Assembly (NCBI GenBank): GCA_022844125.1
Contig: JALHMI010000013.1
Coordinates: 124,001-188,000, forward strand
Direction of reading: 5' to 3'
Source of the DNA: Pirellulales bacterium
GTDB taxonomy: Bacteria; Planctomycetota; Planctomycetia; Pirellulales; PALSA-1355
Length of the DNA: 64,000 bases
The notes below the pieces were generated by a model. That model made no database searches, had not been told where the DNA came from, and worked only from the letters and a program-made list of their open reading frames with translations. Positions 1-64,000 of this stretch are shown here, one piece after another; positions within the stretch are counted from its first letter, which is position 1; each line of letters starts with the position of its first letter. Made by a program: the position numbers and the translations under genes.

Positions 1-486
1 CGGCGCTGGGCGCTGCCGCACACCTTGATGCCGTCGCACAGCACGTCGCCTTCCGTCCGCCGCAGAAAGCACAAGAACGGCTGCTGCTCGGCCGGCCGCG
101 CATCCGACTCATCGCGTACTTCGAGCTGCACGTCCCACTCTTCGAGTGTCGCGCATAACGCCTCGTGCACGGCGTGGTAAAGGTCCGTCGAGTCGGCCGC
201 CAGCGGATGGGCCACCGGCAGCGAAAGGCTGTAAGTCCACTCGCGGTCGTGCATGATGGCGCCGCCGCCGGTCTGCCGGCGCACAACGTCGCAGTCGCGG
301 CTGGCGATATGCATCCGCCGCTCAGCGTAATTCTGGAAGTACCCCAGCGAAAGCGTCGGTTCGCTCCACTGATAGAAACGCAAAGTGGCCTGGCCCTGTT
401 CGGCGGCGCTTTCGAGCAGCACCTCGTCGATGGCCATCTGCCAGGCGCCGCCCGCGGGGCCCTCGAGCATCCAACGGCAGTTGATG

Positions 487-494
<8 letters not shown>
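1..494 (-). CDS. Lipoate/biotin protein ligase family protein (3' end outside window)
   Basis: Reading the minus strand from the ATG at 494 gives an open frame to the window edge, about 164 residues. It carries the family hallmark RRQTGGGAIMH near residues 72-82, preceded by an LRFYQWSEPTLSLGYFQ segment typical of LplA/LipB-type ligases. These enzymes attach lipoate, or sometimes octanoate or biotin, to lysines of acyl-carrier domains in 2-oxoacid dehydrogenases or glycine cleavage protein H. The start overlaps the trpD stop by 8 bases, so the two are probably translationally coupled. The lysine that completes the active site would normally follow where the window ends (the sequence reaches DGIKVCGSAQRR). 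Family is secure; the exact donor substrate cannot be told. Confidence 0.88.
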
Positions 495-1512
<1,018 letters not shown>

Positions 1513-1761
1513 GTCGCCGTTCCTCAATCGAGTCGCTGAGCTTGGGCATACGTTCCCTCGCCCCACTCAAACGATTCTAGCTTCCGGCCTGCAAGCGGAA
1601 CACCGGCGCATGCCATCAGCACTCTCGGGCTGGCGCGCTGCAGGTGGTATAGTCTTGTTTGAAGCGGCAGCGGACCCTACAATCCCCGCGCCCGCCGGGC
1701 GTTTCGCTCCCGGCCGGCTAGCCGCAACCGGTCATACCGAGCGACCTTTTCTGAGACGGTC

Positions 1762-2715
1762 ATGCTGACGAAAAAGATTCTGCTGGACGTGGACCCGGGC
1801 ATCGACGATGCCGTAGCGCTGTGCATGGCGCTGTTCGACCCGCAACTTGAGGTGGTGGCCGTTACGGCCGTGGGGGGCAACGTTCAGCCCGAGCAGGCCA
1901 CGCGTAACGTGCAATCGCTTGTCGAGCAGCTCGACCCGCCGCGCTGGCCGCGGATTGGCGTGGCTTCGTCGCCGGACCTGGGGCTCCCCTCGCGGAATGT
2001 GATGCTGCACGGTGCGGATGGCCTGGGAAACGCCAATTTTCAGATCTCGGAGTTGCAGCACCGGCACGCTTCGGAAAAATTGATCCACGACGAAATTCGC
2101 TCCGCACCGGGCGAGATCACGATCGTGGCCCTGGGCCCGCTGACGAACATCGCCCGCGCGCTGGCTCGTGATCCATCGCTGGTCGAGATGGTCGGCGAGA
2201 TCGTGATGATGGGTGGCACGCTCGACGGCGTGGGCAATGTGACGCCGGCCGCCGATTTCAACATTTACTGCGACCCGGAATCGGCCCGAGCCGTGTTCCG
2301 TTCGGCCGCGGCGACCAAAACGTTGATCCCGATCGATATCACGCGGCAAGTCACCTTCGGGTTCGACCTCTTGGATCGATTGCCGCCGAACACCAGCCGC
2401 GTCGGGCGCGTGCTGGGCAAGGTGATGCCGCACCTGTTTCGCTCCTATCGCCAGGAGCTGGGTTACGAGAGCATCTGCCTGAACGACTGCGTGGCACTGG
2501 TCGCCGCGATGCATCCCGAGCTGTTCGAGATCGAGCTCACGGCGGTCGACGTGGAACTGAGCGGTGAACTGACGCGCGGCGCGACGGTGTTCGATCGCCG
2601 GCGAAACCGCGAATGGCGGACGAACGTTGCCGTGGCCACGAAAGTCGACGTGGCGGCCGTGCAGGATTGCATTCTGCGCGGCCTGGCTACCGCGGGGGCA
2701 GCGTCGCGCGGGTAG
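1762..2715 (+). CDS. Inosine-uridine-preferring nucleoside hydrolase family protein
   Basis: A 317-residue protein of the IUNH family, which hydrolyses the N-glycosidic bond of ribonucleosides for purine/pyrimidine salvage. The calcium-binding signature DVDPGIDDAVAL is at residues 9-20, with LGPLTNIARAL and the NIYCDPESARAV segment further on, in the expected order and at normal length. The N-terminus has no signal peptide, so it is likely cytoplasmic. It ends 3 bases before the end of convergent queE. Substrate preference (inosine/uridine or a modified nucleoside) cannot be read from sequence. It could link to purine salvage with the deaminase at 5570-6040, but that is only inference. Confidence 0.9.
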   Translation: MLTKKILLDVDPGIDDAVALCMALFDPQLEVVAVTAVGGNVQPEQATRNVQSLVEQLDPPRWPRIGVASSPDLGLPSRNVMLHGADGLGNANFQISELQHRHASEKLIHDEIRSAPGEITIVALGPLTNIARALARDPSLVEMVGEIVMMGGTLDGVGNVTPAADFNIYCDPESARAVFRSAAATKTLIPIDITRQVTFGFDLLDRLPPNTSRVGRVLGKVMPHLFRSYRQELGYESICLNDCVALVAAMHPELFEIELTAVDVELSGELTRGATVFDRRRNREWRTNVAVATKVDVAAVQDCILRGLATAGAASRG

Positions 2716-2718
2716 CCT

Positions 2719-3405
2719 CTAAGTTCCGCGAACGAGCCCGTACCATTCGATGTGCTTACGCGGACAATAGCGCAGGGCATGTTCCCGGCAATAAGGCTCC
2801 AGCCACTCGGCTTGCCGGGCGAGGGATTCGGCCTCGGTGCCCTGCGGCATCAGCATCACGCGTTGGCGATCGATTTCCGGAAACTCCTCCAGGTACAGCT
2901 CCACGTCCTGGCAATCGTCGCGTGTGTCGACCACGAACTTGAACTGATATTCGTACTCCGCCACCAGCCGTCGAATTACCTCCGGCGCATGGCGAGCTCT
3001 TTCGTGACGCTCGCGCCAGCGCGCAGCCATCCGAGCGTCCGGCGCCGAGCCGGCCAGCTTGGGACTGATCGACATCAGGTCGCAGGCCACGGGCAAGTAC
3101 AGCGTGCCGGCCGTCTCGATCGTGATGTGCAAGCCGCGGAGGTGAAGCTGCTCGGAAAGGGGCAGCATCTCAGCGAATAGCATCGGCTCACCGCCGGTGA
3201 GTACCACGTGCTCGGCCGTGAGCGCATCGATTCGGGCGAGAATCTCGTGCACGGCAAGGTCTTCCCCCTCCGGCTGCCAAGAGGCGTACGGCGTGTCGCA
3301 ATACCAGCAGCGAAGGTTGCAGCCGCTGGTGCGGACGAACGCGCTCTCGGCGCCGGTGAGAAAGCCTTCGCCTTGCCGGCTCTGATAGATTTCGGCGATT
3401 CTCAT
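2719..3405 (-). CDS. queE: 7-carboxy-7-deazaguanine synthase QueE (radical SAM)
   Basis: Radical SAM enzyme converting 6-carboxytetrahydropterin to 7-carboxy-7-deazaguanine in queuosine biosynthesis. The cluster motif CNLRCWYC (CxxxCxxC) follows [10 protein letters not shown], and LTGGEPML is the SAM-binding GGEP element; 228 residues is normal. The ATG at 3405 overlaps the queC stop (ATGA, 4 bases), which fixes the start even though the frame continues upstream. Transcribed after queC as one unit. The next pathway enzyme in the window, queF, is divergent. No queD lies nearby. Confidence 0.95.
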
Positions 3406-4100
3406 GATTGATATGGCGCTGGGTCCGTCAGCCCCGCCTCGGCAAAGCCTTTGAGACGTAGGAGGCACGAATCGCAATGACCGCACGAGAGACCGGCGTC
3501 GCTGAGGTCGTAACAGCTTCGCGTGAGTCCGTAATCGACGCCGAGCGATGTGCCCTGACGAATGATCTCGGCCTTGGTGAGGTTCACCAGCGGCGTGTGA
3601 ATCTTGAACTTCAACTGGCCTTCGACCGAGGCCTTCGTGGCCAGGTTGGCGAGCTGCTCGAACGCGGCGATGAACTCCGGCCGGCAGTCGGGATAGCCGC
3701 TGTAGTCGACTGCGTTCACGCCGATGTAGATGTCAGCCGCTCCGCTGACCTCGGCATAGGCCAGGGCCAGCGAGAGGAACACGGTGTTGCGGGCCGGCAC
3801 GTACGTGATCGGAATGCCCTCGGCCATCTCGCTCGCCGCACGATCCTTCGGCACAGCGATCTCGGCCGTGAGCGCACTGCCGCCGAACGCCCGCAGGTCG
3901 AGCGGCACGGTCACGTGCCGGCGCACTCCGAGTTGCGCCGCCACGCGGGCGGCGGCGTCGAGCTCGGCCCGATGCCGCTGGCCGTAGTCGAACGAGAGGG
4001 CGTAGAGCTCGTGCCCCTCACGACGGGCAATCGCCCCGCAAGTGGCCGAATCGAGGCCGCCGGAGAGCAGCAGAACCGCGGGTTTTCCCATGCCGTGCAC
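3402..4100 (-). CDS. queC: 7-cyano-7-deazaguanine synthase QueC
   Basis: ATP-dependent conversion of 7-carboxy-7-deazaguanine to preQ0. The PP-loop motif [12 protein letters not shown] is at the N-terminus, and four zinc-ligand cysteines lie in the C-terminal [18 protein letters not shown] segment. Length is 232 residues from the ATG at 4100; the ATG at 4091 ([12 protein letters not shown]) is an equally good start. It overlaps queE by 4 bases and diverges from queF, with only about 76 bases between them, so the short gap must carry promoters for both directions. Confidence 0.95.
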
Positions 4101-4113
4101 ACGCCAAAGAAGC

Positions 4114-4143
4114 CTGACAAAACGAAACGAATCATTCTATGAT
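4114..4143 (+). promoter_or_regulatory. Sigma70-like promoter of queF
   Basis: CTGACA at 4114-4119 and TATGAT at 4138-4143 are separated by 18 bases. A transcript starting near 4150 would leave a leader of only about 27 bases before queF. That is too short for a preQ1 riboswitch of the known types ahead of queF, so if the pathway is regulated by preQ1 the sensor is elsewhere. Confidence 0.55.
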
Positions 4144-4176
4144 GGCAGAGACCAGCATTCCACGAAAGGATCGGAC

Positions 4177-4539
4177 ATGGCCGACGATTTCCGGCAGATT
4201 CTCGAGACGTTTCCCAACCAGTTTCCCCAGCGGGACTATACGATCGAGATCCGCTGCCCCGAGTTCACGAGCGTCTGCCCCAAGACAGGCCAGCCGGATT
4301 TCGGCGTGCTGACGTTCAGCTACACGCCGGACGAGCGGTGCGTCGAGCTCAAAAGCCTGAAGATGTACCTCCAGAGCTTCCGCAACGAGGGAATCTTCTA
4401 CGAGAACGTCACGAACCGGATTCTGGAAGACCTGGTGGCCGTGCTCGATCCGCGGCGGATGACGCTCCTGGCAGCATTCACGCCGCGCGGCGGAATTTCG
4501 ACCAACGTGACCGTAACGCACGAGAAGAGCGGGCAGTAA
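4177..4539 (+). CDS. queF: NADPH-dependent 7-cyano-7-deazaguanine reductase QueF
   Basis: Reduces the nitrile of preQ0 to the amine preQ1. At 120 residues it is the short unimodular form. The catalytic cysteine lies in [14 protein letters not shown], and the NADPH-contacting [20 protein letters not shown] segment (a QueF hallmark) follows. The start ATG at 4177 has AAAGGA 6 bases upstream. It is divergent from queC-queE, so the window holds three preQ1-pathway genes in two transcription units. Downstream it converges on sua5. Confidence 0.95.
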
Positions 4540-4577
4540 CTCGCGCCCGTGTGTCGCTCGGTGTTGCCTGTTGGGAC

Positions 4578-5537
4578 TTATCGTGCCGCGGCGCGGCGTA
4601 AACGATCCATGATGGCATGTCCCAGATCGACTTCCGGCACGGGGCGCGCGACGATGAAATCCAATCCTTGCGCATCGAGGCGTCTCAGGGCGGCAAACAG
4701 ATTGGCGGCGGCTTCACGCAGGCAGCCCTGTTCGGAAAGCACTTCAATCGCCGCGAACCCGGCCGGCGAGGTCGGTCGTTGGAAACTCAGTAACCCCACT
4801 TTTACCGCGCTGCTGCCTGTGCAGAATCCATCCGCGCTTAGCACCAGTCGCGTCTCCGGCGCGTAGTGGCGAAGTAGTTGACCGGGCGATGCAGGCTGGG
4901 CCTCTTCATGCATGCGGATCTTGAGCGTCCCTACGACGCGTTCGATTTCCTCCCTGGTGATCCCGCCGGGCCGCAACAGCGTGGGGCGACCATCGGGCGA
5001 ATCAACGAACGAAACCACGGTGGATTCCAGCCCGATGCGGCAAGGCCCACCGTCCAACACAAGGGGCACTTCGTCTCCGAATTGCTCGACAACATGCCGG
5101 GCTGTCGTCGGGCTGACCGCTCCAAAACGGTTCGCACTAGGAGCGGCAATGGGAACGCCAGCCGCTTGGATGAGCCTCCGAGCCAGATCATGAGCCGGGC
5201 ATCGAATCGCGACGCTCGACAATCCGGCGGTAACTATATCAGGGATGCTTGGTTGCTTATCCAGCACCAGTGACAGTGGGCCTGGCCAAAACTTGTCGAT
5301 CAACTTCATCGCCAGCGGAGGAACGGACCTGGCCACGTCCATCAGTTGTTCGGGCTCAGCAAGATGCACGATTAGTGGGTCGAACCGCGGGCGCCCTTTG
5401 ACTTCAAAGACGCCCGCAACTGCTACCGCGTCCAATGCATTCGCTCCCAATCCGTAGACGGTCTCGGTCGGAAAAGCGACGAGACCTCCGGCGCGAATCA
5501 AGCGAGCTGCGTCAATGATGTTCTGGTCGGTCAGCAT
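4578..5537 (-). CDS. sua5: L-threonylcarbamoyladenylate synthase, Sua5 type
   Basis: Makes threonylcarbamoyl-AMP from threonine, bicarbonate and ATP for the t6A37 modification of ANN-decoding tRNAs. The YrdC-like domain shows FPTETVYGLGANA and KGRPRFDPLIVHL near the N-terminus and PSANRFGAVSPTTA in the middle. The C-terminal half has the Sua5-specific SPGQLLRHYAPET linker and domain, so it is the long form (319 residues) rather than TsaC. I use the ATG at 5537 (MLTDQN); the frame is open upstream to 5624 but that would overlap the preceding gene. Last gene of a minus-strand run that includes the deaminase and aminotransferase. Confidence 0.93.
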   Translation of the reverse strand: MLTDQNIIDAARLIRAGGLVAFPTETVYGLGANALDAVAVAGVFEVKGRPRFDPLIVHLAEPEQLMDVARSVPPLAMKLIDKFWPGPLSLVLDKQPSIPDIVTAGLSSVAIRCPAHDLARRLIQAAGVPIAAPSANRFGAVSPTTARHVVEQFGDEVPLVLDGGPCRIGLESTVVSFVDSPDGRPTLLRPGGITREEIERVVGTLKIRMHEEAQPASPGQLLRHYAPETRLVLSADGFCTGSSAVKVGLLSFQRPTSPAGFAAIEVLSEQGCLREAAANLFAALRRLDAQGLDFIVARPVPEVDLGHAIMDRLRRAAAR

Positions 5538-5569
5538 GAGGTTCGAAATTACTTCAGCAGTTGCGTTGT

Positions 5570-6040
5570 CTAGTATGGCCGCGCCGCGTTTCCGGCCTGC
5601 CACTCTGCAAACAGGGCGGCGCACTCCGCTGGCAGCAGTCCGCCCTTGAGCTTTACCGGGCTGCCGCCCAGCCGGAGGATTTCGCTGGCGGGGATGGAGA
5701 GCTCATTGAAGCCGGCCGAGGTGGCGTCAGCGATCGTGGCGCCGTAGTAAACCGTATCGACGCGCGCCCAGTGCAGCGCCGACATGCACATGGGGCAAGG
5801 CTCGCAGGTCGTGGCGACGATCGCGCCTTCGAGGTGAATGTCGCTGGCCGCGCGACAAGCGGAACGCAGCGCGTTGATCTCGGCATGGGCCGTGATATCG
5901 GTGGTCCGGCGGACCAGGTTGTGCTCGACCGCCAGCACGCGACCAGCCATCGCAATGGCGCAGCCGAATGGTGACTGGCCGGCCACGAGTCCTTCACGAA
6001 CCTTGTCAATCGCCAGCCGCATCAGTTCAGCAGCATCCAT
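5570..6040 (-). CDS. Nucleoside/base deaminase, guanine-deaminase-like
   Basis: A 156-residue zinc-dependent deaminase of the cytidine/deoxycytidylate deaminase superfamily. Zinc ligands and the proton-shuttling glutamate are visible as HAEIN (about residue 52) and CEPCPMC (about 79-85). The YYGATIADATSAGFNEL segment resembles the guanine deaminase GuaD subgroup more than tRNA-adenosine deaminase TadA. It lies between the aminotransferase (10-base gap) and sua5 (32-base gap) on one strand, so co-transcription is likely. A base-salvage role is inferred; TadA cannot be fully excluded. Confidence 0.82.
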   Translation of the reverse strand: MDAAELMRLAIDKVREGLVAGQSPFGCAIAMAGRVLAVEHNLVRRTTDITAHAEINALRSACRAASDIHLEGAIVATTCEPCPMCMSALHWARVDTVYYGATIADATSAGFNELSIPASEILRLGGSPVKLKGGLLPAECAALFAEWQAGNAARPY

Positions 6041-6049
6041 GCGTCAGCC

Positions 6050-7438
6050 TCACTGGAAGTTCGCCACGTTGCTGAAGATCTCGTACATCAAGTCGAGATA
6101 AAGCTTGGCCTCGTCGAGTGGCATGACCAGCGGCGGGCTGACTCGCAGGACCTTGCCGGCCAGCGGCCCGAGCAGGTGAATCGCTCGCCCCTGAGCATCG
6201 CCACGGTAGCAGGCCTCGACGCAGTCAGCCGCGACTTTCTCTGCGGACACACCGCCGACGGCGTTCAGTTCGATGCCCCACACCAGGCCTTCGCCGCGAA
6301 TGTTCGCCACGCAGGGAAGTGTGGCAATTCGCTCCAGTCCGCGCTCGATGACATCGGCCAATTGCCGAGCATGCCCCAGCACGTCGTGCGACTCGAACTC
6401 GTCAAGCGTGGCGAGCACAGCGGCGCAACCCAACGGCGAGGCGCTCCAGGTGTCGGACCCGCCGCCGTAGTGCATCGCGCCTAAGATGTCCGCCCGACCG
6501 ACGGCGGCGTCGACCGGAATGCCGTTCCCCAGGCCTTTGCCAAGCACGACGATGTCCGGTTCGACGCCATAGTGGGTGAAGGCGTACATCTGGCCGGTGC
6601 GGCCAAAGTTGGCCTGCACCTCGTCGAGTATGAAGATGATCTCGTGCTCACGGCAGAATCGCTGGAGCAGTTGCAGATATTCGGGCTGCGGATGGTATGA
6701 ACCGCCACCGCCGAGATACGGCTCGGTGATCAGGCAGGCGATTTTGCCAGGGTGTTCGACCGCGATCGCCTTGAGTTCATTTTCGTACGGAGTGAGATCG
6801 AGCTTTTCGCGCCGCTTGGCCAGGTTCTCACATTCCTTGGTTGGAAAACTGAGAAACCGCACGCGCGGATCGCGCTCGGGATCGCGCTCGCTGCCGGTCA
6901 CAGCACCGGCCAGCCCTTTCTTGCCGTGAAAGCCGTGGCGCGTGGCCAGAATCACGTTCGCTCCTGCGCGCCGTTCGAGTGAGGCCCAGATCGCTTTTTG
7001 CACGGCTTCGCTGCCGGTCGCCGCCCAGAGAACCTGCTCCATCCGCGCGCCGCCGGGCTGGCTTTGCAGGCTTTTCAGCAAGCGTTCGGAAGCTTCGACC
7101 TCGAGCGGCACGGCGGCGTTGTACGAGGTGAGCGTGACGGCTGAGAAGAAATCACCGCTGGCGGGAATCTGCGAGAGTCCCATGTACTCCAGGATCCGCC
7201 GCCACCAGCGTGCCGGGTTATGTCCCAGGTTCGCGACCAGCACGCCGGAGGTGAAGTCGGCCAGCTTGCGCCCCTCGGGCGTGAAGTGATACGAACCTTC
7301 GCTACGGGCAAGCACGGCCAGGCTGGGCGTGAAGGTCCGCTGGCTGAGCGGTTCGACCTCGTTCAACCGCCGACGCAGGTCATTGGACTCATCTTCGCCC
7401 GGATGCTGGATGGCGGCGGGCTTTTCGGATTGCTTCAT
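6050..7438 (-). CDS. Class III (acetylornithine/GABA-type) PLP aminotransferase
   Basis: A 462-residue fold-type I PLP enzyme. Features seen are ATGSEAVQKAIWAS (cofactor phosphate site), ITEPYLGGGGSY, the PLP aspartate in FILDEVQANFGRTG, and the Schiff-base lysine in VVLGKGLGNGIPVDA. The start is the ATG at 7438 (MKQSEKP); the frame runs upstream into the preceding gene but that extension is arginine-rich shadow sequence. Only 17 bases separate it from the upstream Gfo/Idh oxidoreductase. An oxidoreductase plus aminotransferase pair could convert a hydroxyl to an amine on a sugar, polyol or hydroxy acid. The substrate is unknown. Confidence 0.88.
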   Translation of the reverse strand: MKQSEKPAAIQHPGEDESNDLRRRLNEVEPLSQRTFTPSLAVLARSEGSYHFTPEGRKLADFTSGVLVANLGHNPARWWRRILEYMGLSQIPASGDFFSAVTLTSYNAAVPLEVEASERLLKSLQSQPGGARMEQVLWAATGSEAVQKAIWASLERRAGANVILATRHGFHGKKGLAGAVTGSERDPERDPRVRFLSFPTKECENLAKRREKLDLTPYENELKAIAVEHPGKIACLITEPYLGGGGSYHPQPEYLQLLQRFCREHEIIFILDEVQANFGRTGQMYAFTHYGVEPDIVVLGKGLGNGIPVDAAVGRADILGAMHYGGGSDTWSASPLGCAAVLATLDEFESHDVLGHARQLADVIERGLERIATLPCVANIRGEGLVWGIELNAVGGVSAEKVAADCVEACYRGDAQGRAIHLLGPLAGKVLRVSPPLVMPLDEAKLYLDLMYEIFSNVANFQ

Positions 7439-7455
7439 GGTTACTCGAATTCGTT

Positions 7456-8751
7456 CTAAACTTTCCCGGCGTGCAGGACTTCTGGCTCGGCTGCGCCGGG
7501 CTTGTACAGCACGAGGCCGCCACGCTGGTCGTTCACGTTCACGACGCAGTTCGGTGTTCCGGCGACGTTTGCGGTAAGGATCGCTTCCATCGCTTCGACG
7601 GCGGCCACGGTCTGACGGTCGGCAGACAAGTCGTTGTAAGCGAGGGTTCGCGCCGCAGCCAAGCGTTGGTTGCGCTCGGACGGAGGGCCGCCGAATTCGA
7701 CTTGCGCCACCTCGCGCACGAAACGCTCGAGCACCTCGATGCCGTAGCCGCGCTGTGCCCGAGCGCCCCACGGTTCGAGGAATGTGCCGTTGTAGTGGGT
7801 GTTGATCGTGGTTTTCAGTTCCGTCGGCGTGCGGCCTTCAACGGTGAGCTCGATGCCGCGCTTGCGGCTGTGGCCGTTCCAGACGCCGTTGTCGAAACGG
7901 AACTGCACTTCCTGCTCGACATAGCCAGGGAAATTGTCGGGCGTGACCCAAGAGGTGTGGATGTCGAATGCCGCCTCGCGGCCATCGTCATACTCGTAGA
8001 TCATCCGGAGCTGCGTCGAGTCCCAGGTCGGACCATCGGCCGGGCCGACGAGTCCCCGCTGGCCGGTGCATTGTACGCACTTGAGCCTGCCGCCGAACGT
8101 GAAATCGATCAGCTTGATGTAGTGCACGGCGACGTACGTGCCCGGGTTGCGGCCCGTGATCCATTCGGCGAACTGGCTGCCGGAGATACTCTTGGGCTCG
8201 AGCAGGGTGCAGTAGCCGTTATTGACGTGCTTGAGCACGCCGTCAGCCACCAGGGTGCGAAGCTTCTTGTGGTCCGGGTCGAGCAGCTTGTGATAAACGA
8301 CCTTGGCGAGCACGTTGTGCTGCTTTGCCAGCGCTACGAGCTCGTCGAGTTCGCGGAGCGTGAGCACCGAGGGCTTTTCGATCAGGACGTGCTTGCCGGC
8401 TTTGATCGCGGCCGAAGCGGCGGAGAAATGCCGATCGTCGGGCGTGGCGACGCAGACACAGTCGACGTCGGAGGCGAGAAGTTGCTCGGTGCAGTTTGGC
8501 TCGACGAAGCTCTTGAACGCCCCGATCCGGTCGCCAGCGGACTTGCGGTAGGCTTCCGCCCGCTGGCCGGTGCGGCTGGCGACAGCGGCGAGTTCGACTT
8601 CGCAGACGCCGACGCCAGGTTCATAGAGCGGCTGGCGGCGGACGGTCTCGAAGAATGGCCGGTAAGTTTCGTCAAAGATCATGCCCATGCCGACCATGCC
8701 GGCACGGAGCTTGTGGAGCGAGGCGAGGGGAGGGGGGCTGGTGCTATTCAT
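7456..8751 (-). CDS. Gfo/Idh/MocA family oxidoreductase
   Basis: A 431-residue NAD(P)-dependent dehydrogenase of the glucose-fructose oxidoreductase/inositol dehydrogenase family. The N-terminal Rossmann domain has GMVGMGMIFD, VATPDDRHFSAA and the family EKP motif (HVLIEKPSVLT). The C-terminal half is the beta-sheet substrate domain, with VAVHYIKLIDFTFGGRLK. There is no TAT or Sec signal, unlike the two other Gfo/Idh proteins in this window, so it should act in the cytoplasm. First gene of the unit leading into the aminotransferase. Substrate not predictable. Confidence 0.88.
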   Translation of the reverse strand: MNSTSPPPLASLHKLRAGMVGMGMIFDETYRPFFETVRRQPLYEPGVGVCEVELAAVASRTGQRAEAYRKSAGDRIGAFKSFVEPNCTEQLLASDVDCVCVATPDDRHFSAASAAIKAGKHVLIEKPSVLTLRELDELVALAKQHNVLAKVVYHKLLDPDHKKLRTLVADGVLKHVNNGYCTLLEPKSISGSQFAEWITGRNPGTYVAVHYIKLIDFTFGGRLKCVQCTGQRGLVGPADGPTWDSTQLRMIYEYDDGREAAFDIHTSWVTPDNFPGYVEQEVQFRFDNGVWNGHSRKRGIELTVEGRTPTELKTTINTHYNGTFLEPWGARAQRGYGIEVLERFVREVAQVEFGGPPSERNQRLAAARTLAYNDLSADRQTVAAVEAMEAILTANVAGTPNCVVNVNDQRGGLVLYKPGAAEPEVLHAGKV

Positions 8752-8850
8752 AAGCCCCCAAGATACCGCGAGCGGTGGCGCGGTTCTAGGACGGACCTCT
8801 CACCACCATGTCGGCTCACCGAGTCGAAGACCGGTCCGTGTCGATTTCGC

Positions 8851-8973
8851 ATGCTGCTCAGCGACGAACGGCAGGAACTGGACTACATCACTGAAGTACC
8901 TGAACCGACGAGCGTGGTGCTGGCAGGATTGGCACTGCCGGGCGTGATGGTGTTCCGCCGCCGCCGAGCATAG
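8851..8973 (+). pseudogene. Relic C-terminus of a PEP-CTERM protein
   Basis: On the plus strand, codons ending at the TAG of 8971-8973 read EVPEPTSVVLAGLALPGVM followed by FRRRRA: a complete PEP-CTERM sorting tail (PEP box, hydrophobic helix, basic end). Only about 40 codons remain from the nearest ATG at 8851, and no signal peptide or body precedes it, because the oxidoreductase begins at 8751 on the other strand. A strong hairpin terminator follows at 9010. This is best read as what is left of a deleted plus-strand gene beside the two intact PEP-CTERM genes. Whether the 40-residue stub is translated is unknown. Confidence 0.65.
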
Positions 8974-9009
8974 AACGCCGGAGCTCTGAAGAACGAAAGC
9001 GAATAAAGG

Positions 9010-9042
9010 CCCCACGCCGCGTGCTTCGCGACGTGGGGTTTT
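9010..9042 (+). terminator. Intrinsic terminator behind the PEP-CTERM relic
   Basis: CCCCACG at 9010-9016 pairs with CGTGGGG at 9032-9038, extended inward by GCG/CGC, and is followed by TTTT. The other strand has a weaker T-containing tail, so it may also stop the minus-strand PEP-CTERM transcript ending at 9075. Confidence 0.75.
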
Positions 9043-9074
9043 GAGCTTCTTCGTATCGTGATTGCCGATTGAAA

Positions 9075-9731
9075 CTAGAGACTGTGACGGCGGCGGTGGA
9101 TGAGCGCCATGGCGGCAACCCCCAGCCCGGCCAGGACGATGCCTGACGGTTCCGGCACGTTCGACACGAGTTGCAAGTTTCCGGCGAAACCCTGGCCGCC
9201 TTGTTGGTCCTGTGCTTTGACGGCGATCAGATTCAGCCCGGTGGTCAGATAGGGCAACAGGTCGAGGCCACTGACCGTCGTGGCCAGGCCGTTGCTGTCA
9301 TTGACCACCTGGACGCCGTTCACATAGATCTGAGCGTCGTCGTCGACGGTAAAACTGAACAGGCCGCTAATGGGATCGCCTTCGATCTCGAATTCCTTGC
9401 GGAAATAGACCGGGGACGAGCCAACCGTCTCGGTTCCATCAAACCAGTAGCGGAGAAAGGGCGGGTTGGGATGCACCACCTCAATCGCATTGCTCCAGCC
9501 GGCCGAATTCGAGTCGTCGAACATCAGCGCTGAGTTCCAGCCGGGGTTCGCTGCTTCCCAGGCGAGCCCAACGTTGTTGATTCCACCGCCGGTTAAGTCG
9601 CCCACCGGACCGATCGTTCGCCAACTGGTATTCACATAGACGGATGTGGCGAGTTGGAAGTCCGCCGACGCCTGGCGCGGCCCCAGAACGACCGCCAATA
9701 GCGCGACCTGAAGAGTCATGAGTCGAAGCAC
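9075..9731 (-). CDS. PEP-CTERM exported protein, 218 aa
   Basis: Signal peptide (LQVALLAVVLG, cleavage near QASA), a beta-rich body and a terminal PEP-CTERM signal: NVPEPSGIVLAGLGVAAMAL then HRRRHSL. Such proteins are exported, processed by an exosortase and kept at the surface or in the extracellular matrix. The body (VDDDAQIYVNGVQV, GLNLIAVKAQD) resembles a galactose-binding-like jelly roll, which hints at carbohydrate binding but is not proof. Start is a GTG at 9731, with AAGGAG 9 bases upstream at 9741-9746; an ATG at 9719 is possible. No exosortase gene is in the window. Confidence 0.82.
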   Translation of the reverse strand: MLRLMTLQVALLAVVLGPRQASADFQLATSVYVNTSWRTIGPVGDLTGGGINNVGLAWEAANPGWNSALMFDDSNSAGWSNAIEVVHPNPPFLRYWFDGTETVGSSPVYFRKEFEIEGDPISGLFSFTVDDDAQIYVNGVQVVNDSNGLATTVSGLDLLPYLTTGLNLIAVKAQDQQGGQGFAGNLQLVSNVPEPSGIVLAGLGVAAMALIHRRRHSL

Positions 9732-9746
9732 GAGCAGCTACTCCTT

Positions 9747-9779
9747 AAAAAAAGAGGGGCTCCCCAGCGGGAGCCCCTC
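9747..9779 (-). terminator. Intrinsic terminator of the 247-aa PEP-CTERM gene
   Basis: GAGGGGCTCCC at 9754-9764 pairs perfectly with GGGAGCCCCTC at 9769-9779 around a CAGC loop. On the minus strand it is followed by seven T (9747-9753). The T run directly touches the ribosome-binding site of the next PEP-CTERM gene, so the two genes are separate units packed back to back. Confidence 0.85.
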
Positions 9780-9815
9780 GTAGAAAGTCACAGCCGATTT
9801 CGAGGTCGCAAGAGC

Positions 9816-10559
9816 CTACCGCGTTCGACGGCGATACCCGAAGAACAGTGCCGCTGCGCCAAAGGCGGCCAGCACCATGCTCGACGGTTCTGGGACGAGC
9901 ACGCCCGCGATGTTGCCGGTGCCCGAGGCGTCGAAGCCGGTGAGGAACCCGCCCGCGGAAGTCACGTTGCTCAGATTCGCACTCGAAAGCACGATCGTGA
10001 TTTCCTCATTCGGGTCAAAGGCCAGGGCGAACGGCAGATCCTGGGCGAATAGCGAGCTTGCCAGACCGGCGAGCGTAATCGAGATTTGCGATCCCGTGTA
10101 GAAGAATTGCATGGTGTCGATCTGCAGAGCCAAACCCCAGCCGGGCGTTTGATTTTCGGTCAAGAGGTCGATTCCGAAAGCATCACCGTTGCCCGCGCTG
10201 ACGACGGCGCCGCCACCCGCGGGAATGTTCAGTACGTCCTTGATATAGATGTCGGCGAAGACATTGGTGTTCTGCGAGCCGACGAGGTTGCCGTCGATGT
10301 AGAACTCCAGCAAGCTCAGCGGGTCGGATTGGGCGGGGCTGCCGATTCCTACGGTGTTATGCACGCCGGCATCGAAGATGTTCGTGCCGTCATATTGCAG
10401 ATCGAGACCCGAAATCTGAATTTCGAGCGTGCTGGCCTGCGCGGAAGAGGCGGCGAGCAAAGCCATCGCCAGCAGGGCGACAGGCAGGAGACGCCGTTCA
10501 GGACGGCCGGTATTGCGCAGCGCTACACGCTGCGAAGCAAGACTGCGTTGCGGATGCAT
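9816..10559 (-). CDS. PEP-CTERM exported protein, 247 aa
   Basis: An exported protein with an N-terminal hydrophobic segment (LLPVALLAMALLAASSAQAS), a beta-rich low-charge body, and a C-terminal sorting tail VPEPSSMVLAAFGAAALFF followed by GYRRRTR. The ATG at 10559 is chosen because AAGGAG lies 7 bases upstream and the signal peptide follows; the frame is open further upstream to 10658. The same 11-base string AAGGAGTAGCT precedes this and the neighbouring PEP-CTERM gene. No catalytic motif seen; function unknown beyond surface display. Confidence 0.82.
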   Translation of the reverse strand: MHPQRSLASQRVALRNTGRPERRLLPVALLAMALLAASSAQASTLEIQISGLDLQYDGTNIFDAGVHNTVGIGSPAQSDPLSLLEFYIDGNLVGSQNTNVFADIYIKDVLNIPAGGGAVVSAGNGDAFGIDLLTENQTPGWGLALQIDTMQFFYTGSQISITLAGLASSLFAQDLPFALAFDPNEEITIVLSSANLSNVTSAGGFLTGFDASGTGNIAGVLVPEPSSMVLAAFGAAALFFGYRRRTR

Positions 10560-10955
10560 GAAGCTACTCCTTGGGTGTTGCGGGCGTTTTGTGCACGCGA
10601 TTGCATCAAGGCATTGCAGGGGGCTGAACCTGGAGATCGACCGGCTGCTGCGCGCCAATCACCAGAGCTGTTTGCGGATGAGAGTGCTCCGCTGTCGCCA
10701 CATGCACCTAGATGAGTGAGCAAATTACCCCGACGAGGCGGGAAAACTTGGCTCACTTAGCGTGCATTAGCGTTTCCGAAGAGGTTCTTAGACCAGGGCG
10801 ACAGCACTACGTTAATTTGGAGCCGGCAAATAATCAAGCATTATGAGAAAAAAATACCCATATTCCTTAACTCGGATAACCCCGAAGATCGCTCCGCCGC
10901 CCAGACCCGCGGCATCGGACGCGAATTCCCCCGGGAAATCCAGACCATGGCCGTC
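10560..10955. other. Gene-free stretch upstream of the PEP-CTERM gene
   Basis: About 400 bases without a convincing gene. The part from about 10800 to 10870 is markedly AT-rich for this genome, with a run of seven A, and probably contains the promoter for the minus-strand PEP-CTERM gene. No -35/-10 pair is convincing enough to place. Confidence 0.5.
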
Positions 10956-12020
10956 CTAAGGAGCGCTATCGAGGCTCTTCAGGAACTCGACCAGCAGGGC
11001 ATTTACCTCGGCGGGACGCTCCTGTTGGACCCAGTGCCCGGTGTTTGGGATCAGCCTGACACCCTGCAGGCCTGGCACCGCCGTCTTCATGCCAGCGGTT
11101 AGCCCGTCGGCCGTCGCCCCACGGATCACGACGTCCTTATCACCCGCGATGAACAGAACCGGCGCCGTGATCTTGGCTCCGGCGAGCTGCGGGGTGGTCT
11201 CCCAGTTGCGATGGAAGTTGCGGTAGTAATTGATGCCGCCGCGAAAGCCGGCCTCTTTGAACTCGCCCACGACATAGTCGAGATCTTCCTGAGTGAGCCA
11301 ATCGGGCAGCCCCTTGGGTGCTCCGAGTCGCGGGATCCAGCCACCCGCCGCGCGCTTGGGATCGGTCACTTCGGGCTTCTCGCGGGGTGAATCAGGCGAT
11401 AGATACAAGCGGCTGAGAATGGCGCGCGGATCGGCGTCGAACTCTTTTTCGGCGATGCCCGGCTCTTGAAAGTAGAGGATGTAGAAGAAGTTGTCGCCGA
11501 AGGCGGCCTTCAGGCTTTGCACAAGCGACTGCGGCGGACGACCGCTGTACGGGACACTCATGGCGACCAGAGCGCGGAAGCGATCGGGATACAGCAGCAT
11601 GGCGTGCCAGGCGACGATCGCCCCCCAGTCGTGGCCGACCAGGATGGCCTGCTTTTCACCAAGTGCGTCGACGATGCCCACCAGGTCGGCGGTGAGGTGC
11701 TGGATGTCGTAATCTTCGACCGCCTCGGGTTTTTCGCTCTTGCCATAGCCCCGCATGTCGGGCGCCACCGCGTGAAAGCCGGCCGCTGCCACCGCGGGGA
11801 GCTGATGCCGCCAAGAGTACCAGGACTCGGGCCAGCCGTGGACGAAGATCACGAGCGGCCCGGAGCCGGCCTCGGCGATGCGCAGTTTGATTCCGTTGGA
11901 TTCAATGATTCGCATCGTGGGCTCCGAGGATTGGGCGTGAGCGGGCCTGGTCATCGCAAATGCGGCCAACAAGGCGAGGGCGACTGCCAGGCCGCTGGAT
12001 TTGACGCGTGCGGTTAGCAT
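10956..12020 (-). CDS. Exported alpha/beta hydrolase, epoxide-hydrolase-like
   Basis: A 354-residue alpha/beta hydrolase. The oxyanion-hole motif HGWPESWYSW, the nucleophile aspartate in LVGHDWGAIVAWH, the RGYGKSEKP turn and the late histidine in NTGHWVQQE are arranged as in soluble epoxide hydrolases. An Asp rather than Ser nucleophile points to an epoxide or haloalkane substrate. A cleavable signal (LAVALALLAAFAMT, then RPAHAQ) precedes the catalytic domain, so it works outside the cytoplasm. The ATG at 12020 has GGAG 6 bases upstream. Monocistronic by layout. Confidence 0.85.
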   Translation of the reverse strand: MLTARVKSSGLAVALALLAAFAMTRPAHAQSSEPTMRIIESNGIKLRIAEAGSGPLVIFVHGWPESWYSWRHQLPAVAAAGFHAVAPDMRGYGKSEKPEAVEDYDIQHLTADLVGIVDALGEKQAILVGHDWGAIVAWHAMLLYPDRFRALVAMSVPYSGRPPQSLVQSLKAAFGDNFFYILYFQEPGIAEKEFDADPRAILSRLYLSPDSPREKPEVTDPKRAAGGWIPRLGAPKGLPDWLTQEDLDYVVGEFKEAGFRGGINYYRNFHRNWETTPQLAGAKITAPVLFIAGDKDVVIRGATADGLTAGMKTAVPGLQGVRLIPNTGHWVQQERPAEVNALLVEFLKSLDSAP

Positions 12021-12292
12021 TGGTTCTCCGACGTGCATGACCTCGATACCGAAACACCTCCGTCGCAGTGTATCCCCACGGCCAGCTTGTCTCAACAACG
12101 ACAGCAGGCCCGCCGACAAATACGCCCGCGCGCGAGTTGCCTCGTCCAAACACAAGGCAAAAGCGGCCCTCGCCCCTTGTCACGGGCCGCGCTGCGGGGG
12201 CACAATGTGCCTCTTGTCCGTGAACCAACCAGATTGCGACGGACCATCGGACTCGCTCGCATCCTCAGAATATTCCAGCCCCCGAAGGTGTC

Positions 12293-13306
12293 ATGGCTCA
12301 GAACGCGCAGGTAACGCTCAGTGGTTTCGGTGACGAAGCGGCCAATCAGAAGACGGCCGTGCAGCAGTTTGCCGCGTTCGCGGCGATCGGTCTGCAGTAT
12401 TACAGCCTGCGGTTCATCGACGCCGGCGACGGCATCAAGAACGTGATGAAGCTGAGCAAGGCGGAGATCCAGACGATCCGTCACCTGGAGAATGAGTACG
12501 GGCTGAACGTGGCCTCGATAGGTTCGCCGATCGGCAAGGTCAAACTGCTCGACATCGACGATGGGACGAAGAACGCCTACGTACCGTTCAAAAAGTACCT
12601 CGACAAAGAAGTGAAGAAAGCCTGCGACCTGGCCCATGCGTTCGAGACCAAGCTGGTCCGCGGTTTTTCGTTCTATCACCCCAAGGGGACCGACCCCTGG
12701 AAACACGTGCCGCAGGTGGTCGACCAACTGGGGCAGATCGCCGAGATGTGCCTGCGGAGTGATCTGACCTTCGGCGTCGAACTCGAGGCGAACCTGGTGG
12801 GGCAGAACGGCGAAATCCTGGCAGACATCCACCGCCAGGTGAAAAACTCGGCACTCGTGTTGATCTTCGACGCCGGGAATCTCACCTGCCAGGGCTACAC
12901 CGCCGCCGAGGTGCTCGAGCAGTTCCGGCTCATGAAGGCGGGGCTCGGCTGGATGCACATCAAGGACTATCGCCATCCCGAGGCCAGCAAGCGGCAGGCT
13001 CATATCGACGAAGAGACGCTGAAGCACTTTGTGCCGGCGGACATTGGGGACAGTGGTCACGAGATGATTTTCAAGGAACTGCGCGAGATGCTGCCCAAGC
13101 TCGACGCCAAGCTTCGCCGTCGTGGGATCCCGGGCTTCATCATGGACCTGGAACCGCACGTGAAGGCGGGCGGTCAGTACGGCGGGTTCAGCGGTCCCGA
13201 CGGCCTGGGCGTCGCCCTGCGATCGCTCTGCCGGGTGCTCGACTTCTCGAAGATCGACTACCACATCCGCGACTTCGACGACATCGTGGCCGACCGGGGC
13301 TTTTAG
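12293..13306 (+). CDS. Xylose-isomerase-like TIM barrel protein (sugar isomerase/epimerase family)
   Basis: A 337-residue AP endonuclease 2/xylose-isomerase-like TIM barrel. Metal-ligand-type residues sit at strand ends: FGVELEAN, LIFDAGNLTC, GWMHIKDYRHPE and the terminal MDLEPHVKAGG. No signal peptide, so cytoplasmic. Members isomerise or epimerise sugars, inosose or hydroxypyruvate-type substrates, often next to Gfo/Idh enzymes; here the nearest one is about 3.5 kb away, so no pathway is assigned. It ends 13 bases before the convergent FHA gene. Confidence 0.82.
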   Translation: MAQNAQVTLSGFGDEAANQKTAVQQFAAFAAIGLQYYSLRFIDAGDGIKNVMKLSKAEIQTIRHLENEYGLNVASIGSPIGKVKLLDIDDGTKNAYVPFKKYLDKEVKKACDLAHAFETKLVRGFSFYHPKGTDPWKHVPQVVDQLGQIAEMCLRSDLTFGVELEANLVGQNGEILADIHRQVKNSALVLIFDAGNLTCQGYTAAEVLEQFRLMKAGLGWMHIKDYRHPEASKRQAHIDEETLKHFVPADIGDSGHEMIFKELREMLPKLDAKLRRRGIPGFIMDLEPHVKAGGQYGGFSGPDGLGVALRSLCRVLDFSKIDYHIRDFDDIVADRGF

Positions 13307-13319
13307 CACACCCCCAGGA

Positions 13320-16283
13320 CTACTCGGTGGCGGCGGATTCGCCAGCGCGTTCTTGCTCAGCGGCGGCGATTTCAGCTTCGGCCTCTTTGCGAATGGCTGC
13401 GATCTCGGCGTCGACTTCTTCGAGCATCGCCCGCAGGCCGCCTTTGCGACGGCGACGGATTGTGGCGACGACTTTGTTGGCGGCCCAGATGCTGGAGCCC
13501 ATCCAATAGATGCCGATGACCAGGACCAGAATGCCGGCCAATCGGATCACGGCATTTCCGGTCATGTAGAGCACAAAGAACGCGACGGCGAGGCAGGCAG
13601 CGCTGATTGCCAGCGTGACGTAGGCCTGGTCGAGCGAGCGCCGCTGACCGTGGGTGTCGATGGCGCTGCGTGCATGACTTAGGCCGATCTCGCGCAGAAC
13701 GTTCATGCTGGTCTTTTCCTCGGGAGCCTTACGGCGGGCAATCTCCATCGGCGCCGTCGCCACGTCGACCACCTGCATCGAAGGAACGACACCGACGGGC
13801 TCTGCGGACTCGGCCGGCGGCGCCGGCTGTTCGTCACACTTGCGCCGCTTGGGAAGCGTCCGCTCCACGACCGGCGGAGTGGTCGGCTGTCCACCGCGCA
13901 GGCGGTCCATGAACGCCGCGATGTGCGACTCCATCGAATCGTCGTCTTCGGCGGGCGGACGACTGCGCAGCGTCTCGGCCGATGGGACACGCTCGGTCTC
14001 TGCTTCGCTGGGAAATATCCGTTGGCCGCTGCGGCGCTCGGGCGAAAACTCGCTGAACGCTGACTCCTGCTCGCCTCGTGGTTCGAATGCCGGCGACGGT
14101 GAACGCAGGGGGGTTCGGCGAGCTCGTGACTCGAGCTCCTCGCGCTCGGCATCGAGCTGGTCGCGGGCTTCGGCCAGTTCACGGGCGTCGGCGTCCAGGC
14201 GGTCTGCCGCCCGCAGTCTTTCGTGAGCGAAACTCTCGCGTTCCTGCCGCAAGGCCTCGCGTTCAGCGCTCAGCTCCTCTCGCTCGCGCCGGAGTTCGGC
14301 TTCGGCAGCCAGAACAGCGTCTCGTTGCGCGGCATGGGCGGCCACTTGTGCCGGATCCGGTTCCAGCGGGGCCTGTGGTTGTTCCGCCAGGACCGCTTCC
14401 CGTTGGGCGAGGTCTGCTGTCCGCGCGTGAAGTTCAACCTGCGACTGTTCGAGCTGGGCCAGCGTCCGCTCATGTTGGGCGAGGGCCTGCTGGTGCTGTT
14501 CCATGGCTTTCTGATGCTGCTCGGCGAGCGCGGCTTGGGCAGACTCACGGGCCACGAGTTCGGCTTCGCGCTGGGCGAGTTGCTGGTACTGGGCAGCTTG
14601 CTGGGCGTCGAACTCGTTTTGTCGCGCGGCGAGGGCCTGGGCGAACTCCTGCTCGGCGGTTTCTCGCGAGATGGATTGCTGCAGGGCGATCTCATTCGCC
14701 TGCTGGATCGCAGCCTGTGCTTGGGCCAATTCCTCGGTGCGTGTCGCGAGCTCTTGCCGCAGCAATTGCAACTCGGCCTGCAGGTCGTCGGATGGCTCGG
14801 CCACGACGGTGTCCGTGCTGGACGGGGTCGCCTGCAGCCGCTCTGCCAGTTCCAGCTCGCGTGCCGAAAGCTCTGCTGCCAAACGTTCCAGCTCGGCGGT
14901 TCGCTCGCCGAGTCGCTGCTCTTCCGACTCGTGCAGCGCGGCGATCGCTTGTCGGGCGGCGACCAGTTCGGCTTCGTAGTCGGCCAGACGCGAGCTGTGT
15001 GAGTCGAGTTCCTCGCGGCCTGCCGCGAGCGCCTCGTTCTCGGTCGCGATTCGTGCGCGCGCCGCGGCAAACTCGGCTTGCGAGGCCTGAAGTTCCTGAT
15101 GGGCGGCGGTCAGTTCGTGATTAGTCGCCAGGCGCTGCGATTCGAGGGCCACGCGGAGGCCAGCCAGCTCCTCTTCCGCCTGGCGAACCGCGACTTCCGC
15201 GGCGGCCAGTTCTGTTTCGCGCGCGTCGAGTTCGGTGGTTCGGGCGTCGAGTTCCGCGGCCCGCCTGTCGAGCTCGGATTGACGCTTCGCCAGCGCATCG
15301 CTGCTGGCGGCAAGCTGGGTTAGCTCCACCTGCCGCAGATTCAGAGCCTCGGCCGCCGCGGTGAGCTCCGCTTCTCGACTGGCCGTGTCGCGGGTCCAAG
15401 TTTCGCGGACCTGCTGATGGGCGAGTAGGGCGTCGGCGTGAGCAGCCTCGCGCTGCGAGAGCTCGCGCCGCTGGGCTTCGTGTTCCTCATGCCAGGCTTG
15501 GCGCTCGGTCTCCAGCTCAGTGCGGCGGAAGTCGAGTGAGGTTAACTCCGTGGCCAACTGGCTTTGCCGGCCGTCGAGTTCCGCTTGCAGCCGCTGGAGC
15601 GTCGATTCCCAGGACTGATTCTGCTCCTTGACGCTATCGAGTCGCTCGCGAAGCTGAGCCGCCTCGGCCGCTTGCTGTTCAGCAATCGGCGCGGCTTGCT
15701 CGAAGCGATCGATCTGGTCGCGAAGCTTACGCACCTCGCCCACGAGTTTCCGCACGCGTGAGCGCCAGTGACGGGGACGCTTTGCGGTTTGGGGCTGAGC
15801 AGGTTGCGACCGAGCTTCAAACGGTTGGGTCGCCAACGGTGCGATGAGGCGCGTGGCGGCGCTTAGCTTCGAAGGCTGACTACCGGCCGGTCGGCGGTCA
15901 AGAACGACCGTGCGACCGGCGTCGAAAGGGTCCACGGGGGGGCCCTCCGATGGCAAGACCTCGAACTCGATCGGTCCGATCGTAATCAAGTCGCCTGCTT
16001 CCAGCACGGCGTCGCTCACGATCTCCCCGTTCACACGGATGCCAGCGGCCCAGGACCGGAGAACGGTACCGCCGGGCCCTCGGAGCAGCAGGCAGTGGAC
16101 GGGCCGCACGCCGCGAGCCCGCAGCCGGAGCGTGCAGTTGGTGCCAGAGCCGATCGAGCACTTGCGGTTCGAAAGGCGGACGACCTGACCATCGCGGGCG
16201 GTGCCCACAATCCTGAGCAGCAAATCGGCGGGAGGCGTGCCGAGCACCGACACGGTCGGTTCCATGCTAGCGAGCAGTACCAT
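13320..16283 (-). CDS. FHA-domain, coiled-coil, membrane-anchored protein (987 aa)
   Basis: Residues about 20-115 form a forkhead-associated domain (CSIGSGTNCTLRL, RPVHCLL and the INGEIV-like loop read as RVNGEIV), which normally binds phosphothreonine peptides. Residues about 190-750 are almost continuous coiled coil, rich in Glu, Gln, Ala and Leu. A disordered region with basic and proline patches follows. Two hydrophobic helices lie near residues 887-908 and 914-936, then a short Glu-rich helix. The ATG at 16283 has GGAAG 8 bases upstream. No kinase lies next to it. A scaffold that reads Ser/Thr phosphorylation at the membrane is a reasonable inference; the partner is unknown. Confidence 0.85.
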   Translation of the reverse strand: MVLLASMEPTVSVLGTPPADLLLRIVGTARDGQVVRLSNRKCSIGSGTNCTLRLRARGVRPVHCLLLRGPGGTVLRSWAAGIRVNGEIVSDAVLEAGDLITIGPIEFEVLPSEGPPVDPFDAGRTVVLDRRPAGSQPSKLSAATRLIAPLATQPFEARSQPAQPQTAKRPRHWRSRVRKLVGEVRKLRDQIDRFEQAAPIAEQQAAEAAQLRERLDSVKEQNQSWESTLQRLQAELDGRQSQLATELTSLDFRRTELETERQAWHEEHEAQRRELSQREAAHADALLAHQQVRETWTRDTASREAELTAAAEALNLRQVELTQLAASSDALAKRQSELDRRAAELDARTTELDARETELAAAEVAVRQAEEELAGLRVALESQRLATNHELTAAHQELQASQAEFAAARARIATENEALAAGREELDSHSSRLADYEAELVAARQAIAALHESEEQRLGERTAELERLAAELSARELELAERLQATPSSTDTVVAEPSDDLQAELQLLRQELATRTEELAQAQAAIQQANEIALQQSISRETAEQEFAQALAARQNEFDAQQAAQYQQLAQREAELVARESAQAALAEQHQKAMEQHQQALAQHERTLAQLEQSQVELHARTADLAQREAVLAEQPQAPLEPDPAQVAAHAAQRDAVLAAEAELRREREELSAEREALRQERESFAHERLRAADRLDADARELAEARDQLDAEREELESRARRTPLRSPSPAFEPRGEQESAFSEFSPERRSGQRIFPSEAETERVPSAETLRSRPPAEDDDSMESHIAAFMDRLRGGQPTTPPVVERTLPKRRKCDEQPAPPAESAEPVGVVPSMQVVDVATAPMEIARRKAPEEKTSMNVLREIGLSHARSAIDTHGQRRSLDQAYVTLAISAACLAVAFFVLYMTGNAVIRLAGILVLVIGIYWMGSSIWAANKVVATIRRRRKGGLRAMLEEVDAEIAAIRKEAEAEIAAAEQERAGESAATE

Positions 16284-16918
16284 GATTCAGCTTCCGATGG
16301 CGAGCGACGTTTAGGGGCTGGGGACGCGGGGGCGCCCTCAACTGCTACCTTACGTCGTGAGGCCGTGGTGGGGCGGAAAGAGCGTGAGCACGGCCCGGGC
16401 ACTGCCGCGGCCGGAAATCCGAATTGGAAAGAACGGCTGTATATCTGCGCGGATTCTGCCGATTATCCGGAGGGCGAAAGTGACGCAGGGAGAGAGCTGG
16501 CTCGCGGGCACTTTTGTGGACAGAACGTGACCGCACTCGACGGACGGGGGCCGTGACCCCCGTAGCCGACGGTCGCGGTCCGCGAAAGTGTCTGGCCGAG
16601 ATTCGGACGCGGACCGACCGGGCGGTAAGTCGCCGAACTGGTTGCCTGCCGCTGGCGGGCAGTCCGGAGACGGCGGAAAACACTCGACAAAAGCGTGAAC
16701 ATAACGGGGGTCGAGGCGTCTAAAAATCCATCCGGATTTTTGTGACCCTCGCCAAACTTGATGCGTACTATATTCTGGTTGCGGCAAAAATGGCGGCAAT
16801 CAGAGGCGTCGTGAAACACGACTTTTTCCAGGAACTTGCAGGGAAGTTGGCAGCGGCTTGCTGGGGCCTCAAATCCTTCGGCCGCAAGTAGACAACCGGA
16901 CATAGAGGTGAAGGACAC
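16284..16918. other. Long gene-free stretch between divergent FHA and DksA-like genes
   Basis: About 635 bases. It holds a small AT hairpin (AAAAATCC at 16722-16729 against GGATTTTT at 16734-16741), a TATATT at 16769-16774 that could be a -10 for the DksA-like gene, though without a clear -35, and a 33-codon open frame at 16790-16891 described under findings. The left 400 bases show nothing I can interpret. Confidence 0.45.
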
Positions 16919-17362
16919 ATGGCACGCAAAGACGCAATCCTCAGCATGCGGCAGATTCTCATCATGCGCCGCGACGCGCTCCGCACGGCGCTCGCCGGCG
17001 ACTTGAGTCTGCTCAAAGAACTTCGGGCACAAACGGCCGGCGACGTGGTCGATGCGGCGCTCGACTCGGCGCAGGACGAGATCAGCTCGCAACTGGCCGA
17101 AGTGGAAAGCCGCGAATTGGCCTCGATCGAGAACGCCCTCGAGCGAATGCGCGAAGGCAAGTACGGCGTGTGTGAAGGCTGTAGCTGCTCGATCCCGATG
17201 GCTCGGCTGAACGCCCTGCCGTATGCGACGCTGTGCATCGAATGCCAGCGCGAGCAAGAACGCTACGGCAGCCACGGCGGCAGCGATGCCGACTGGGGCC
17301 GCGTGCACGACAGCTCGGGCGATGGCGACATGTCGATCAACGACATCGAGATTGACGTCTAA
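16919..17362 (+). CDS. DksA/TraR-type C4 zinc-finger regulator
   Basis: A 147-residue protein with an N-terminal helical hairpin and a C4 zinc finger: CEGC at about 84-87 and CIEC at about 105-108, with the PMARLNALPYATLC linker of DksA proteins. The hairpin tip has DVVDAA, matching the DxxDxA motif with which DksA reaches the RNA polymerase active site. It lacks the usual long helical C-terminus and ends in an acidic, Gly/Ser-rich tail. GAGGTGAAGGA precedes the ATG. A role in ppGpp-linked transcription control is inferred from the family. Confidence 0.85.
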   Translation: MARKDAILSMRQILIMRRDALRTALAGDLSLLKELRAQTAGDVVDAALDSAQDEISSQLAEVESRELASIENALERMREGKYGVCEGCSCSIPMARLNALPYATLCIECQREQERYGSHGGSDADWGRVHDSSGDGDMSINDIEIDV

Positions 17363-17703
17363 GGGTCTGTAAAACGTCCGCCTTCGGTACTGCGGAACAG
17401 GACCGGGCGAACGGAAGATTAAAAGAGGCAAACAGCGCAAGTGCACTGGCAAGGCAGGCCGAGCGGCCTTTGGACCTCATGCAGGTTTGAAGTGACCGTC
17501 GGCGAGCCGCCAGTGCATTTTCGTTTGATAGAATGTTGTTCAGGCGACAGAATCGCCCTGAAAAGTCGCCGTCGGCCGATCGTGCGTTGCCAAGTGCGTC
17601 GAGGCGACTTATCGTTTAAATGCAGGCGGATGTGCGGTTGGTTGCCGGCAGCTTGGATCGCTCGACTGGCCAATTCTTGTTTACCGTCTCGTGGAGTTTC
17701 GCG
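17363..17703 (+). other. Leader region of the HtrA-type gene
   Basis: About 340 bases between the DksA-like gene and the protease. It contains TAGAAT at 17529-17534 as a possible -10, without a matching -35 at the usual distance. No hairpin terminator is evident after the DksA-like gene, so read-through cannot be excluded. Confidence 0.4.
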
Positions 17704-18834
<1,131 letters not shown>

Positions 18835-18878
18835 CCATCTCGCCTACGACGATGCGACTTATTCGGCGGCAGCTCGCA

Positions 18879-19958
18879 CTAAGCTGGTGCTGCTTCGGGC
18901 TGCTTGTCGCCGGCCGGCGGATGTGGGGCCGGCTTCGGAGCGAAGACCAATACGGTCACGGCCCCCGCCACCACGACGATCAGGCCTGCGAAGAAAAATG
19001 GATGCAGGTCGCCCCATTGGCCGGCCTGGGTCACGCTGACGAAGGTGTTCACGACCGGTGCCCCGCCGAACACCAGCGGCATAACAAAGATCGGCTTGCC
19101 GCCAAAATTGAAGGCCATGATGATGCCCAGCGCGCCGATCGCGCCCGCGGCGCCACCCGCCAGACTCCAGACCGTGCCCGTGAACGTGAATCGCCCGGGC
19201 TCCTCCCATTGAACCAGAATCAGGCAGGGAATAATCACGGCCATCAGGAAGTAAGAGATGCCCACGCAGATGAACGGCCTCAAGCGGCTGCCGGCCATCG
19301 CCATCTGGCCGCGATGCAGCGTCGGACCGTAAACACCCCAGGAAAGCGCGGTCATCGCGGTGAACAGCGTGACCATGCCCCAGCGTTGGGCCTGGGATTC
19401 ATTGGCGCCGATCACCTGCTTGTGCGGTGTTGCGCCGCCGGCGGGGGCTTCGGTGGCGGTGGCTTCTGTCGCGTGCGCCGCCGTGGGTGCGGGACCATGC
19501 TGCGGCCGGAAGATCAGTACCGTCGCGGCGCCGACAATCACCAGGATCAGGCCGGAGATGAACACCGGGTTGATCTGTTTGAACGACTTGCTCCAGTACA
19601 TCGTGAGGAAGGTGTTTACGACCGGAGCTCCGCCGAACACCAGCGGCATCACGAAGACCGGACTGCCGCGGAAGGCGAGGGCCAGGATGATCCCCAGCGC
19701 ACCCAGTGCACCCGCGGCCCCCGCAGCCAGACTCCAGATGATGCCGGTGGAGCTCCAGTGGCCGACTTCCCCCTTGAGTCGTAACGTGACGATCGGGGCG
19801 AGGACCGCGATCAGGAAGTAGGCGATGCCGACGCAGATGAACGGCTTCAGCGAGCTGCCTTCCATGCCGGCCCGGCCCACGGCGAGCACCGGGCCGTAAA
19901 CGCCCCAGCAGAACATGGCGACAAAGATCGACAGCAGCAGGGCGGCGAGGCCTTTCAT
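18879..19958 (-). CDS. Ten-helix membrane protein made of two repeated halves
   Basis: A 359-residue integral membrane protein of two homologous five-helix halves joined by an Ala/Pro-rich soluble linker with a histidine. The 16-residue string FVMPLVFGGAPVVNTF occurs in both halves, and LKPFICVGIAYFLIAV aligns with LRPFICVGISYFLMAV. The arrangement resembles drug/metabolite or glucose-uptake-type carriers, which have ten helices from two five-helix repeats, but identity this high between halves is unusual for those. The ATG at 19958 is chosen because the helix starts there. No substrate clue from neighbours. Confidence 0.75.
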   Translation of the reverse strand: MKGLAALLLSIFVAMFCWGVYGPVLAVGRAGMEGSSLKPFICVGIAYFLIAVLAPIVTLRLKGEVGHWSSTGIIWSLAAGAAGALGALGIILALAFRGSPVFVMPLVFGGAPVVNTFLTMYWSKSFKQINPVFISGLILVIVGAATVLIFRPQHGPAPTAAHATEATATEAPAGGATPHKQVIGANESQAQRWGMVTLFTAMTALSWGVYGPTLHRGQMAMAGSRLRPFICVGISYFLMAVIIPCLILVQWEEPGRFTFTGTVWSLAGGAAGAIGALGIIMAFNFGGKPIFVMPLVFGGAPVVNTFVSVTQAGQWGDLHPFFFAGLIVVVAGAVTVLVFAPKPAPHPPAGDKQPEAAPA

Positions 19959-20054
19959 GGCGGCGGATGCTCCGGAAGGGGGCGTTACCAATGGCAGGGG
20001 GCCATTATCCGCTAGCCGGGCGAAGCACGCTAGGGGAAGATTGGCCGTGCGGTT

Positions 20055-20564
20055 CTACTGAACCTTACCGCCGGCGAGTTGGGCCCGCTCGCGAATGAAC
20101 TGCTGCATTTCGGCAGGAATGCCTGAGAGGGGCAGGGTGACAAACTGTGCTTTCGAAAGCATCACGAGCCAGAACTCGGGGAAACGCCAGAGCTCGGTCA
20201 CGGCGTGCCACTTCAGCGTTGAGCTACCGAGGTCCGAGGTGACGGTGAACAGCTCGCGGTTCACCGAGAGAGTCGCACTTGGCGACTTCAGTCTACGAAA
20301 GCGTCCGAGCGTGTGGCGGTAGTGCGTCACGAAAATCGCGATTACCAGCAGAGTCCCGAGGATGACGACGGCGGCCAGCACGACCAGGTACCAGTTCATG
20401 CCGTACAGGCTGGCGCCAATTGCGATCAGCGCAGCCATTGCGAGAAGCACAAGCGGGAACAGGACTCCGACCGTCCGGCGCCAAAAAGCAAAGACCACCC
20501 GGCGCATCAGCGATTCGGTGTAGTGCAGTGTCGTTGCGAAATCGGCCGGGGCGGACTCTGGCAT
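20055..20564 (-). CDS. YcxB-like membrane protein
   Basis: A 169-residue protein with two N-terminal transmembrane helices (about 33-50 and 55-80) and a C-terminal soluble part of the YcxB type (TLSVNRELFTVTSDLGSSTL, KWHAVTELWRFPEFWLV). Pattern and length fit that family, whose function is not established. It lies about 96 bases downstream of the ten-helix protein on the same strand, and its stop faces no other gene. Confidence 0.7.
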   Translation of the reverse strand: MPESAPADFATTLHYTESLMRRVVFAFWRRTVGVLFPLVLLAMAALIAIGASLYGMNWYLVVLAAVVILGTLLVIAIFVTHYRHTLGRFRRLKSPSATLSVNRELFTVTSDLGSSTLKWHAVTELWRFPEFWLVMLSKAQFVTLPLSGIPAEMQQFIRERAQLAGGKVQ

Positions 20565-20609
20565 TCGAGGAATTATGCCAGCCGCGGGGCCGCGTTGCGA
20601 CCGTGGCGA

Positions 20610-20852
20610 TTAGTTCCAGTTCGAGAACATCCGCCGGTAGATCCGCGGAACTTGCGTCCTGGCGACCGCGTCTTCATAAGCCCGGCGATAAACCTCTTGT
20701 TGCCAGGCCGCGGCGACAGCCACATGCAACGGGCAGACGACGAAGCCCGCTGGAGGCTGCGGCGCTTGCGCGGCGGGCCGTGGTTCGGGCTGCGAGGGAG
20801 GGAAGAAGGCATCCATACGATTCAGATAGCGCGTGATGCGATTGGCAGACAT
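20610..20852 (-). CDS. Small hypothetical protein, 80 aa
   Basis: The frame starts at 20852 with MSANRITRYLNRMDAFF, passes a proline/alanine-rich stretch and ends in a charged amphipathic helix (AAWQQEVYRRAYEDAVAR). GAGATTCTCAGATCAATG-type upstream sequence includes a weak GGAG. No signal peptide and no known domain. The two-part composition, clean ends and 45-base gap to the YcxB-like gene on the same strand support a real gene. Function unknown. Confidence 0.55.
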   Translation of the reverse strand: MSANRITRYLNRMDAFFPPSQPEPRPAAQAPQPPAGFVVCPLHVAVAAAWQQEVYRRAYEDAVARTQVPRIYRRMFSNWN

Positions 20853-21290
20853 TGATCTGAGAATCTCCTTCGCCGACTATCGGCCGACAGCAGCTAGCAC
20901 CTGTGATGATTCGCGACCGCTCGTTCCAATTCCACCGCCATGCGGCGATTCGCGTGGGCGAGGCGACAAGCTGCTGTCAGCAAGGCCATGCTCGATGGTT
21001 ACCTTCACGATCATGTTTATCGACTAATGCATGCTGGCACGCCGCATGGGATGCCATGCATTGCGCCAGTATTCGCCGCGCTCGCGCCCTACACGCGGTT
21101 TCGGCGGTAGACTCTGCCGCGCAGTAAGACTCTACGTAGACCGACATTGCCAGTGCTCAAGGCGGCTGCTTATCTTTGCCGCCCGCACCGGGTCGACCCG
21201 CTCGAACGACGAAGCGTGCTGCGACATGACCCAGAGATACTACGATTGCCTGGCCAAGTGCCTGGACTCGGGTTGCTGCTACGTTCAGCC
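20853..21290. other. Gene-free stretch
   Basis: About 440 bases between a minus-strand small gene and the stop of the serine hydrolase. Several short open frames exist on both strands, none with ribosome-binding site plus protein-like composition. I see no terminator hairpin with T tail and nothing else to report. Confidence 0.4.
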
Positions 21291-22742
21291 TCAGCCCGCC
21301 GAGGTTTTCTCCTTCTTGTCGTCGGCAGGAGTCTCGTTAGAGTCCTTGGCATCCGCTTCCAGGCGCGTGCAGGGAATATCCAGCCCGTTCTGGTGAATGA
21401 CCATTTTCGTGAACTTGCCCGAGTCGTCCGCTTCGAAGTCGAACTTGGCATCGACTGGCCGGCAATAGAAATTGGTCTCGCTCGTGGGATAGATCCCAAT
21501 GCGCGGCTGGCCCGTGAGCTGCACGAACAGTTGGTCTCCCTTGCTCGTGACCTCGGCGACCACGGCCGGGCTCATCCGGTACTTGCCCACCAGCGGTGCG
21601 AGCTTTTCGGCCGGGAGCTTCATCGTCTTGGGGAGCGAGAACGGTTTTACATCGTCGCCACCCAGAAGCTTCAACAGCCGAAAGCCGAGCTGTGTCACAT
21701 AGTCGCTAGATGAGCTGCCAAGCACGACGACGCCGATCTTCTTTTCCGGCTGCATCCCGATGAACGAGCTGTAGCCGCCGGTACCACCGTTGTGCCAGAC
21801 GATCTTATTGGCCCGCTGCAATTGCCAGCCGAGTCCGACATCGCCACCTTCGTTTTCGGGATTCTGGAAGTGAATCTGCTGCGAGAGAGCGATCGCTTTG
21901 TCGAGCTTCGACTGTTTGAGGCCCAGGTTCGCGGCAGCGTACTTCAACATGTCGCCGCTGGTGGAGCGAATAGCGCCAGCGCCGGCCAGCGTGGGGATGT
22001 CCCAGTTCTTGGCCGGTTGGCCGTCGCTGTCGTGCCCCTGCGCGAGCCGCGCAAGGTCGTCCTCGTCGAGCGTGATCCGCGTCTGCGTCATGCCTAAAGG
22101 ACCGGTGATCACTTTCTCCAGCAGCGATTCGTAGTCGTAGCCGCTTTTGAGCTGCAGAATATGCCCGAGCAGACCCATGCCCAGATTGCTGTACTCGGAC
22201 TTTTCGCCCGGCTTACGCTGCAGCTTGTGCCGCATCAGAAACTGCCCCATCTGGGCGACGGTGTAGTCGGCGTACGGGTTCTCCGGATCCTTGGGGCTGA
22301 AGTTGGCCGGCATTCGCGGGAGGCCCGAGCTGTGCGTGGCGAGATCCACCAGCGTGATCGGACGTTCCTTGTTGACGGGCACCATCAGCGTCATGCCCAG
22401 GTGCTGTTGCGCCTTGTCGTCCAGCTTCACGGCGCCGTCTTCGACCATCTGGGCCAGGATGATCCCGGTAAACGTTTTGGTGATCGAGCCGATTTCGAAT
22501 ACGGTCTCTGGCGTGGGGGACGAGGGGTTCGCATCCGAGATCGCGCCGTAACCAAGCGTCTGCTCGCCCTTGTCACTGATCAAGCCGATCGCCAGGCCCT
22601 TGATCCAGCCGCCATCGATAAGCGGTTTTACGATCTCGTCGACCTGGGACTGCGAAATGAGCTCCTCGGCCTGAACCGCAGGAGCGATCACCACCAAGAG
22701 CACAACGCACCACCACGCTCGCACGCACCGCAGGCCACTCAT
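21291..22742 (-). CDS. Exported serine hydrolase, beta-lactamase class C/penicillin-binding family
   Basis: A 483-residue protein with signal peptide (residues 1-25, ending PAVQAEE). The serine nucleophile lies in SITKTF (SxxK), the YSN triad member in KSEYSNLGMGLLG, and HNGGTGGYSS stands for the third motif. A C-terminal extension of about 110 residues (from PLVGKYRMSP) is a lipocalin-like domain often found in such esterases. The ATG at 22742 has GAGGAG 7 bases upstream. Likely an esterase or D-amino-acid peptidase rather than an antibiotic-resistance enzyme; that is family-level inference. Confidence 0.88.
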   Translation of the reverse strand: MSGLRCVRAWWCVVLLVVIAPAVQAEELISQSQVDEIVKPLIDGGWIKGLAIGLISDKGEQTLGYGAISDANPSSPTPETVFEIGSITKTFTGIILAQMVEDGAVKLDDKAQQHLGMTLMVPVNKERPITLVDLATHSSGLPRMPANFSPKDPENPYADYTVAQMGQFLMRHKLQRKPGEKSEYSNLGMGLLGHILQLKSGYDYESLLEKVITGPLGMTQTRITLDEDDLARLAQGHDSDGQPAKNWDIPTLAGAGAIRSTSGDMLKYAAANLGLKQSKLDKAIALSQQIHFQNPENEGGDVGLGWQLQRANKIVWHNGGTGGYSSFIGMQPEKKIGVVVLGSSSSDYVTQLGFRLLKLLGGDDVKPFSLPKTMKLPAEKLAPLVGKYRMSPAVVAEVTSKGDQLFVQLTGQPRIGIYPTSETNFYCRPVDAKFDFEADDSGKFTKMVIHQNGLDIPCTRLEADAKDSNETPADDKKEKTSAG

Positions 22743-22780
22743 GGATTGGCTCCTCGTTGATAGTTCGCTTGGCAACCCTG

Positions 22781-23584
22781 TTAGCTCATCTTCCTCACGA
22801 TCCAGTCGCCCCACTCGGCCGAAAGCTGCGAGATCGCAAACACCAGCCGCGCCTTGCCGGGCACGACCAGTTCCGCCTCGCGCCGCCCACAGGCCTTCAC
22901 GATCCGCTCGGCCAACCAGTCCGGCTGAATCAGTTTAACCTTCGCACCACCGCCGGGCTTGCGGGCACTTTCCGGAATGTTCGCGGGCTTGTCGTTGGAA
23001 TAGGTTCGCGGTTCGTCGCGGGCTATTGGCCCCGGCGAAACCAAAAGCACGTGCAATCCCTCGGGGGCGAGCTCCAGCCGAAGCTGGGCCGAGTAGGCGC
23101 TGACGGCGAACTTCGTGGCAGAATACGCGCCCATATAGCGAGCGGCTGTTTTGCCGGCCAACGAACCAATGTTCACCAGCGAGCCGTGCGACTTGAGCAG
23201 GTACGGCATCGCGGCCCGAGTACATCGCACCAGGGCCGTGAAGTTCAGGTCCATCAGCGAGGCAAACTCTTCGGCCGTCGTGTCGATGACTGCGCCCCGG
23301 GCGGAACTGCCCGCGTTGTTCACGAGCACGTCGATTGCGCCAAAGGCCTCCACCGTGCGGGCAACCATCTGCTCGACGTCGGCCTGTTTTTGGATGTCGG
23401 CCTGAATGGCGAGGACTTCGGCGCCGAGCGATCGAAGTTCTGTTGCCGCGGCTTCGAGCTTATCGGCCGAGCGCGCGGCAATGGCCACGCGCGCCCCGGA
23501 CCGGCAAAACGCTCGCGCAAGGGCGAGCCCGAGGCCGCTGGAGCCGCCCGTGATGAGAACCGCCTTGTTGGTCCAGTGGGACAT
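22781..23584 (-). CDS. Short-chain dehydrogenase/reductase (SDR)
   Basis: A 267-residue classical SDR: cofactor motif TGGSSGLGLALA at residues 12-23, NNAG, catalytic Ser in IGSLAGKTA and YxxxK in AYSATKFA. The Arg/Ser pattern after the first strands (AARSADKLE) suggests NADPH. C-terminal tail with SPGPIARDEP. It precedes the serine hydrolase by 38 bases on the same strand, so the two may be co-transcribed. Substrate unknown. Confidence 0.9.
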   Translation of the reverse strand: MSHWTNKAVLITGGSSGLGLALARAFCRSGARVAIAARSADKLEAAATELRSLGAEVLAIQADIQKQADVEQMVARTVEAFGAIDVLVNNAGSSARGAVIDTTAEEFASLMDLNFTALVRCTRAAMPYLLKSHGSLVNIGSLAGKTAARYMGAYSATKFAVSAYSAQLRLELAPEGLHVLLVSPGPIARDEPRTYSNDKPANIPESARKPGGGAKVKLIQPDWLAERIVKACGRREAELVVPGKARLVFAISQLSAEWGDWIVRKMS

Positions 23585-23622
23585 ACGAGCTGAACTTAAC
23601 TGCGATGTACAAACCGTAGAAG

Positions 23623-23650
23623 AAAAAACCCAGGGAAAGCATTCCCTGGG
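23623..23650 (-). terminator. Intrinsic terminator of the TAT oxidoreductase gene
   Basis: CCCAGGGAA at 23629-23637 pairs with TTCCCTGGG at 23642-23650 around AGCA, followed on the minus strand by TTTTTT (23623-23628). It separates the oxidoreductase transcript from the SDR gene. Confidence 0.85.
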
Positions 23651-23686
23651 CTTCCGTTTGACTCAAGTGCTCCGAGCTGGTTTGAC

Positions 23687-24997
23687 CTATCCCACTGTGT
23701 ACGGCGAACGCTGTGCGCGCGTGAGCATGGCGGTCGCTTCGCTGTCGCCGACGAAGTCTTCCTTCGCGGGATCCCAGGTGAGCTTGCGGCCGAGGCGGAT
23801 CGAGATGTTGCCCAGGTGACAAGCACTCACCGAGCGATGTTGGCTTTCGACATCCGAGATCGGCCACTTGCCGTGCATCCAGGCTTCGAAGAAGTTGCCC
23901 ATGTGGTCGCCGTAATGAGCTGTGTTTCCTTTATAGAGTTCCTTAACCTGCTCCATGATCTTGTCCTTAAGGGCCGGATCGGCATCCTGCTCTTCAATTG
24001 GTTTGCCGGTCAGACGGCCGCGATTTACATAGATGCGGCCCTCGGTGCCCTCGATCAGCAGGCCTTCATCTCCTGGCGGCTGAGCGCGCATCAGCACCTT
24101 GATGCCTGCGGGATACTCGTAGTCGACCGAGACGAGCTTCGGCGTGTTGTATCCGCCGGGGATCGTGGGCAGTGCGGTCTTGGTGCCATCGATTGTGGTG
24201 GGACCGGAGTTTTCAATGTTCATCACCCAATGGGCGATGTCCATGTGATGAGCGCCCCAGTCGGTGGCAATGCCGCCCGAGTACTCGTACCACCAGCGGA
24301 ACTGGTAGTGGCAGCGTTCGGGGCAGTAGTCGGCCTGCGGCGCCTGACCGAGCCACATGTCCCAATTCAACCCATCCGGCACGGGCTGTGTCTGGAATGG
24401 TCCGCCTTCGGCCGTCGAGAGCGGCAGGCTGACGGTGATCGTGTGCAGCTTGCCAAGCCGTCCGCTGCGGGCCGTGGCGACGGCGCGGCCGAACAACTCA
24501 AACTGATCGCCGCGCTGCTGCGTGCCAACTTGCATCACCTTGCCGGTCTTCTTCACCGCGGCCACGAGCCGCTTACCTTCGTCGATGGTGAGCGTCAGCG
24601 GCTTTTCGCAATACACATGCTTGCCGGCATCGAGGGCGGCGAGCGCGATCGCCGTATGCCAATGGTCGGGGGTGCCGATCGTCACGGCTTCAATGTCTTT
24701 ACGATCGAGCAGCTTGCGATAGTCTTCAAAGATCTCGGCGTCCTTGAAGTGTTCGTTCTTGGCCCGCTCGGCGTGCTGACGCTGCACGTCGCACACGGCC
24801 ACGACGTCGCCATACTTGTTGGCGCGGCGAGCGATGCCGGTCCCTTGACCGCCGGTGCCAATGGCGCCAACGAGCGGACGATTGTTCTTCGATTCATCCC
24901 CGCGAGCGCGGAGCGTGCTCCAGAAGGGATTGGCAGCCAGCGCCATGGCGCCCGCCGAAGTCTGAACGAATGCCCGTCGGGTGAACTGCTTACTCAT
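23687..24997 (-). CDS. TAT-exported Gfo/Idh/MocA family oxidoreductase
   Basis: A 436-residue NAD(P)-dependent oxidoreductase with a twin-arginine signal (FTRRAFVQTSAGAMALAA). The Rossmann domain follows (LVGAIGTGGQGTG), with GTPDHWHTAIAL and the EKP motif in HVYCEKPLTL. The substrate domain includes WWYEYSGGIATDWGAHHMDI, a frequent signature of the planctomycete exported branch. Start at ATG 24997; the frame extends 9 codons upstream. Exported Gfo/Idh proteins probably act on oligosaccharides in the periplasm-like space with a prebound cofactor; substrate unknown. Ends in a clear terminator. Confidence 0.9.
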   Translation of the reverse strand: MSKQFTRRAFVQTSAGAMALAANPFWSTLRARGDESKNNRPLVGAIGTGGQGTGIARRANKYGDVVAVCDVQRQHAERAKNEHFKDAEIFEDYRKLLDRKDIEAVTIGTPDHWHTAIALAALDAGKHVYCEKPLTLTIDEGKRLVAAVKKTGKVMQVGTQQRGDQFELFGRAVATARSGRLGKLHTITVSLPLSTAEGGPFQTQPVPDGLNWDMWLGQAPQADYCPERCHYQFRWWYEYSGGIATDWGAHHMDIAHWVMNIENSGPTTIDGTKTALPTIPGGYNTPKLVSVDYEYPAGIKVLMRAQPPGDEGLLIEGTEGRIYVNRGRLTGKPIEEQDADPALKDKIMEQVKELYKGNTAHYGDHMGNFFEAWMHGKWPISDVESQHRSVSACHLGNISIRLGRKLTWDPAKEDFVGDSEATAMLTRAQRSPYTVG

Positions 24998-25105
24998 TGC
25001 GATTGGTACCTCGCTTGCCCCCAAAAACAGAAGAACGTTTTGAGCACAAGTTTAACCGCCCCACACGCCCGCCGCCAATCGGCCGGGGAGCCTGGGATTC
25101 CCACG

Positions 25106-25681
25106 CTACTTTTTCGCGGAAAGTGGCTCGAACTTCGTAATCTCCCAGTGCGTCTCGAAGTCCGCCCCCAACACCACCCGATCATATTTGCGTGGAAAGC
25201 CGTACGTCGGGTCGAACTCGGCCCTTTGAATCACCTCGGAGGCCCCCGAGGTGTTGAAGGACTTTGCGGGCGACTCGGCCATCTCGAGTTCTTCGGCAAT
25301 TGTGTCCATCATGCCGGGGACGGTCCAGTAGTACCAAGTGCGCTCCTGGCTAGGGACCACGCCGTCGCGCTCCATCTTCGTGGCCTGGCCGTCGCGGACC
25401 TCGACGTGAATCTTGCCGGGGCGATTGCCCGAGAGCAGCAGGTCGAGGTTGTAGTCCGTCAGTCCGCTGGCGTTCCAGCGATCGGCGGCGGCTTCGTATT
25501 CGGCACGCGTGAGCAGCGGGGTCGTGTTGCGATTGAGAAATGCATAGGTGAGCAGGCCCGCGGCGACGGCCATGGCGCCGAGCAGCGTGCCCATAATCAG
25601 GGCCGCGGGGCGAAATCGGCGCGGCTGATCGTCCGAAGTGTTCTCGCCTTGGTGTGAGTCGCTACCGTCTGAATTTGTCAT
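25106..25681 (-). CDS. Membrane-anchored hypothetical protein (DUF6174-like)
   Basis: A 191-residue protein with a polar cytoplasmic N-terminus, one transmembrane helix at about residues 27-48 (ALIMGTLLGAMAVAAGLL) and an exported domain. The core pattern W-N-x-x-G-L-x-D-Y-N-L (residues about 68-78), then VEVRDGQATKM and a late FDPTYGFPRKYDRV, matches my recollection of the DUF6174 family, whose members are small exported proteins of unknown function. I cannot check this. Divergent from pyruvate kinase. Confidence 0.65.
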   Translation of the reverse strand: MTNSDGSDSHQGENTSDDQPRRFRPAALIMGTLLGAMAVAAGLLTYAFLNRNTTPLLTRAEYEAAADRWNASGLTDYNLDLLLSGNRPGKIHVEVRDGQATKMERDGVVPSQERTWYYWTVPGMMDTIAEELEMAESPAKSFNTSGASEVIQRAEFDPTYGFPRKYDRVVLGADFETHWEITKFEPLSAKK

Positions 25682-25834
25682 GCTGGCTTACTTCAAGTTT
25701 GATGTCGGTCGCAGTTGTTCCGCGTCTGCGACTGGCCAAATCTTATCGCGCGCGGTAGGCTACGGCCAAGCGAGGCTCCAGGCGGGACCGATTAAAACGT
25801 TCGAATTGTCAGCTACCTGGAGGACGCAACGCGC

Positions 25835-27280
25835 ATGGCCGATGCCGCACGCCTGAAGAAACGCGCTCGCACGAAGATTGTCGCCACGGTTGGCCCCGCC
25901 TGCCGCACTCCCGAAAAGCTCGCCGAGCTGGTGCTTGCCGGCGTTGACGTCTTCCGCCTGAACATGGCGCACGCCAGCCGCGATGAACACGCCGAATCGC
26001 TGGAAATGATTCGAGCGATCAGCCGCCAATTGCGGCAGCCGATTGCCGTGCTGGCCGATCTGGCCGGACCGAAGATCCGCCTCGGCGAACTACCCGATGG
26101 ATTCCTCGAATGCGAAAGCAACGCCGAGTTTCGCTTTATTCGCGGCGAAACATCTAGCGATTCGCACGACCTGGTCACGACCTACGAACCGCTCGTCGAC
26201 GAACTAGCCGTGGGCGACACCGTGATGCTGGCCGATGGCACAGTGGGTATGAAGGTCGTGGAGAAGGGCCCCGACTTCGCCCGCTGCAAGGTCACCCAGC
26301 CCGGCACGATCCGCAGCCGCCAGGGTCTGAACCTGCCCGGCGTGAAGCTCAGTGCCCCGGCAATGGACGACGACGATCGCAAGAACGCCATCTGGGCGGC
26401 TGAAAACCAGATCGACTTTGTAAGCCTCAGCTTTGTGCGCCAGGCCAGCGACGTGCGCGAACTGAAAGAGCTGCTTCGCAAGCGCGGCTCGGCAGCCCGG
26501 GTCATCGCCAAGATCGAAAAGCCCGAGGCGCTGGATCACCTGGACGAGATCGTGGCCGAGTCGGACGCGATCATGGTCGCCCGTGGCGATTTAGGGGTCG
26601 AGATCGACGTCGCGCAGATGCCGGTTGTACAGAAGCGGATCGTGCTGGCCTGCACCGTGCACCAGAAGCCGTCGATCATCGCCACCCAGATGCTCGACAG
26701 CATGCAGAACTCGCCGCGGCCCACCCGGGCGGAAGTGACCGACGTGGCGAACGCGATTCTGGATGGCGGCGACGCCTGCATGCTCAGTGGTGAAACGGCG
26801 ATCGGCAAGTATCCCAAGCAAGCCGTCGAGATGATGAACCGCATCGCTCAGGCGACGGAGGAGCTGTTTCGCGACAACGCGCCGCGTCCGACCGGCGAGT
26901 TCCACGCCGAGGGTCTGCACCCGATCACCGCAGCCGTCGTCTACGGGGCAGGGCACATGGCAGCCGACCTGGATGCCAAGCTGGTGGCCGTCGTCACGCA
27001 CTCGGGCGCGACGGCGCTCGCGCTCAGCAAACAGCGCAGCTACGTGCACACCGTGGGCATCAGCGACAGCCCACGCACGCTGCGGCAGATGTGCCTGTTC
27101 TGGGGAGTGATTCCGCTAATCGACGTGACGGTTGACGGCTCAGGCTCGACGATCGAGGCGGTGACCGAGTGGGGCTGCGCGAACGGCATTTTGGTGAGCG
27201 GCGACTACGTCGTGCTCATCGGCGGCCTCGGCCTCCACGTCGGCTCGCACAACCAGGTGATCGTGCATCGGGTGGAATGA
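25835..27280 (+). CDS. pyk: Pyruvate kinase
   Basis: Final ATP-yielding step of glycolysis: phosphoenolpyruvate + ADP to pyruvate + ATP. The 481-residue chain has KIVATVGPACRT at the start, the active-site signature around VIAKIEKPEALDHLDEI (catalytic Lys), VARGDLGVEI, and ATQMLDSMQNSPRPTRAEV. The C-terminal regulatory domain is complete and ends in VVLIGGLGLHVGSHNQVIV. CTGGAGGACG precedes the ATG. The effector-site residues cannot be assigned reliably. Downstream stop is 15 bases from a convergent small gene. Confidence 0.97.
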   Translation: MADAARLKKRARTKIVATVGPACRTPEKLAELVLAGVDVFRLNMAHASRDEHAESLEMIRAISRQLRQPIAVLADLAGPKIRLGELPDGFLECESNAEFRFIRGETSSDSHDLVTTYEPLVDELAVGDTVMLADGTVGMKVVEKGPDFARCKVTQPGTIRSRQGLNLPGVKLSAPAMDDDDRKNAIWAAENQIDFVSLSFVRQASDVRELKELLRKRGSAARVIAKIEKPEALDHLDEIVAESDAIMVARGDLGVEIDVAQMPVVQKRIVLACTVHQKPSIIATQMLDSMQNSPRPTRAEVTDVANAILDGGDACMLSGETAIGKYPKQAVEMMNRIAQATEELFRDNAPRPTGEFHAEGLHPITAAVVYGAGHMAADLDAKLVAVVTHSGATALALSKQRSYVHTVGISDSPRTLRQMCLFWGVIPLIDVTVDGSGSTIEAVTEWGCANGILVSGDYVVLIGGLGLHVGSHNQVIVHRVE

Positions 27281-27294
27281 GCACATTCCGATGC

Positions 27295-27483
27295 CTATCG
27301 ACTACCGAAAAGTCTCATCAGCACATAGCTGCATCCACTGTTGATGGCGAACCCGGCGAGCAAGAGCAATTGCACGCCAGCGAACAGCGATCCTAATTCC
27401 GCATTGAGCAGGGAAGCGCAGCCGCTGCAGCAAAACATGATGGATAGACAAGCAATGGCGAGTGGTCCGGTCGAGCTGTGCAT
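27295..27483 (-). CDS. Small hydrophobic protein with lipobox-like N-terminus, 62 aa
   Basis: The frame from ATG 27483 has GGAG 7 bases upstream. The protein has a first hydrophobic stretch containing CLSIMFCCSGCASLL, which could be a lipoprotein signal ending at SGC, and a second helix AGVQLLLLAGFAINSGC. Cysteines are unusually frequent (5 of 62). It could be a lipoprotein or a two-helix membrane protein. The good SD and strong hydrophobic pattern argue it is real. Function unknown. Confidence 0.55.
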   Translation of the reverse strand: MHSSTGPLAIACLSIMFCCSGCASLLNAELGSLFAGVQLLLLAGFAINSGCSYVLMRLFGSR

Positions 27484-27559
27484 CGGTTTTCTCCCGGATC
27501 AGACGCCGGCAGTTGCGTCGCATCCGGAAAGCCAACCGCATTGCTCAGCAGAGCATCAC

Positions 27560-28504
27560 CTACTTCTTCAAGTGTTCGTCGAAGAAGGCCCACATGTCGG
27601 CATGCTCCTGCTGACGAAAGTGGCCGGTGAAGCCGTGCTTCTGGTCTTTGTAGAGATTCAACGTGTGGCGCGCGCCGGCCGCCTTCATGGCTGCGTCGAG
27701 CTTCGTCGCCTGGTCGACGGGCACAATCGGATCCAGATCGCCTTGCAGAGTGAGCACCGGCGGATCATCGCTGGAGACGTATGTCAGCGGACTCGCGGCC
27801 TTGTACGTCTCGGCCGCTTCCGCCGGAGTGCCGTTCAGGAACAGACGAAACAGCCAGTGCAGGGTGCTTTTCTTTTGTGCGGAAGCCATCTCCGTCGGAC
27901 CGAACACATTGACGACGGCCTGCACGCGGCTTGATTGTTCGGGATTGCCGCCGTCGCCTTCGAGGTTCGCGTCCGCATCGGTCAGCCCCAACATCAAGGA
28001 CAGGTGCCCGCCAGCCGAAGCGCCCGTCGCGCCGATCCGGTCGGGATCGACGTGATACTTGGCGGCGTTCGCCCGCAGCCAGCGCACGGCGGCCTTCACA
28101 TCGTGAACCTGGGCCGGAAAGGTGGGAGTCGCGGTCGCGGTATCCTTCTGCTTGGCGTCGAACTTCATCAGCCGGTAGCTGACCGTGGCGGCAACATAGC
28201 CGCGCTTGGCCGCCTCTTCGATGGAATCGCGATAGTTGCCCCGATCGCCGAGATACCAGCCGCCGCCGTGAATGAACACGATCGCGGGGAAGGGGCCATT
28301 GCCGGCGGGCCGCGCGAGATCGAGTTTGAGCTCCTGGCCGTCCGGGCTGCTGTAGACGAGGCCTTCCTCGAGGATGATCTCGGTTTCGGTGGCGGCCGGC
28401 GCTTTGGCGGTGGCGGCTTCTTGTGCGCTTGCCAGCCCGCTCGAAGCAACGATCAGGAATGTGGTCAAGGCGAAAGACAACATCCACGGTACGATGCGCT
28501 TCAC
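27560..28504 (-). CDS. Exported alpha/beta hydrolase, BD-FAE/carboxylesterase-like
   Basis: A 314-residue serine esterase. Signal peptide (VPWMLSFALTTFLIVASS, then GLASAQ). Oxyanion motif FIHGGGWYLGD, nucleophile in IGATGASAGGHLSLM, acid in LQGDLDPIVPVD and histidine in KDQKHGFTGHF. Such enzymes release acyl or feruloyl groups from plant or algal polysaccharides, or act as general esterases. I choose the GTG at 28504 because GAGGAA lies 7 bases upstream and a signal peptide follows at once; ATGs at 28537 and 28753 lie further up. Confidence 0.85.
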   Translation of the reverse strand: MKRIVPWMLSFALTTFLIVASSGLASAQEAATAKAPAATETEIILEEGLVYSSPDGQELKLDLARPAGNGPFPAIVFIHGGGWYLGDRGNYRDSIEEAAKRGYVAATVSYRLMKFDAKQKDTATATPTFPAQVHDVKAAVRWLRANAAKYHVDPDRIGATGASAGGHLSLMLGLTDADANLEGDGGNPEQSSRVQAVVNVFGPTEMASAQKKSTLHWLFRLFLNGTPAEAAETYKAASPLTYVSSDDPPVLTLQGDLDPIVPVDQATKLDAAMKAAGARHTLNLYKDQKHGFTGHFRQQEHADMWAFFDEHLKK

Positions 28505-28905
28505 GGTCAGGTTCCTCGTGGTTGGCTCGAAGTTCATGCTGTCAGCTTGCCGACAATCTAGCAGGCCTACACCGCTGGCCCAAATCGATTCCGGCGGCAA
28601 CCCATGGGGGACTCTCGCATTCGCCCTGGGCAGACAGGAAACGCGAATGCTAGTGGTCGCGTCTGGGAATGGAATATCGAAGCACCTGCCGAACCTCCCG
28701 GCAGGGTATCCCGTTGAATGGACGTCGTGCGACAAGCGTCCTGCGAGGCTCACCGCGACCTGGCGAACTCACGCGGCTCGTCGCCTGTCGAATTCGTGGC
28801 CTGGCTCCGGGCGATCGCCGGAAATAATGTGCTGGCGGAGTTTACCAATCGGCTCTCGCTGCGACTCAATCTGATTGAGACTCGCTAAAACCGGCCGGCC
28901 ATCAT
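28505..28905. other. Gene-free stretch
   Basis: About 400 bases between the esterase start and the methyltransferase stop, both on the minus strand. The esterase frame remains open to 28753 here but without signal-peptide or SD support. No hairpin terminator is visible behind the methyltransferase gene. Confidence 0.4.
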
Positions 28906-29649
28906 TCAGACGGCACGCAGCAGGTAGAACGAATAGCCGTACGACTCGCCATAGCGGCGGAACAGATCGATCTCGCTTTCGGTTTCGGCGATGACGCTCA
29001 GCATGGTTGGCGATGCGGCCGGGCGCAATGCTTCGACGCGGCGCTCGAGTGGTCCGTAATAGTTTTCCCACCAGGCATCTTCTGGCAGGCGTTCGACACC
29101 GAGAACGTTATAGCCGGCCGACACCGCACGGCGAGCGTTTTCCGCATCGCTGCCGGCCGTGGGATAACCGGCAGACCAGAACTTACGCACCTCTTCAGGC
29201 AGCGGTTCGACGAACAGCGTGAGCTCCGAAATGACTGCCAGGCCGCCCACGGGCAGCAACGGTCGCCAGGTCTTGAGTGCGCCCGCGAATGTGAGCTGAT
29301 ACGCCGCCCCTTCGGACCAGAGCAGGTCCAGCGACTCGGCCGGCCAGTCGAGCGCGCCCATGTCGGCCTCGACGGTATGGATCAGATGCCCAAGCCCGCG
29401 CTCGGCAGCCTTGCGGTTGAGCTCTGCCAGAAACGAGGCGGCTAGGTCGACCGCGGTCACCGGAGCTTGCAATTCTTCGGCCAGCACGAGCGCCGCCGCG
29501 CCACTGCCGCAGCCCAGGTCGGCAACGCGCGGACTCGCAGGCAGCGGAGGCAATTTCTTGAGCATTCGTCGGGTGAAAGCCGCGTCGCCGGGGCCTTGGC
29601 GCGGGAGGCCGGCATGCAGTTCCAAGAGTGCCGCAAGTTCTGGAGTCAT
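28906..29649 (-). CDS. Class I SAM-dependent methyltransferase
   Basis: A 247-residue methyltransferase. Motif I VADLGCGSGAAALVLAEEL at about 42-60, an acidic end of strand 2 (VTAVDLAASF), motif II region VEADMGALDWPAESLDLLWSE and motif III PVGGLAVISELT are all present. The C-terminal part with W-W-E-N-Y-Y-G-P-L-E is typical of a group of uncharacterised bacterial methyltransferases. The start at ATG 29649 gives MTPELAALLELH; the frame continues upstream without support. Methyl acceptor unknown. Confidence 0.85.
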   Translation of the reverse strand: MTPELAALLELHAGLPRQGPGDAAFTRRMLKKLPPLPASPRVADLGCGSGAAALVLAEELQAPVTAVDLAASFLAELNRKAAERGLGHLIHTVEADMGALDWPAESLDLLWSEGAAYQLTFAGALKTWRPLLPVGGLAVISELTLFVEPLPEEVRKFWSAGYPTAGSDAENARRAVSAGYNVLGVERLPEDAWWENYYGPLERRVEALRPAASPTMLSVIAETESEIDLFRRYGESYGYSFYLLRAV

Positions 29650-29812
29650 AAGCCGAGGTGCCGGTGGGTGCGTAAACTGTGAGCCGTCCGCAGAATGGCT
29701 TGGCCGCAAGACATTTTACGTCCTCCGCGGGTTCGCGCACACTTGGTAAACTCATCGCAGCGGCTATGAACCGCGACCCCCGCGACGACAACCTTCTGGC
29801 TATCGACAAGAA

Positions 29813-30112
29813 ATGAAGCGGCGGAACCAAACTGACGGCGGCCTTCCAGCAGAACTCGAGTACCTGCGCGAGCCGGCGCTCGCGCTCGTCGACACCGATC
29901 GGCAAATCGTTGGCTGCGGGCAGGTTGACTTCGGCGTCCTGGAGCGAGCTATTCGCGAGCAAACGCGCGGGCTGTCAGCGAAGGAGGCAAAATCGCTCCG
30001 CGACCGGCACCGAACGCTCCTGAGCAAGTGGCTGAACGAGCGCGACAGCAGCGACGATCGGCTGGCAGTCGGGATGCGGTTCGTGGCGATGCTGCTGGCG
30101 GATGAGGGTTAG
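29813..30112 (+). CDS. Hypothetical protein, 99 aa
   Basis: Small charged soluble protein starting MKRRNQTDGGLPAELEYLREPA with a helical second half (RLAVGMRFVAMLLADEG at the end). The N-terminal half LEYLREPALALV is followed by a long basic-acidic helix around RSLRDRHRTLL-like sequence. No domain recognised. Codon usage (third-position GC) fits neighbours. Its TAG overlaps the stop of the small Cys-rich gene on the other strand. Function unknown. Confidence 0.6.
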   Translation: MKRRNQTDGGLPAELEYLREPALALVDTDRQIVGCGQVDFGVLERAIREQTRGLSAKEAKSLRDRHRTLLSKWLNERDSSDDRLAVGMRFVAMLLADEG

Positions 30113-30270
30113 CAGCGATCACGGCAGTGTTGAGTCGAAAAGCAGGTCGCACATTGCGCCATGCTGAAAGTCGCGGGTCGGAGCCCCTTGCCGTCGTAAT
30201 CGTCAAAGCCAACGCCGTGAAGCTGATGGCGGTCGCCATCGCGTTGATAGACCCAGCGCTTAACGGACAA
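30109..30270 (-). CDS. Small Cys-rich hypothetical protein, 53 aa
   Basis: Reading from a TTG at 30270 to TAA at 30109-30111 gives a protein-like 53-residue sequence: MSVKRWVYQRDG, then HGVGFDDYDGKGLRPATFS and a tail CATCFSTQHCRDRC with four of the last fourteen residues Cys. GAGG lies 4 bases before the TTG, and the frame begins 12 bases after the stop of the 228-aa gene on the same strand. The tail could bind a metal. The non-ATG start is the weak point. Confidence 0.5.
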   Translation of the reverse strand: MSVKRWVYQRDGDRHQLHGVGFDDYDGKGLRPATFSMAQCATCFSTQHCRDRC

Positions 30271-30282
30271 ACAACCTCGCCC

Positions 30283-30969
30283 TCACTCCCGCGGTGCATG
30301 CCGGAACACGAAAAGCTGCTTGTAGAGATAGGTGTCCGGGCCGGTGGGCCAGGGGAGGCCGGAGAGCAGGGCGATCAGTTCTTCACTCACGAGGCCATCG
30401 ACCGCGGCCTGAACTTCGGCGGCGCTCGAACAAGTGGCCATCACGAACATTGAGTGCAGCGTGAATCGTGGCGGCTGTTCCCACGTGCTGGCGATCTGCT
30501 TCAATCGCTCGAGCAGCGCGCGATAAAACGGACTGCCGGCCGAGAGACCCGCGGGCATCTTGCCGCGAATGCCGACGCGGCCGGGGAAAACGTCCCAGCC
30601 GGCAAGCTGTTGCGGTTTCTGCTGCGCGCGGCGGGTTTCCACCTCGGCCCCAAGCGCGCTCATGAGCGGCCAGACGGCCAGCGTGTGCCATTCGGCGATC
30701 GCGTCTTGAATCGCCTTGACCGGATCGGATCCAACGCCGAGCGTACCCACGCGGAAGCGATCGCCCGAGTCGCCGTCGACGTGCATCTGAATGTCGAGCG
30801 GTGCGAGCATCTGATCGCCTTGCGGGACGCAGCCGTCGAAGGCTATGGCGAGCCCCAAGCGATGCTGACCGATCACGAGCTCGCCGTCGTCGAGGGTGTA
30901 CTCCATGCCGGCTTCGTCGAGATGGTGTTGAAGCGTGCCGAGTGCGGATTGGTAGAGATCGTCGATCAT
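30283..30969 (-). CDS. Hypothetical protein, 228 aa (possibly DUF6348-like)
   Basis: Soluble 228-residue protein starting MIDDLYQSALGTLQHHLDEAG. Features are VQMHVDGDSGD-like acidic strand regions, AIAEWHTLAVWPLMSALG and a C-terminal IALLSGLPWPTGPDTYLYKQLFVF. The composition resembles small bacterial proteins filed as DUF6348, but I am not sure. The ATG at 30969 is the first that gives a compact N-terminus; upstream the frame runs into the repeat region. No catalytic motif seen. It probably heads a two-gene unit with the small Cys-rich gene. Confidence 0.65.
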   Translation of the reverse strand: MIDDLYQSALGTLQHHLDEAGMEYTLDDGELVIGQHRLGLAIAFDGCVPQGDQMLAPLDIQMHVDGDSGDRFRVGTLGVGSDPVKAIQDAIAEWHTLAVWPLMSALGAEVETRRAQQKPQQLAGWDVFPGRVGIRGKMPAGLSAGSPFYRALLERLKQIASTWEQPPRFTLHSMFVMATCSSAAEVQAAVDGLVSEELIALLSGLPWPTGPDTYLYKQLFVFRHAPRE

Positions 30970-30999
30970 CGCTATGTCCTGAGTAGTAGGTACTGAAGG

Positions 31000-31077
31000 C
31001 GTTTCACCGCTGAGGACGCAGAGGAGAGACGAAGAAAAAAGGGGAGAACCACAGAGGAACACAGATTAACACAGATT
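31000..31077. repeat. Ten-base-periodic intergenic repeat
   Basis: The perfect tandem AACACAGATT x2 (31058-31077) follows a related unit ACCACAGAGG (31048-31057). Further left, ACCGCTGAGG and ACGCAGAGG show the same pattern at 31005-31023. Related strings are, to my knowledge, common as dispersed intergenic repeats in many bacterial genomes. Only one cluster is in this window. Confidence 0.6.
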
Positions 31078-31177
31078 GGGAAGAGACGGCACAACGAGGG
31101 CCACGGTTCAGGATTGACACTTGACGGGGTAGGCCAGATAACGATTGGGACTCAATCGGATCCCAGGAAGGGCGTCA

Positions 31178-31414
31178 ATGATCTCGCGCCGTGCGCTGAA
31201 TTTGCTGGTCACCGTAGGCTGTTTGCTGCCGATTGCGCTGGTGATCGTGCTGGGCGTGGCCCGACTACTGCTGGCGATGCAGGACACGGCCGGAGCCGCG
31301 GTGCTCGATCGGATCGCGCTGGGCACGGGCATCGTGTGGGGAACCGACCTGGTGGCGCTGGTCCTGGCGCTGGGCATCAGGGCGCTGGATGCGGCGGAAG
31401 AGCGGAAGGAGTGA
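31178..31414 (+). CDS. Small two-helix membrane protein, 78 aa
   Basis: The start ATG at 31178 (MISRRALNLL) has AGGAAG 7 bases upstream; an earlier start at 31145 is less supported. Two transmembrane helices, LLVTVGCLLPIALVIVLGVA and VWGTDLVALVLALGI, are separated by a short polar loop and followed by a charged tail ending EERKE. No family recognised. Stand-alone, convergent with the saccharopine-dehydrogenase-like gene. Confidence 0.6.
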   Translation: MISRRALNLLVTVGCLLPIALVIVLGVARLLLAMQDTAGAAVLDRIALGTGIVWGTDLVALVLALGIRALDAAEERKE

Positions 31415-31467
31415 GCGGCGCGGATCCAGGGGAAGGTATTCCCCTGGCTTTAGGAGGACGTGATGGA

Positions 31468-32532
31468 CTACACGCCGTGCCACTCGATGTCGGTGTTCGG
31501 GAAGCTGAGGATGAAATCCTTGCCGAAAGCCTGAGACGCGGTCGAAAAACCGCGTGGCACCTGCTTGGCAAGCGTCTTTTGCAGCGCAGCCACGGCGGTG
31601 ACGGCGGTGAGCTCATAGCCGCTGAGAGTTTGCAGCGTGGCCCAGACCGCGCGGCCCTGATCGTCGCTCACCCGGCCCCAGAGCGACGACTGCGAGTTTT
31701 GCCGTACTTCGTCGGTTGGCCCTTTGACCTTCTTGGCGATCCGTTTTTGCACCAGGGCTTGGATCGGCTTGAAGCTCAACAGCGGCAGCAGGAAGCGAAT
31801 CCGGCGGACTTGCTTCACCTGTTTGGGCGAGGCCGAGGTGTAAACTTCGATATTCGGAATGCCGGTCGAGTAGTACGCACTAGCCACGTCGCCCCAAGGG
31901 ATCGTCATGCAGTGCAGCGTACCGGTGCGGAAGGGGACATCCATCGTTCGCCAGGCGGTCGGCACATCGCGAATCTGGCCATCGATCCGCACCTTGCCAC
32001 CCTTGGGCAGCGCCTCGAACATCGTCTTGGCAGTGCCGGCGCTCAGGCCGCCCGTGCCGGCGAACGCCAGTTGCAGCACCTTGGCGCCGGGGAGCTTCTC
32101 GGCAAGCAGGGCGGCCAGGCAATCGCTGGGGACCACGTCGAAGCCGACGGCCGGAAGCAGCGCGACGCCGGCGGCCTTCGCCCGTTCACTCCGCTCCACT
32201 CCGGCGAGAATTACATCGACCTCGCCGGTGATGTCGAGATAATCGGCTCCGACCGCGATGCAGGCGTCCATCATCTGCCGCGCGGTCTGCGAGAAGGGTC
32301 CGGCACAGTGCATGACGGCCGAATAGCCGCGGATATGTTCGGCGATCTGAGCCGGCTGATTCAAACCGAAGGAAACGCACGGGAGGCCGAGTTCATCGGC
32401 CAGCTTCTTAACGGCCTCGTGGTTCCGCCCGGCGAGCGTCGGCCGCAGGCCTTGCTCCAGAGCACGGCGCGCGATCAAGCGTCCGGTGTAGCCATTTGCG
32501 CCATAGATCATTGCCCGCGGCGAGTCCGCCAT
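31468..32532 (-). CDS. Saccharopine dehydrogenase-like NADP-binding protein
   Basis: A 354-residue protein with an N-terminal Rossmann fold (MIYGANGYTGRLIARRAL) and the saccharopine dehydrogenase/trans-acting enoyl reductase pattern: HCAGPFSQTARQMMDACI and ADYLDITGEVDVI. The C-terminal half contains a hydrophobic helical segment (RIRFLLPLLSFKPIQALV). Members reduce diverse substrates, including lipids and polyketides. I use the ATG at 32532 (MADSPRAMIYGANG). Co-directional with the VWA gene, with a 53-base gap. Confidence 0.82.
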   Translation of the reverse strand: MADSPRAMIYGANGYTGRLIARRALEQGLRPTLAGRNHEAVKKLADELGLPCVSFGLNQPAQIAEHIRGYSAVMHCAGPFSQTARQMMDACIAVGADYLDITGEVDVILAGVERSERAKAAGVALLPAVGFDVVPSDCLAALLAEKLPGAKVLQLAFAGTGGLSAGTAKTMFEALPKGGKVRIDGQIRDVPTAWRTMDVPFRTGTLHCMTIPWGDVASAYYSTGIPNIEVYTSASPKQVKQVRRIRFLLPLLSFKPIQALVQKRIAKKVKGPTDEVRQNSQSSLWGRVSDDQGRAVWATLQTLSGYELTAVTAVAALQKTLAKQVPRGFSTASQAFGKDFILSFPNTDIEWHGV

Positions 32533-32585
32533 GATGTCGCCCAAGTTCAAAAGTAACTGCCCCGCCCGATCAACCGCGCAACGCC

Positions 32586-34280
32586 TTACGAGATGATCTC
32601 GCGGCGGCGGTTGAGATAGTCCCAAACGACGTAGCGATCCAGCTCGCGACCGGCGGCAAAGAACACGCGGCCGCGCGTATTCTCGGCCAGCCGATATGCA
32701 AACTTAACATCCTCGCTCGTTTGTGACCAACTGTCGAGCAGAAAAATGTTGATCGTGATCCCTTCCCGCTGGCAGAGCGCGCCTTCGCGCAGGGTGGCTT
32801 CCTCGGTCGTGCGGTGCGGGGGATAGATCATGTGGAGCAGCGGGCCGTCGAAGTGGGCAGTCGGCAGGCCGTCGGTGATCAGGATGATCTGCCGGTTGGG
32901 TGTGTCCTGCGTGGCCAGCAGGCGGCGGCCTTGCTGCAGGGCATGCTGGATGTTTGTGAAGTGCGGAGGGATGTAGTACTCGCTGACGTCCTCGCGGCTC
33001 ATGTCCACCCGCAGCCGAACGTACGGATCGAAAATCGTGACGGGCTTGGGCATCATCGTGGCGAGGTCGCCACGCGCGATCGGTTTGGCAAACGTGTGCA
33101 TGTCGATGAACTGCAGGAAATCGCCGGGATACTCCCGGCGGATCAGCCCATCGAGCGCGAGCGCCATCCGTTTCACTTGCACATAGAGCCCGCCGTAGCG
33201 CATCGAACCGCTCATGTCCAGCAGCAGCACGGTCGCGCATTTGGGCGTATTGCGCGTGCGGTGGATCTCGATGTCTTCCTGCTTGAGCCGGACCGGCAGA
33301 CCCGGGCCGCCGCGGATCAGCGCATTTACAATCGAGCCGGGCATGTCCATGTTGGCGATCGAGTCGCCGAACTCGTACTGCTTGGTGCGCTGCATCTCGA
33401 CGGCGCCTTCGCCGACGATCGGCCCCTGATGCCGACCGGTGCGCGAGGGTTCGAGATTCGCAAAGATCCGCTCCAGCAGCCGACCTTGGAAAATCTTGTA
33501 GGCCTGCGGCGTGAGGTGATAGCCCTCGGGTCCGCGCTCCAGACCCTGTTGCTCGGCCATTTGCCGCATGATCTCTTCGATCTTCTTCTGCATCTCGCGA
33601 AGCTTGTCGACCTCGCCCGGCTCGGTGAACTCGCTGAGCTGTTCGAGGTCGATGATCGCGATCTGAGCAGTCTTGGAAGCCTGCTCGAGTTGCTTGAGGA
33701 GCTCTTCGATCGTGTCGAGCTCTTCCTTGACTTCGAGCGCCTCGGGCACGCTCATCGGCGTGCGGCCGGTGAACTCATACTTGGCGGCCATCTCGTCGAC
33801 CTGGTACTTATTGCCCAGGATGTCGGCAAGCTGCACGAGTTGGCGAGCGAACTTCGAAGTGTCGTCGCCCGTCTGATACCAGAGGCGTTCCAGTTCGCGA
33901 ATCTGCTCGTTCTTGAAACTGCTGGCGAAGCGCTCGCGCAAGCTGCGGGGAGGCTTCATCGATTGGCCGTACTCGCGATAGTCGTCGGCCACGTCCTTCA
34001 CGACGCGCTTCGTTTCGTATTTCTCCAGGATCTTTCGCTTGCGTTCCTCGAGAATCGCTTTGAGGGCCTCGATACTGGGGCCGAATCCGGCAATCTGACT
34101 GGGATCGAGATGGATCGCCTTGGCCAATTCCTCATCCGTCAGCTCGCGCATGCTGCCGTACATCAGCAGATGCTCGAACGCGGGCGAAACGAGATCCGGC
34201 GGCGGCTGCGTGGGGCTCGGCAGCTTCGTTGGATCGAATCGCTGGTAGGTGTGAATCACACCGCCGACGGGTTTGGGCAT
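32586..34280 (-). CDS. VWA-domain protein partnered with an AAA+ ATPase
   Basis: A 564-residue protein: a helical charged N-terminal half (repeated KIEEIMRQMAEQ-type coiled coil near 220-250) and a C-terminal von Willebrand A domain at about 350-560. The MIDAS is intact (DMSGSM, then ILITDGLPTAHF). The gene lies 17 bases downstream of the AAA+ gene, the same order as chelatase ChlI/ChlD-like and MoxR/VWA pairs. It likely receives ATPase-driven remodelling and acts on a client, perhaps in metal insertion or complex assembly. No client gene is adjacent. Confidence 0.85.
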   Translation of the reverse strand: MPKPVGGVIHTYQRFDPTKLPSPTQPPPDLVSPAFEHLLMYGSMRELTDEELAKAIHLDPSQIAGFGPSIEALKAILEERKRKILEKYETKRVVKDVADDYREYGQSMKPPRSLRERFASSFKNEQIRELERLWYQTGDDTSKFARQLVQLADILGNKYQVDEMAAKYEFTGRTPMSVPEALEVKEELDTIEELLKQLEQASKTAQIAIIDLEQLSEFTEPGEVDKLREMQKKIEEIMRQMAEQQGLERGPEGYHLTPQAYKIFQGRLLERIFANLEPSRTGRHQGPIVGEGAVEMQRTKQYEFGDSIANMDMPGSIVNALIRGGPGLPVRLKQEDIEIHRTRNTPKCATVLLLDMSGSMRYGGLYVQVKRMALALDGLIRREYPGDFLQFIDMHTFAKPIARGDLATMMPKPVTIFDPYVRLRVDMSREDVSEYYIPPHFTNIQHALQQGRRLLATQDTPNRQIILITDGLPTAHFDGPLLHMIYPPHRTTEEATLREGALCQREGITINIFLLDSWSQTSEDVKFAYRLAENTRGRVFFAAGRELDRYVVWDYLNRRREIIS

Positions 34281-34297
34281 AACGCACTACTTGAGAG

Positions 34298-35716
34298 CTA
34301 CTTGATCTCGTAAACGATGCGGCCGCGCTGCTGGGCTCGGGAGATGCGGTCCGAAGCATACAGCCCGGCGAGGACGAATTCCACGCACGAGGCGCGCATG
34401 GCGGGGTCGCTCGAAGCGTTCACTTCGAAAGCCTTTTCCCAGGCCGGCGGTACGCGGGCGAGGCGATCGGCGTACTGACTGCTGGGGAGCATGTCGCCAA
34501 CTTCGATCTTTACGCCTTGCGAAAAAATCTCGCTGATCTCTTCCATGCCGTGCCGGTCGACGTACTCTTCAAACACGGTGCGAATCGCTTCGGCCAGGAT
34601 CGCGTCGAGCACTTGCCGCTCGTTCATCTGGTGGCTCCCCATCAGGTCGAGCTCCAGCTTGCCGAGCGCGGAACTGTAGAGATGTCCCAGGTCGCTGATC
34701 CGCGGCACGGCCGGCTTCTCGCCCAGCACGGCGGCCCGCTGCCGGGCGCTGGCGACCATCGTGCGATAGTTCGCGATGCTGAACCGCGCGCTGACGCCCG
34801 ACTGCTGGTCGATGTACTTGGACTTGCGAGCGGCGATGCTCATCTGCTCGATGATCTCGCGCATGAAGTAGGGCACGGCCACGGGGAAGTCGCCGCTCAA
34901 GTCGATTTCGGCCTCCTGCTCCATGATCTGGATACCCAGTTCGCGCTCGCGCGGGTAGTGCGTGTGGATGATCGAGCCGATGCGATCCTTGAGCTGCGGA
35001 ATCACCTTGCCGCTGCGGTTGTAAGTGGCGGGGTTGGCCGAGAACAGGATCAGCACGTCGATGTCGAAGTTCACTGGATAGCCGCGAATCTGCACGTCGC
35101 GCTCTTCCAGGATGTTGAACAGTCCGACTTGTACCAACTCGTCGAGCTCCGGCAGTTCGTTGATCGCGAAGATCCCCCGGTGCATCCGCGGGATGAGCCC
35201 GAAGTGCAGAGCTTCTTCAGCCGACATGCTGGTGCCGCCGGCCAGCTTGGCGGGATCGATCTCGCCGATGATGTCGGCGAACTTGGTGCCCGGCGCGAGC
35301 CGCTCGGCATAGCGGGCCTTGCGCGGCCACCAGGCGATCGGCACGTCCTCCTCGCTGACACTGGCGACCAGATCCTTACAGACGCGCGTGATGGGGTTGT
35401 AGGGATCGTCGTGCAGCGGCGCTTCGGGAATGTCGATGTAGGGGATTTCGTCGTCGAGGAAGCGGACGAGGGCCCTCATCAGCCGGCTCTTGCCCTGGCC
35501 CTTTTCGCCCAAGAACAGCATGTCGTGCTGGGCGATGATCGCCAGGTTGATCTCGGGGATCACGGTGTCGTCATAGCCGACGATGCCGGGGAACAGCTCT
35601 TCGCCGCCGCTGAGCTGGGCGATGAAGTTGTCGTAGATCTCTTGCTTGACGCTTTTGGAAGTCCAGCCGCTCGCACGGAGCTCGGCCAGGGTAGCGGGGC
35701 GGGTCGTGGTGGTCAT
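34298..35716 (-). CDS. AAA+ ATPase, magnesium-chelatase/MoxR-like
   Basis: A 472-residue AAA+ protein. Walker [12 protein letters not shown] at about 71-81, a Walker B-type segment [14 protein letters not shown] (Asn-Glu instead of Asp-Glu, which I believe is normal for this chelatase-like group), sensor-1 [14 protein letters not shown] and an arginine-finger region [14 protein letters not shown]. Starts at ATG 35716 ([10 protein letters not shown]). It is the first gene of the VWA pair. The combination is a two-part machine of the MoxR-VWA class; the substrate is unknown. Confidence 0.87.
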
Positions 35717-35852
35717 CAGGCGTGTCGAATCCCTGGGGCTGAACGTTCGCAAAGGACCGCGGATCGGGCCAAGGGATTATAGCGCGCGGGGCGAGCGGGC
35801 CAAGCTTCTGGCGGGCGGGCAAAGTTGAACAAAGTTCGGCTGGCCGTCAGGG

Positions 35853-36875
35853 CTACTTCTCCTGCGAGTGAATCTCTCCGCCGGCGCGGGTGGACATGGC
35901 GCTCCACAGATGCGGTTCGATCTCCTCACTGATGAAGCGGACGCTGCCGTCTCCAAACAGTACATTGCAGCCGCCCGGGTGGTCGGCCACCATTGAGTCG
36001 ACATAGCCGTGGTGGTGGTTGGGCGGATGGATTTCTCCCTCGTCGTCCTCGTGTTCGTGCCCTTCTTCGCCCTCGACTTCGTGGTCTTCCTGTTCGTGCT
36101 CGTGTTCGTGGAAGTGGTCCGGCCCGCTGTGCACGTTGATCTGCGGGGCAGCGCTCTCGCAATGAGCATGGGTGTAGTACGCCGTGGGGCAGGTGACCGA
36201 GCCGGGGAGGATGGCAACCCAGGTCGAGTCGCTATGCGAGGGGGTCTGCTCGCCCATGAAGATCGTGTGGCTGGTGCCGTCGGTGATGTCCTTGATCCGC
36301 AGCTTGCTATCGCGGTACAGCGGGCCGTTGGCGATCCTTGAGAGGTTCTCTTCCGTGTGCTCCCAGACGGCGATCTGGCCGGCGTTGGCGACGTAGGTGG
36401 CACGGGCGAGTTCCGCCAGCCGGTTGCCGTCATGATCGCGGACCTCGTAAGTGACGGTCTGATCACTGACCGAGGGGCAAAGGTACGTGCCAATCACCTG
36501 CTTCGAGGCGGCCACGTTGTTCGGATGCCAGGCCGGCACGTTCAGGTCGAATTGCCGCTGCTCGTTGGATCCTTCCAGGTAGGGCAGGATCTGGAACAGG
36601 CAAGTCCAGCCGGGATTGGCGTCGCCCGTCTCCGGATCGCGATCTCCCATTTGATCGCTGGGCTTGGTTTCATAGGCCGAGGGAAAGCGCCCGCGGGCGT
36701 CATGATGAGAGATCATCGCGATGCCGACTTGCCGCAAGTTGCTGCTGCACTGGGTGCGGCGAGCACTTTCGCGGGCGGCTTGAATGGCTGGCAGCAGCAG
36801 TGCGACGAGCACGCCGATGATGGCGATGACGACGAGCAATTCAACGAGTGTAAATCCGGTGCGCGTGCGTGACAT
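35853..36875 (-). CDS. DUF1559 prepilin-like protein with His/Glu/Asp-rich loop
   Basis: A 340-residue planctomycete DUF1559 protein. N-terminus GFTLVELLVVIAIIGVLVA is a type IV prepilin/pseudopilin cleavage and methylation signal. The body has the family PAIQAARESARR and a late CNVLFGDGSVRFIS. Residues about 254-289 (bases 36009-36116) form an unusual insertion: 11 histidines among 36 residues, with many Glu and Asp (EHEHEQEDHEVEGEE, then HEHEDDEGEIHPPNHHH). Such a loop could bind Zn, Ni, Cu or Co. The ATG at 36875 follows GGAGGG. Next to a His/Cys-rich membrane protein. Confidence 0.9.
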   Translation of the reverse strand: MSRTRTGFTLVELLVVIAIIGVLVALLLPAIQAARESARRTQCSSNLRQVGIAMISHHDARGRFPSAYETKPSDQMGDRDPETGDANPGWTCLFQILPYLEGSNEQRQFDLNVPAWHPNNVAASKQVIGTYLCPSVSDQTVTYEVRDHDGNRLAELARATYVANAGQIAVWEHTEENLSRIANGPLYRDSKLRIKDITDGTSHTIFMGEQTPSHSDSTWVAILPGSVTCPTAYYTHAHCESAAPQINVHSGPDHFHEHEHEQEDHEVEGEEGHEHEDDEGEIHPPNHHHGYVDSMVADHPGGCNVLFGDGSVRFISEEIEPHLWSAMSTRAGGEIHSQEK

Positions 36876-36963
36876 CGCTCGGCAACCCTCCCAACATGCT
36901 GAAGACACCGCCGAGCACGCGCAAGCAAGCGCAACACCGGCGGCAAGGAACAAGCAACTGCCG

Positions 36964-37356
36964 CTAAATGGCGGCGGCGGGAGGAGCGCGCGACTGGGCT
37001 AGACGCGCGGCGAGCGAACGGGGCGCGGCGGCAGGGCAGGGGAGCGGGTCGGGCGCGACGTCTTCGCTGAGCTCGACTTCGACGGGAGTCGCGGCGACGA
37101 CCGGTTGACCGGTGACGCGGCAGATGAAGCAGTCGTGAGCGGACGAAGTGCCAAGCAGCCGAGGACCCGATTGGTCGTCTGCCGGTGCTGAACCTGGCCC
37201 ATGACTGTGCGTGGTGCCATCGTGCGTGTGACAGCAAACGTCGGCCGTCGCGTGCGCGTGGACGTGCTCGTGCCAGAGCATGCCCAGCGTGCCGGCAGCC
37301 AGATAGGCCACCAGAACGAGCAGCGACAAGCGACGAGCTCGTGTGACGGGATTCAT
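36964..37356 (-). CDS. His/Cys-rich small membrane protein, DUF2946-like
   Basis: A 130-residue protein: one N-terminal helix (LSLLVLVAYLAAGTLGMLW) followed by a His/Cys-rich exported segment (HEHVHAHATADVCCHTHDG) and an HDCFIC motif near residue 75. An Ala/Pro-rich tail follows. The layout resembles DUF2946-type proteins linked to copper handling. It lies 88 bases upstream of the His-rich DUF1559 gene on the same strand, so they are probably co-expressed. The metal and role are inference. Confidence 0.7.
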   Translation of the reverse strand: MNPVTRARRLSLLVLVAYLAAGTLGMLWHEHVHAHATADVCCHTHDGTTHSHGPGSAPADDQSGPRLLGTSSAHDCFICRVTGQPVVAATPVEVELSEDVAPDPLPCPAAAPRSLAARLAQSRAPPAAAI

Positions 37357-37455
37357 GCGCGCGGTCCGACCAAGGACAGATACTCCCCCTCACTTTACCC
37401 GCGGGAGGCCTTTCCCGTCAATTCCGGGGCCCTAGCAGGCTGGCCAACGATTTCC

Positions 37456-37461
37456 TATAAT
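37456..37461 (+). promoter_or_regulatory. -10 element upstream of guaA
   Basis: A consensus TATAAT. The expected -35 position, about 17 bases upstream, is poor (TAGCAG or CTAGCA). A start near 37468 would place the terminator hairpin at 37474-37501 only a few bases into the transcript. Confidence 0.5.
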
Positions 37462-37473
37462 CCTCGGTTTGAT

Positions 37474-37501
37474 ACCCGTCGCTAGTTCGGCGGGTTTTTT
37501 T
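37474..37501 (+). terminator. Terminator-like hairpin in the guaA leader
   Basis: ACCCGTCG at 37474-37481 pairs with CGGCGGGT at 37488-37495 (one G-T wobble), loop CTAGTT, then seven T (37495-37501). All genes for the preceding 6 kb are on the other strand, so there is no obvious upstream plus-strand transcript to stop. Its position between the -10 and the guaA start suggests attenuation. Confidence 0.7.
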
Positions 37502-37523
37502 CATTTACCGTTTTCATTTAACC

Positions 37524-39200
37524 ATGTTGCCGGGCAGTCGGCAGGCAGCCGAATTTTGGGGGCGAGCAGGCGGCTCCACCCAGGCCGCGGCAACGAACGG
37601 ATTGACCACGAGCGTGAAGCAAAATCCCGAGGCTACGATTGCCAACCGCACCGGGCTGGTCGCCGATGAGAAAGTGCTCATCCTCGACTTCGGTTCGCAA
37701 TATGCCCAACTCATCGCCCGGCGCGTCCGCGAACTCCACGTCTACTGCGAGATCGTGCGGCATGACATCACGGCCGAGCGCGTTCGCGAGCTCAACCCCC
37801 GCGGCGTGATTCTTTCCGGCGGTCCCTCGAGTGTCTATGAGACCGGCGCTCCACAGGTCGATCCCGAGATCTTTAAGCTCGGCATTCCCGTGCTGGGCAT
37901 TTGCTACGGCTTGCACCTGGCCTGCAACGCTCTGGGCGGCAAGGTCGACCGGGCCACGAAGCGCGAGTTCGGCCGGGCGAGCGTCCAGATCACCTCGCAC
38001 GCCGACTTGTTCGAAGGCGTTCCCGACCTGATGGAAGTCTGGATGAGCCACGGCGACCAGGTTGCCGAGCGCTCGGGCGGATTCGTCACGCTGGCCGAAA
38101 CGCGGACCTGCCCCGTGGCGGCCGTCCGGCACGAGACGCTGCCGGTGTATGGCTTGCAGTTCCATCCGGAAGTGACGCACACGCCACTGGGCACCAAGGT
38201 GCTGGGGAATTTCCTCACGAAGGTCTGCGGCTGCCAAGGCACCTGGCGGCTGGGAGACTTCGCCGATGAAGCAATCGCCGCCATTCGCCAACGCGTGGGC
38301 CAGGATCGCGTCATCTGCGGCCTGTCGGGCGGCGTCGATTCGAGCGTCGTGGCGGCGCTGCTTTACCGGGCGATCGGCTCGCAACTTTCCTGCATCCTGA
38401 TCGACAACGGCCTTTTGCGAAAAGCGGAAGAACGCTCGGTCATTGACGAGTTCTCCGGCCACTTCAAAACCGACCTGCACGTGGTGAAGGCCGAGACTCG
38501 CTTCCTGTCGGCACTGGCCGGCATCACCGATCCGCAGGAAAAACGCAAGCGGATTGGCCACGCGTTCATCGATTGCTTCAGTGAAGAAGCGGCGAAGATC
38601 TCGGGCGCGAAGTTCCTGGCCCAAGGGACGCTGTATCCCGACGTAATCGAAAGCGGCGCGGCGGTCGACGGCCCCGCGGCCACGATTAAGTTGCATCACA
38701 ACGTGGGCGGATTGCCCGAGGACCTGAGCTTCGAACTGATTGAGCCGCTACGCGACTTGTTCAAGGACGAGGTTCGCCGGCTGGGACTGCAATTGGGACT
38801 GCCCGAAGACATCGTCTGGCGGCATCCGTTCCCGGGTCCGGGCCTGGCGGTCCGCTGCCTGGGCGAAGTGACCAAGGTTCGGCTCGACACGCTCCGCGAC
38901 GCAGACGCGATCGTGGTCGAAGAGATCAAGGAAGCCGGGCTGTATCGCTCGACCTCGCAGGTGTTTGCCGTACTATTACCTGTGCAAAGCGTCGGCGTGA
39001 TGGGCGATGCCCGGACCTACCAAGACACCGTGGCCGTGCGAGCGGTGACAACCGAAGACTTCATGACCGCCGACTGGAGCCACCTGCCCTACGAGCTGTT
39101 GGCCCGGATTTCGACGCGGATCATCAACGAAGTGCAGGGTGTCAATCGCGTGGTGTACGACATCAGCAGCAAGCCGCCCGCCACGATCGAGTGGGAATAG
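37524..39200 (+). CDS. guaA: GMP synthase (glutamine-hydrolysing)
   Basis: Converts XMP + glutamine + ATP to GMP. The glutamine amidotransferase domain (about 50-240) has the nucleophile cysteine in [10 protein letters not shown], with the His/Glu pair in FHPEVTH. The ATP-pyrophosphatase domain has [13 protein letters not shown] (PP-loop), and the dimerisation domain ends PPATIEWE. The start is uncertain: the ATG at 37524 gives a 49-residue extension before [13 protein letters not shown] 37601 and GTG 37613 are alternatives, and none has a clear SD. guaB, the preceding pathway step, is at 52790. Confidence 0.95.
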
Positions 39201-39304
39201 CCGCGCCCGCCCGTGTCGCGACATCGAACGCCGTCCGTCCGCTTGCGGCCTGGCGGCGCACAATCCAAGTTCAATCCAAACTATAACCCAGCATTAGCAC
39301 TTTC

Positions 39305-40978
39305 ATGGGTCAGCATTACATCTACCAAATCACGGATCTCAACAAGAAGTTCGGACAGCGCGAGATCCTCAAGAACATCAACCTGGCGTTCTATCCGGGC
39401 GCCAAGATCGGCGTGTTGGGCCGCAACGGGTCCGGCAAAAGCACGCTCTTGCGAATCATGGCGGGGTGGGACAAGGAGTTTGAAGGCTCGGCCGTGCTGA
39501 CCAAGGACTACACGGTTGGCTACCTTTCGCAAGAGCCGCAGCTTGACCCGAACAAGGACGTGTTCGGCAACGTGCAGGACGCCGTGGCTCCGATTCGGGC
39601 CTTGCTGACGCGTTACGACGAGATCAACGCCCGGTTTGCCGAGGATATCAGCCCCGACGAAATGGAAAAGCTGCTGGCCGAACAGGCCAAGGTGCAGGAC
39701 CAGATCGAACTGCACAACGCCTGGGAGCTGGACCGGCAGGTCGAGATCGCGATGGACGCGATGAACCTGCCGCCAAGCGACTCACCGGTGACGAACCTTT
39801 CGGGCGGTGAGCGGCGCCGCATCGCGCTGTGCAAGATCCTGCTGGAGCGGCCGGACCTGCTGCTGCTCGACGAACCGACGAATCACTTGGACGCCGAGAG
39901 CGTGGCCTGGCTCGAGCGGCATCTGGCCGAGTACACCGGCACCGTTGTGGCCGTGACGCACGATCGCTACTTCCTCGACAACGTGGCAGGCTGGATTCTG
40001 GAAATCGACCGTGGCCGCGGAATTCCGTTCGAAGGAAATTACACTTCGTGGCTGGAGCAGAAACGCAAGCGACTGGAACTGGAAGAAAAGTCCGCCAGCG
40101 CTCGCCAGAAAACGCTCGCTCAGGAGCTCGAGTGGATTCGGATGGCCCCGCGGGCTCGCCAGGCCAAGAGCAAGGCCCGTATCAAAGCCTATGAGGAGAT
40201 GTCGGCCGAGGAGCAGCAGTATCGCGATCAGGAAATCGAAATCCAGATTCCCAAGGGAAAGCACCTGGGCGACCTGGTGATTGAGGCCAAGAACCTGAGC
40301 AAGGGTTACGGCGATCAACTGCTGATCGACAATCTTTCGTTCCGCCTGCCGCCGGGCGGCATTGTGGGCGTGATTGGCGCTAACGGCGTCGGCAAGACCA
40401 CGCTGTTCCGGATGATCACCGGCCAGGAGACGCCCGATAGCGGTGAGATTCGCGTCGGCAGCACGGTGGAACTCGGCTATGTGGATCAGAGCCGGGACGC
40501 GCTCAAAGCCGAGAACACGATCTTCCAGGAGATCACCGGCGACGTCGAAACGCTGGAGGTCGGGAAGTTCAAGATGAACGCCCGGAGTTATGTAGCGCGG
40601 TTCAACTTCATGGGGGCCGACCAGCAAAAGATCGTGGGTACGCTCTCGGGCGGTGAACGGAACCGCGTGCACCTGGCCAAGCTGCTGCGGTGTGGCTGCA
40701 ACGTGCTGCTGCTCGACGAACCGACGAACGACTTGGACGTCGACACGTTGCGCGCGCTGGAAGAGGCGATTCTGAGCTTTGCGGGCTGCGTGGTCGTGAT
40801 CTCGCACGATCGCTGGTTTCTGGATCGCGTGGCGACGCACATCCTGGCCTTCGAAGGAGACAGCTACGTCCACTGGTGCGAAGGCAACTTCCAGAACTAC
40901 GAATCCCAGCGGAAGGAGCGGCTCGGGATGGAAGCTGACCAGCCGCACCGGATTCGGTACAAGAAGCTGCAGCACTAG
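39305..40978 (+). CDS. ettA: Energy-dependent translational throttle protein EttA (ABC-F)
   Basis: A 557-residue cytoplasmic ABC-F ATPase with two nucleotide-binding domains and no membrane helices. Walker A motifs are [11 protein letters not shown] and [11 protein letters not shown]; signatures are [11 protein letters not shown] and [11 protein letters not shown]; the Walker B segments end [10 protein letters not shown] and [10 protein letters not shown]. The interdomain linker with [16 protein letters not shown] and the short arm typical of EttA are present. It binds the ribosomal E site and gates the first elongation cycles according to ATP/ADP. Starts 105 bases after guaA on the same strand. 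Confidence 0.95.
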
Positions 40979-41042
40979 AGAGTTCCTAAGGAAGTGACGC
41001 TTCCTGGCTACTCATCCGATCGTGCTTTGCGTCCTAGAATTG

Positions 41043-41065
41043 CGCTAGAGAAATTCTCTCTAGCG
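41043..41065 (+). repeat. Perfect inverted repeat ahead of the STAS-like gene
   Basis: CGCTAGAGA (41043-41051) and TCTCTAGCG (41057-41065) form a 9-base perfect stem with AATTC loop. The SD sequence GGAG begins at 41065, overlapping the stem end. It may be a dimeric repressor operator or an RNA hairpin affecting ribosome access. Confidence 0.6.
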
Positions 41066-41076
41066 GAGACGCCACC

Positions 41077-41442
41077 ATGATCGCCATTCAAGAGCTTGCC
41101 GGTACCAACGTCGTCGAACTTGTCATCGACGGGCCGGTGAGCGCGGCGGAGTTCGACGAGATCGTCGCCCGGCTGGAAGCAGCGATTTCCACGCACGGCA
41201 AGATTCGCGTGCTGGAGCTCATCAAAGAGCTGGGCGGCGTGCCGCCATCCAAGTGGTGGGACGACCTGAAGTTCGGCTACCGACACATGCGCGACATCGA
41301 GCGGGCCGCGATCGTGGCCGAGCAGCGGTGGCTGGAAGTCTTTGCGAACCTGGTGAATCCGTTCTTCTCAGCCAAGCTGAAGTATTTCAAGCCGGCGGAG
41401 ATTGAGCAGGCGCGCGCGTGGCTACTGGAGAGCGGCGAGTAG
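41077..41442 (+). CDS. SpoIIAA/STAS-like protein
   Basis: A 121-residue single-domain protein of the SpoIIAA-like (DUF3478/STAS-SEC14) type: VELVIDGPVSAAEFDEIV, KIRVLELIKELGG, and FGYRHMRDIERAAIVAEQRW with the late tail KYFKPAEIEQARAWL. Cytoplasmic. Its relatives are small proteins thought to bind hydrophobic or nucleotide ligands; no classical anti-sigma partner is next to it. GGAG lies 8 bases before the ATG. Preceded by a perfect inverted repeat. Confidence 0.8.
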   Translation: MIAIQELAGTNVVELVIDGPVSAAEFDEIVARLEAAISTHGKIRVLELIKELGGVPPSKWWDDLKFGYRHMRDIERAAIVAEQRWLEVFANLVNPFFSAKLKYFKPAEIEQARAWLLESGE

Positions 41443-41459
41443 GACGTCGAAACAAAGCA

Positions 41460-41490
41460 AGGGATGCGCCCGATGAACGGACGCATCCCT
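41460..41490 (-). terminator. Hairpin between convergent genes
   Basis: AGGGATGCG (41460-41468) pairs with CGCATCCCT (41482-41490). The minus-strand side continues into T-rich TTGCTTTGTTTCG, so it probably ends the DUF4394 PEP-CTERM transcript. On the plus strand there is no T run behind it. Confidence 0.55.
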
Positions 41491-41526
41491 GTACATCGAT
41501 GACTCGCAAGTACTCTTGTTGGCAGC

Positions 41527-42540
41527 TTAGTCGCGGCGCAGCTTGCGCCGAGCCGCGAAGGCCAATGCCAAGGCACCGAAGCCGCCGAGAACAAACGATG
41601 ATGGTTCCGGCACCGGAACCGTGGCCACGTCGATCAACAGCCCTGCGCCCTTGATGCCGCCGCAATCCCAGGTCGGATTGGTCGGGGGCTTGTAACCACC
41701 GTGGCCGCCACTCCAGCCGTCCCAACCGCCGCCGAAGGTGAGCGGACCGGCCTGTGGTGTGCCGGTGATCGGACCGGCAGATTCGATTGCCCCCGTTGCC
41801 AGATCGATCGTGTAGAGCGTGTTCTCGACGAGCCCGGTGCCGGTGACGAGCGTCTGCCCTACGAGATAGCCAATGCCGGTTTGGCCGGAGATATCCATCC
41901 CGTGGATCGACTGAATATTGCCAAGCGAGAGGCCCACGGAACCGACCGTCTCCAGCTTGCCTTGGTTTTGCGGCGACTGGATCGTCAAAACATTTCGCGA
42001 CGATTCCAGATTGAAGAGCGTGCTGGTGGACGCGCCGGGATAGCTGTTGGTGTAGGCGCCCGAAACAACCACCGGGCTCGTGCCGGCGTTCGGATCTCCC
42101 CCGACAAAGTTAAGCAGCGAGTCGGCAGCGATCGGGGCACCCGTGTTCGGGTTCACCCGAATGTTCTTCCGTTGGTTAGTGAGCACGCGGATGTTGTCGT
42201 TCACCGGGTCGAAGTCGAACGACTTGACGAGGTCGATCAGCAGCAGGCCGTTGCCCAGGCCCGTGGCGGCGCCGGTCGCGGTGTTGATCTTGAAAAAGCG
42301 GTTACCGCTTGAGAATCCGTAGAGCTCGCCGGTCGAGGGACGGAAGTCGATGCCGATCAAGGAGTCGCCTCCAAGGCCGATGATTCCCACCGCCGAGTTG
42401 ATCGAGCGGGTCTGGCTGTCAAAGGTCACGAGCTGCTGGCCTTCGGTCAGCCCGTAGAGCAACTCCGCGCGGGCGGAATTGGCCGCCAGGATGGCAGCGA
42501 TGGCGAAAGTCAGGCCGGCAAAAAAACGGTTGCGTGTCAT
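41527..42540 (-). CDS. DUF4394 PEP-CTERM exported protein
   Basis: A 337-residue exported protein: signal peptide (FFAGLTFAIAAILAANSARAE), then a beta-propeller-like DUF4394 body (LIGIDFRPSTGELYG, FKINTATGAATGLG, VKSFDFDPVNDNIRV) and a C-terminal sorting tail VPEPSSFVLGGFGALALAF then RRKLRRD. The glycine/tryptophan-rich GGGWDGWSGGHGGYKPP stretch precedes the tail. Presumably exported and sorted by an exosortase. No enzyme motif seen. The third intact PEP-CTERM gene of the window, unlinked to the 9-10 kb pair and without the AAGGAGTAGCT box. Confidence 0.88.
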   Translation of the reverse strand: MTRNRFFAGLTFAIAAILAANSARAELLYGLTEGQQLVTFDSQTRSINSAVGIIGLGGDSLIGIDFRPSTGELYGFSSGNRFFKINTATGAATGLGNGLLLIDLVKSFDFDPVNDNIRVLTNQRKNIRVNPNTGAPIAADSLLNFVGGDPNAGTSPVVVSGAYTNSYPGASTSTLFNLESSRNVLTIQSPQNQGKLETVGSVGLSLGNIQSIHGMDISGQTGIGYLVGQTLVTGTGLVENTLYTIDLATGAIESAGPITGTPQAGPLTFGGGWDGWSGGHGGYKPPTNPTWDCGGIKGAGLLIDVATVPVPEPSSFVLGGFGALALAFAARRKLRRD

Positions 42541-43377
42541 GGTTTGGTTCTCCCAGCAATTTTCGGCGTAGTCGTGCAGTGTGGTCGTGGAATTAGTTCG
42601 GTTGGGCTAAAGGTCGTTGCGTAGCGGTTCGGAGGCACCGCAGGCGCTTCGGAGGGCGCCGCGATGATTCAACGACTTGTGACCTGAACGCGCAAGAAGC
42701 GCGAACAGAGGACGCATTAGCGAAAGGTCTCGATTGGGGGATGGGCCGCCAGACGGTTAAGGACGCGTTGTGGCTAGCCCGGGCTTGCGAGAAAAGCAGA
42801 CCGATTGACGCGGCGGCGGAACTCCCGCGTTACAGCACGCTGGGAGACTTGGCACCCGGGTCAATTTGTCCGTCGGCTGAGCTAGCTGTCCTCACCAATT
42901 GTGAAAAGAAGGCCACTTGCGAGAGACGGCGGCAGGCGGTTTTTTACGCCTGACGTACCCGCCTCGGCTGAGGCAGGCATACCATACCACCCCTGCAAGA
43001 ATTTTTCCATGCGCACTGCGGCAAATTCTTTCAGCCCCCCCGAGAAACCACCACCTGGCAGCTAGCAGATCAGGCAGGCTTGGACCGACTCGAAAATGGT
43101 ATTCGGTCGCGAGCGAGAGTCTGCTTGAGTCGGAACGAACGGGGTGAGCGGTCTGGAGGCACAACCTTGGGAGGAGGCGTTCACTCAGAGGCTTGAGGAC
43201 TTGCATGCGCGATGCTCGAAGACGCGCGACCGCGCGCCGCAGCGCGAACGCGACTTGACCACGCCAGCATCGGCACCCTATATAGAAATCCAAGGACATG
43301 CATTCATGCCATGCCACCGCCGAGTCGCTTGCGGTGGCCTGGCCAGTCGAGATAGCACTTAGCAAGGAAACCAGACC
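42541..43377. other. Long gene-free stretch before the small basic protein gene
   Basis: About 840 bases. The right end holds the promoter of the small basic protein. The rest contains short open frames on both strands without ribosome-binding sites, GC-rich repeats such as GGTTCGGAGGCACCGCAGG at about 42628, and a short hairpin (GCCTCGGCTGAGGC near 42961). No RNA gene recognised. Confidence 0.4.
43255..43285 (+). promoter_or_regulatory. Sigma70-like promoter of the small basic protein gene
   Basis: TTGACC at 43255-43260 and TATATA at 43280-43285, spacer 19 (18 if the -10 is read as CTATAT). It predicts a leader of about 85 bases before the GTG start. Confidence 0.55.
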
Positions 43378-43560
43378 GTGTCGATCATTCGCGTTGGAAG
43401 CACCAAGCAGTATGCTGATGGCTGGGAAGCCGCGTTCACCAAGGGCAAGAAGAAGACTGCTGCGGCCGGCAAGAGCGGCAAAACCACGACCAGGAAAACC
43501 ACGAAGTCGGTGAAGAGCGCGGTCAAGAGCGTCAAGAAGAAGGTCAAGAAGAAGAAATAG
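43378..43560 (+). CDS. Small lysine-rich basic protein, 60 aa
   Basis: GTG start at 43378 with AAGGAA 8 bases upstream. The N-terminus MSIIRVGSTKQYADGWEAAF is well-formed, followed by an extremely basic tail of Lys, Thr, Ala and Ser (TKSVKSAVKSVKKK and a KK-rich end). About a third of residues are Lys. I recall similar short proteins in other planctomycetes. The tail resembles histone H1-like or ribosome-binding extensions, so nucleic-acid binding is likely; the target is unknown. It has its own promoter and precedes efpL, which lies on the opposite strand. Confidence 0.8.
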   Translation: MSIIRVGSTKQYADGWEAAFTKGKKKTAAAGKSGKTTTRKTTKSVKSAVKSVKKKVKKKK

Positions 43561-43634
43561 TGCGGTAGAGAATTCTCGCGACTTGCCTCGGTCGACCACC
43601 GGCCTTCCGATCGAGACCTCCCTCGTGAGCGATC

Positions 43635-44198
43635 TTAGGCTCGCGACAGGAATTCCCCCGTGCGCGTGTCGACTTTCACCGTTTCGCCCTCGGCGAGATA
43701 CTCGGGGACCTGAATTTCGAGCCCCGTTTCGAGCTTCGCGGGCTTGTTGCGGCTGGTGGCCGAGTTGCCTCGCACGCCCGGATCGCACTGGACGACCTTC
43801 AGTTCGACGGTCATGGGGACTTGCAGTCCCACGCACTCATCGTTGTAGATCAGGGCCTGAACGCCTTCGAGGGTCTCGGTGATGTAGGGGGCCTCGCCGG
43901 CGACTTCCTCCAGCGTGAGCGAGTACTGGTTGAAATCTTCCTGGTCCAGCAGGTGCATGTGCGTGGCATCGGTGTACATCAGCTTCACCGGGCGGCGTTC
44001 GAAGTCGGCCTCGGGCAGCGATTCGCCCCCCTTGAGCACGATGTCGACCTTCTGCTTGGTAACCAGGTTGCGAGCCCGGTACTTGTAGAGTGTCGCCGCT
44101 CCGCGGGCCGAAGGGCTCTGCACGCTGGTGGTTTCGATGATGCAGGGGGCTTCACCGTAGACGAGTACCATGCCGTTTTTGATGTCTTTCGCGATCAT
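43635..44198 (-). CDS. efpL: Elongation factor P-like protein EfpL (YeiP)
   Basis: A 187-residue three-domain EF-P superfamily protein. The loop reads SVQSPSARGAATLYKY, as in E. coli YeiP/EfpL (which has SPTARGAATLYK), with Arg32 where EF-P has a modified lysine. Further YeiP-like features are HLLDQEDFNQYSLTLEEV and NSATSRNKPAKLETGL, then VPEYLAEGETVKVDT. EfpL relieves ribosome stalling at polyproline and related motifs without needing lysine modification. No EpmA/EpmB genes are in the window. Start ATG 44198. Calling it simply efp would be wrong in detail. Confidence 0.85.
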   Translation of the reverse strand: MIAKDIKNGMVLVYGEAPCIIETTSVQSPSARGAATLYKYRARNLVTKQKVDIVLKGGESLPEADFERRPVKLMYTDATHMHLLDQEDFNQYSLTLEEVAGEAPYITETLEGVQALIYNDECVGLQVPMTVELKVVQCDPGVRGNSATSRNKPAKLETGLEIQVPEYLAEGETVKVDTRTGEFLSRA

Positions 44199-44248
44199 GG
44201 ACTTTCCATCTCTGTGAGTTTGACCCAGCAGGCTCGGCAGAATCCGCG

Positions 44249-44737
44249 CTACATCAACGTGCCTGATTGCGGATCGATGCCCACGCCGCCCGTTAGTTCG
44301 ACCATTGCGTCCAGCACGATTAAGAGCGCACTCGGATCGAGCATTTCGTCGGCGTCGTCCTCGGGAACGTCGTCGGACACCTGCTCGAAGTGCAACAAGT
44401 CGATGCGGGCGTCGAAGGTCTTGAGCCGGGCCAGCTTCTTGCGCTCCTCGGGATCGAGCTGAGCGTCGGCAAATTCGGCTTCGAGCGACTCAATGCTTTC
44501 GGCAACCTCTTCGCCGGCCACGTAGCTGATGTCAAGTGCGGCGTAATCGTCGGGCGAAAGCACCGTGATCGACTCAAAGCGGTCGTCCTGGTCGGCCGTG
44601 GCGTTGGAGAGCTGGAAGCGCTCGCTCAGGCCGTTGAGCATCTTCTCAATCCGCTTGAGCGACGGCCGGCGGCTGGAATCGAACAGCACAAAGTACGTTT
44701 CGCGCCACTTATACTCGTCGCGTTCGAACATCGACAT
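44249..44737 (-). CDS. Conserved-looking hypothetical protein, 162 aa
   Basis: Acidic soluble protein starting MSMFERDEYKWRETYFVLFD, then RRPSLKRIEKMLNGLSERFQL and an acidic helix AESIESLEAEFADAQLDPEER. The C-terminus is hydrophobic-acidic (DPSALLIVLDAMVELTGGVG). The opening EYKWRETYFVLF followed by RPSL suggests an alpha/beta fold that pairs with a partner. Lies 50 bases upstream of efpL and 3 bases after the 78-aa gene, same strand. No known domain; function unknown. Neighbourhood hints at translation, by inference only. Confidence 0.75.
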   Translation of the reverse strand: MSMFERDEYKWRETYFVLFDSSRRPSLKRIEKMLNGLSERFQLSNATADQDDRFESITVLSPDDYAALDISYVAGEEVAESIESLEAEFADAQLDPEERKKLARLKTFDARIDLLHFEQVSDDVPEDDADEMLDPSALLIVLDAMVELTGGVGIDPQSGTLM

Positions 44738-44740
44738 GCC

Positions 44741-44977
44741 TTACTGCCCCCAGTCGTCTTCCGGCGGACCAAGGCCGCCTTGCCAGGCCTCGAGCGCGGT
44801 CAGCATCTGGTCGCGCTCTTGCGGGCGAGCCCAGACGCTTTCGCCCTGCTCGAGGCGAACCTCGTACTGCCCCTCGCGCTCGCAGTCCTCGGAGCCGCAA
44901 AAGTGCGGCGTCGACGAGACCCACATCACGCGATAGAGCGGCACATGTTTGTCGTCCACGATGCAAAAAATCGACAT
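44741..44977 (-). CDS. Small hypothetical protein, 78 aa
   Basis: Start ATG at 44977 with GAGGAT 9 bases upstream. The sequence has MSIFCIVDDKHVPLYRVMW, STPHFCGSEDCEREGQYEV and an acidic C-terminus ending DDWGQ. A CxxxxC pair in the middle (CGSEDC) could hold a metal or disulfide. Only 3 bases separate its stop from the next gene, so the two are almost certainly one unit. No family recognised. Confidence 0.72.
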   Translation of the reverse strand: MSIFCIVDDKHVPLYRVMWVSSTPHFCGSEDCEREGQYEVRLEQGESVWARPQERDQMLTALEAWQGGLGPPEDDWGQ

Positions 44978-45029
44978 CTTTAGTGATCCTCGACGAACTC
45001 TGCGAGCACGCAGGCTCGCACCGCTTGGA

Positions 45030-45839
45030 TTATACCTGTCCCAGTTCAATGGAGCGGCGGGTGGCCGCTTCGACCGCGGCCATCAGGGTGCCGCGCAGGC
45101 CGCCGGCTTCGAGTGCCTCGAGCCCCGCGATTGTCGTTCCGCCGGGACTCGCCACGCGATCCTTAAGCACGGCCGGATGCTCGCCTGTTTGCAGCACCAT
45201 CTGGGCGGCCCCGAGCAGCGTTTGCGCGGCCAGGGCGAGCGCGACTTCGCGTTTCAGCCCCATCCGCACGCCGCCGTCGGCCAGGGCTTCGATCATCAGG
45301 TAAGCGAAGGCCGGCCCCGAGCCCGAAAGTCCCGTCACGGCATCGAGCAGCGACTCTTCGACCTCGAAGGCGACTCCCACGGCCGAGAGCAGGGATGCGA
45401 CGAGTTGCATGTCGTCGTCGGTGGCGCCCGAGCCGCGGCAATATCCGCTGGCGCTTTGCCCGACAAGACAAGGGGTGTTCGGCATCACGCGCACCAGGCG
45501 TGCGCCGTGAAGCGCCGCGGCGAGTTTCTCGAGTTTGACGCCGGCAGCGATCGAAATCACGAGCTTCGACGGGGCGTCCGCTCGCAGGTCAGCCAGCGCC
45601 GCGGTGATCTGTTGCGGCTTGGTGGCCAGCACGATCACGTCGGCTGATTTGGCCAGGCTGGCATTGTCGGAGACCACCTTCGCGCCGGGGACCGCCTCGA
45701 GGAACGCCTGGCCCGCAGCCTCGACCGGATCGGCTGCGCTAATTCGCGCAGGCGCAACCAGCCCTGAACGGACGAATCCGGCGGCCAAAGCGCGAGCCAT
45801 TTGGCCGGCGCCGATAAACCCGATCGAAGGCGAATGCAT
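45030..45839 (-). CDS. proC: Pyrroline-5-carboxylate reductase ProC
   Basis: NAD(P)H-dependent last step of proline synthesis. The Rossmann motif GFIGAGQMARALAAGF begins at residue 7. ATKPQQI, VRVMPNTPCLVGQSASGY and the P5CR signature region LSGSGPAFAYLMIEAL...VASPGGTTIAGLEALE are all present, and 269 residues is the normal length. Start at ATG 45839 (MHSPSIGFIGAG); the frame is open far upstream but that part is low-complexity shadow. First of the minus-strand group 45.8-43.6 kb. Proline supply next to EfpL, a proline-stall factor, may be coincidence. Confidence 0.95.
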   Translation of the reverse strand: MHSPSIGFIGAGQMARALAAGFVRSGLVAPARISAADPVEAAGQAFLEAVPGAKVVSDNASLAKSADVIVLATKPQQITAALADLRADAPSKLVISIAAGVKLEKLAAALHGARLVRVMPNTPCLVGQSASGYCRGSGATDDDMQLVASLLSAVGVAFEVEESLLDAVTGLSGSGPAFAYLMIEALADGGVRMGLKREVALALAAQTLLGAAQMVLQTGEHPAVLKDRVASPGGTTIAGLEALEAGGLRGTLMAAVEAATRRSIELGQV

Positions 45840-46137
45840 GCGTCTGGAAACTGCGAAGGGTCGTGAAGCGGACGGCTGCCCCGGTGGAGTCGCGTCCCCT
45901 GCGACTAATCTAGGTTCGCGCGGCCGGGGCCGCAAGGAAGCCAGAACCGCTGGTTGCGGCAAATCGCGGAGATTTCGCCAACTTGCCCATGCGGCCGGCG
46001 CGGGTGAGGTGGTCCTTGAATCGGCCTTTACAGCTCGGTGAGAATTTGCGATGGTTCCCGCCCCGCAAGGCAGGCGGACCGCGGCCCGGTTTGCGCGCGG
46101 CCGGTGCGATGTTGTTTTGCGGTCAAGGAGACTCATC

Positions 46138-46536
46138 ATGCGACTATTGGCCGTCGTGCTGGCCATGTGGCTGGCGGCCGGCTCGGCCGCCCGAGCCGAT
46201 CTGCCATCGCCGTTTGCCTGGCTTCGCGGAAACGAAACCTCGACCGCGACCAGGACCCTCAAGGGGACCGGCAAACGCGCCTCGGCGGTGGTTACCCAGG
46301 TGGCGAACGCGCCCAAGCGACTCGTCACCGGCACCAAGCACATGCTGACGCCTAAGAAATCGGCCAAGAAGCCGAAACTGGGCACGGTCGCAGTTCGCAA
46401 GAAGGATTCGGAAACTGCCGAGCAGGGGTTCCTGGGCCGGCTGTTCAATCCTCAGCCCGAGACATCCCCCGCGACGGTAAACGAATGGATGGCGCTCGAA
46501 AAGCCTGAATTTGGCGGGACTCGCTCGATCCGTTAA
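46138..46536 (+). CDS. Exported small protein with NEWM motif, 132 aa
   Basis: ATG at 46138 after AAGGAG. Signal peptide MRLLAVVLAMWLAAGSAARA, then a basic alanine/lysine-rich middle (KHMLTPKKSAKKPKLGT) and a C-terminal motif SPATVNEWMALEKPEFGGT. The next small gene ends with the closely similar PPATINEWMKMEQ. Exported, basic, no known domain. The positive middle could bind cell-surface polymers or nucleic acid; that is inference. Confidence 0.75.
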   Translation: MRLLAVVLAMWLAAGSAARADLPSPFAWLRGNETSTATRTLKGTGKRASAVVTQVANAPKRLVTGTKHMLTPKKSAKKPKLGTVAVRKKDSETAEQGFLGRLFNPQPETSPATVNEWMALEKPEFGGTRSIR

Positions 46537-46550
46537 GAGGCACCCTGAGT

Positions 46551-46685
46551 ATGCGTTTTACACCTCTCCTGACGGCAGCCCTGCTTGTCCTTGGTTGCCT
46601 GGCAGTCATTGGGTGCGCGCAGCAATCGGCCCCGCCGCCCGCGACAATTAACGAGTGGATGAAGATGGAACAGGTCCGCCCCTAA
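46551..46685 (+). CDS. Small lipoprotein with NEWM motif, 44 aa
   Basis: Frame ATG 46551 to TAA 46683-46685. N-terminal hydrophobic signal followed by a lipobox-like AVIGC at residue 22, then QQSAPPPATINEWMKMEQV to the end. The mature peptide would be only about 23 residues after a lipidated cysteine. It shares the ATxNEWMxxE motif with the gene 14 bases upstream, so the pair looks like a duplicated module. Below most gene-length cut-offs. Confidence 0.65.
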   Translation: MRFTPLLTAALLVLGCLAVIGCAQQSAPPPATINEWMKMEQVRP

Positions 46686-46714
46686 GTCCCGGTGAACCCC
46701 AGCCAACGAACCCC

Positions 46715-46891
46715 ATGCGACGCTATTCGGCGCAATTCGTTCTCGTGATCCTGACGCTGCTCGCGGCCGGCTGCGCAGGCCCCTTGGCCGGACTCGGCGA
46801 GAACGAAACCGACGAGATTATCGAATCGGCCGCCGCCGATGAGTCTTTTCCCGACGCGGCCGAATCCGGGATCGCCTCGGGCTCGCTATAA
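46715..46891 (+). CDS. Small putative lipoprotein, 58 aa
   Basis: ATG at 46715, signal with lipobox LTLLAAGC near residues 13-20, then an acidic mature part (AGLGENETDEIIESAAADES). The frame is open 20 codons upstream, but the lipobox fixes the start. Directly followed by lspA, the enzyme that would process its prolipoprotein signal. Function of the mature peptide unknown. Confidence 0.6.
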   Translation: MRRYSAQFVLVILTLLAAGCAGPLAGLGENETDEIIESAAADESFPDAAESGIASGSL

Positions 46892-46911
46892 TATCCAGAG
46901 GTCTGTACCCG

Positions 46912-47502
46912 ATGCCCTCGCTCCACTCTGAAGACGCTCACCCGACTGATCGCCCCGGTCGAACGTTCGCCATGCTCTCGAACACGCCGCACTACGTTCG
47001 CTGGTTTGTATTGCTCGCGATACTTTCGCTGTGCGTTGGCTGCGACCAGATGACCAAGAGCATCGCTCGCGACCAACTCGCCGATCAGGCAGCTCCGCTG
47101 AGTTACCTGTCGGACACGTTCCGGCTACAGTATGCGGAAAATCCTGGCGCGTTTCTGGGGCTAGGCGGAAATTTGCCACCACAGGCGCGGTGGCTGCTGC
47201 TTGTCGTTGTGAACAGCCTGGTGGCGTTGGGGATTGGGATCTTCGTTCTGTTGCAGACATCCATGTCGCCGCTGAAGACTCTGGCCTGTGCGCTACTGCT
47301 CGGCGGCGCGATCGGTAATCTGATCGATCGTGTGCGGTTTGATGGGCTGGTGATCGACTTTATGAACCTGGGGATCGGGCCGTTGCGAACCGGCATCTTT
47401 AATGTCGCCGACGTGGCCATCACGATCGGAGCCATTCTCTTGATCCTGCCGCAGCTTGCGCCTGCGAAGTCGACCGACGTGACACCTGAAGCCACCGCCT
47501 AG
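46912..47502 (+). CDS. lspA: Signal peptidase II (prolipoprotein peptidase)
   Basis: Aspartyl membrane protease that cleaves the signal from lipid-modified prolipoproteins. All family elements are there: CDQMTKSIA, AENPGAFLGLGGNL, the catalytic Asp regions GGAIGNLIDRVRFDGLVIDF and FNVADVAITIG, and four transmembrane helices. The ATG at 46912 follows GAGG at about 11 bases; the ATG at 46972 (MLSNTPHYVRW) is a good alternative, giving 176 residues. Same strand as three small exported genes, two of which look like its substrates. Confidence 0.93.
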   Translation: MPSLHSEDAHPTDRPGRTFAMLSNTPHYVRWFVLLAILSLCVGCDQMTKSIARDQLADQAAPLSYLSDTFRLQYAENPGAFLGLGGNLPPQARWLLLVVVNSLVALGIGIFVLLQTSMSPLKTLACALLLGGAIGNLIDRVRFDGLVIDFMNLGIGPLRTGIFNVADVAITIGAILLILPQLAPAKSTDVTPEATA

Positions 47503-47815
47503 TTGCAGGCGTTTGTCACGTGAAGAGCCGCTTCACGCCAGCCACGAGCACGACCTCTGTCATCAAAATTGCGCCTGCGCGGTGCGAGATAGCGGCTGCC
47601 CTCGCGGCCAGAAAGATCAGTACCGTTAGAGCCCGGGAGTGGTCCCTAGTCCGGGTGATTCCAGCAGCGAGAGGCGACTTCAGTCCGGAGCTCTGTATTC
47701 GCTTGAGGCCCTCGTGGGAGTGCAATGTCACTTGGGCGAGGCTATCATGTGACCTTCCGATGCGGACTCGCTCGGCAATATTCTCCTGCTGAGCACGGCC
47801 TGGAGCACGAATAAT
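47503..47815. other. Gene-free stretch downstream of lspA
   Basis: About 310 bases. A 7-base perfect hairpin directly follows lspA (CGTGAAG 47519-47525 with CTTCACG 47531-47537), without a T run. Opposite-strand and same-strand frames of 71-90 codons exist here, but neither has a signal or known domain. Confidence 0.4.
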
Positions 47816-48679
47816 TTGAACTCGCGAATCCTACCCTTCGTTGGGATGCTGTTCGTCTGCCTGTTTGTGACCCCTGGCTGGGCCGGGGCCGATGAGCTCG
47901 ACGAGCTCCTCGCACAGGCTCACCCCTGGGCTCGCTTCGGCAAAGGCGCCTGGCGGCATGTGCGAATCGTGACCGAGAACTACGACGCCGAAGGCAATCC
48001 CACCGACGGGAGCCTGACCGATAACAAAACCACGGTGACGGATGTTACGCCGGAGCGGGTGACATTGCGGGTCGAGGTCACGGTCGAAGTGGCGGGGCAG
48101 ACGTTTCCCGGTCAGCCACAAGTCATCGAGCAAGGATACGCTGGAGAAACGTTGGGCAAGATCGCACCCGCCAGAACACTGGAACCGCAGACTCTGACCA
48201 TCGACGGCCGCGAGGTGCGGTGCGAAGCACGAGAACTCGACATCTCCGGGGGAGTCACCAAAGAACAAACCGTGATCCTGTTCGCCGCGGGGCACGAGCC
48301 GGCGATTCTCCGCCGCCAGAGCACGCTGCGCGAAGCGGGTGACGGCAAGGAGCTACAGGAGATCACAAGCCAGGTGATGTCGCTGCACATGATCCGGCAC
48401 CTCGTGCAGCAGGAAAAACCGCAAGGCGTCTATTTGGTGCGCACGAATCAGAAGAACGATCGCGGCACGACGATCACCTGGAGCTGGCACGCGCCAGAAG
48501 TGCCGGGCGAAGTGGTCGACGAGTGTTCGCACAAAACCGACGCCGATGGCCGCGTTATGCGCCGTACCACGCTCGAGTTGATCGGTTATGGTTTCGGTGA
48601 AGCCAGTGAACTGCAAATCGACGGAACCGGCAAACTGTCGCCGCGCCGCACCCGCCGTCAACAGCGTCGTGCTCCCTAG
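47816..48679 (+). CDS. Exported hypothetical protein, 287 aa
   Basis: TTG start at 47816 with GGAG 9 bases upstream. Signal peptide (LPFVGMLFVCLFVTPGWAGA), then a beta-rich body with repeated hydrophilic strands (VTLRVEVTVEVAGQTFPG, VYLVRTNQKNDRGTTITW) and a basic C-terminal end RRTRRQQRRAP. No catalytic motif, no lipobox. Exported, probably soluble outside the cytoplasmic membrane. Function unknown. Confidence 0.7.
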   Translation: MNSRILPFVGMLFVCLFVTPGWAGADELDELLAQAHPWARFGKGAWRHVRIVTENYDAEGNPTDGSLTDNKTTVTDVTPERVTLRVEVTVEVAGQTFPGQPQVIEQGYAGETLGKIAPARTLEPQTLTIDGREVRCEARELDISGGVTKEQTVILFAAGHEPAILRRQSTLREAGDGKELQEITSQVMSLHMIRHLVQQEKPQGVYLVRTNQKNDRGTTITWSWHAPEVPGEVVDECSHKTDADGRVMRRTTLELIGYGFGEASELQIDGTGKLSPRRTRRQQRRAP

Positions 48680-48712
48680 CCTTCCAGATTAAATCGCAAA
48701 TCTGGCAGCGCT

Positions 48713-48991
48713 TCAGATCGGCTCGCAAATCTCGTAGCGGGTCATTCCGTTGATCTTCTGCGGCAACTCTTTCACCTGGCAATCGATTCGGCACTCGGCG
48801 ATCGAGGACGAGTGAGGCTGCCACTTTCCGCCGGCGAACACGAAGGTTTGCTTCTGACCATCCTCGAGGACGATGAACGGCTTGCCATAGCTGATTTGCA
48901 CTTTGCGCTCGGGCACTCGGATGGCCGGCGGCGGCGGAGCCGACGAGCGCGCCTTCTGCCGCTTGTTCTGATGGTGGGGGCGTCGACCCAT
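48713..48991 (-). CDS. Small hypothetical protein, 92 aa
   Basis: ATG 48991, AAGGATC upstream. Basic, proline-containing N-terminus (MGRRPHHQNKRQKARSS) then a beta-rich domain KVQISYGKPFIVLEDGQK, FVFAGGKWQPHSS and a late CRIDCQVKELPQK. A CxxxC pair is present. Not a recognised domain; the basic head suggests nucleic-acid or ribosome contact. Downstream partner gene is convergent (47816-48679), with an inverted repeat at 48684-48705 between them. Confidence 0.68.
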   Translation of the reverse strand: MGRRPHHQNKRQKARSSAPPPPAIRVPERKVQISYGKPFIVLEDGQKQTFVFAGGKWQPHSSSIAECRIDCQVKELPQKINGMTRYEICEPI

Positions 48992-49042
48992 GGTTGATCC
49001 TTGTGGTTGGAGCGGCTGTACCGCGGCGGCGGCGAGTGTCTG

Positions 49043-49093
49043 ACTAAAACGCAACGGCCGAAGGCAACCCACGAGGAGTCGCCTTCGGCCGTT
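49043..49093 (-). terminator. Intrinsic terminator behind the RRM protein gene
   Basis: AACGGCCGAAGGC (49053-49065) pairs perfectly over 13 bases with GCCTTCGGCCGTT (49081-49093); on the minus strand a short T-containing tail (GCGTTTTA) follows. It ends the RRM transcript before the 92-aa gene. Confidence 0.8.
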
Positions 49094-49110
49094 TATGATC
49101 GAATGCGAGA

Positions 49111-49446
49111 CTAGCGGCGACCGTAACTTCCACCACCGCCACCACCGCCTCCGCGGCGACCATAGCCGCCACCACCACCGCCACCGCCACCGCGGTCTTC
49201 CCGGGGCTTGGCTTCGTTGACGGTCAGCGGACGGCCGTCGTATTCCTTCTCGTGCAGTGCGGTGATCGCGCTGCGGGCCGCGTTGTCATCGGCCATTTCC
49301 ACGAAACCGAAGCCCTTGCTGCGGCCCGTGTCGCGGTCTTGAATGACCTGCGCGCTGCGCACCGAACCGAATTCGGTGAACAACTCTTCCAGGCTGGAAC
49401 TCGTCACGTTGTAACTCAGATTGCCGACGTAGAGTTTCATGCTCAT
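49111..49446 (-). CDS. RRM RNA-binding protein with glycine-rich tail
   Basis: A 111-residue protein: one RRM domain (LYVGNLSYNV as RNP2, KGFGFVEM as RNP1) and a tail with runs of nine and eight glycines, broken by YGRRG and ending SYGRR. This is the bacterial Rbp type, often cold-inducible in cyanobacteria and planctomycetes. The ATG at 49446 has GGAG 6 bases upstream. The Gly/Arg tail can bind RNA weakly and form condensates; that is family inference. A long leader with a T9 run precedes it. Confidence 0.93.
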   Translation of the reverse strand: MSMKLYVGNLSYNVTSSSLEELFTEFGSVRSAQVIQDRDTGRSKGFGFVEMADDNAARSAITALHEKEYDGRPLTVNEAKPREDRGGGGGGGGGYGRRGGGGGGGGSYGRR

Positions 49447-50217
49447 CGTCATCTCCAAAAAAAAATCGCGACCCTAAAAGCTTCCGGGTCGAGGCGGAAG
49501 TGGCCTGCAAGTGGTGGCCCGCCAAGTGGGAGAGGCGAAGGAAGCGCGAAAACGCGAGAGGCGTTTGCTCGAACGTCGTCAAACCGACTGCTAGAACTAT
49601 AGCTGATCGAGTGCTGGTAGCTAGAGCAATCATGTCCCCGCGCGACAATCGGCCGGTCGACTTTCCGATGGGCAAGAATCCCCTATCTGGAGCCTCACTA
49701 TGGGGTTGCGCGGATAAGGAGTGATCGGGCAAGGGCAGTTGTCAGGAGTGATTAAGATTTTCTCCCCTTAGTTTTCGGTTGAATCGCGCGAAGGTCGAGC
49801 TGGCTGGTTCCGCAGCTGTTACTTCACAGATTCGCGATGAAAACACGGGGTTTATCGTATCGAGGTGCGCGGCCAGCGGTTACACTAGAGAATGCACGCC
49901 ACGTAACGGCCGAAACGAATGCCAAAAAGATACCTTTCGGCCTGCAATCTCATTCGCTTTCTACGCCGCTGGAGTCAAGTACAAGCGAGCGGAAGCGACT
50001 CTCGACCTGCGGCGCGATTCGCCAAGCCGTGCGAACCGATCCGCCGAAATGTTTGGACGAGTCTGCCCGCCGAATGGGCGGAACTCGGCCGTCGACTGCC
50101 GCGCTCGTGCTCTCGGGACAGCGTGCTGTGATTTGCGGCAAGGGGCCAATGTGCTGCGCCTGCGCCAGCGTGTGACGGCCGTCATAGTTTCTGTGTTGTC
50201 AAGGTAAAGGAAACATC
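49447..50217. other. Long gene-free stretch, leader side of the RRM and zinc-ribbon genes
   Basis: About 770 bases between divergent genes. It contains a T9 run on the minus strand at 49457-49465 next to the RRM start, and several open frames of 60-140 codons on the plus strand, none with an SD and coherent composition. The longest (49779-50207) reads as ordinary shadow of non-coding sequence. Confidence 0.4.
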
Positions 50218-50532
50218 ATGAGCGAACGCAAGCCCGTGCCGCATAACCCCGCCTCGAACGTGCGCCGCTGCCCGGTGTGCGACAAGCCCTCATACTCGGC
50301 GTCCGGAGTCCATCCGCAATGCAGCCTGGCCAAGGCCGACGCGGTTTCCCGAGCGGCTCGCAAGGCGGCGGAAGAAAACGCTCCGCCGGCGCCCGTTCAG
50401 CCCAAGCTAAATCGCTTTCAGAAGCAATGCCCCAAGTGCAAGCGGGTAGTCGCGCCGCGGCGTTTTCGCTGCGACTGCGGCCACAATTTTGATGCCTCGC
50501 TGGCGCGAGCCGGAGCGAAAGCATCGACCTAA
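50218..50532 (+). CDS. Small two-cluster zinc-ribbon protein, 104 aa
   Basis: ATG 50218 after AAAGGAAAC. Two Cys clusters are visible: CPVC at about 18-21 with a late C35, and CPKC at about 71-74 followed by RRFRCDCGHNFD. This is consistent with one or two zinc ribbons joined by a basic-acidic helix and an Ala/Pro linker (AAEENAPPAPVQPK). Probably cytoplasmic; may bind nucleic acid or serve as a scaffold. No family assigned. Confidence 0.72.
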   Translation: MSERKPVPHNPASNVRRCPVCDKPSYSASGVHPQCSLAKADAVSRAARKAAEENAPPAPVQPKLNRFQKQCPKCKRVVAPRRFRCDCGHNFDASLARAGAKAST

Positions 50533-50593
50533 ACGCCATTCGTGGGTTCGAACGAATTTCTTGTTCGACCAAGCTCCTCAAGGAGTCCGTTCG

Positions 50594-50833
50594 ATGGCCA
50601 TCACTCCGGTCTCTGACAAATCGATTACGCGGCAAGTGGCCGGCAAGATCGCCCAACGCGGGCTTAACGCGCCGTGCCGTATACTGGTCGACACGCTAAA
50701 AGGTCAAGTCACGTTGAGCGGCACGGTGCAGTATGCACACCAGAAGCTAACCGCCGTGCAGGCCGCATCGGGTATCTCTGGCGTCCGCCGCATCATCGAC
50801 AAGCTGACTGTCAAAGTGGCCCCTCGCTACTAG
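50594..50833 (+). CDS. BON-domain protein, 79 aa
   Basis: ATG 50594 with AGGAG 8 bases upstream. The whole protein is one BON domain: KSITRQVAGKIAQRG, CRILVDTLKGQVTLSGTV and VRRIIDKLTVKVAPRY. BON domains bind phospholipids or small surface ligands; this one has no signal peptide or other domain, so it may act in the cytoplasm or be exported by other means. It lies 61 bases after the zinc-ribbon gene. Confidence 0.8.
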   Translation: MAITPVSDKSITRQVAGKIAQRGLNAPCRILVDTLKGQVTLSGTVQYAHQKLTAVQAASGISGVRRIIDKLTVKVAPRY

Positions 50834-50863
50834 TCAGTTCTCACACAGTTCCGCGAGCTCGCC

Positions 50864-51028
50864 ATGGAGGAGAACGATCAGGACGAGTGTCTTGCGCGGC
50901 AGCGGCGGATCGTAGACGAGGCAGCCAAGCTGGTTGAAGCCTCGCGCACGCTTTGTCGCGACGCCAAGCAGGCCCTCGAGAAGTCGCGAGCTCAGTTAGA
51001 CTCCGACCCGCCTGCCAGGCAGAATTGA
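50864..51028 (+). CDS. Small helical hypothetical protein, 54 aa
   Basis: ATG at 50864 to TGA at 51026-51028. Highly charged helical sequence (MEENDQDECLARQRRIVDEA, then EKSRAQLDSDPP). An SD-like CGAGC lies nearby but is weak. The amphipathic charge pattern and clean length suggest a real coiled-coil peptide. It follows the BON gene by 30 bases on the same strand. Confidence 0.5.
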   Translation: MEENDQDECLARQRRIVDEAAKLVEASRTLCRDAKQALEKSRAQLDSDPPARQN

Positions 51029-51162
51029 GCGGGAAACCGCCGGGATTGCGATTCCCTGCGACGCCTGTCTCAACCTTGAACGTTTCTGGATCAGGCGTCT
51101 ATAATGAGACTCCCGATCGAGGGGGGATTCGTTTTGTCTCGCACGCGAGTCTCAAACGCTTC

Positions 51163-52071
51163 ATGTCCGATTCTTTCAACGGCTATCACGTCTGGCTGGG
51201 CATCCCGCTCACTGAGCAACCGCCCAATCACTACCGACTGCTGGGTATCTCGATCTTCGAGTCCGATCTGGACGTGATCGATCATGCCGCCGATCGGCAA
51301 ATGGCTCACGTCCGCACGTTCCAGTCCGGCCGCAACGGGGCACTCTCGCAACAGATTCTGAATGAGCTGGCTAGCGCGCGGGTGTGCCTGCTCAGTCCCG
51401 AGAAGAAAGCCGAATACGACAACGCCCTGCGGCAAAAAATGTCGGCCGCGCCAATCATCGCCGCGGTCCCCGTGGGAAAAGCCTTGCCGGTAACGCCCGT
51501 AGCGCAACCGGTCGTGCCGCTCACTGCCAAACCTGTCGTCGCGCGGATGGCGGGACCGATCGCCGCGAAGCCCGCGGAGCCCATCGCGGGCAAATCAGCC
51601 GTGCCGCCGAAACCTGTAGTGACCGGCGCGGCCGGCGCGGCGAACATTCCGCAGCCTGCCACCGCTAAGCCTGCGACTGTCGAACGTATTTCAGAGGATG
51701 ACGAAGATCCTTTCGGATTGCGCGCTGCTTCGGGCCGCCGAGCGGTCGCCGCCAAAGCAAGCGGCTCGTTGTTCGAGGACGCCGAGATCGCGGGCAGCCC
51801 AAAGATCAACGTCGACCTGGCACGTCGGCCAATGGGCACCGACATCTTCGTGCAGAGACTGGCGATTTACGGATTCGTCGCCGTGACCAGCATCATCATT
51901 CTGATGGTGGTCTGGAGCACGCTGACGAGGAACTTTGGTCAGCCAAGTGAATGGTTCAAAGCTCCCGTGGCGGCGGAGCCCGTGCACGAGGCACCCAAAC
52001 ATCAAGCGCCGCCGGCCCCTGCACCGGGCGGTCAACCCGCGCCAGCACCGGCGCCCGCGGCAGGCGGGTAG
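51163..52071 (+). CDS. J-domain-like membrane protein lacking HPD
   Basis: A 302-residue protein. Residues about 8-85 resemble a J domain (YHVWLGIPLTEQPPNHYRLL, SPEKKAEYDNAL at its end), but the HPD motif is absent: the equivalent stretch reads AHVRTFQSG. An Ala/Pro/Val-rich linker follows, then a transmembrane helix near 230-250 (LAIYGFVAVTSIIILMVVWS) and a Pro/Ala-rich tail. The ATG at 51163 follows the expected N-terminus. Without HPD it cannot stimulate Hsp70 in the usual way; it may be a protein-interaction module. I recall similar ones in planctomycetes. Confidence 0.78.
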   Translation: MSDSFNGYHVWLGIPLTEQPPNHYRLLGISIFESDLDVIDHAADRQMAHVRTFQSGRNGALSQQILNELASARVCLLSPEKKAEYDNALRQKMSAAPIIAAVPVGKALPVTPVAQPVVPLTAKPVVARMAGPIAAKPAEPIAGKSAVPPKPVVTGAAGAANIPQPATAKPATVERISEDDEDPFGLRAASGRRAVAAKASGSLFEDAEIAGSPKINVDLARRPMGTDIFVQRLAIYGFVAVTSIIILMVVWSTLTRNFGQPSEWFKAPVAAEPVHEAPKHQAPPAPAPGGQPAPAPAPAAGG

Positions 52072-52072
52072 T

Positions 52073-52627
52073 TCACTTTCGCTTTCGGTAGCGAAAGCAT
52101 TCCGGCGTGTGGTCGTTGACGACGCCCACGGCCTGCAGCCAGGCGTAGACGATCGTGGGACCGACAAACTTGAAGCCTCGCTGCTTGAGTTCTTTCGCGA
52201 CCTGTTCCGAGAGCGGCGTTTTCGCAGGTACCTGAGCGGTATCGTTGCACAGCGATTTGCCGCCCGTGAAGGCCCAGACCCATTGGGAGAAATCCTCACC
52301 GGCATCGGCCATCTTGAGGTAGGCCTTCGCGCCGCCGATCGTGGCCTCGATCTTGGCGCGCGAGCGAACGATGCCTGCATCGGCGAGCAGGCGTTCGATG
52401 TCCTTCTCGCTGAAGCGAGCGACTTTTGCTGGTTCGAATCCTTTGAACGCTTGGCGAAAGGCGTCGCGCTTCTTGAGAATCGTGCTCCAGGAGAGACCGG
52501 CCTGAAAACCATCGAGCATGAGCTTTTCCCACAGCGCGCGGCTGTCGCGCTCGGGTCGACCCCACTCGTCGTCGTGATAGGCCTGCATCAGGGGGTCGTT
52601 GCCGGCCCAGGCACAACGTTGGCGCAT
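52073..52627 (-). CDS. tag: DNA-3-methyladenine glycosylase I
   Basis: Removes 3-methyladenine from alkylated DNA. The 184-residue chain has Tag features: MRQRCAWAGNDPLMQAYHDD at the start with zinc-ligand Cys5 and His18, LDGFQAGLSWSTILKKRDAF and the C-terminal zinc site around DHTPECF. Start ATG 52627. It converges on the J-like gene with a one-base gap, so the two transcripts probably overlap at their ends. No ada or alkA gene nearby. Confidence 0.93.
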   Translation of the reverse strand: MRQRCAWAGNDPLMQAYHDDEWGRPERDSRALWEKLMLDGFQAGLSWSTILKKRDAFRQAFKGFEPAKVARFSEKDIERLLADAGIVRSRAKIEATIGGAKAYLKMADAGEDFSQWVWAFTGGKSLCNDTAQVPAKTPLSEQVAKELKQRGFKFVGPTIVYAWLQAVGVVNDHTPECFRYRKRK

Positions 52628-52721
52628 CGATTGTCCTCAGCGAAAACGGGGAAGCCGCCATTCTACCGATACGCGTCCGGCGGTTTAGCCCTGTCGCCCC
52701 GATAGAACGAGAGTCGGCCAA

Positions 52722-52750
52722 TTGCCAAGTCCCCCAAATCCCTGCATAAT
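52722..52750 (+). promoter_or_regulatory. Sigma70-like promoter of guaB
   Basis: TTGCCA at 52722-52727 and CATAAT at 52745-52750, spacer 17. One of the best-matched promoters in the window. A transcript from near 52757 would have a 33-base leader before the guaB ATG. Confidence 0.65.
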
Positions 52751-52789
52751 CCAGGATTCTCGCCACGGCCCGAAGGAGCGCCCCCGATT

Positions 52790-54265
52790 ATGCAAGACAA
52801 ATTTGGCCCCCCCGGCATCACCTTCGACGACGTGCTCCTGGAGCCGCGCTACAGCGCCGTGGTCCCCTCGGAAGTCGATGTTGCGACCCAACTCACGCGC
52901 AAGATTCGCTTGAACATTCCGCTGATCAGCTCGCCGATGGACACGGTGACCGAGCATGAAATGGCGATCGCGCTGGCCCAGGAGGGCGGGCTGGGCGTGA
53001 TCCATAAGAACATGTCGATCGAGCGGCAGACCGAAGAGGTCGACAAGGTGAAGCGGAGCGCAAACGGCATCATCACCGATCCCGTCACGCTACCGCCCGA
53101 TGCCAGCGTTGCTCGCGCCCGCGAAGTGATGGATCAGCACAACGTGTCGGGCGTGCCTATCACGACAGTCGGCAAGCGGCTGGTGGGCATCCTCACCCGC
53201 CGCGACCTGCGTTTCCTCGAGAACTCGGAGCTGAAGATCTCTGAGGTTATGACCCGCGAGCCGCTCGTGACGGCTACGGGGACCGTAACGCTTGAGGAAG
53301 CTGAGAAGATTTTGATGGCAAAAAAGGTCGAGAAACTTTTGCTGGTTGACGAAGATTACACACTGACCGGCCTCATCACGATCAAAGACATCGACATGAT
53401 GAAGCGATTCCCGAATGCCTGTAAAGATGGGCAAGGCCGCTTGCGGGTCGGGGCTGCTGTCGGAGTGCACGATTACGAGCGTGTTGAAAGCTTGCTAGCA
53501 AAAGACGTCGACGTGCTTGTGGTCGATAGCGCCCACGGACACTCGACCAATGTGATCGAGACGGTCAAGAACCTGAAGCGTCAGTGGAAGATCGAAGTGG
53601 TGGCCGGCAATGTGGCCACGGCCGACGGCTGTCGCGACCTGATCGCGGCCGGAGCCGACGCCGTGAAAGTTGGGATTGGTCCGGGTTCGATCTGCACGAC
53701 GCGCGTGATCTCGGGAGTTGGCGTACCACAAATCACGGCGATTTACGAAGCGGCCCAGATCGCGGCCAAAGAAAACATTCCGATCATTGCCGACGGCGGC
53801 ATTCGCTACTCGGGCGACGTGACGAAAGCCCTGGCGGCTGGAGCCCACGTGGTGATGATCGGCGGATTGTTTGCCGGGTTGAGCGAGAGCCCCGGCGAGC
53901 AGATTCTGTATCAGGGACGGAGTTTCAAGGTTTATCGCGGGATGGGTTCGCTCGGCGCCATGATGCAAGGCTCCAGCGAACGCTACCGCCAACGGGGCGC
54001 CGAACGAAAGCCCGGCAAGCTCGTGCCCGAAGGGGTCGAGGGCCGGGTGCCATTCAAAGGCCCCTTGAGCAGTTTCGTCTATCAGCTCGTAGGCGGACTC
54101 AGGGCCGGAATGGGCTACTGCGGCACGCAAACGATCGACGAACTGCGAACGAAGACACGGTTTATCAAAATCTCCACGGCTGGAGTACGGGAGAGTCATC
54201 CGCATGACATCGCGATTACGCAGGAAGCGTCCAATTACAGCACGGCTTCAGGCGACGATTTCTAG
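52790..54265 (+). CDS. guaB: Inosine-5'-monophosphate dehydrogenase
   Basis: NAD-dependent oxidation of IMP to XMP, the rate-limiting step to GMP. The 491-residue chain has the TIM-barrel start ([19 protein letters not shown]), a CBS-domain pair at about 95-205 ([29 protein letters not shown]) that can sense purine nucleotides, and the catalytic cysteine in [16 protein letters not shown]. Loop and flap regions include [17 protein letters not shown] and [11 protein letters not shown]. Start ATG 52790. guaA lies at 37524 and is not in one transcription unit with it. Confidence 0.97.
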
Positions 54266-54290
54266 CCTGTCGGGCCGACCCTTGCGGCGC

Positions 54291-55439
54291 ATGAGCAAAG
54301 CGGCTTGTGTGGCCGCACTGCTGGCGGCCCAGCTGGCAGGGCCACAGCTCTCGTGGGCGCGGGAAGAAGCCTTCAAACCTGTGCCCAGCGGTTCGGCCGC
54401 CGCGGTCATCTCAGATAGCAGTCTGCAGTGGCGGGCCCGCGGAGCAAAAGCCGATCCGGTGAGACCGGCCAGCGCTACCGCAGAGCGGTCTGCTAAGCAA
54501 CAAGCCGAGCCCGCAGTGCTGAAGACCGCCGAACCGGCGAAATCGACTTCGAAACTGGTTGCCGCGAGCCGTTTCTCCTCGAAGCAAACGCGCTCGCGTT
54601 TGCGCGACTCGGTGATGCAGGTAAACAGTTACCAGGATCCCGAGGCGCCACCCTTCGGCGATGAGCCCGCCACCGAGCCGGCGATGACCAATGAGCTGCC
54701 CGATCCGCTCGACACACAGAATGAGGCTCCGGCTCCGCCCGAGGGCGCGCCGCCGGCGATGCCTAACGATCCGGCCCCGCCGTTGCCGGGCGAAGGCGCG
54801 ATCGAGACACAACCCCAGCCGGTCGACGAGCTGTTTCGCGACGAACCGATTCGCGAGCCACGCCAGCCGGCCGAGCTTACGGCGCCCGAGCGGCAGCAAC
54901 TGCTCGACCAGGGGCTAAGCACGGATCCGGGCGGACCGGGTTGCGTGAATCAGAGAGACGAGTGTCAGCGTGCGATTCAGGATTTGCAGAAGCGCGACAT
55001 CACGACGATCACCGTGGGCCTGTTAATCGAGGGCGAAGAAGGCACCGATTTTCCGTGTGATTGCCTGATCGGACGCGACTTCAACGCCCCCAAGTTCGTG
55101 GGCCGCGAATTTGCTCCGACGCTCTTCACGTGGAAGGCGGCGGGCACATGCCACAAGCCGCTGTACTTCGAAGACGTGCAACTCGAACGTTACGGTCACT
55201 CGTGGAATCCGATCATCCAACCGTTTGCGTCGGGTGCCCACTTCTTTGTCAGCGTGCCGCTGCTGCCCTACAAGATGGGCCTGCGTCCGCCGAACGAATG
55301 TGTGTACACGCTGGGCTACTACCGGCCAGGCAATTGTGCACCGTACATGCTCGAGCCAATTCCGCTTAGCCTGCGAGCCGCCGTGTTCCAAGGCTTCGGG
55401 TCGGCAGCCTTTGCCTTCTGGTTCTGGCCGCCGAACTAG
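54291..55439 (+). CDS. Exported protein with Pro/Ala-rich middle, 382 aa
   Basis: Start ATG at 54291 (MSKAACVAALLAAQLAGPQ) gives a signal peptide; an upstream ATG at 54204 overlaps guaB and gives a 29-residue basic extension, also possible. Residues about 30-210 are low-complexity (Ala, Pro, Glu). The C-terminal 150 residues are folded and Cys-containing: FPCDCLIGRD, TCHKPLYFEDVQLERYGHSW, then CVYTLGYYRPGNCAPY and AFQGFG-type aromatic end. The Cys and aromatic density suggests a disulfide-bonded extracellular domain. No known family. Confidence 0.75.
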   Translation: MSKAACVAALLAAQLAGPQLSWAREEAFKPVPSGSAAAVISDSSLQWRARGAKADPVRPASATAERSAKQQAEPAVLKTAEPAKSTSKLVAASRFSSKQTRSRLRDSVMQVNSYQDPEAPPFGDEPATEPAMTNELPDPLDTQNEAPAPPEGAPPAMPNDPAPPLPGEGAIETQPQPVDELFRDEPIREPRQPAELTAPERQQLLDQGLSTDPGGPGCVNQRDECQRAIQDLQKRDITTITVGLLIEGEEGTDFPCDCLIGRDFNAPKFVGREFAPTLFTWKAAGTCHKPLYFEDVQLERYGHSWNPIIQPFASGAHFFVSVPLLPYKMGLRPPNECVYTLGYYRPGNCAPYMLEPIPLSLRAAVFQGFGSAAFAFWFWPPN

Positions 55440-55478
55440 GCAGGAGGCTGCGCGAGCCTGATCAACGTGCCAAAAAAT

Positions 55479-55518
55479 AAACCGCCAGCGAACAGGGATG
55501 TCCGCTGGCGGTTTTTCT
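55479..55518 (+). terminator. Bidirectional intrinsic terminator
   Basis: AAACCGCCAGCG (55479-55490) pairs over 12 bases with CGCTGGCGGTTT (55503-55514), followed by TTTTT on plus and preceded by A-rich sequence (T tail on minus). It separates the exported-protein gene from the convergent small gene ending at 55568. Confidence 0.85.
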
Positions 55519-55567
55519 GTTTGACTGGAATGGACCGCAGCAGAATCGCCGCGACCGGTCCGTTGGC

Positions 55568-55864
55568 TTACTGGCCGTAGATGACCGTTCCGCCAGTTTG
55601 ATACGAGCCGCCGTAGGTCGTCCCGTAGGAAGCTGGGCTCTGATAGACGTCGCCAGGGGTTGCTCGTACGGATCCGCTTTGCACTTGGCCGTGTTTGCGG
55701 CGTACTGCGTTGCCGTAGAAGTGGCCCGGCCGCGACGGACGCTCCAGAATTGGCATCGAGCGAATCTGCTCGCGCGACAGGTTGGCGTTGTTGCGGGCAA
55801 ACGCAAAGGAAGCCAAGGCGAGCTGCGAAACCAAGAACAACGCAATGACACTGATTCGGATCAT
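55568..55864 (-). CDS. Small exported protein with RPGHFYGN motif, 98 aa
   Basis: ATG at 55864 after GAGGAG (11 bases). Signal peptide IALFLVSQLALASFAFA then LSREQIRSMPILERPSRPG and HFYGNAVRRKHGQV, with a Gly/Ser/Tyr-rich tail (ASYGTTYGGSYQTGG). I recall the RPGHFYGN-type block from other planctomycete small secreted proteins. Exported, no enzyme motif. May be a surface or matrix component; function unknown. Confidence 0.75.
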   Translation of the reverse strand: MIRISVIALFLVSQLALASFAFARNNANLSREQIRSMPILERPSRPGHFYGNAVRRKHGQVQSGSVRATPGDVYQSPASYGTTYGGSYQTGGTVIYGQ

Positions 55865-56228
55865 GGGTGAGTAGCTCCTCAAAAGCGCGTGCATTTTCAC
55901 GGACATGTAGAGGTAAGCCTGGCAGCCGATCGACCACACGCTGCCAGGCCTCTGTTAGCTGGCATCGGCGAATCGAGAAGTTCGGCTCTTGTTCAATCGC
56001 CTGTGGGAATGTGCGATTCGGCCCGAAGTGAACCGAAATTACCAGGAAAACGGCTCTTGCCGATGCGCCAGCCGGGACAGTCGATACAGCTGGAAATGCC
56101 GATCGATCGGCTGCTAATGGCACCCGGTTTGCATCACATGGCAAACACATGACAACAGAAGGTAAATGGGAGCAGCAGGCCCCGGCGGCCGAGTTATCAT
56201 TCAAATCGCGCGAGGGGAGATGTGCAGC
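55865..56228. other. Gene-free stretch between divergent small genes
   Basis: About 360 bases. Probable promoters for both flanking small genes lie here, but no -35/-10 pair is convincing. TATCAT at about 56193 is a possible -10 for the plus-strand gene. No RNA gene seen. Confidence 0.4.
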
Positions 56229-56489
56229 ATGAACACGCATCAGCACACGCGACCTCCGTTTGGATCCCCGCGGCCAAATTATCAGGCCCTGGGGGAGGAC
56301 AACTTCGCCTGGGGCATTATGGCCTTCGCTGTGCTGCTCTTCGCACTGGCGATCTGGACCTTCTTCTCGCTTGGCTGGTATCAGCCAAACATGAATGCCC
56401 CGGCGGATGTACCGGCGGTTGAAAGCCCGGCGCAGCCAGTTCCGCAGACGGAGCGGGCCGCAGCGCCGATGGCAACGCCTTCGGCGTAG
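56229..56489 (+). CDS. Single-pass membrane protein, 86 aa
   Basis: ATG 56229 preceded by GAGGGGAG (spacing about 10). N-terminal polar 30 residues with histidines, one helix (FAWGIMAFAVLLFALAIWTFF) and a Pro/Ala-rich outside tail. An earlier ATG at 56220 (MCSMNTHQ) would sit directly on the SD. Ends just before a strong terminator. No family recognised. Confidence 0.65.
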   Translation: MNTHQHTRPPFGSPRPNYQALGEDNFAWGIMAFAVLLFALAIWTFFSLGWYQPNMNAPADVPAVESPAQPVPQTERAAAPMATPSA

Positions 56490-56517
56490 CCGCTATAAAC
56501 CAAAATCAGCTCTCTTG

Positions 56518-56554
56518 AGCCGCGCGAGCGTTACAATGCTCGCGCGGCTTTTTT
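56518..56554 (+). terminator. Intrinsic terminator
   Basis: AGCCGCGCGAGC (56518-56529) pairs perfectly over 12 bases with GCTCGCGCGGCT (56538-56549), loop TTACAATG, then a run of six T. Ends the 86-aa membrane protein gene. Confidence 0.9.
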
Positions 56555-56588
56555 CTTGCAGTTTCGGCCGGCATAGCGGGCGAGTTCC

Positions 56589-57263
56589 ATGAACATGACA
56601 AAGGTGATCTCGCGGGAACGATCTCGTGAATTGGATCGCCGCGCGGTTGAGGAATACGGCATGACCGGCGTGATGCTGATGGAAAACGCCGGGCGAGGCA
56701 CAACAGACGTTCTGTGCAGGTTAGGCGTTGGTGGCCCAGTCGTCATCGTCTGCGGCCGCGGCAATAATGGCGGCGACGGATTTGTGATTGCCAGGCATCT
56801 CGACCTGCGCGGGTACGAGGTGCGCGTCGCCCTGCTCGACGATCCCAGCGGGCTACGCGGGGATGCGGCGACCAATTATCGGGTTATCGAGAAGAGCGCA
56901 ATCCCGCTGATGCGGTGTGGCCCACAACTGCTGGCCTCGGCCCTCCGCGATGCCGCCTGGATTGTGGACGCGATGCTGGGGACCGGCGCCATGGGAGATC
57001 CCCGCGAGCCGTATGGCACGGTCATCACGATGTTGAACGAGTCCGGTGTGCCCATTCTGGCGGTCGATGTTCCCAGTGGCCTCGACTGCGAAACGGGAAC
57101 GGCCGGCGAGCCCACGATCCGCGCCCAGCACACGTGCACGTTTGTCGCTCCCAAGCCGGGCCTGCTCGTGGCGAATTCGACGCCTTACGTCGGCGAATTG
57201 CACGTCGTGGACATTGGGGCGCCGCGGAGGTTGGTGAATGCATTTGTTCGCACCGGCTCCTGA
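56589..57263 (+). CDS. nnrE: NAD(P)H-hydrate epimerase, stand-alone
   Basis: Epimerises R- and S-NAD(P)HX, the damaged hydrated cofactors, so that the dehydratase can repair them. Residues show the YjeF_N domain: LDRRAVEEYGMTGVMLMENA, then the phosphate loop CGRGNNGGDGFVIARHL and DAMLGTG, VDVPSGLDCETG. The 224 residues end where the NnrD dehydratase half would begin, so this is the single-domain form; no nnrD is in the window. The ATG at 56589 or at 56595 is possible. Confidence 0.92.
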   Translation: MNMTKVISRERSRELDRRAVEEYGMTGVMLMENAGRGTTDVLCRLGVGGPVVIVCGRGNNGGDGFVIARHLDLRGYEVRVALLDDPSGLRGDAATNYRVIEKSAIPLMRCGPQLLASALRDAAWIVDAMLGTGAMGDPREPYGTVITMLNESGVPILAVDVPSGLDCETGTAGEPTIRAQHTCTFVAPKPGLLVANSTPYVGELHVVDIGAPRRLVNAFVRTGS

Positions 57264-57365
57264 AGCGGTGTTCGAGCCGAATCCGTCTGGCAATTGCGGC
57301 AGCTCGCGACGTAGAATCCCGGCGGGCAGCGATTCAGCGACCTTGTCCCAACCAGGGAGATTTTG

Positions 57366-58295
57366 ATGCGACCGACCTTCCTCGCACTGCTGTTGGTAGT
57401 TGCGAGCCCGTGGCAACTATTTGCCGGGGACAGAATCGCGCCTGAAGAGTTGCTGGCACAGATGCGTGCCAGAGACGAGGCGATCGAGAATCGAAAACTC
57501 CAGTTCGTGAAATCCGGAGTTGTTGTCGTCAATGCTTGGTGGGCGGATACGACGAAACCTACGACTCCCGCGAAGATTCGATTTCAGCGATTGACTACGC
57601 TGGTCGTTCATGGCGCCGGCGTGACGTGGGAGAGTATCGCCGATCCACTGGCCAAGTTCGATCAGAGTCGCATGAGCTCATTCAACAAGGGGAGTAATGT
57701 TGACGGCACGCTCCGCAGCATGAACCGTGGGCAGGATCCGGGAACCCGTGGTGATGTGACGATGAACGTCGATCCGGGTGGATATCCGGTCGATGTCTTT
57801 CAAGAACATGGTATGCAAGCCAAGTTCGTGCATGGCCTGGGCTTCGGCGAGCGCATCAAAGTGATCGAAAGCATCACACCTGTGAAGGAAGGTTATCGTG
57901 TCTCCGGCACGATGCAGATCTGGTGGGAAGACTACACCACATTCGAACTACTGGTCGATTCAAACTATCTGGTTCGCAAAGCGACAATCGATGCCGACGT
58001 AAACGGACATCGCACTCGATTTGAAGTTACCACCGAGGGTACGCGAACCGTGGGCGACGTCGCGATAGCATTAAAGGGCAAGTTCCGACGCACGAATCCT
58101 GACTACAAACATCACTCCAAGAACGCGAATGACGACATTCAGAGTGAGTTCCGAGAAGTCTCGGCGCCGCTGACTGCAGAGCAGTACAAAGAATTCGCCA
58201 CGATTCCCGAGGAGCCGCTCATGCAGGTCACGAACCGCGTGACAAAAGAATCCTACGTCGTGGGAGAGCCGAAGTCGATTCGCAAGCTTGAGTGA
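57366..58295 (+). CDS. Exported hypothetical protein, 309 aa
   Basis: ATG 57366 (a TTG three bases earlier is possible). Signal peptide FLALLLVVASPWQLFAG, then a beta-rich body with FQRLTTLVVHGAGVTW, IKVIESITPVKEGYR and IWWEDYTTFELLVDSNYLV. The overall shape (long antiparallel strands, hydrophobic-cleft-like motifs) resembles LolA/outer-membrane-lipoprotein-sorting-like folds, but I cannot assign it. Codon use looks slightly less GC-rich than its neighbours. Function unknown. Confidence 0.7.
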   Translation: MRPTFLALLLVVASPWQLFAGDRIAPEELLAQMRARDEAIENRKLQFVKSGVVVVNAWWADTTKPTTPAKIRFQRLTTLVVHGAGVTWESIADPLAKFDQSRMSSFNKGSNVDGTLRSMNRGQDPGTRGDVTMNVDPGGYPVDVFQEHGMQAKFVHGLGFGERIKVIESITPVKEGYRVSGTMQIWWEDYTTFELLVDSNYLVRKATIDADVNGHRTRFEVTTEGTRTVGDVAIALKGKFRRTNPDYKHHSKNANDDIQSEFREVSAPLTAEQYKEFATIPEEPLMQVTNRVTKESYVVGEPKSIRKLE

Positions 58296-58307
58296 GCGAG
58301 CCGCACG

Positions 58308-59315
58308 CTACTCCGCCGGGGGCGGCTCGTATTCGAAATCCTTCCACTTCATTGGGCGGCGGAAGGGTTCGATGCGAAGCGTGACTTCGCCATTTTGAAA
58401 GATCCGCACCGTGCCGTTCGATTCACTAACGGCTACAGCCACGGCATTTGTCTTGCGACTGATCGCGGCGGCCGCCCAGTGCCGCGCGCCAAGACCCTTG
58501 GGCAGCGTGATGTTGTCGGCCGGCGCGTCGATGTAACGCGCGGAGGCTTCCACAATGCCATCAGCCGAGACGATGATCGCGCCGTCGAGTTGCGACACTT
58601 CCTTGACGCCTTCACGCACCCGCGGGTCATCCAGGTTGCGCTCATCGCGGCTGTAGCCGCGCACCGGATCGAATCCGACCGGATGGCTGCTGGCCAGAAC
58701 CTTGCGCGAGTCGCCGACGACGAACAGCGCGCCGACGGGCTTCCCTTCGCGACCTTCGCGGCCGATCTCAACAGCCATGTCGACCACGGTCTTAAGCGTG
58801 TCGAGCGGAACGCGCGTTTCGAGTTGTCGCAGATCGCGCGAGGTGAGCTGGCCCAGGTGTTCGCCCAGGTGGATCAGGCTGATCGAGTCGACCACGCCCC
58901 CTTCAAAGCCGCTGTAGACCGCGACGACAAGCGCGCCGGTCGCCAGCAGATCGTCGGCCACGGCTTCGAGGATCGCCTGGGTGAGCTTTTCGTGAACCGG
59001 AGCTTCGGGCATTTTGAGGATGACCGTGGCCAGACCGGCGTCGCCTGCCCCTTCGATCTGGGCGGCGAAATCAGCCGCCACTAGGATCTTCTCCGTGCCG
59101 GCGTGCTCTTTGAGGCGATCCCACTCCGTCGGACCTTCCAGCAAGACGAGAATGGCGTCGGCACCGGCGGCCTGCGAGAGCCGGGCAGCGGCGTCAAACA
59201 CCGTCTCGAACTGGTCCGTAAAGTGAAACGTCTTCACAGGATGCGTCACCGACAGTCGGACTGCACCGGTCCCCGTGGACACCGGCAGAGCAGGGGAAGA
59301 AGGTAAACTAGCCAC
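58308..59315 (-). CDS. DacZ-like diadenylate cyclase (DAC domain, altered RHR motif)
   Basis: A 335-residue protein. The C-terminal 150 residues are a DisA_N/diadenylate cyclase domain: QLDGAIIVSADG with Asp244 for metal/ATP, followed by KGLGARHWAAAAISRKT. The normal RHR motif reads RHW (278-280). The N-terminal half resembles the pyruvate-kinase C-terminal-like domain found in archaeal DacZ rather than DisA or CdaA helices. It would make c-di-AMP from two ATP if active. GTG start at 59315 chosen; a TTG at 59363 adds 16 residues. Confidence 0.78.
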   Translation of the reverse strand: MASLPSSPALPVSTGTGAVRLSVTHPVKTFHFTDQFETVFDAAARLSQAAGADAILVLLEGPTEWDRLKEHAGTEKILVAADFAAQIEGAGDAGLATVILKMPEAPVHEKLTQAILEAVADDLLATGALVVAVYSGFEGGVVDSISLIHLGEHLGQLTSRDLRQLETRVPLDTLKTVVDMAVEIGREGREGKPVGALFVVGDSRKVLASSHPVGFDPVRGYSRDERNLDDPRVREGVKEVSQLDGAIIVSADGIVEASARYIDAPADNITLPKGLGARHWAAAAISRKTNAVAVAVSESNGTVRIFQNGEVTLRIEPFRRPMKWKDFEYEPPPAE

Positions 59316-59495
59316 GGCACGGCAACCAATCGTAGGATTTTTTACCTCAATCAGCAACGGCAAGCGTTCGATGCCGCGCGGGATCGAGGAGTCACGTATT
59401 ATCGTGCGAATTTCCGCGCTGTTAACGACGCGACCCAGGACCGCGTCGTGCGGCCCTGGGTCGTGAAGTGAGGATCGCGTCGGGGACGCGGCAAA

Positions 59496-60956
59496 TTATT
59501 CCGAGGTCGAGCGACGGGCTTCCAGCCACTTGGCCGACGATTCTTCGACCAGCGGCGAGGTTCGCATCGGCACCACGTCCTTAAATACGCGTTGTTCATA
59601 GATCAACAGGGCGTGCAGGGCGTGACCCAGGGGGCCGATTTCCCAGGTGTGACCGTCGTTGGCCAGCATCGTCGAGGCCAGATAGTCAACGGCTTTCACC
59701 ATTCGCGGATCGCGCAGCTCTTCGTCCGAGAGCGAAAAAGATATCCACTCCAGGATGTGCCCAGTGGTCTTGATGCGGCGGTCGATGCTGGGATCGTTCC
59801 CTTTGCGTTCGAACCAGGCGGTGCTGAAGCTGCCGTCGGGATTCTGTAGGCCAAAGGTATAGTGGTGGTAGTCCCGCAAGTAGATCTGGGCCCGCTTGAA
59901 GTCGCCGGTGATCTCCTTGCCCTTTTGCGCACGCTTCTTGACTGCATAGGCATAACCCATCAGGCGATGGGTGCCTCCGCAGGCCGCGCCGCGGATCGGG
60001 GCTTTCAACTCCTCGCGCACCAGCCGTTCAATTGACCACTTCTGGCCGTCGGGCGTGGTCCACGTGGCGTCCGGATCAAGATAGTGCGCCATCGCAATCA
60101 GCTTGAACGTCAGTTCTTCGCCGGCGACGCAGGTGTCCATCTCGCGGTTGATCAGGTCAGAGAGCGTAAACTGCTTGCCTTCAACCATCATCGGGTAATC
60201 GCTGCGCACGTGCGACTGCGCCAGAATCGCCAGAAACTGTCCGCCATGGCCTTGCACGCCCACTCCCCGGCTGGCGTCGATCTTGCCACGGTTGATCAGC
60301 AACATGCGCTGGTCGCGGCACGGGTAGTTGTAGCACATGTACCCGATGGCGTTGACCTTCTCGCCCGCGGGTCCCTCTTTGTAAATCTGCGTGTCGACGC
60401 CAAAAGCGATGATCGCGTGCATCACTTCCCAAGGCGTATTGAGCCGGGCGCTTTGATGGCGCGGATAGTTACGTGCCAAGACCGTGCGAACCTTGTCGCA
60501 CAACTTGATCATTTCTGGTGACAGTTGCTCTGCCGGATTGGCCAGCGCGGGAACCGGCACAGCGGGCTCCGCGGCGTTACCCGGGGCAGGGGAGGCTGCG
60601 TCGATCGGCGTGCTCTTGAGCGCCGTCTGTTCCACGGCGGCAGGCTTGACTTCGTCAACGGCCGGCTCGGCGGCGTCACTGCTCAGACTGCCAAAGAGCA
60701 ACAGCTCGCTGGCGGCCGCGGCAAGCGGATCGCCGCCGGGCAGATCGAGCAGCAGGCGGCGAGCCTCGCGAATCGGCTCCGTCGCCACTGGTTCGGCAGC
60801 GGTCGTCTCGCCGGACTTAGCCTCGATGACGTCATCTGGCCCGAAAAGCATTGGCCCGACAGGGTCCATCGCACCTGCGGGGGCAGCGGCCCCGGCCAGC
60901 GAACCGAGCCACAGAGCGCACCGCAAGCCCGCGCCCGAAATTCTCCGTCGAATCAT
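59496..60956 (-). CDS. Exported alpha/alpha-toroid-like protein, 486 aa
   Basis: Signal peptide (RCALWLGSLAGAAAPAGAMD), an Ala/Pro/Glu-rich linker to about residue 150, and a helical domain with repeated motifs: TPWEVMHAIIAFGVDTQIY, GVGVQGHGGQFLAILAQ, GAACGGTHRLMGYAYAV and EIGPLGHALHALLIYEQ. His and aromatic spacing fits terpenoid-cyclase/squalene-cyclase-like toroids without the DxDD motif. Such exported planctomycete proteins are often misnamed. Likely a binding or carrier domain; function unknown. Confidence 0.75.
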   Translation of the reverse strand: MIRRRISGAGLRCALWLGSLAGAAAPAGAMDPVGPMLFGPDDVIEAKSGETTAAEPVATEPIREARRLLLDLPGGDPLAAAASELLLFGSLSSDAAEPAVDEVKPAAVEQTALKSTPIDAASPAPGNAAEPAVPVPALANPAEQLSPEMIKLCDKVRTVLARNYPRHQSARLNTPWEVMHAIIAFGVDTQIYKEGPAGEKVNAIGYMCYNYPCRDQRMLLINRGKIDASRGVGVQGHGGQFLAILAQSHVRSDYPMMVEGKQFTLSDLINREMDTCVAGEELTFKLIAMAHYLDPDATWTTPDGQKWSIERLVREELKAPIRGAACGGTHRLMGYAYAVKKRAQKGKEITGDFKRAQIYLRDYHHYTFGLQNPDGSFSTAWFERKGNDPSIDRRIKTTGHILEWISFSLSDEELRDPRMVKAVDYLASTMLANDGHTWEIGPLGHALHALLIYEQRVFKDVVPMRTSPLVEESSAKWLEARRSTSE

Positions 60957-61242
60957 GTATCATCCCCCAAACGCTGCGTGCTCCCCAAGGTGTGGAGCTG
61001 GAGCGGTCATTTTTCCTGGATAAGCCCGGCAAGATCAACCGCCTGGGAGGGCGGCACGCTTGCGCGAGGGTGCCAGCACGATCTGGTCGGGTATTGGTAT
61101 CGGCCACGAGCAGCGTCGCACTGATGTTCGTCGCGATTGTTTTCGGCGTTGTACTCCGCCGTAAATTCCCAGTTCGGCGAGCGTGGTGGGCGTAGTGTCG
61201 ATTGAGGAGAGGCTGCGGCTTCTGCGGCGCGAATTGTGTGAC

Positions 61243-61944
61243 CTAATAGATCGTGCGACGCAGCTTTTCGGCAAAGCTTATCTCGGCCGCGTCGGTCTTG
61301 CCGTTCGTTGCCAATTCACGCCACGCCTGCACGTTCGTGCCATAGTCGCGCCCACTGACCGCGGTTAAGGCATTGTAAGCTTCGGCCTGCATGGCGGGGT
61401 CGCCATCGGCCAGAGCTTCGGCTAGCGGAGCGAGCGCCTTCGAGTCGCCGGCCTTGCCGAGCGCCGCGACGGCCGACATCCGCACATCCTCGTTCGTTTC
61501 GCTTCCCAACACTCGTGTCAACTCGCGCACCGCCACGTCGCCGCCACGCTCTCCCAGGCATTCGCAAGCCACGCGGCGGGTTTCGATATGCTCATCCGCC
61601 AGTGCACGGACCACGACTTCGTCAGCCGCCGGCTGCGGGAAGGCGGCAATCGTCCGCAGAATCTCGCGCCGCACCCAGTGATCGCTTTCCGTGTCGTACT
61701 CGCGGGTGAGCTTGGCCACGGTCGGTTCCTGTTGATTGGCCGGCATTTTCTCGGCCTGCAAAGCAAGCTTCCGATAGTCCTTCACCCGATCCTTTGGTGT
61801 CTTAATGCCGTAGATCTGCTCGGGGGTCTTGCGGAACGGCTTGACGAAGAAATCGCGCGTCGCAGCCGCAGTGTCAGCGCAGCCGCTGACCGTGGCCATT
61901 AAGGCGAGCATCGCGAGAACCAGGCTGGTTAGCCGGCCGGACAT
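61243..61944 (-). CDS. HEAT-repeat lipoprotein, 233 aa
   Basis: Lipobox MATVSGC at about residues 16-22, then a short linker and HEAT-like repeats between residues 75-205: VRREILRTIAAFPQPAADE, TRRVACECLGERGGDVAV, VRMSAVAALGKAGDSKALA and DPAMQAEAYNALTAVSG. Lipid-anchored outside the cytoplasmic membrane. HEAT solenoids mediate protein contacts; the partner is unknown. Co-directional with the toroid-like protein, with a 286-base gap. Confidence 0.85.
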   Translation of the reverse strand: MSGRLTSLVLAMLALMATVSGCADTAAATRDFFVKPFRKTPEQIYGIKTPKDRVKDYRKLALQAEKMPANQQEPTVAKLTREYDTESDHWVRREILRTIAAFPQPAADEVVVRALADEHIETRRVACECLGERGGDVAVRELTRVLGSETNEDVRMSAVAALGKAGDSKALAPLAEALADGDPAMQAEAYNALTAVSGRDYGTNVQAWRELATNGKTDAAEISFAEKLRRTIY

Positions 61945-62163
61945 GGCAGCTCAGAATGGAGAGTCGACGGGACACGGACCGAAAGGAAGCGGGCTTGTAG
62001 CAAAACGGCATGGCTCGTTCCAGGGCAGTTTCTCAACGCTTTCCGCAGGAAAGCGACTACCGGGAACGCTAGCAGCCAAGCGGCATGGGGCCGGCAGCCA
62101 GCCCCATGTTATGATCGAGGTTTACGCATCTCTCCCATCTCCCAAAGCGTAGGCCACAAGGGT

Positions 62164-63309
62164 TTGCAAGTGTTTCGGCCGTGGTTCGTCATCCTGTTCG
62201 CCCTCTGGGCCGCTCCACGGGCGATGGCTCTTGAACATGTAACGTTCCGGCACGAAGGCGCCGAACGCGAGGTCGTCGGCGAAGTCCTGGTGACTGCGGC
62301 CGATGGTGGTATCCTGCTACTGGCTGCCGATGGTGTGATGTGGGCGATCGAACCCGACGACCTGCTGAAGCGATTTGATGATGCGGCCAAGCTCTCGCCG
62401 CTGACGCCCGAGGAAATGGGCCGTCAATTGCTGGCTGATCTGCCTGCCGGATTTGACGTCTACACGACCAATCATTACGTGATCTGCCACGACACCTCGC
62501 GCGAGTATGCTGCCTGGTGCGGCGCACTGTTCGAGCGACTCTATCGAGGTTTCACGAACTACTGGTCGCGCAAGGGGCTGAAGCTCGAAGAGCCGAGATT
62601 CCCGCTCGTAGCGGTGATCTTCAGCTCCCGCGAGGCATATGCCCGGTATGCGAAAGCAGAGCTCGGCGAGGCGGCGGACTCGATTGTCGGCTACTACAGC
62701 TTTCGCACCAATCGGATCACGATGTGCGACTTGACAGGCGTCCAGTCGCTGCGAGCCTCGGGCGATCGCCGCTCCAGCGAAGCGCAGATCAACCTGATGC
62801 TGTCTCGTCCGGAAGCCGAACATTCGGTGGCCACGATCATTCACGAGGCGACCCATCAGATCGCCTTCAACAGCGGACTGCAGACCCGCTTTGCCGACAT
62901 CCCCTTGTGGGTCAGCGAAGGCCTGGCCGTATTTTTCGAGACGCCCGACCTGGCGAGCGCCCGAGGCTGGCGCACCATCGGCGCGTTGCATCGAAACCGG
63001 CTCACGCAGTTTCGGCAATACCTGGCGACTCGCCCCTCAACCTCGCTCAAGACGCTGATCGCCGACGATAAACGGCTTCGCGACACGCGAACTTCGCTTG
63101 ACGCCTACGCAGAGGCCTGGGCCCTGAACTACTACCTGCTCAATCACCACCCCAGGCAGTACGCCGAGTATCTGAAGCTGCTCTCGGCCAAGCCGCCCCT
63201 GGTGTGGGATGACCCGGAAACGCGTTTGACGGAATTCCAACAGGCATTCGGGAAAAACTTGAGCCAGCTCGACGCCGACTTTCTGCGTTACATGCAGCGG
63301 CTGAAGTAG
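62164..63309 (+). CDS. Exported DUF1570 putative metalloprotease
   Basis: TTG at 62164 (GTG at 62170 also possible) gives signal peptide VILFALWAAPRAMAL. The body includes GFDVYTTNHYVICHDTSREY and the zinc motif ATIIHEATHQIAFNSG (HExxH), followed by LPLWVSEGLAVFFE with the third-ligand glutamate region typical of DUF1570 and gluzincin-like enzymes. A later EAWALNYYLLNH helix completes the domain. Predicted zinc peptidase or inactive relative, acting outside the cytoplasm; substrate unknown. 381 residues. Confidence 0.85.
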   Translation: MQVFRPWFVILFALWAAPRAMALEHVTFRHEGAEREVVGEVLVTAADGGILLLAADGVMWAIEPDDLLKRFDDAAKLSPLTPEEMGRQLLADLPAGFDVYTTNHYVICHDTSREYAAWCGALFERLYRGFTNYWSRKGLKLEEPRFPLVAVIFSSREAYARYAKAELGEAADSIVGYYSFRTNRITMCDLTGVQSLRASGDRRSSEAQINLMLSRPEAEHSVATIIHEATHQIAFNSGLQTRFADIPLWVSEGLAVFFETPDLASARGWRTIGALHRNRLTQFRQYLATRPSTSLKTLIADDKRLRDTRTSLDAYAEAWALNYYLLNHHPRQYAEYLKLLSAKPPLVWDDPETRLTEFQQAFGKNLSQLDADFLRYMQRLK

Positions 63310-63422
63310 AGCATCGTGGGTGCTTGTCGACCGGATCACAGGCTTTCAACCGATGCGGCCGTGTGGCTATAATCGGTAGCATCCTTCCGCTCCCGTCGAA
63401 ACCCTCGCAAGGATCCCACCTC

Positions 63423-64000
63423 ATGGCCGAACGTCCCTCGGATTCCGCCGCCACGCGTCGCTCGTTTCTCAAGTCGTCCGCACTATTCGCCGGCGGCACC
63501 CTGGCCGCGGGAGTGTTCGCGCCGCGCGTGCACGCCGCGGGAAGTGACGTCCTGAAACTTGGCCTGATCGGTTGCGGCGGACGGGGCACGGGCGCGGTGG
63601 GGAATGCCTTCGCTGCTGACCCGAACACTCAGCTCACGGCGATTGCAGACGCCTTCGCCGATCGCACGGACCGGGCCCTTGTCCAGCTTCGCAAAGAAAG
63701 CGCCGAGCGGGTCAATGTTCCGGGCGAACAGGTATTCACCGGCTTTGACGCGTTCGAGAAACTGCTGGCGACGGACGTGGACGTCGTGATCCTGGCGACG
63801 CCGCCGCATTTTCGGCCCAAGCACCTGAAGGCGGCCATCGCTTCGGGCAAACACGTGTTCTGCGAAAAGCCGGTCGCCGTGGATGCTCCTGGCGTCCGCA
63901 GCGTGCTCGAATCGTGCGAAGAGGCAAAGAAGAAGGGCCTGACCGTCGTTTCAGGACTTTGCTATCGGTATGATCCGCCGAAGGTCGAAACCATCAAGAA
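63423..64000 (+). CDS. TAT-exported Gfo/Idh/MocA oxidoreductase (3' end outside window)
   Basis: ATG at 63423, twin-arginine signal TRRSFLKSSALFAGGTLAAG, then the NAD(P) fold (KLGLIGCGGRGTGAVGNAF), ILATPPHFRPKHLKAAI and EKP motif (HVFCEKPVAVDA). About 193 residues are present before the window ends. Second exported Gfo/Idh protein of the window; it uses a different subgroup signature (CGGRGTGAV) from that at 23687. Confidence 0.92.
   Translation, partial: MAERPSDSAATRRSFLKSSALFAGGTLAAGVFAPRVHAAGSDVLKLGLIGCGGRGTGAVGNAFAADPNTQLTAIADAFADRTDRALVQLRKESAERVNVPGEQVFTGFDAFEKLLATDVDVVILATPPHFRPKHLKAAIASGKHVFCEKPVAVDAPGVRSVLESCEEAKKKGLTVVSGLCYRYDPPKVETIK

Follow-up and report, generated by a model that had tools for sequence, protein, structure and literature searches.

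CruR (bp2923, DUF2946) is encoded by an upstream open reading frame (uORF) of bfrG/crtA in Bordetella pertussis. Its CxxC and RAPP motifs are 45 residues apart, a distance kept to within 1-2 residues; expression of the next gene depends on RAPP, and the copper response on CxxC (PMC9426467). Translational arrest by CruR has been demonstrated in vitro (PMC12992588). The authors of the former study mention a few homologues in Planctomycetes, giving no detail, and by their account no zinc riboswitch had been described (PMC9426467).

In Planctopirus limnophila no paralogue group is larger than that of the DUF1559 proteins (68 genes of unknown function), which are described as apparently confined to the planctomycete phylum (PMC10632474). 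Work on Rhodopirellula baltica placed DUF1559 proteins in a solute-binding protein family (PMC2754498). In Tuwongella immobilis, proteins combining a prepilin motif with SBP_bac_10 (DUF1559) were found mostly in subcellular fractions S2 and S3 (PMC8567305). No DUF1559 protein is known to bind metal. Metals are absent from the titles and abstract openings of the papers found to name DUF1559 or SBP_bac_10. The main texts on CruR and on RAPP peptides contain neither DUF1559 nor pilins (the pairing described here may be listed in a figure or in the supplementary material of the RAPP survey); in the main text on CutF, DUF1559 is absent and pilin appears solely in a legend, where it names a class of signal peptides.

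A pseudopilin gene and its small upstream neighbour

The window analysed here is a 64,000-nt stretch of contig JALHMI010000013.1 from a Pirellulales bacterium. The features of interest, all on the minus strand, are the following:

35853..36875, minus: DUF1559 pseudopilin, 340 aa, with PF07596, prepilin and H-X9-DG motifs; likely ATG at 36875
35946..35981, minus: H-x9-DG motif in the C-terminal part of DUF1559 (TIGR04294)
36009..36116, minus: His/Glu/Asp-rich loop, residues 254-289 (residue counts, pLDDT)
36834..36857, minus: prepilin motif GFTLVELL (PF07963, TIGR02532)
36876..36963, minus: intergenic region of 88 nt before the DUF1559 start (sequence, fold)
36964..37054, minus: 3' end of the uORF, rich in C and poor in G, possibly rut-like ((C-G)/length in 78-nt windows)
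36964..37356, minus, stop codon included: 130-aa upstream ORF, putative CruR/DUF2946-like arrest uORF (ORF, weak PF11162 match, relatives)
36979..36990, minus: RAPP, arrest-type motif, residues 123-126 (sequence, relatives; PMC9426467, PMC12992588)
37120..37131, minus: CFIC, a CxxC motif, residues 76-79 (sequence)
37216..37272, minus: His/Cys cluster HEHVHAHATADVCCHTHDG, residues 29-47, behind a hydrophobic signal-like segment (sequence, conservation of H29)
37363..37373, minus: TTGGTCGGACC, core GGTC-G-GACC, candidate operator ending 6 nt before the uORF start

The DUF1559 open frame extends from 35853 to 36953, where an alternative TTG start is possible. Its product scores 161.2 bits against PF07596 (cut-off 23.3) and, at the N-terminus, 29.2 bits against PF07963. 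The TIGR04294 match reaches 40 bits for a cut-off of 19, and residues H299, D309 and G310 are almost invariant in an alignment of 95 DUF1559 proteins encoded next to related uORFs (hereafter, linked proteins). A search of the DUF1559 domain against PDB folds returned nothing at E<=0.001, the best matches being type IV pilins with E values of 0.3-0.4. The His/acid stretch noticed in an earlier sequence-only reading of this DNA is present at 36009-36116: its 36 residues comprise 11 His, 12 Glu and 3 Asp (15 acidic residues altogether), and 11 His per 36 residues occurred in 9 of 20,000 shuffles of the protein. The AlphaFold2 model has a mean pLDDT of 90.3, with values of 59-64 for residues 251-280 and of 93 for residues 281-290; most of the loop is thus predicted to be disordered, as an insertion in an otherwise well-folded domain.

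The neighbouring ORF of 130 residues carries HEHVHAHATADVCCHTHDG and HDCFIC, as the same reading had reported. Reading from the N- to the C-terminus, it consists of a hydrophobic segment, the His cluster, the CxxC motif, 43 variable residues and RAPP, with four residues between RAPP and the stop. It matches DUF2946 (PF11162) along its full length, though weakly (17.2 bits, below the cut-off of 23.7); the DUF2946 lead of the earlier reading proved useful. A GMP-synthase gene lies upstream in divergent orientation. The small ORF is best read as a CruR-like (DUF2946-like) uORF predicted to undergo translation arrest. Since this layout is that of CruR-type arrest uORFs, a cis-acting regulator appears likelier than the membrane partner of a fibre.

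Conservation of the uORF family and associated signals

A single-protein search with the window ORF (57 relatives) matched six genomes, its own included, the latter containing two further weak places (E 0.26 and E 0.32). The layout was recognised at six of eight places, with a CxxC-to-RAPP spacing of 43 residues in five and 42 in one; the other two, L034 (E 9.5e-4) and L038 (E 0.32), lack the motifs. A profile built from the six motif-bearing rows (A1; L034 and L038 left out) matched 123 of the 396 genomes searched within the order. The flanks of these matches contain 153 distinct ORFs with the signature, as defined by a regular expression (CxxC, 34-54 residues, R[AG]PP, a tail of at most 25 residues and at least two His) that leaves motif-free relatives out of the count. 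The spacing is 43 residues in 81 of them, 44 in 32, 46 in 18, 42 in 12, 45 in 5, 47 in 4 and 50 in 1, and the RAPP/RGPP end sits 1-11 residues ahead of the stop. When 12 motif variants were sought at spacings of 41-47 in the flank DNA, R[AG]PP gave 155 ORFs and the other eleven 0-2 each. Because A1 contains RAPP, these counts (123 genomes, 153 ORFs, and 155 against 0-2) lean towards the motif, and a test was therefore run with a profile cut before RAPP.

For this profile (A6), 20 diverse relatives were trimmed 15 residues short of the stop, which removes RAPP. In the class, 139 of 397 genomes matched at E<=0.001. The fresh test set consisted of the 39 best matches (down to E 1.1e-7) in genomes untouched by earlier searches. 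All 39 ORFs were closed. R[AG]PP was found near the stop in 38, at 43 residues from CxxC in 36, at 42 in one and at 44 in another; the remaining ORF ends in RDPP. The CxxC motif is present in all 39, which is no independent result since A6 retains it.

In a larger alignment of 148 rows (A4), where CxxC and RxPP are invariant by construction, 58 rows, that of the window among them, match DUF2946 at E<=0.01, the best at 1.3e-8. H29 is invariant in the 6-row (A1) and 20-row (A6) alignments and conserved in at least 90% of the A4 rows. Searching the phylum with A4 yielded matches in 149 of 392 genomes at E<=0.01. Among 32 further loci from phylum-level and named-record searches, 28 have a signature ORF and 4 have none; 18 of the 28 are new relative to the set of 153, and a script placed a prepilin gene after 12 of these 18. 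One relative occurs in a Blastopirellula MAG. Altogether, the family has a common layout, wide conservation, a fixed spacing and synteny. A segment of fixed length and variable sequence, running from a metal-type site to an arrest motif, would suit a sensor that acts as a nascent chain while still in the exit tunnel.

The 3' end of the window uORF is richer in C than in G, with (C-G)/length values of +0.24 at -60 and +0.18 at -30 (78-nt windows). The same bias is seen in 82% (-60) and 87% (-30) of the 153 uORFs; pilin genes show none in the 60 nt that lead up to their own stop codons. In cruR, a comparable C>G stretch opens a mapped rut site (PMC9426467). Pro codons account for part of the bias. 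In the window sequence, the predicted fold of the intergenic RNA does not depart from background (MFE -45.1, shuffle mean -44.7, z -0.10). By eye, a stem of 7 bp can be traced around the ribosome-binding region, in a fold no stronger than those of the shuffles. A shielding hairpin of the CutF type was considered and is unsupported, given a z of -0.10 in this one sequence.

When the exact palindromes found upstream of 151 uORFs were ranked, no AT-rich box of the Zur type stood out at the top; GGTC-G-GACC did. This core occurs in 31 of the 151 regions (0.5 in shuffles) and the 11-mer TTGGTCGGACC in 24 (0.06 in shuffles), in counts that treat as independent both related genomes and divergent uORFs sharing one region. 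The core is unevenly distributed, 25 of 54 regions without a recognised prepilin gene having it versus 6 of 97 with one. Within the window, copies of the palindrome are at chance level. The own genome holds two copies of TTGGTCGGACC (four of the reversed control) and 17 copies of the longer GGTCGGACCGC (14 of the control), three of the latter being at the two uORF loci of this genome. We know of no regulator recognising GGTC-G-GACC.

Downstream genes, the His-rich loop and the metal

A prepilin-type gene follows 98 of the 153 uORFs, its motif lying 85-557 nt past the uORF stop. Pfam scanning of 95 of these neighbours (L089, L155 and L171, being incomplete, were left out) identified DUF1559 in 93 and the prepilin motif in 94. 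The fresh A6 set behaves similarly, with a prepilin motif at most 600 nt downstream of 28 of the 38 R[AG]PP ORFs. Among the 28 signature ORFs from the later 32 loci, 20 precede a prepilin gene according to the script; one that the script overlooked, L254, is DUF1559. The own genome, of 6.4 Mb, has 33 DUF1559 matches and five other genomes have 22-129; as DUF1559 genes make up a small share of all genes, their adjacency to the uORFs is above background. Of the 33 in the own genome, two are known to lie next to a uORF. On contig C12 of this genome, a second uORF of the same type is followed by a short DUF1559-type gene and by one for a small secreted PEP-CTERM protein with the sequence EEHGHFD. 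The gene order in genome G098 resembles that of the C12 locus, with ZepA farther along.

For the 55 uORFs without a recognised prepilin gene, the next gene was taken to be the longest ORF starting within 600 nt, a rule that can err; 54 were scanned, one lying at a contig end. This group contains three more DUF1559 genes, three PEP-CTERM, two MerC and one CobW. Some uORFs head genes without a clear metal role, namely DUF58 (13 of 54) and proteins with a class III signal (Flp-like; 13 of 54). In the best explanation of these arrangements, the DUF1559 pseudopilin gene would be the regulated target of the small ORF.

The proposed association between the loop and the small gene was examined by counting His residues. 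At least six His per 36 residues are found in 25 of 95 linked DUF1559 proteins versus none of 48 unlinked ones (Fisher p 1.3e-5, for sequences that are related to one another). Equal loops are thus not a general property of unpartnered DUF1559 proteins: the 26 unlinked paralogues from the own genome share the family and the prepilin start of the window protein but have at most five His per 36 residues. The loop is short and poor in His in the two linked proteins most similar to that of the window (62% and 57% identical, uORF present) and occurs in less similar linked ones. As the two most similar linked proteins are without a His-rich loop, the pairing, rather than the loop, is what is conserved. 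The His-densest windows of linked proteins begin near residue 50, 105-145 or 225-250 from the prepilin motif, a variation suggestive of repeated gain. In a quick tree, partly unsure because of the long-branch rows L088 and L078, uORF-linked DUF1559 proteins cluster (9 label changes versus a mean of 31.6 in shuffles). A phylogeny-corrected test of loop against pairing had five independent pairs only and no power. From these comparisons, the loop appears to be a variable embellishment outside the conserved core of the system. In some lineages, that of the window included, it may bind metal at the cell surface, and the pseudopilin may capture metal.

Proteins shorter than 180 residues were excluded from the His comparison. 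This cut was passed by 95 of 98 linked proteins and by 26 of the 28 unlinked loci of the own genome, 30 of the 33 matching own-genome loci having been read. The 48 unlinked proteins are the 26 from the own genome and 22 from other genomes; in the latter, the 29 best-scoring DUF1559 loci of five genomes comprised 22 unlinked, three linked and four unread.

Indications as to the metal come from relatives of the window uORF. The NCBI model identifies the CobW-type target as ZigA, at 610 bits for a cut-off of 600. In G098 a uORF lies directly ahead of the all3515/ZepA exoprotein gene, and in genome G006 one heads an apparent operon having ZepA as its second gene (273 and 242 bits, cut-off 75). One genome from beyond the class has a uORF ahead of ZnuA (212 bits for a cut-off of 29) and of an ABC ATPase. 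Locus L199 combines, within 9 kb, two uORFs, MerC, a CobW GTPase and a FUR-family regulator. ZnuA and ZigA are low-zinc genes in other organisms, and ZepA/all3515, a Zur-repressed zinc exoprotein, is a low-zinc gene elsewhere. Since uORF relatives head ZnuA, ZigA and ZepA genes, zinc is the likeliest metal to be sensed; and because these are low-zinc genes elsewhere, a CruR-like polarity is favoured, in which the metal would turn the target off. The scanned genes flanking the window pair include no known zinc genes. The metal assignment draws on a few neighbour genes. MerC, together with a permease akin to SO_0444-type Cu/Zn exporters found in one uORF cluster (83 bits, below the cut-off of 300), counts against a simple zinc-uptake story and makes both polarity and metal less certain. 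Two DUF2946 genes of Caulobacter responded to a zur mutation, although one did not reach the threshold set by the authors; this one heads a czr-zntA operon, which Zur activated in a reporter assay (PMC4176598).

Proposed regulation and comparison with known systems

We propose, with a probability of roughly three in four, that the small ORF is a metal-sensing, self-arresting uORF of the CruR type and that it regulates the DUF1559 pseudopilin gene. During synthesis of the peptide, RAPP would stall the ribosome near the stop codon, at which moment CxxC, 43 residues earlier in the chain, would have reached roughly the mouth of the exit tunnel. The metal, probably zinc, might be bound by CxxC with the upstream His cluster as a possible co-ligand; folding or pulling of the metal-bound nascent chain would release the stall, after which the C-rich 3' end may allow Rho to terminate transcription ahead of the DUF1559 gene. 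When the metal is scarce, the ribosome would remain in place, the DUF1559 gene would be read and the exported pseudopilin made. More tentatively, and at less than even odds, planctomycetes might exert a phylum-wide control of zinc through self-arresting peptides, with one branch of DUF1559 proteins serving as zinc-handling surface pseudopilins made only when the sensor finds no zinc.

Other explanations deserve consideration. The arrest mechanism could be the same with copper as ligand, as in CruR and CutF. Known relatives respond to copper (PMC9426467, PMC9973294), CxxC is able to bind this metal, and the permease resembling SO_0444-type Cu/Zn exporters, despite its low score, would fit. Against this, the neighbours that can be named are zinc genes (ZnuA, ZigA and ZepA, with FUR and CobW), and the copper families accompanying CruR homologues are absent from the Pfam tallies of first downstream genes. 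Copper, no better supported than zinc, is not favoured, and we regard it as rather improbable. A peptide that, in the manner of SecM, ApdA and ApdP, reports on export or membrane insertion instead of metal is less probable still. The uORF N-termini are hydrophobic, most of the proteins encoded downstream are exported pilins or are secreted (pilins, class III signal and PEP-CTERM proteins), and RAPP-type peptides have been described ahead of protein-localisation genes, all of which such a monitor would account for; it would leave unexplained the CxxC motif, the conserved His and the zinc-gene targets. Moreover, sec and yidC families do not appear in the Pfam tallies of first downstream genes, and the window uORF precedes DUF1559, not sec or yidC.

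The sequence-only reading had pictured a metal-capture fibre with a stable His/Cys-rich membrane partner working as a protein. Its linkage of the two genes and its metal theme are upheld by the pairing (98 of 153 and 28 of 38) and by the zinc-gene targets. The role of membrane partner, to which the His-rich, exported appearance of both window proteins and the higher His content of linked DUF1559 proteins had lent some appeal, agrees poorly with the CruR-type layout: the length from CxxC to RAPP is fixed and the sequence variable, the arrest motif adjoins the stop, ORFs of this type also head unrelated genes, and one cluster can hold two of them. A nascent sensor fits the fixed distance, the variable sequence and the varied downstream genes better, and the membrane partner was dropped as very unlikely. 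Least probable of all, to the point of being hardly credible, is a chance juxtaposition of low-complexity stretches in adjacent genes. It could invoke the two most similar linked relatives, which have no loop, and the five independent pairs left after tree correction, too few to relate His content to pairing; it is contradicted by the recurrence of the pairing and by the count of loops, 25 in 95 linked proteins and none in 48 unlinked ones. For the pairing, chance is already disfavoured; for the loop alone it is not.

The metal-sensing arrest uORF that we favour can be set beside several described systems. ApcA, ApdA and ApdP, monitors of Sec/YidC, are also encoded by upstream ORFs and carry an arrest motif of the RAPP type at the C-terminus; they differ in lying ahead of protein-localisation genes. 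To our knowledge, none of the three has a metal site. The ZepA/all3515 zinc exoprotein system is related through its genes, which are among the targets of the uORF family; it differs in being described under Zur control, and DUF2946, DUF1559 and pilin are absent from the main text of that study (PMC10957091). CutF, encoded by a uORF of cutO in Rhodobacter capsulatus, likewise senses metal as a nascent, exported chain; it has a Pro motif at its C-terminus and controls the next gene (PMC9973294). There, an RNA stem-loop hides the cutO start and copper slows CutF export, whereas the intergenic fold upstream of the DUF1559 gene does not rise above background.

The resemblance to CruR includes a small exported-type ORF ahead of a regulated (in the window, putatively regulated) gene, CxxC, a C-terminal RAPP at a nearly identical spacing (45 residues in CruR, 43 in the window), an intergenic gap and a C>G 3' end. 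The differences are a TonB receptor as target instead of a DUF1559 pseudopilin, a gap of 162 nt versus 88 nt in the window, and, in the window ORF, an extra His cluster, a probable link to zinc and a score below the family cut-off. Relative to CruR, then, the DUF1559 target, the planctomycete scale and probably the metal are new, while the working parts are the same. A link to a metal-sensing arrest peptide provides one branch of DUF1559 proteins with a testable function, and sensing by a CruR-like nascent chain would extend to a new class of targets, to many planctomycetes and probably to zinc.

Surroundings of the uORF and its DUF1559 gene

Just 5' of the arrest-type upstream ORF (uORF) lies a palindromic motif that is over-represented ahead of uORFs of this kind, being present in 31 of 151 uORF upstream regions; it is a candidate operator for some regulator. 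At the other end, we found no indication that the gene 3' of the DUF1559 pseudopilin gene belongs to the uORF-DUF1559 unit.

Window 37363-37373, minus strand: palindrome (TT)GGTC-G-GACC
Window 34298-35752, minus strand: AAA/Mg-chelatase-like gene

Prepilin-like and secreted products next to other uORFs

Next to a second uORF of the same genome stands a DUF1559-type gene, together with a secreted PEP-CTERM protein in which EEHGHFD occurs; locus L196 has a protein of like type.

L204 (own-genome contig C12), 9224-11713: second uORF, DUF1559-type gene, PEP-CTERM protein

Among 54 scanned genes following uORFs that lack a recognised prepilin gene, 13 encode small proteins that resemble Flp and carry a class III signal peptide (loci L058, L060, L077, L082, L114, L133, L162 and others; the L114 case was also examined singly). 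Two uORFs diverge from one common promoter region in each of L096, L110, L132, L133, L154, L162, L176 and L188, with a DUF58-type gene on one side and mostly a Flp-like or DUF1559 gene on the other.

uORF-headed clusters with metal genes

An arrest-type uORF is also the first element of clusters in L195, L198, L199 and the 13 DUF58 cases among those 54 scanned genes. Their contents include ZigA or MerC, His-rich lipoproteins and DUF58, as well as a transglutaminase, a MoxR-type ATPase and a PF03773 permease. One genome from outside the class has ZnuA directly after the uORF.

L256, 2-1929, minus strand: uORF, then ZnuA and ABC ATPase gene

The ZigA/MerC/DUF58 clusters headed by a uORF possibly represent a metal system so far undescribed.
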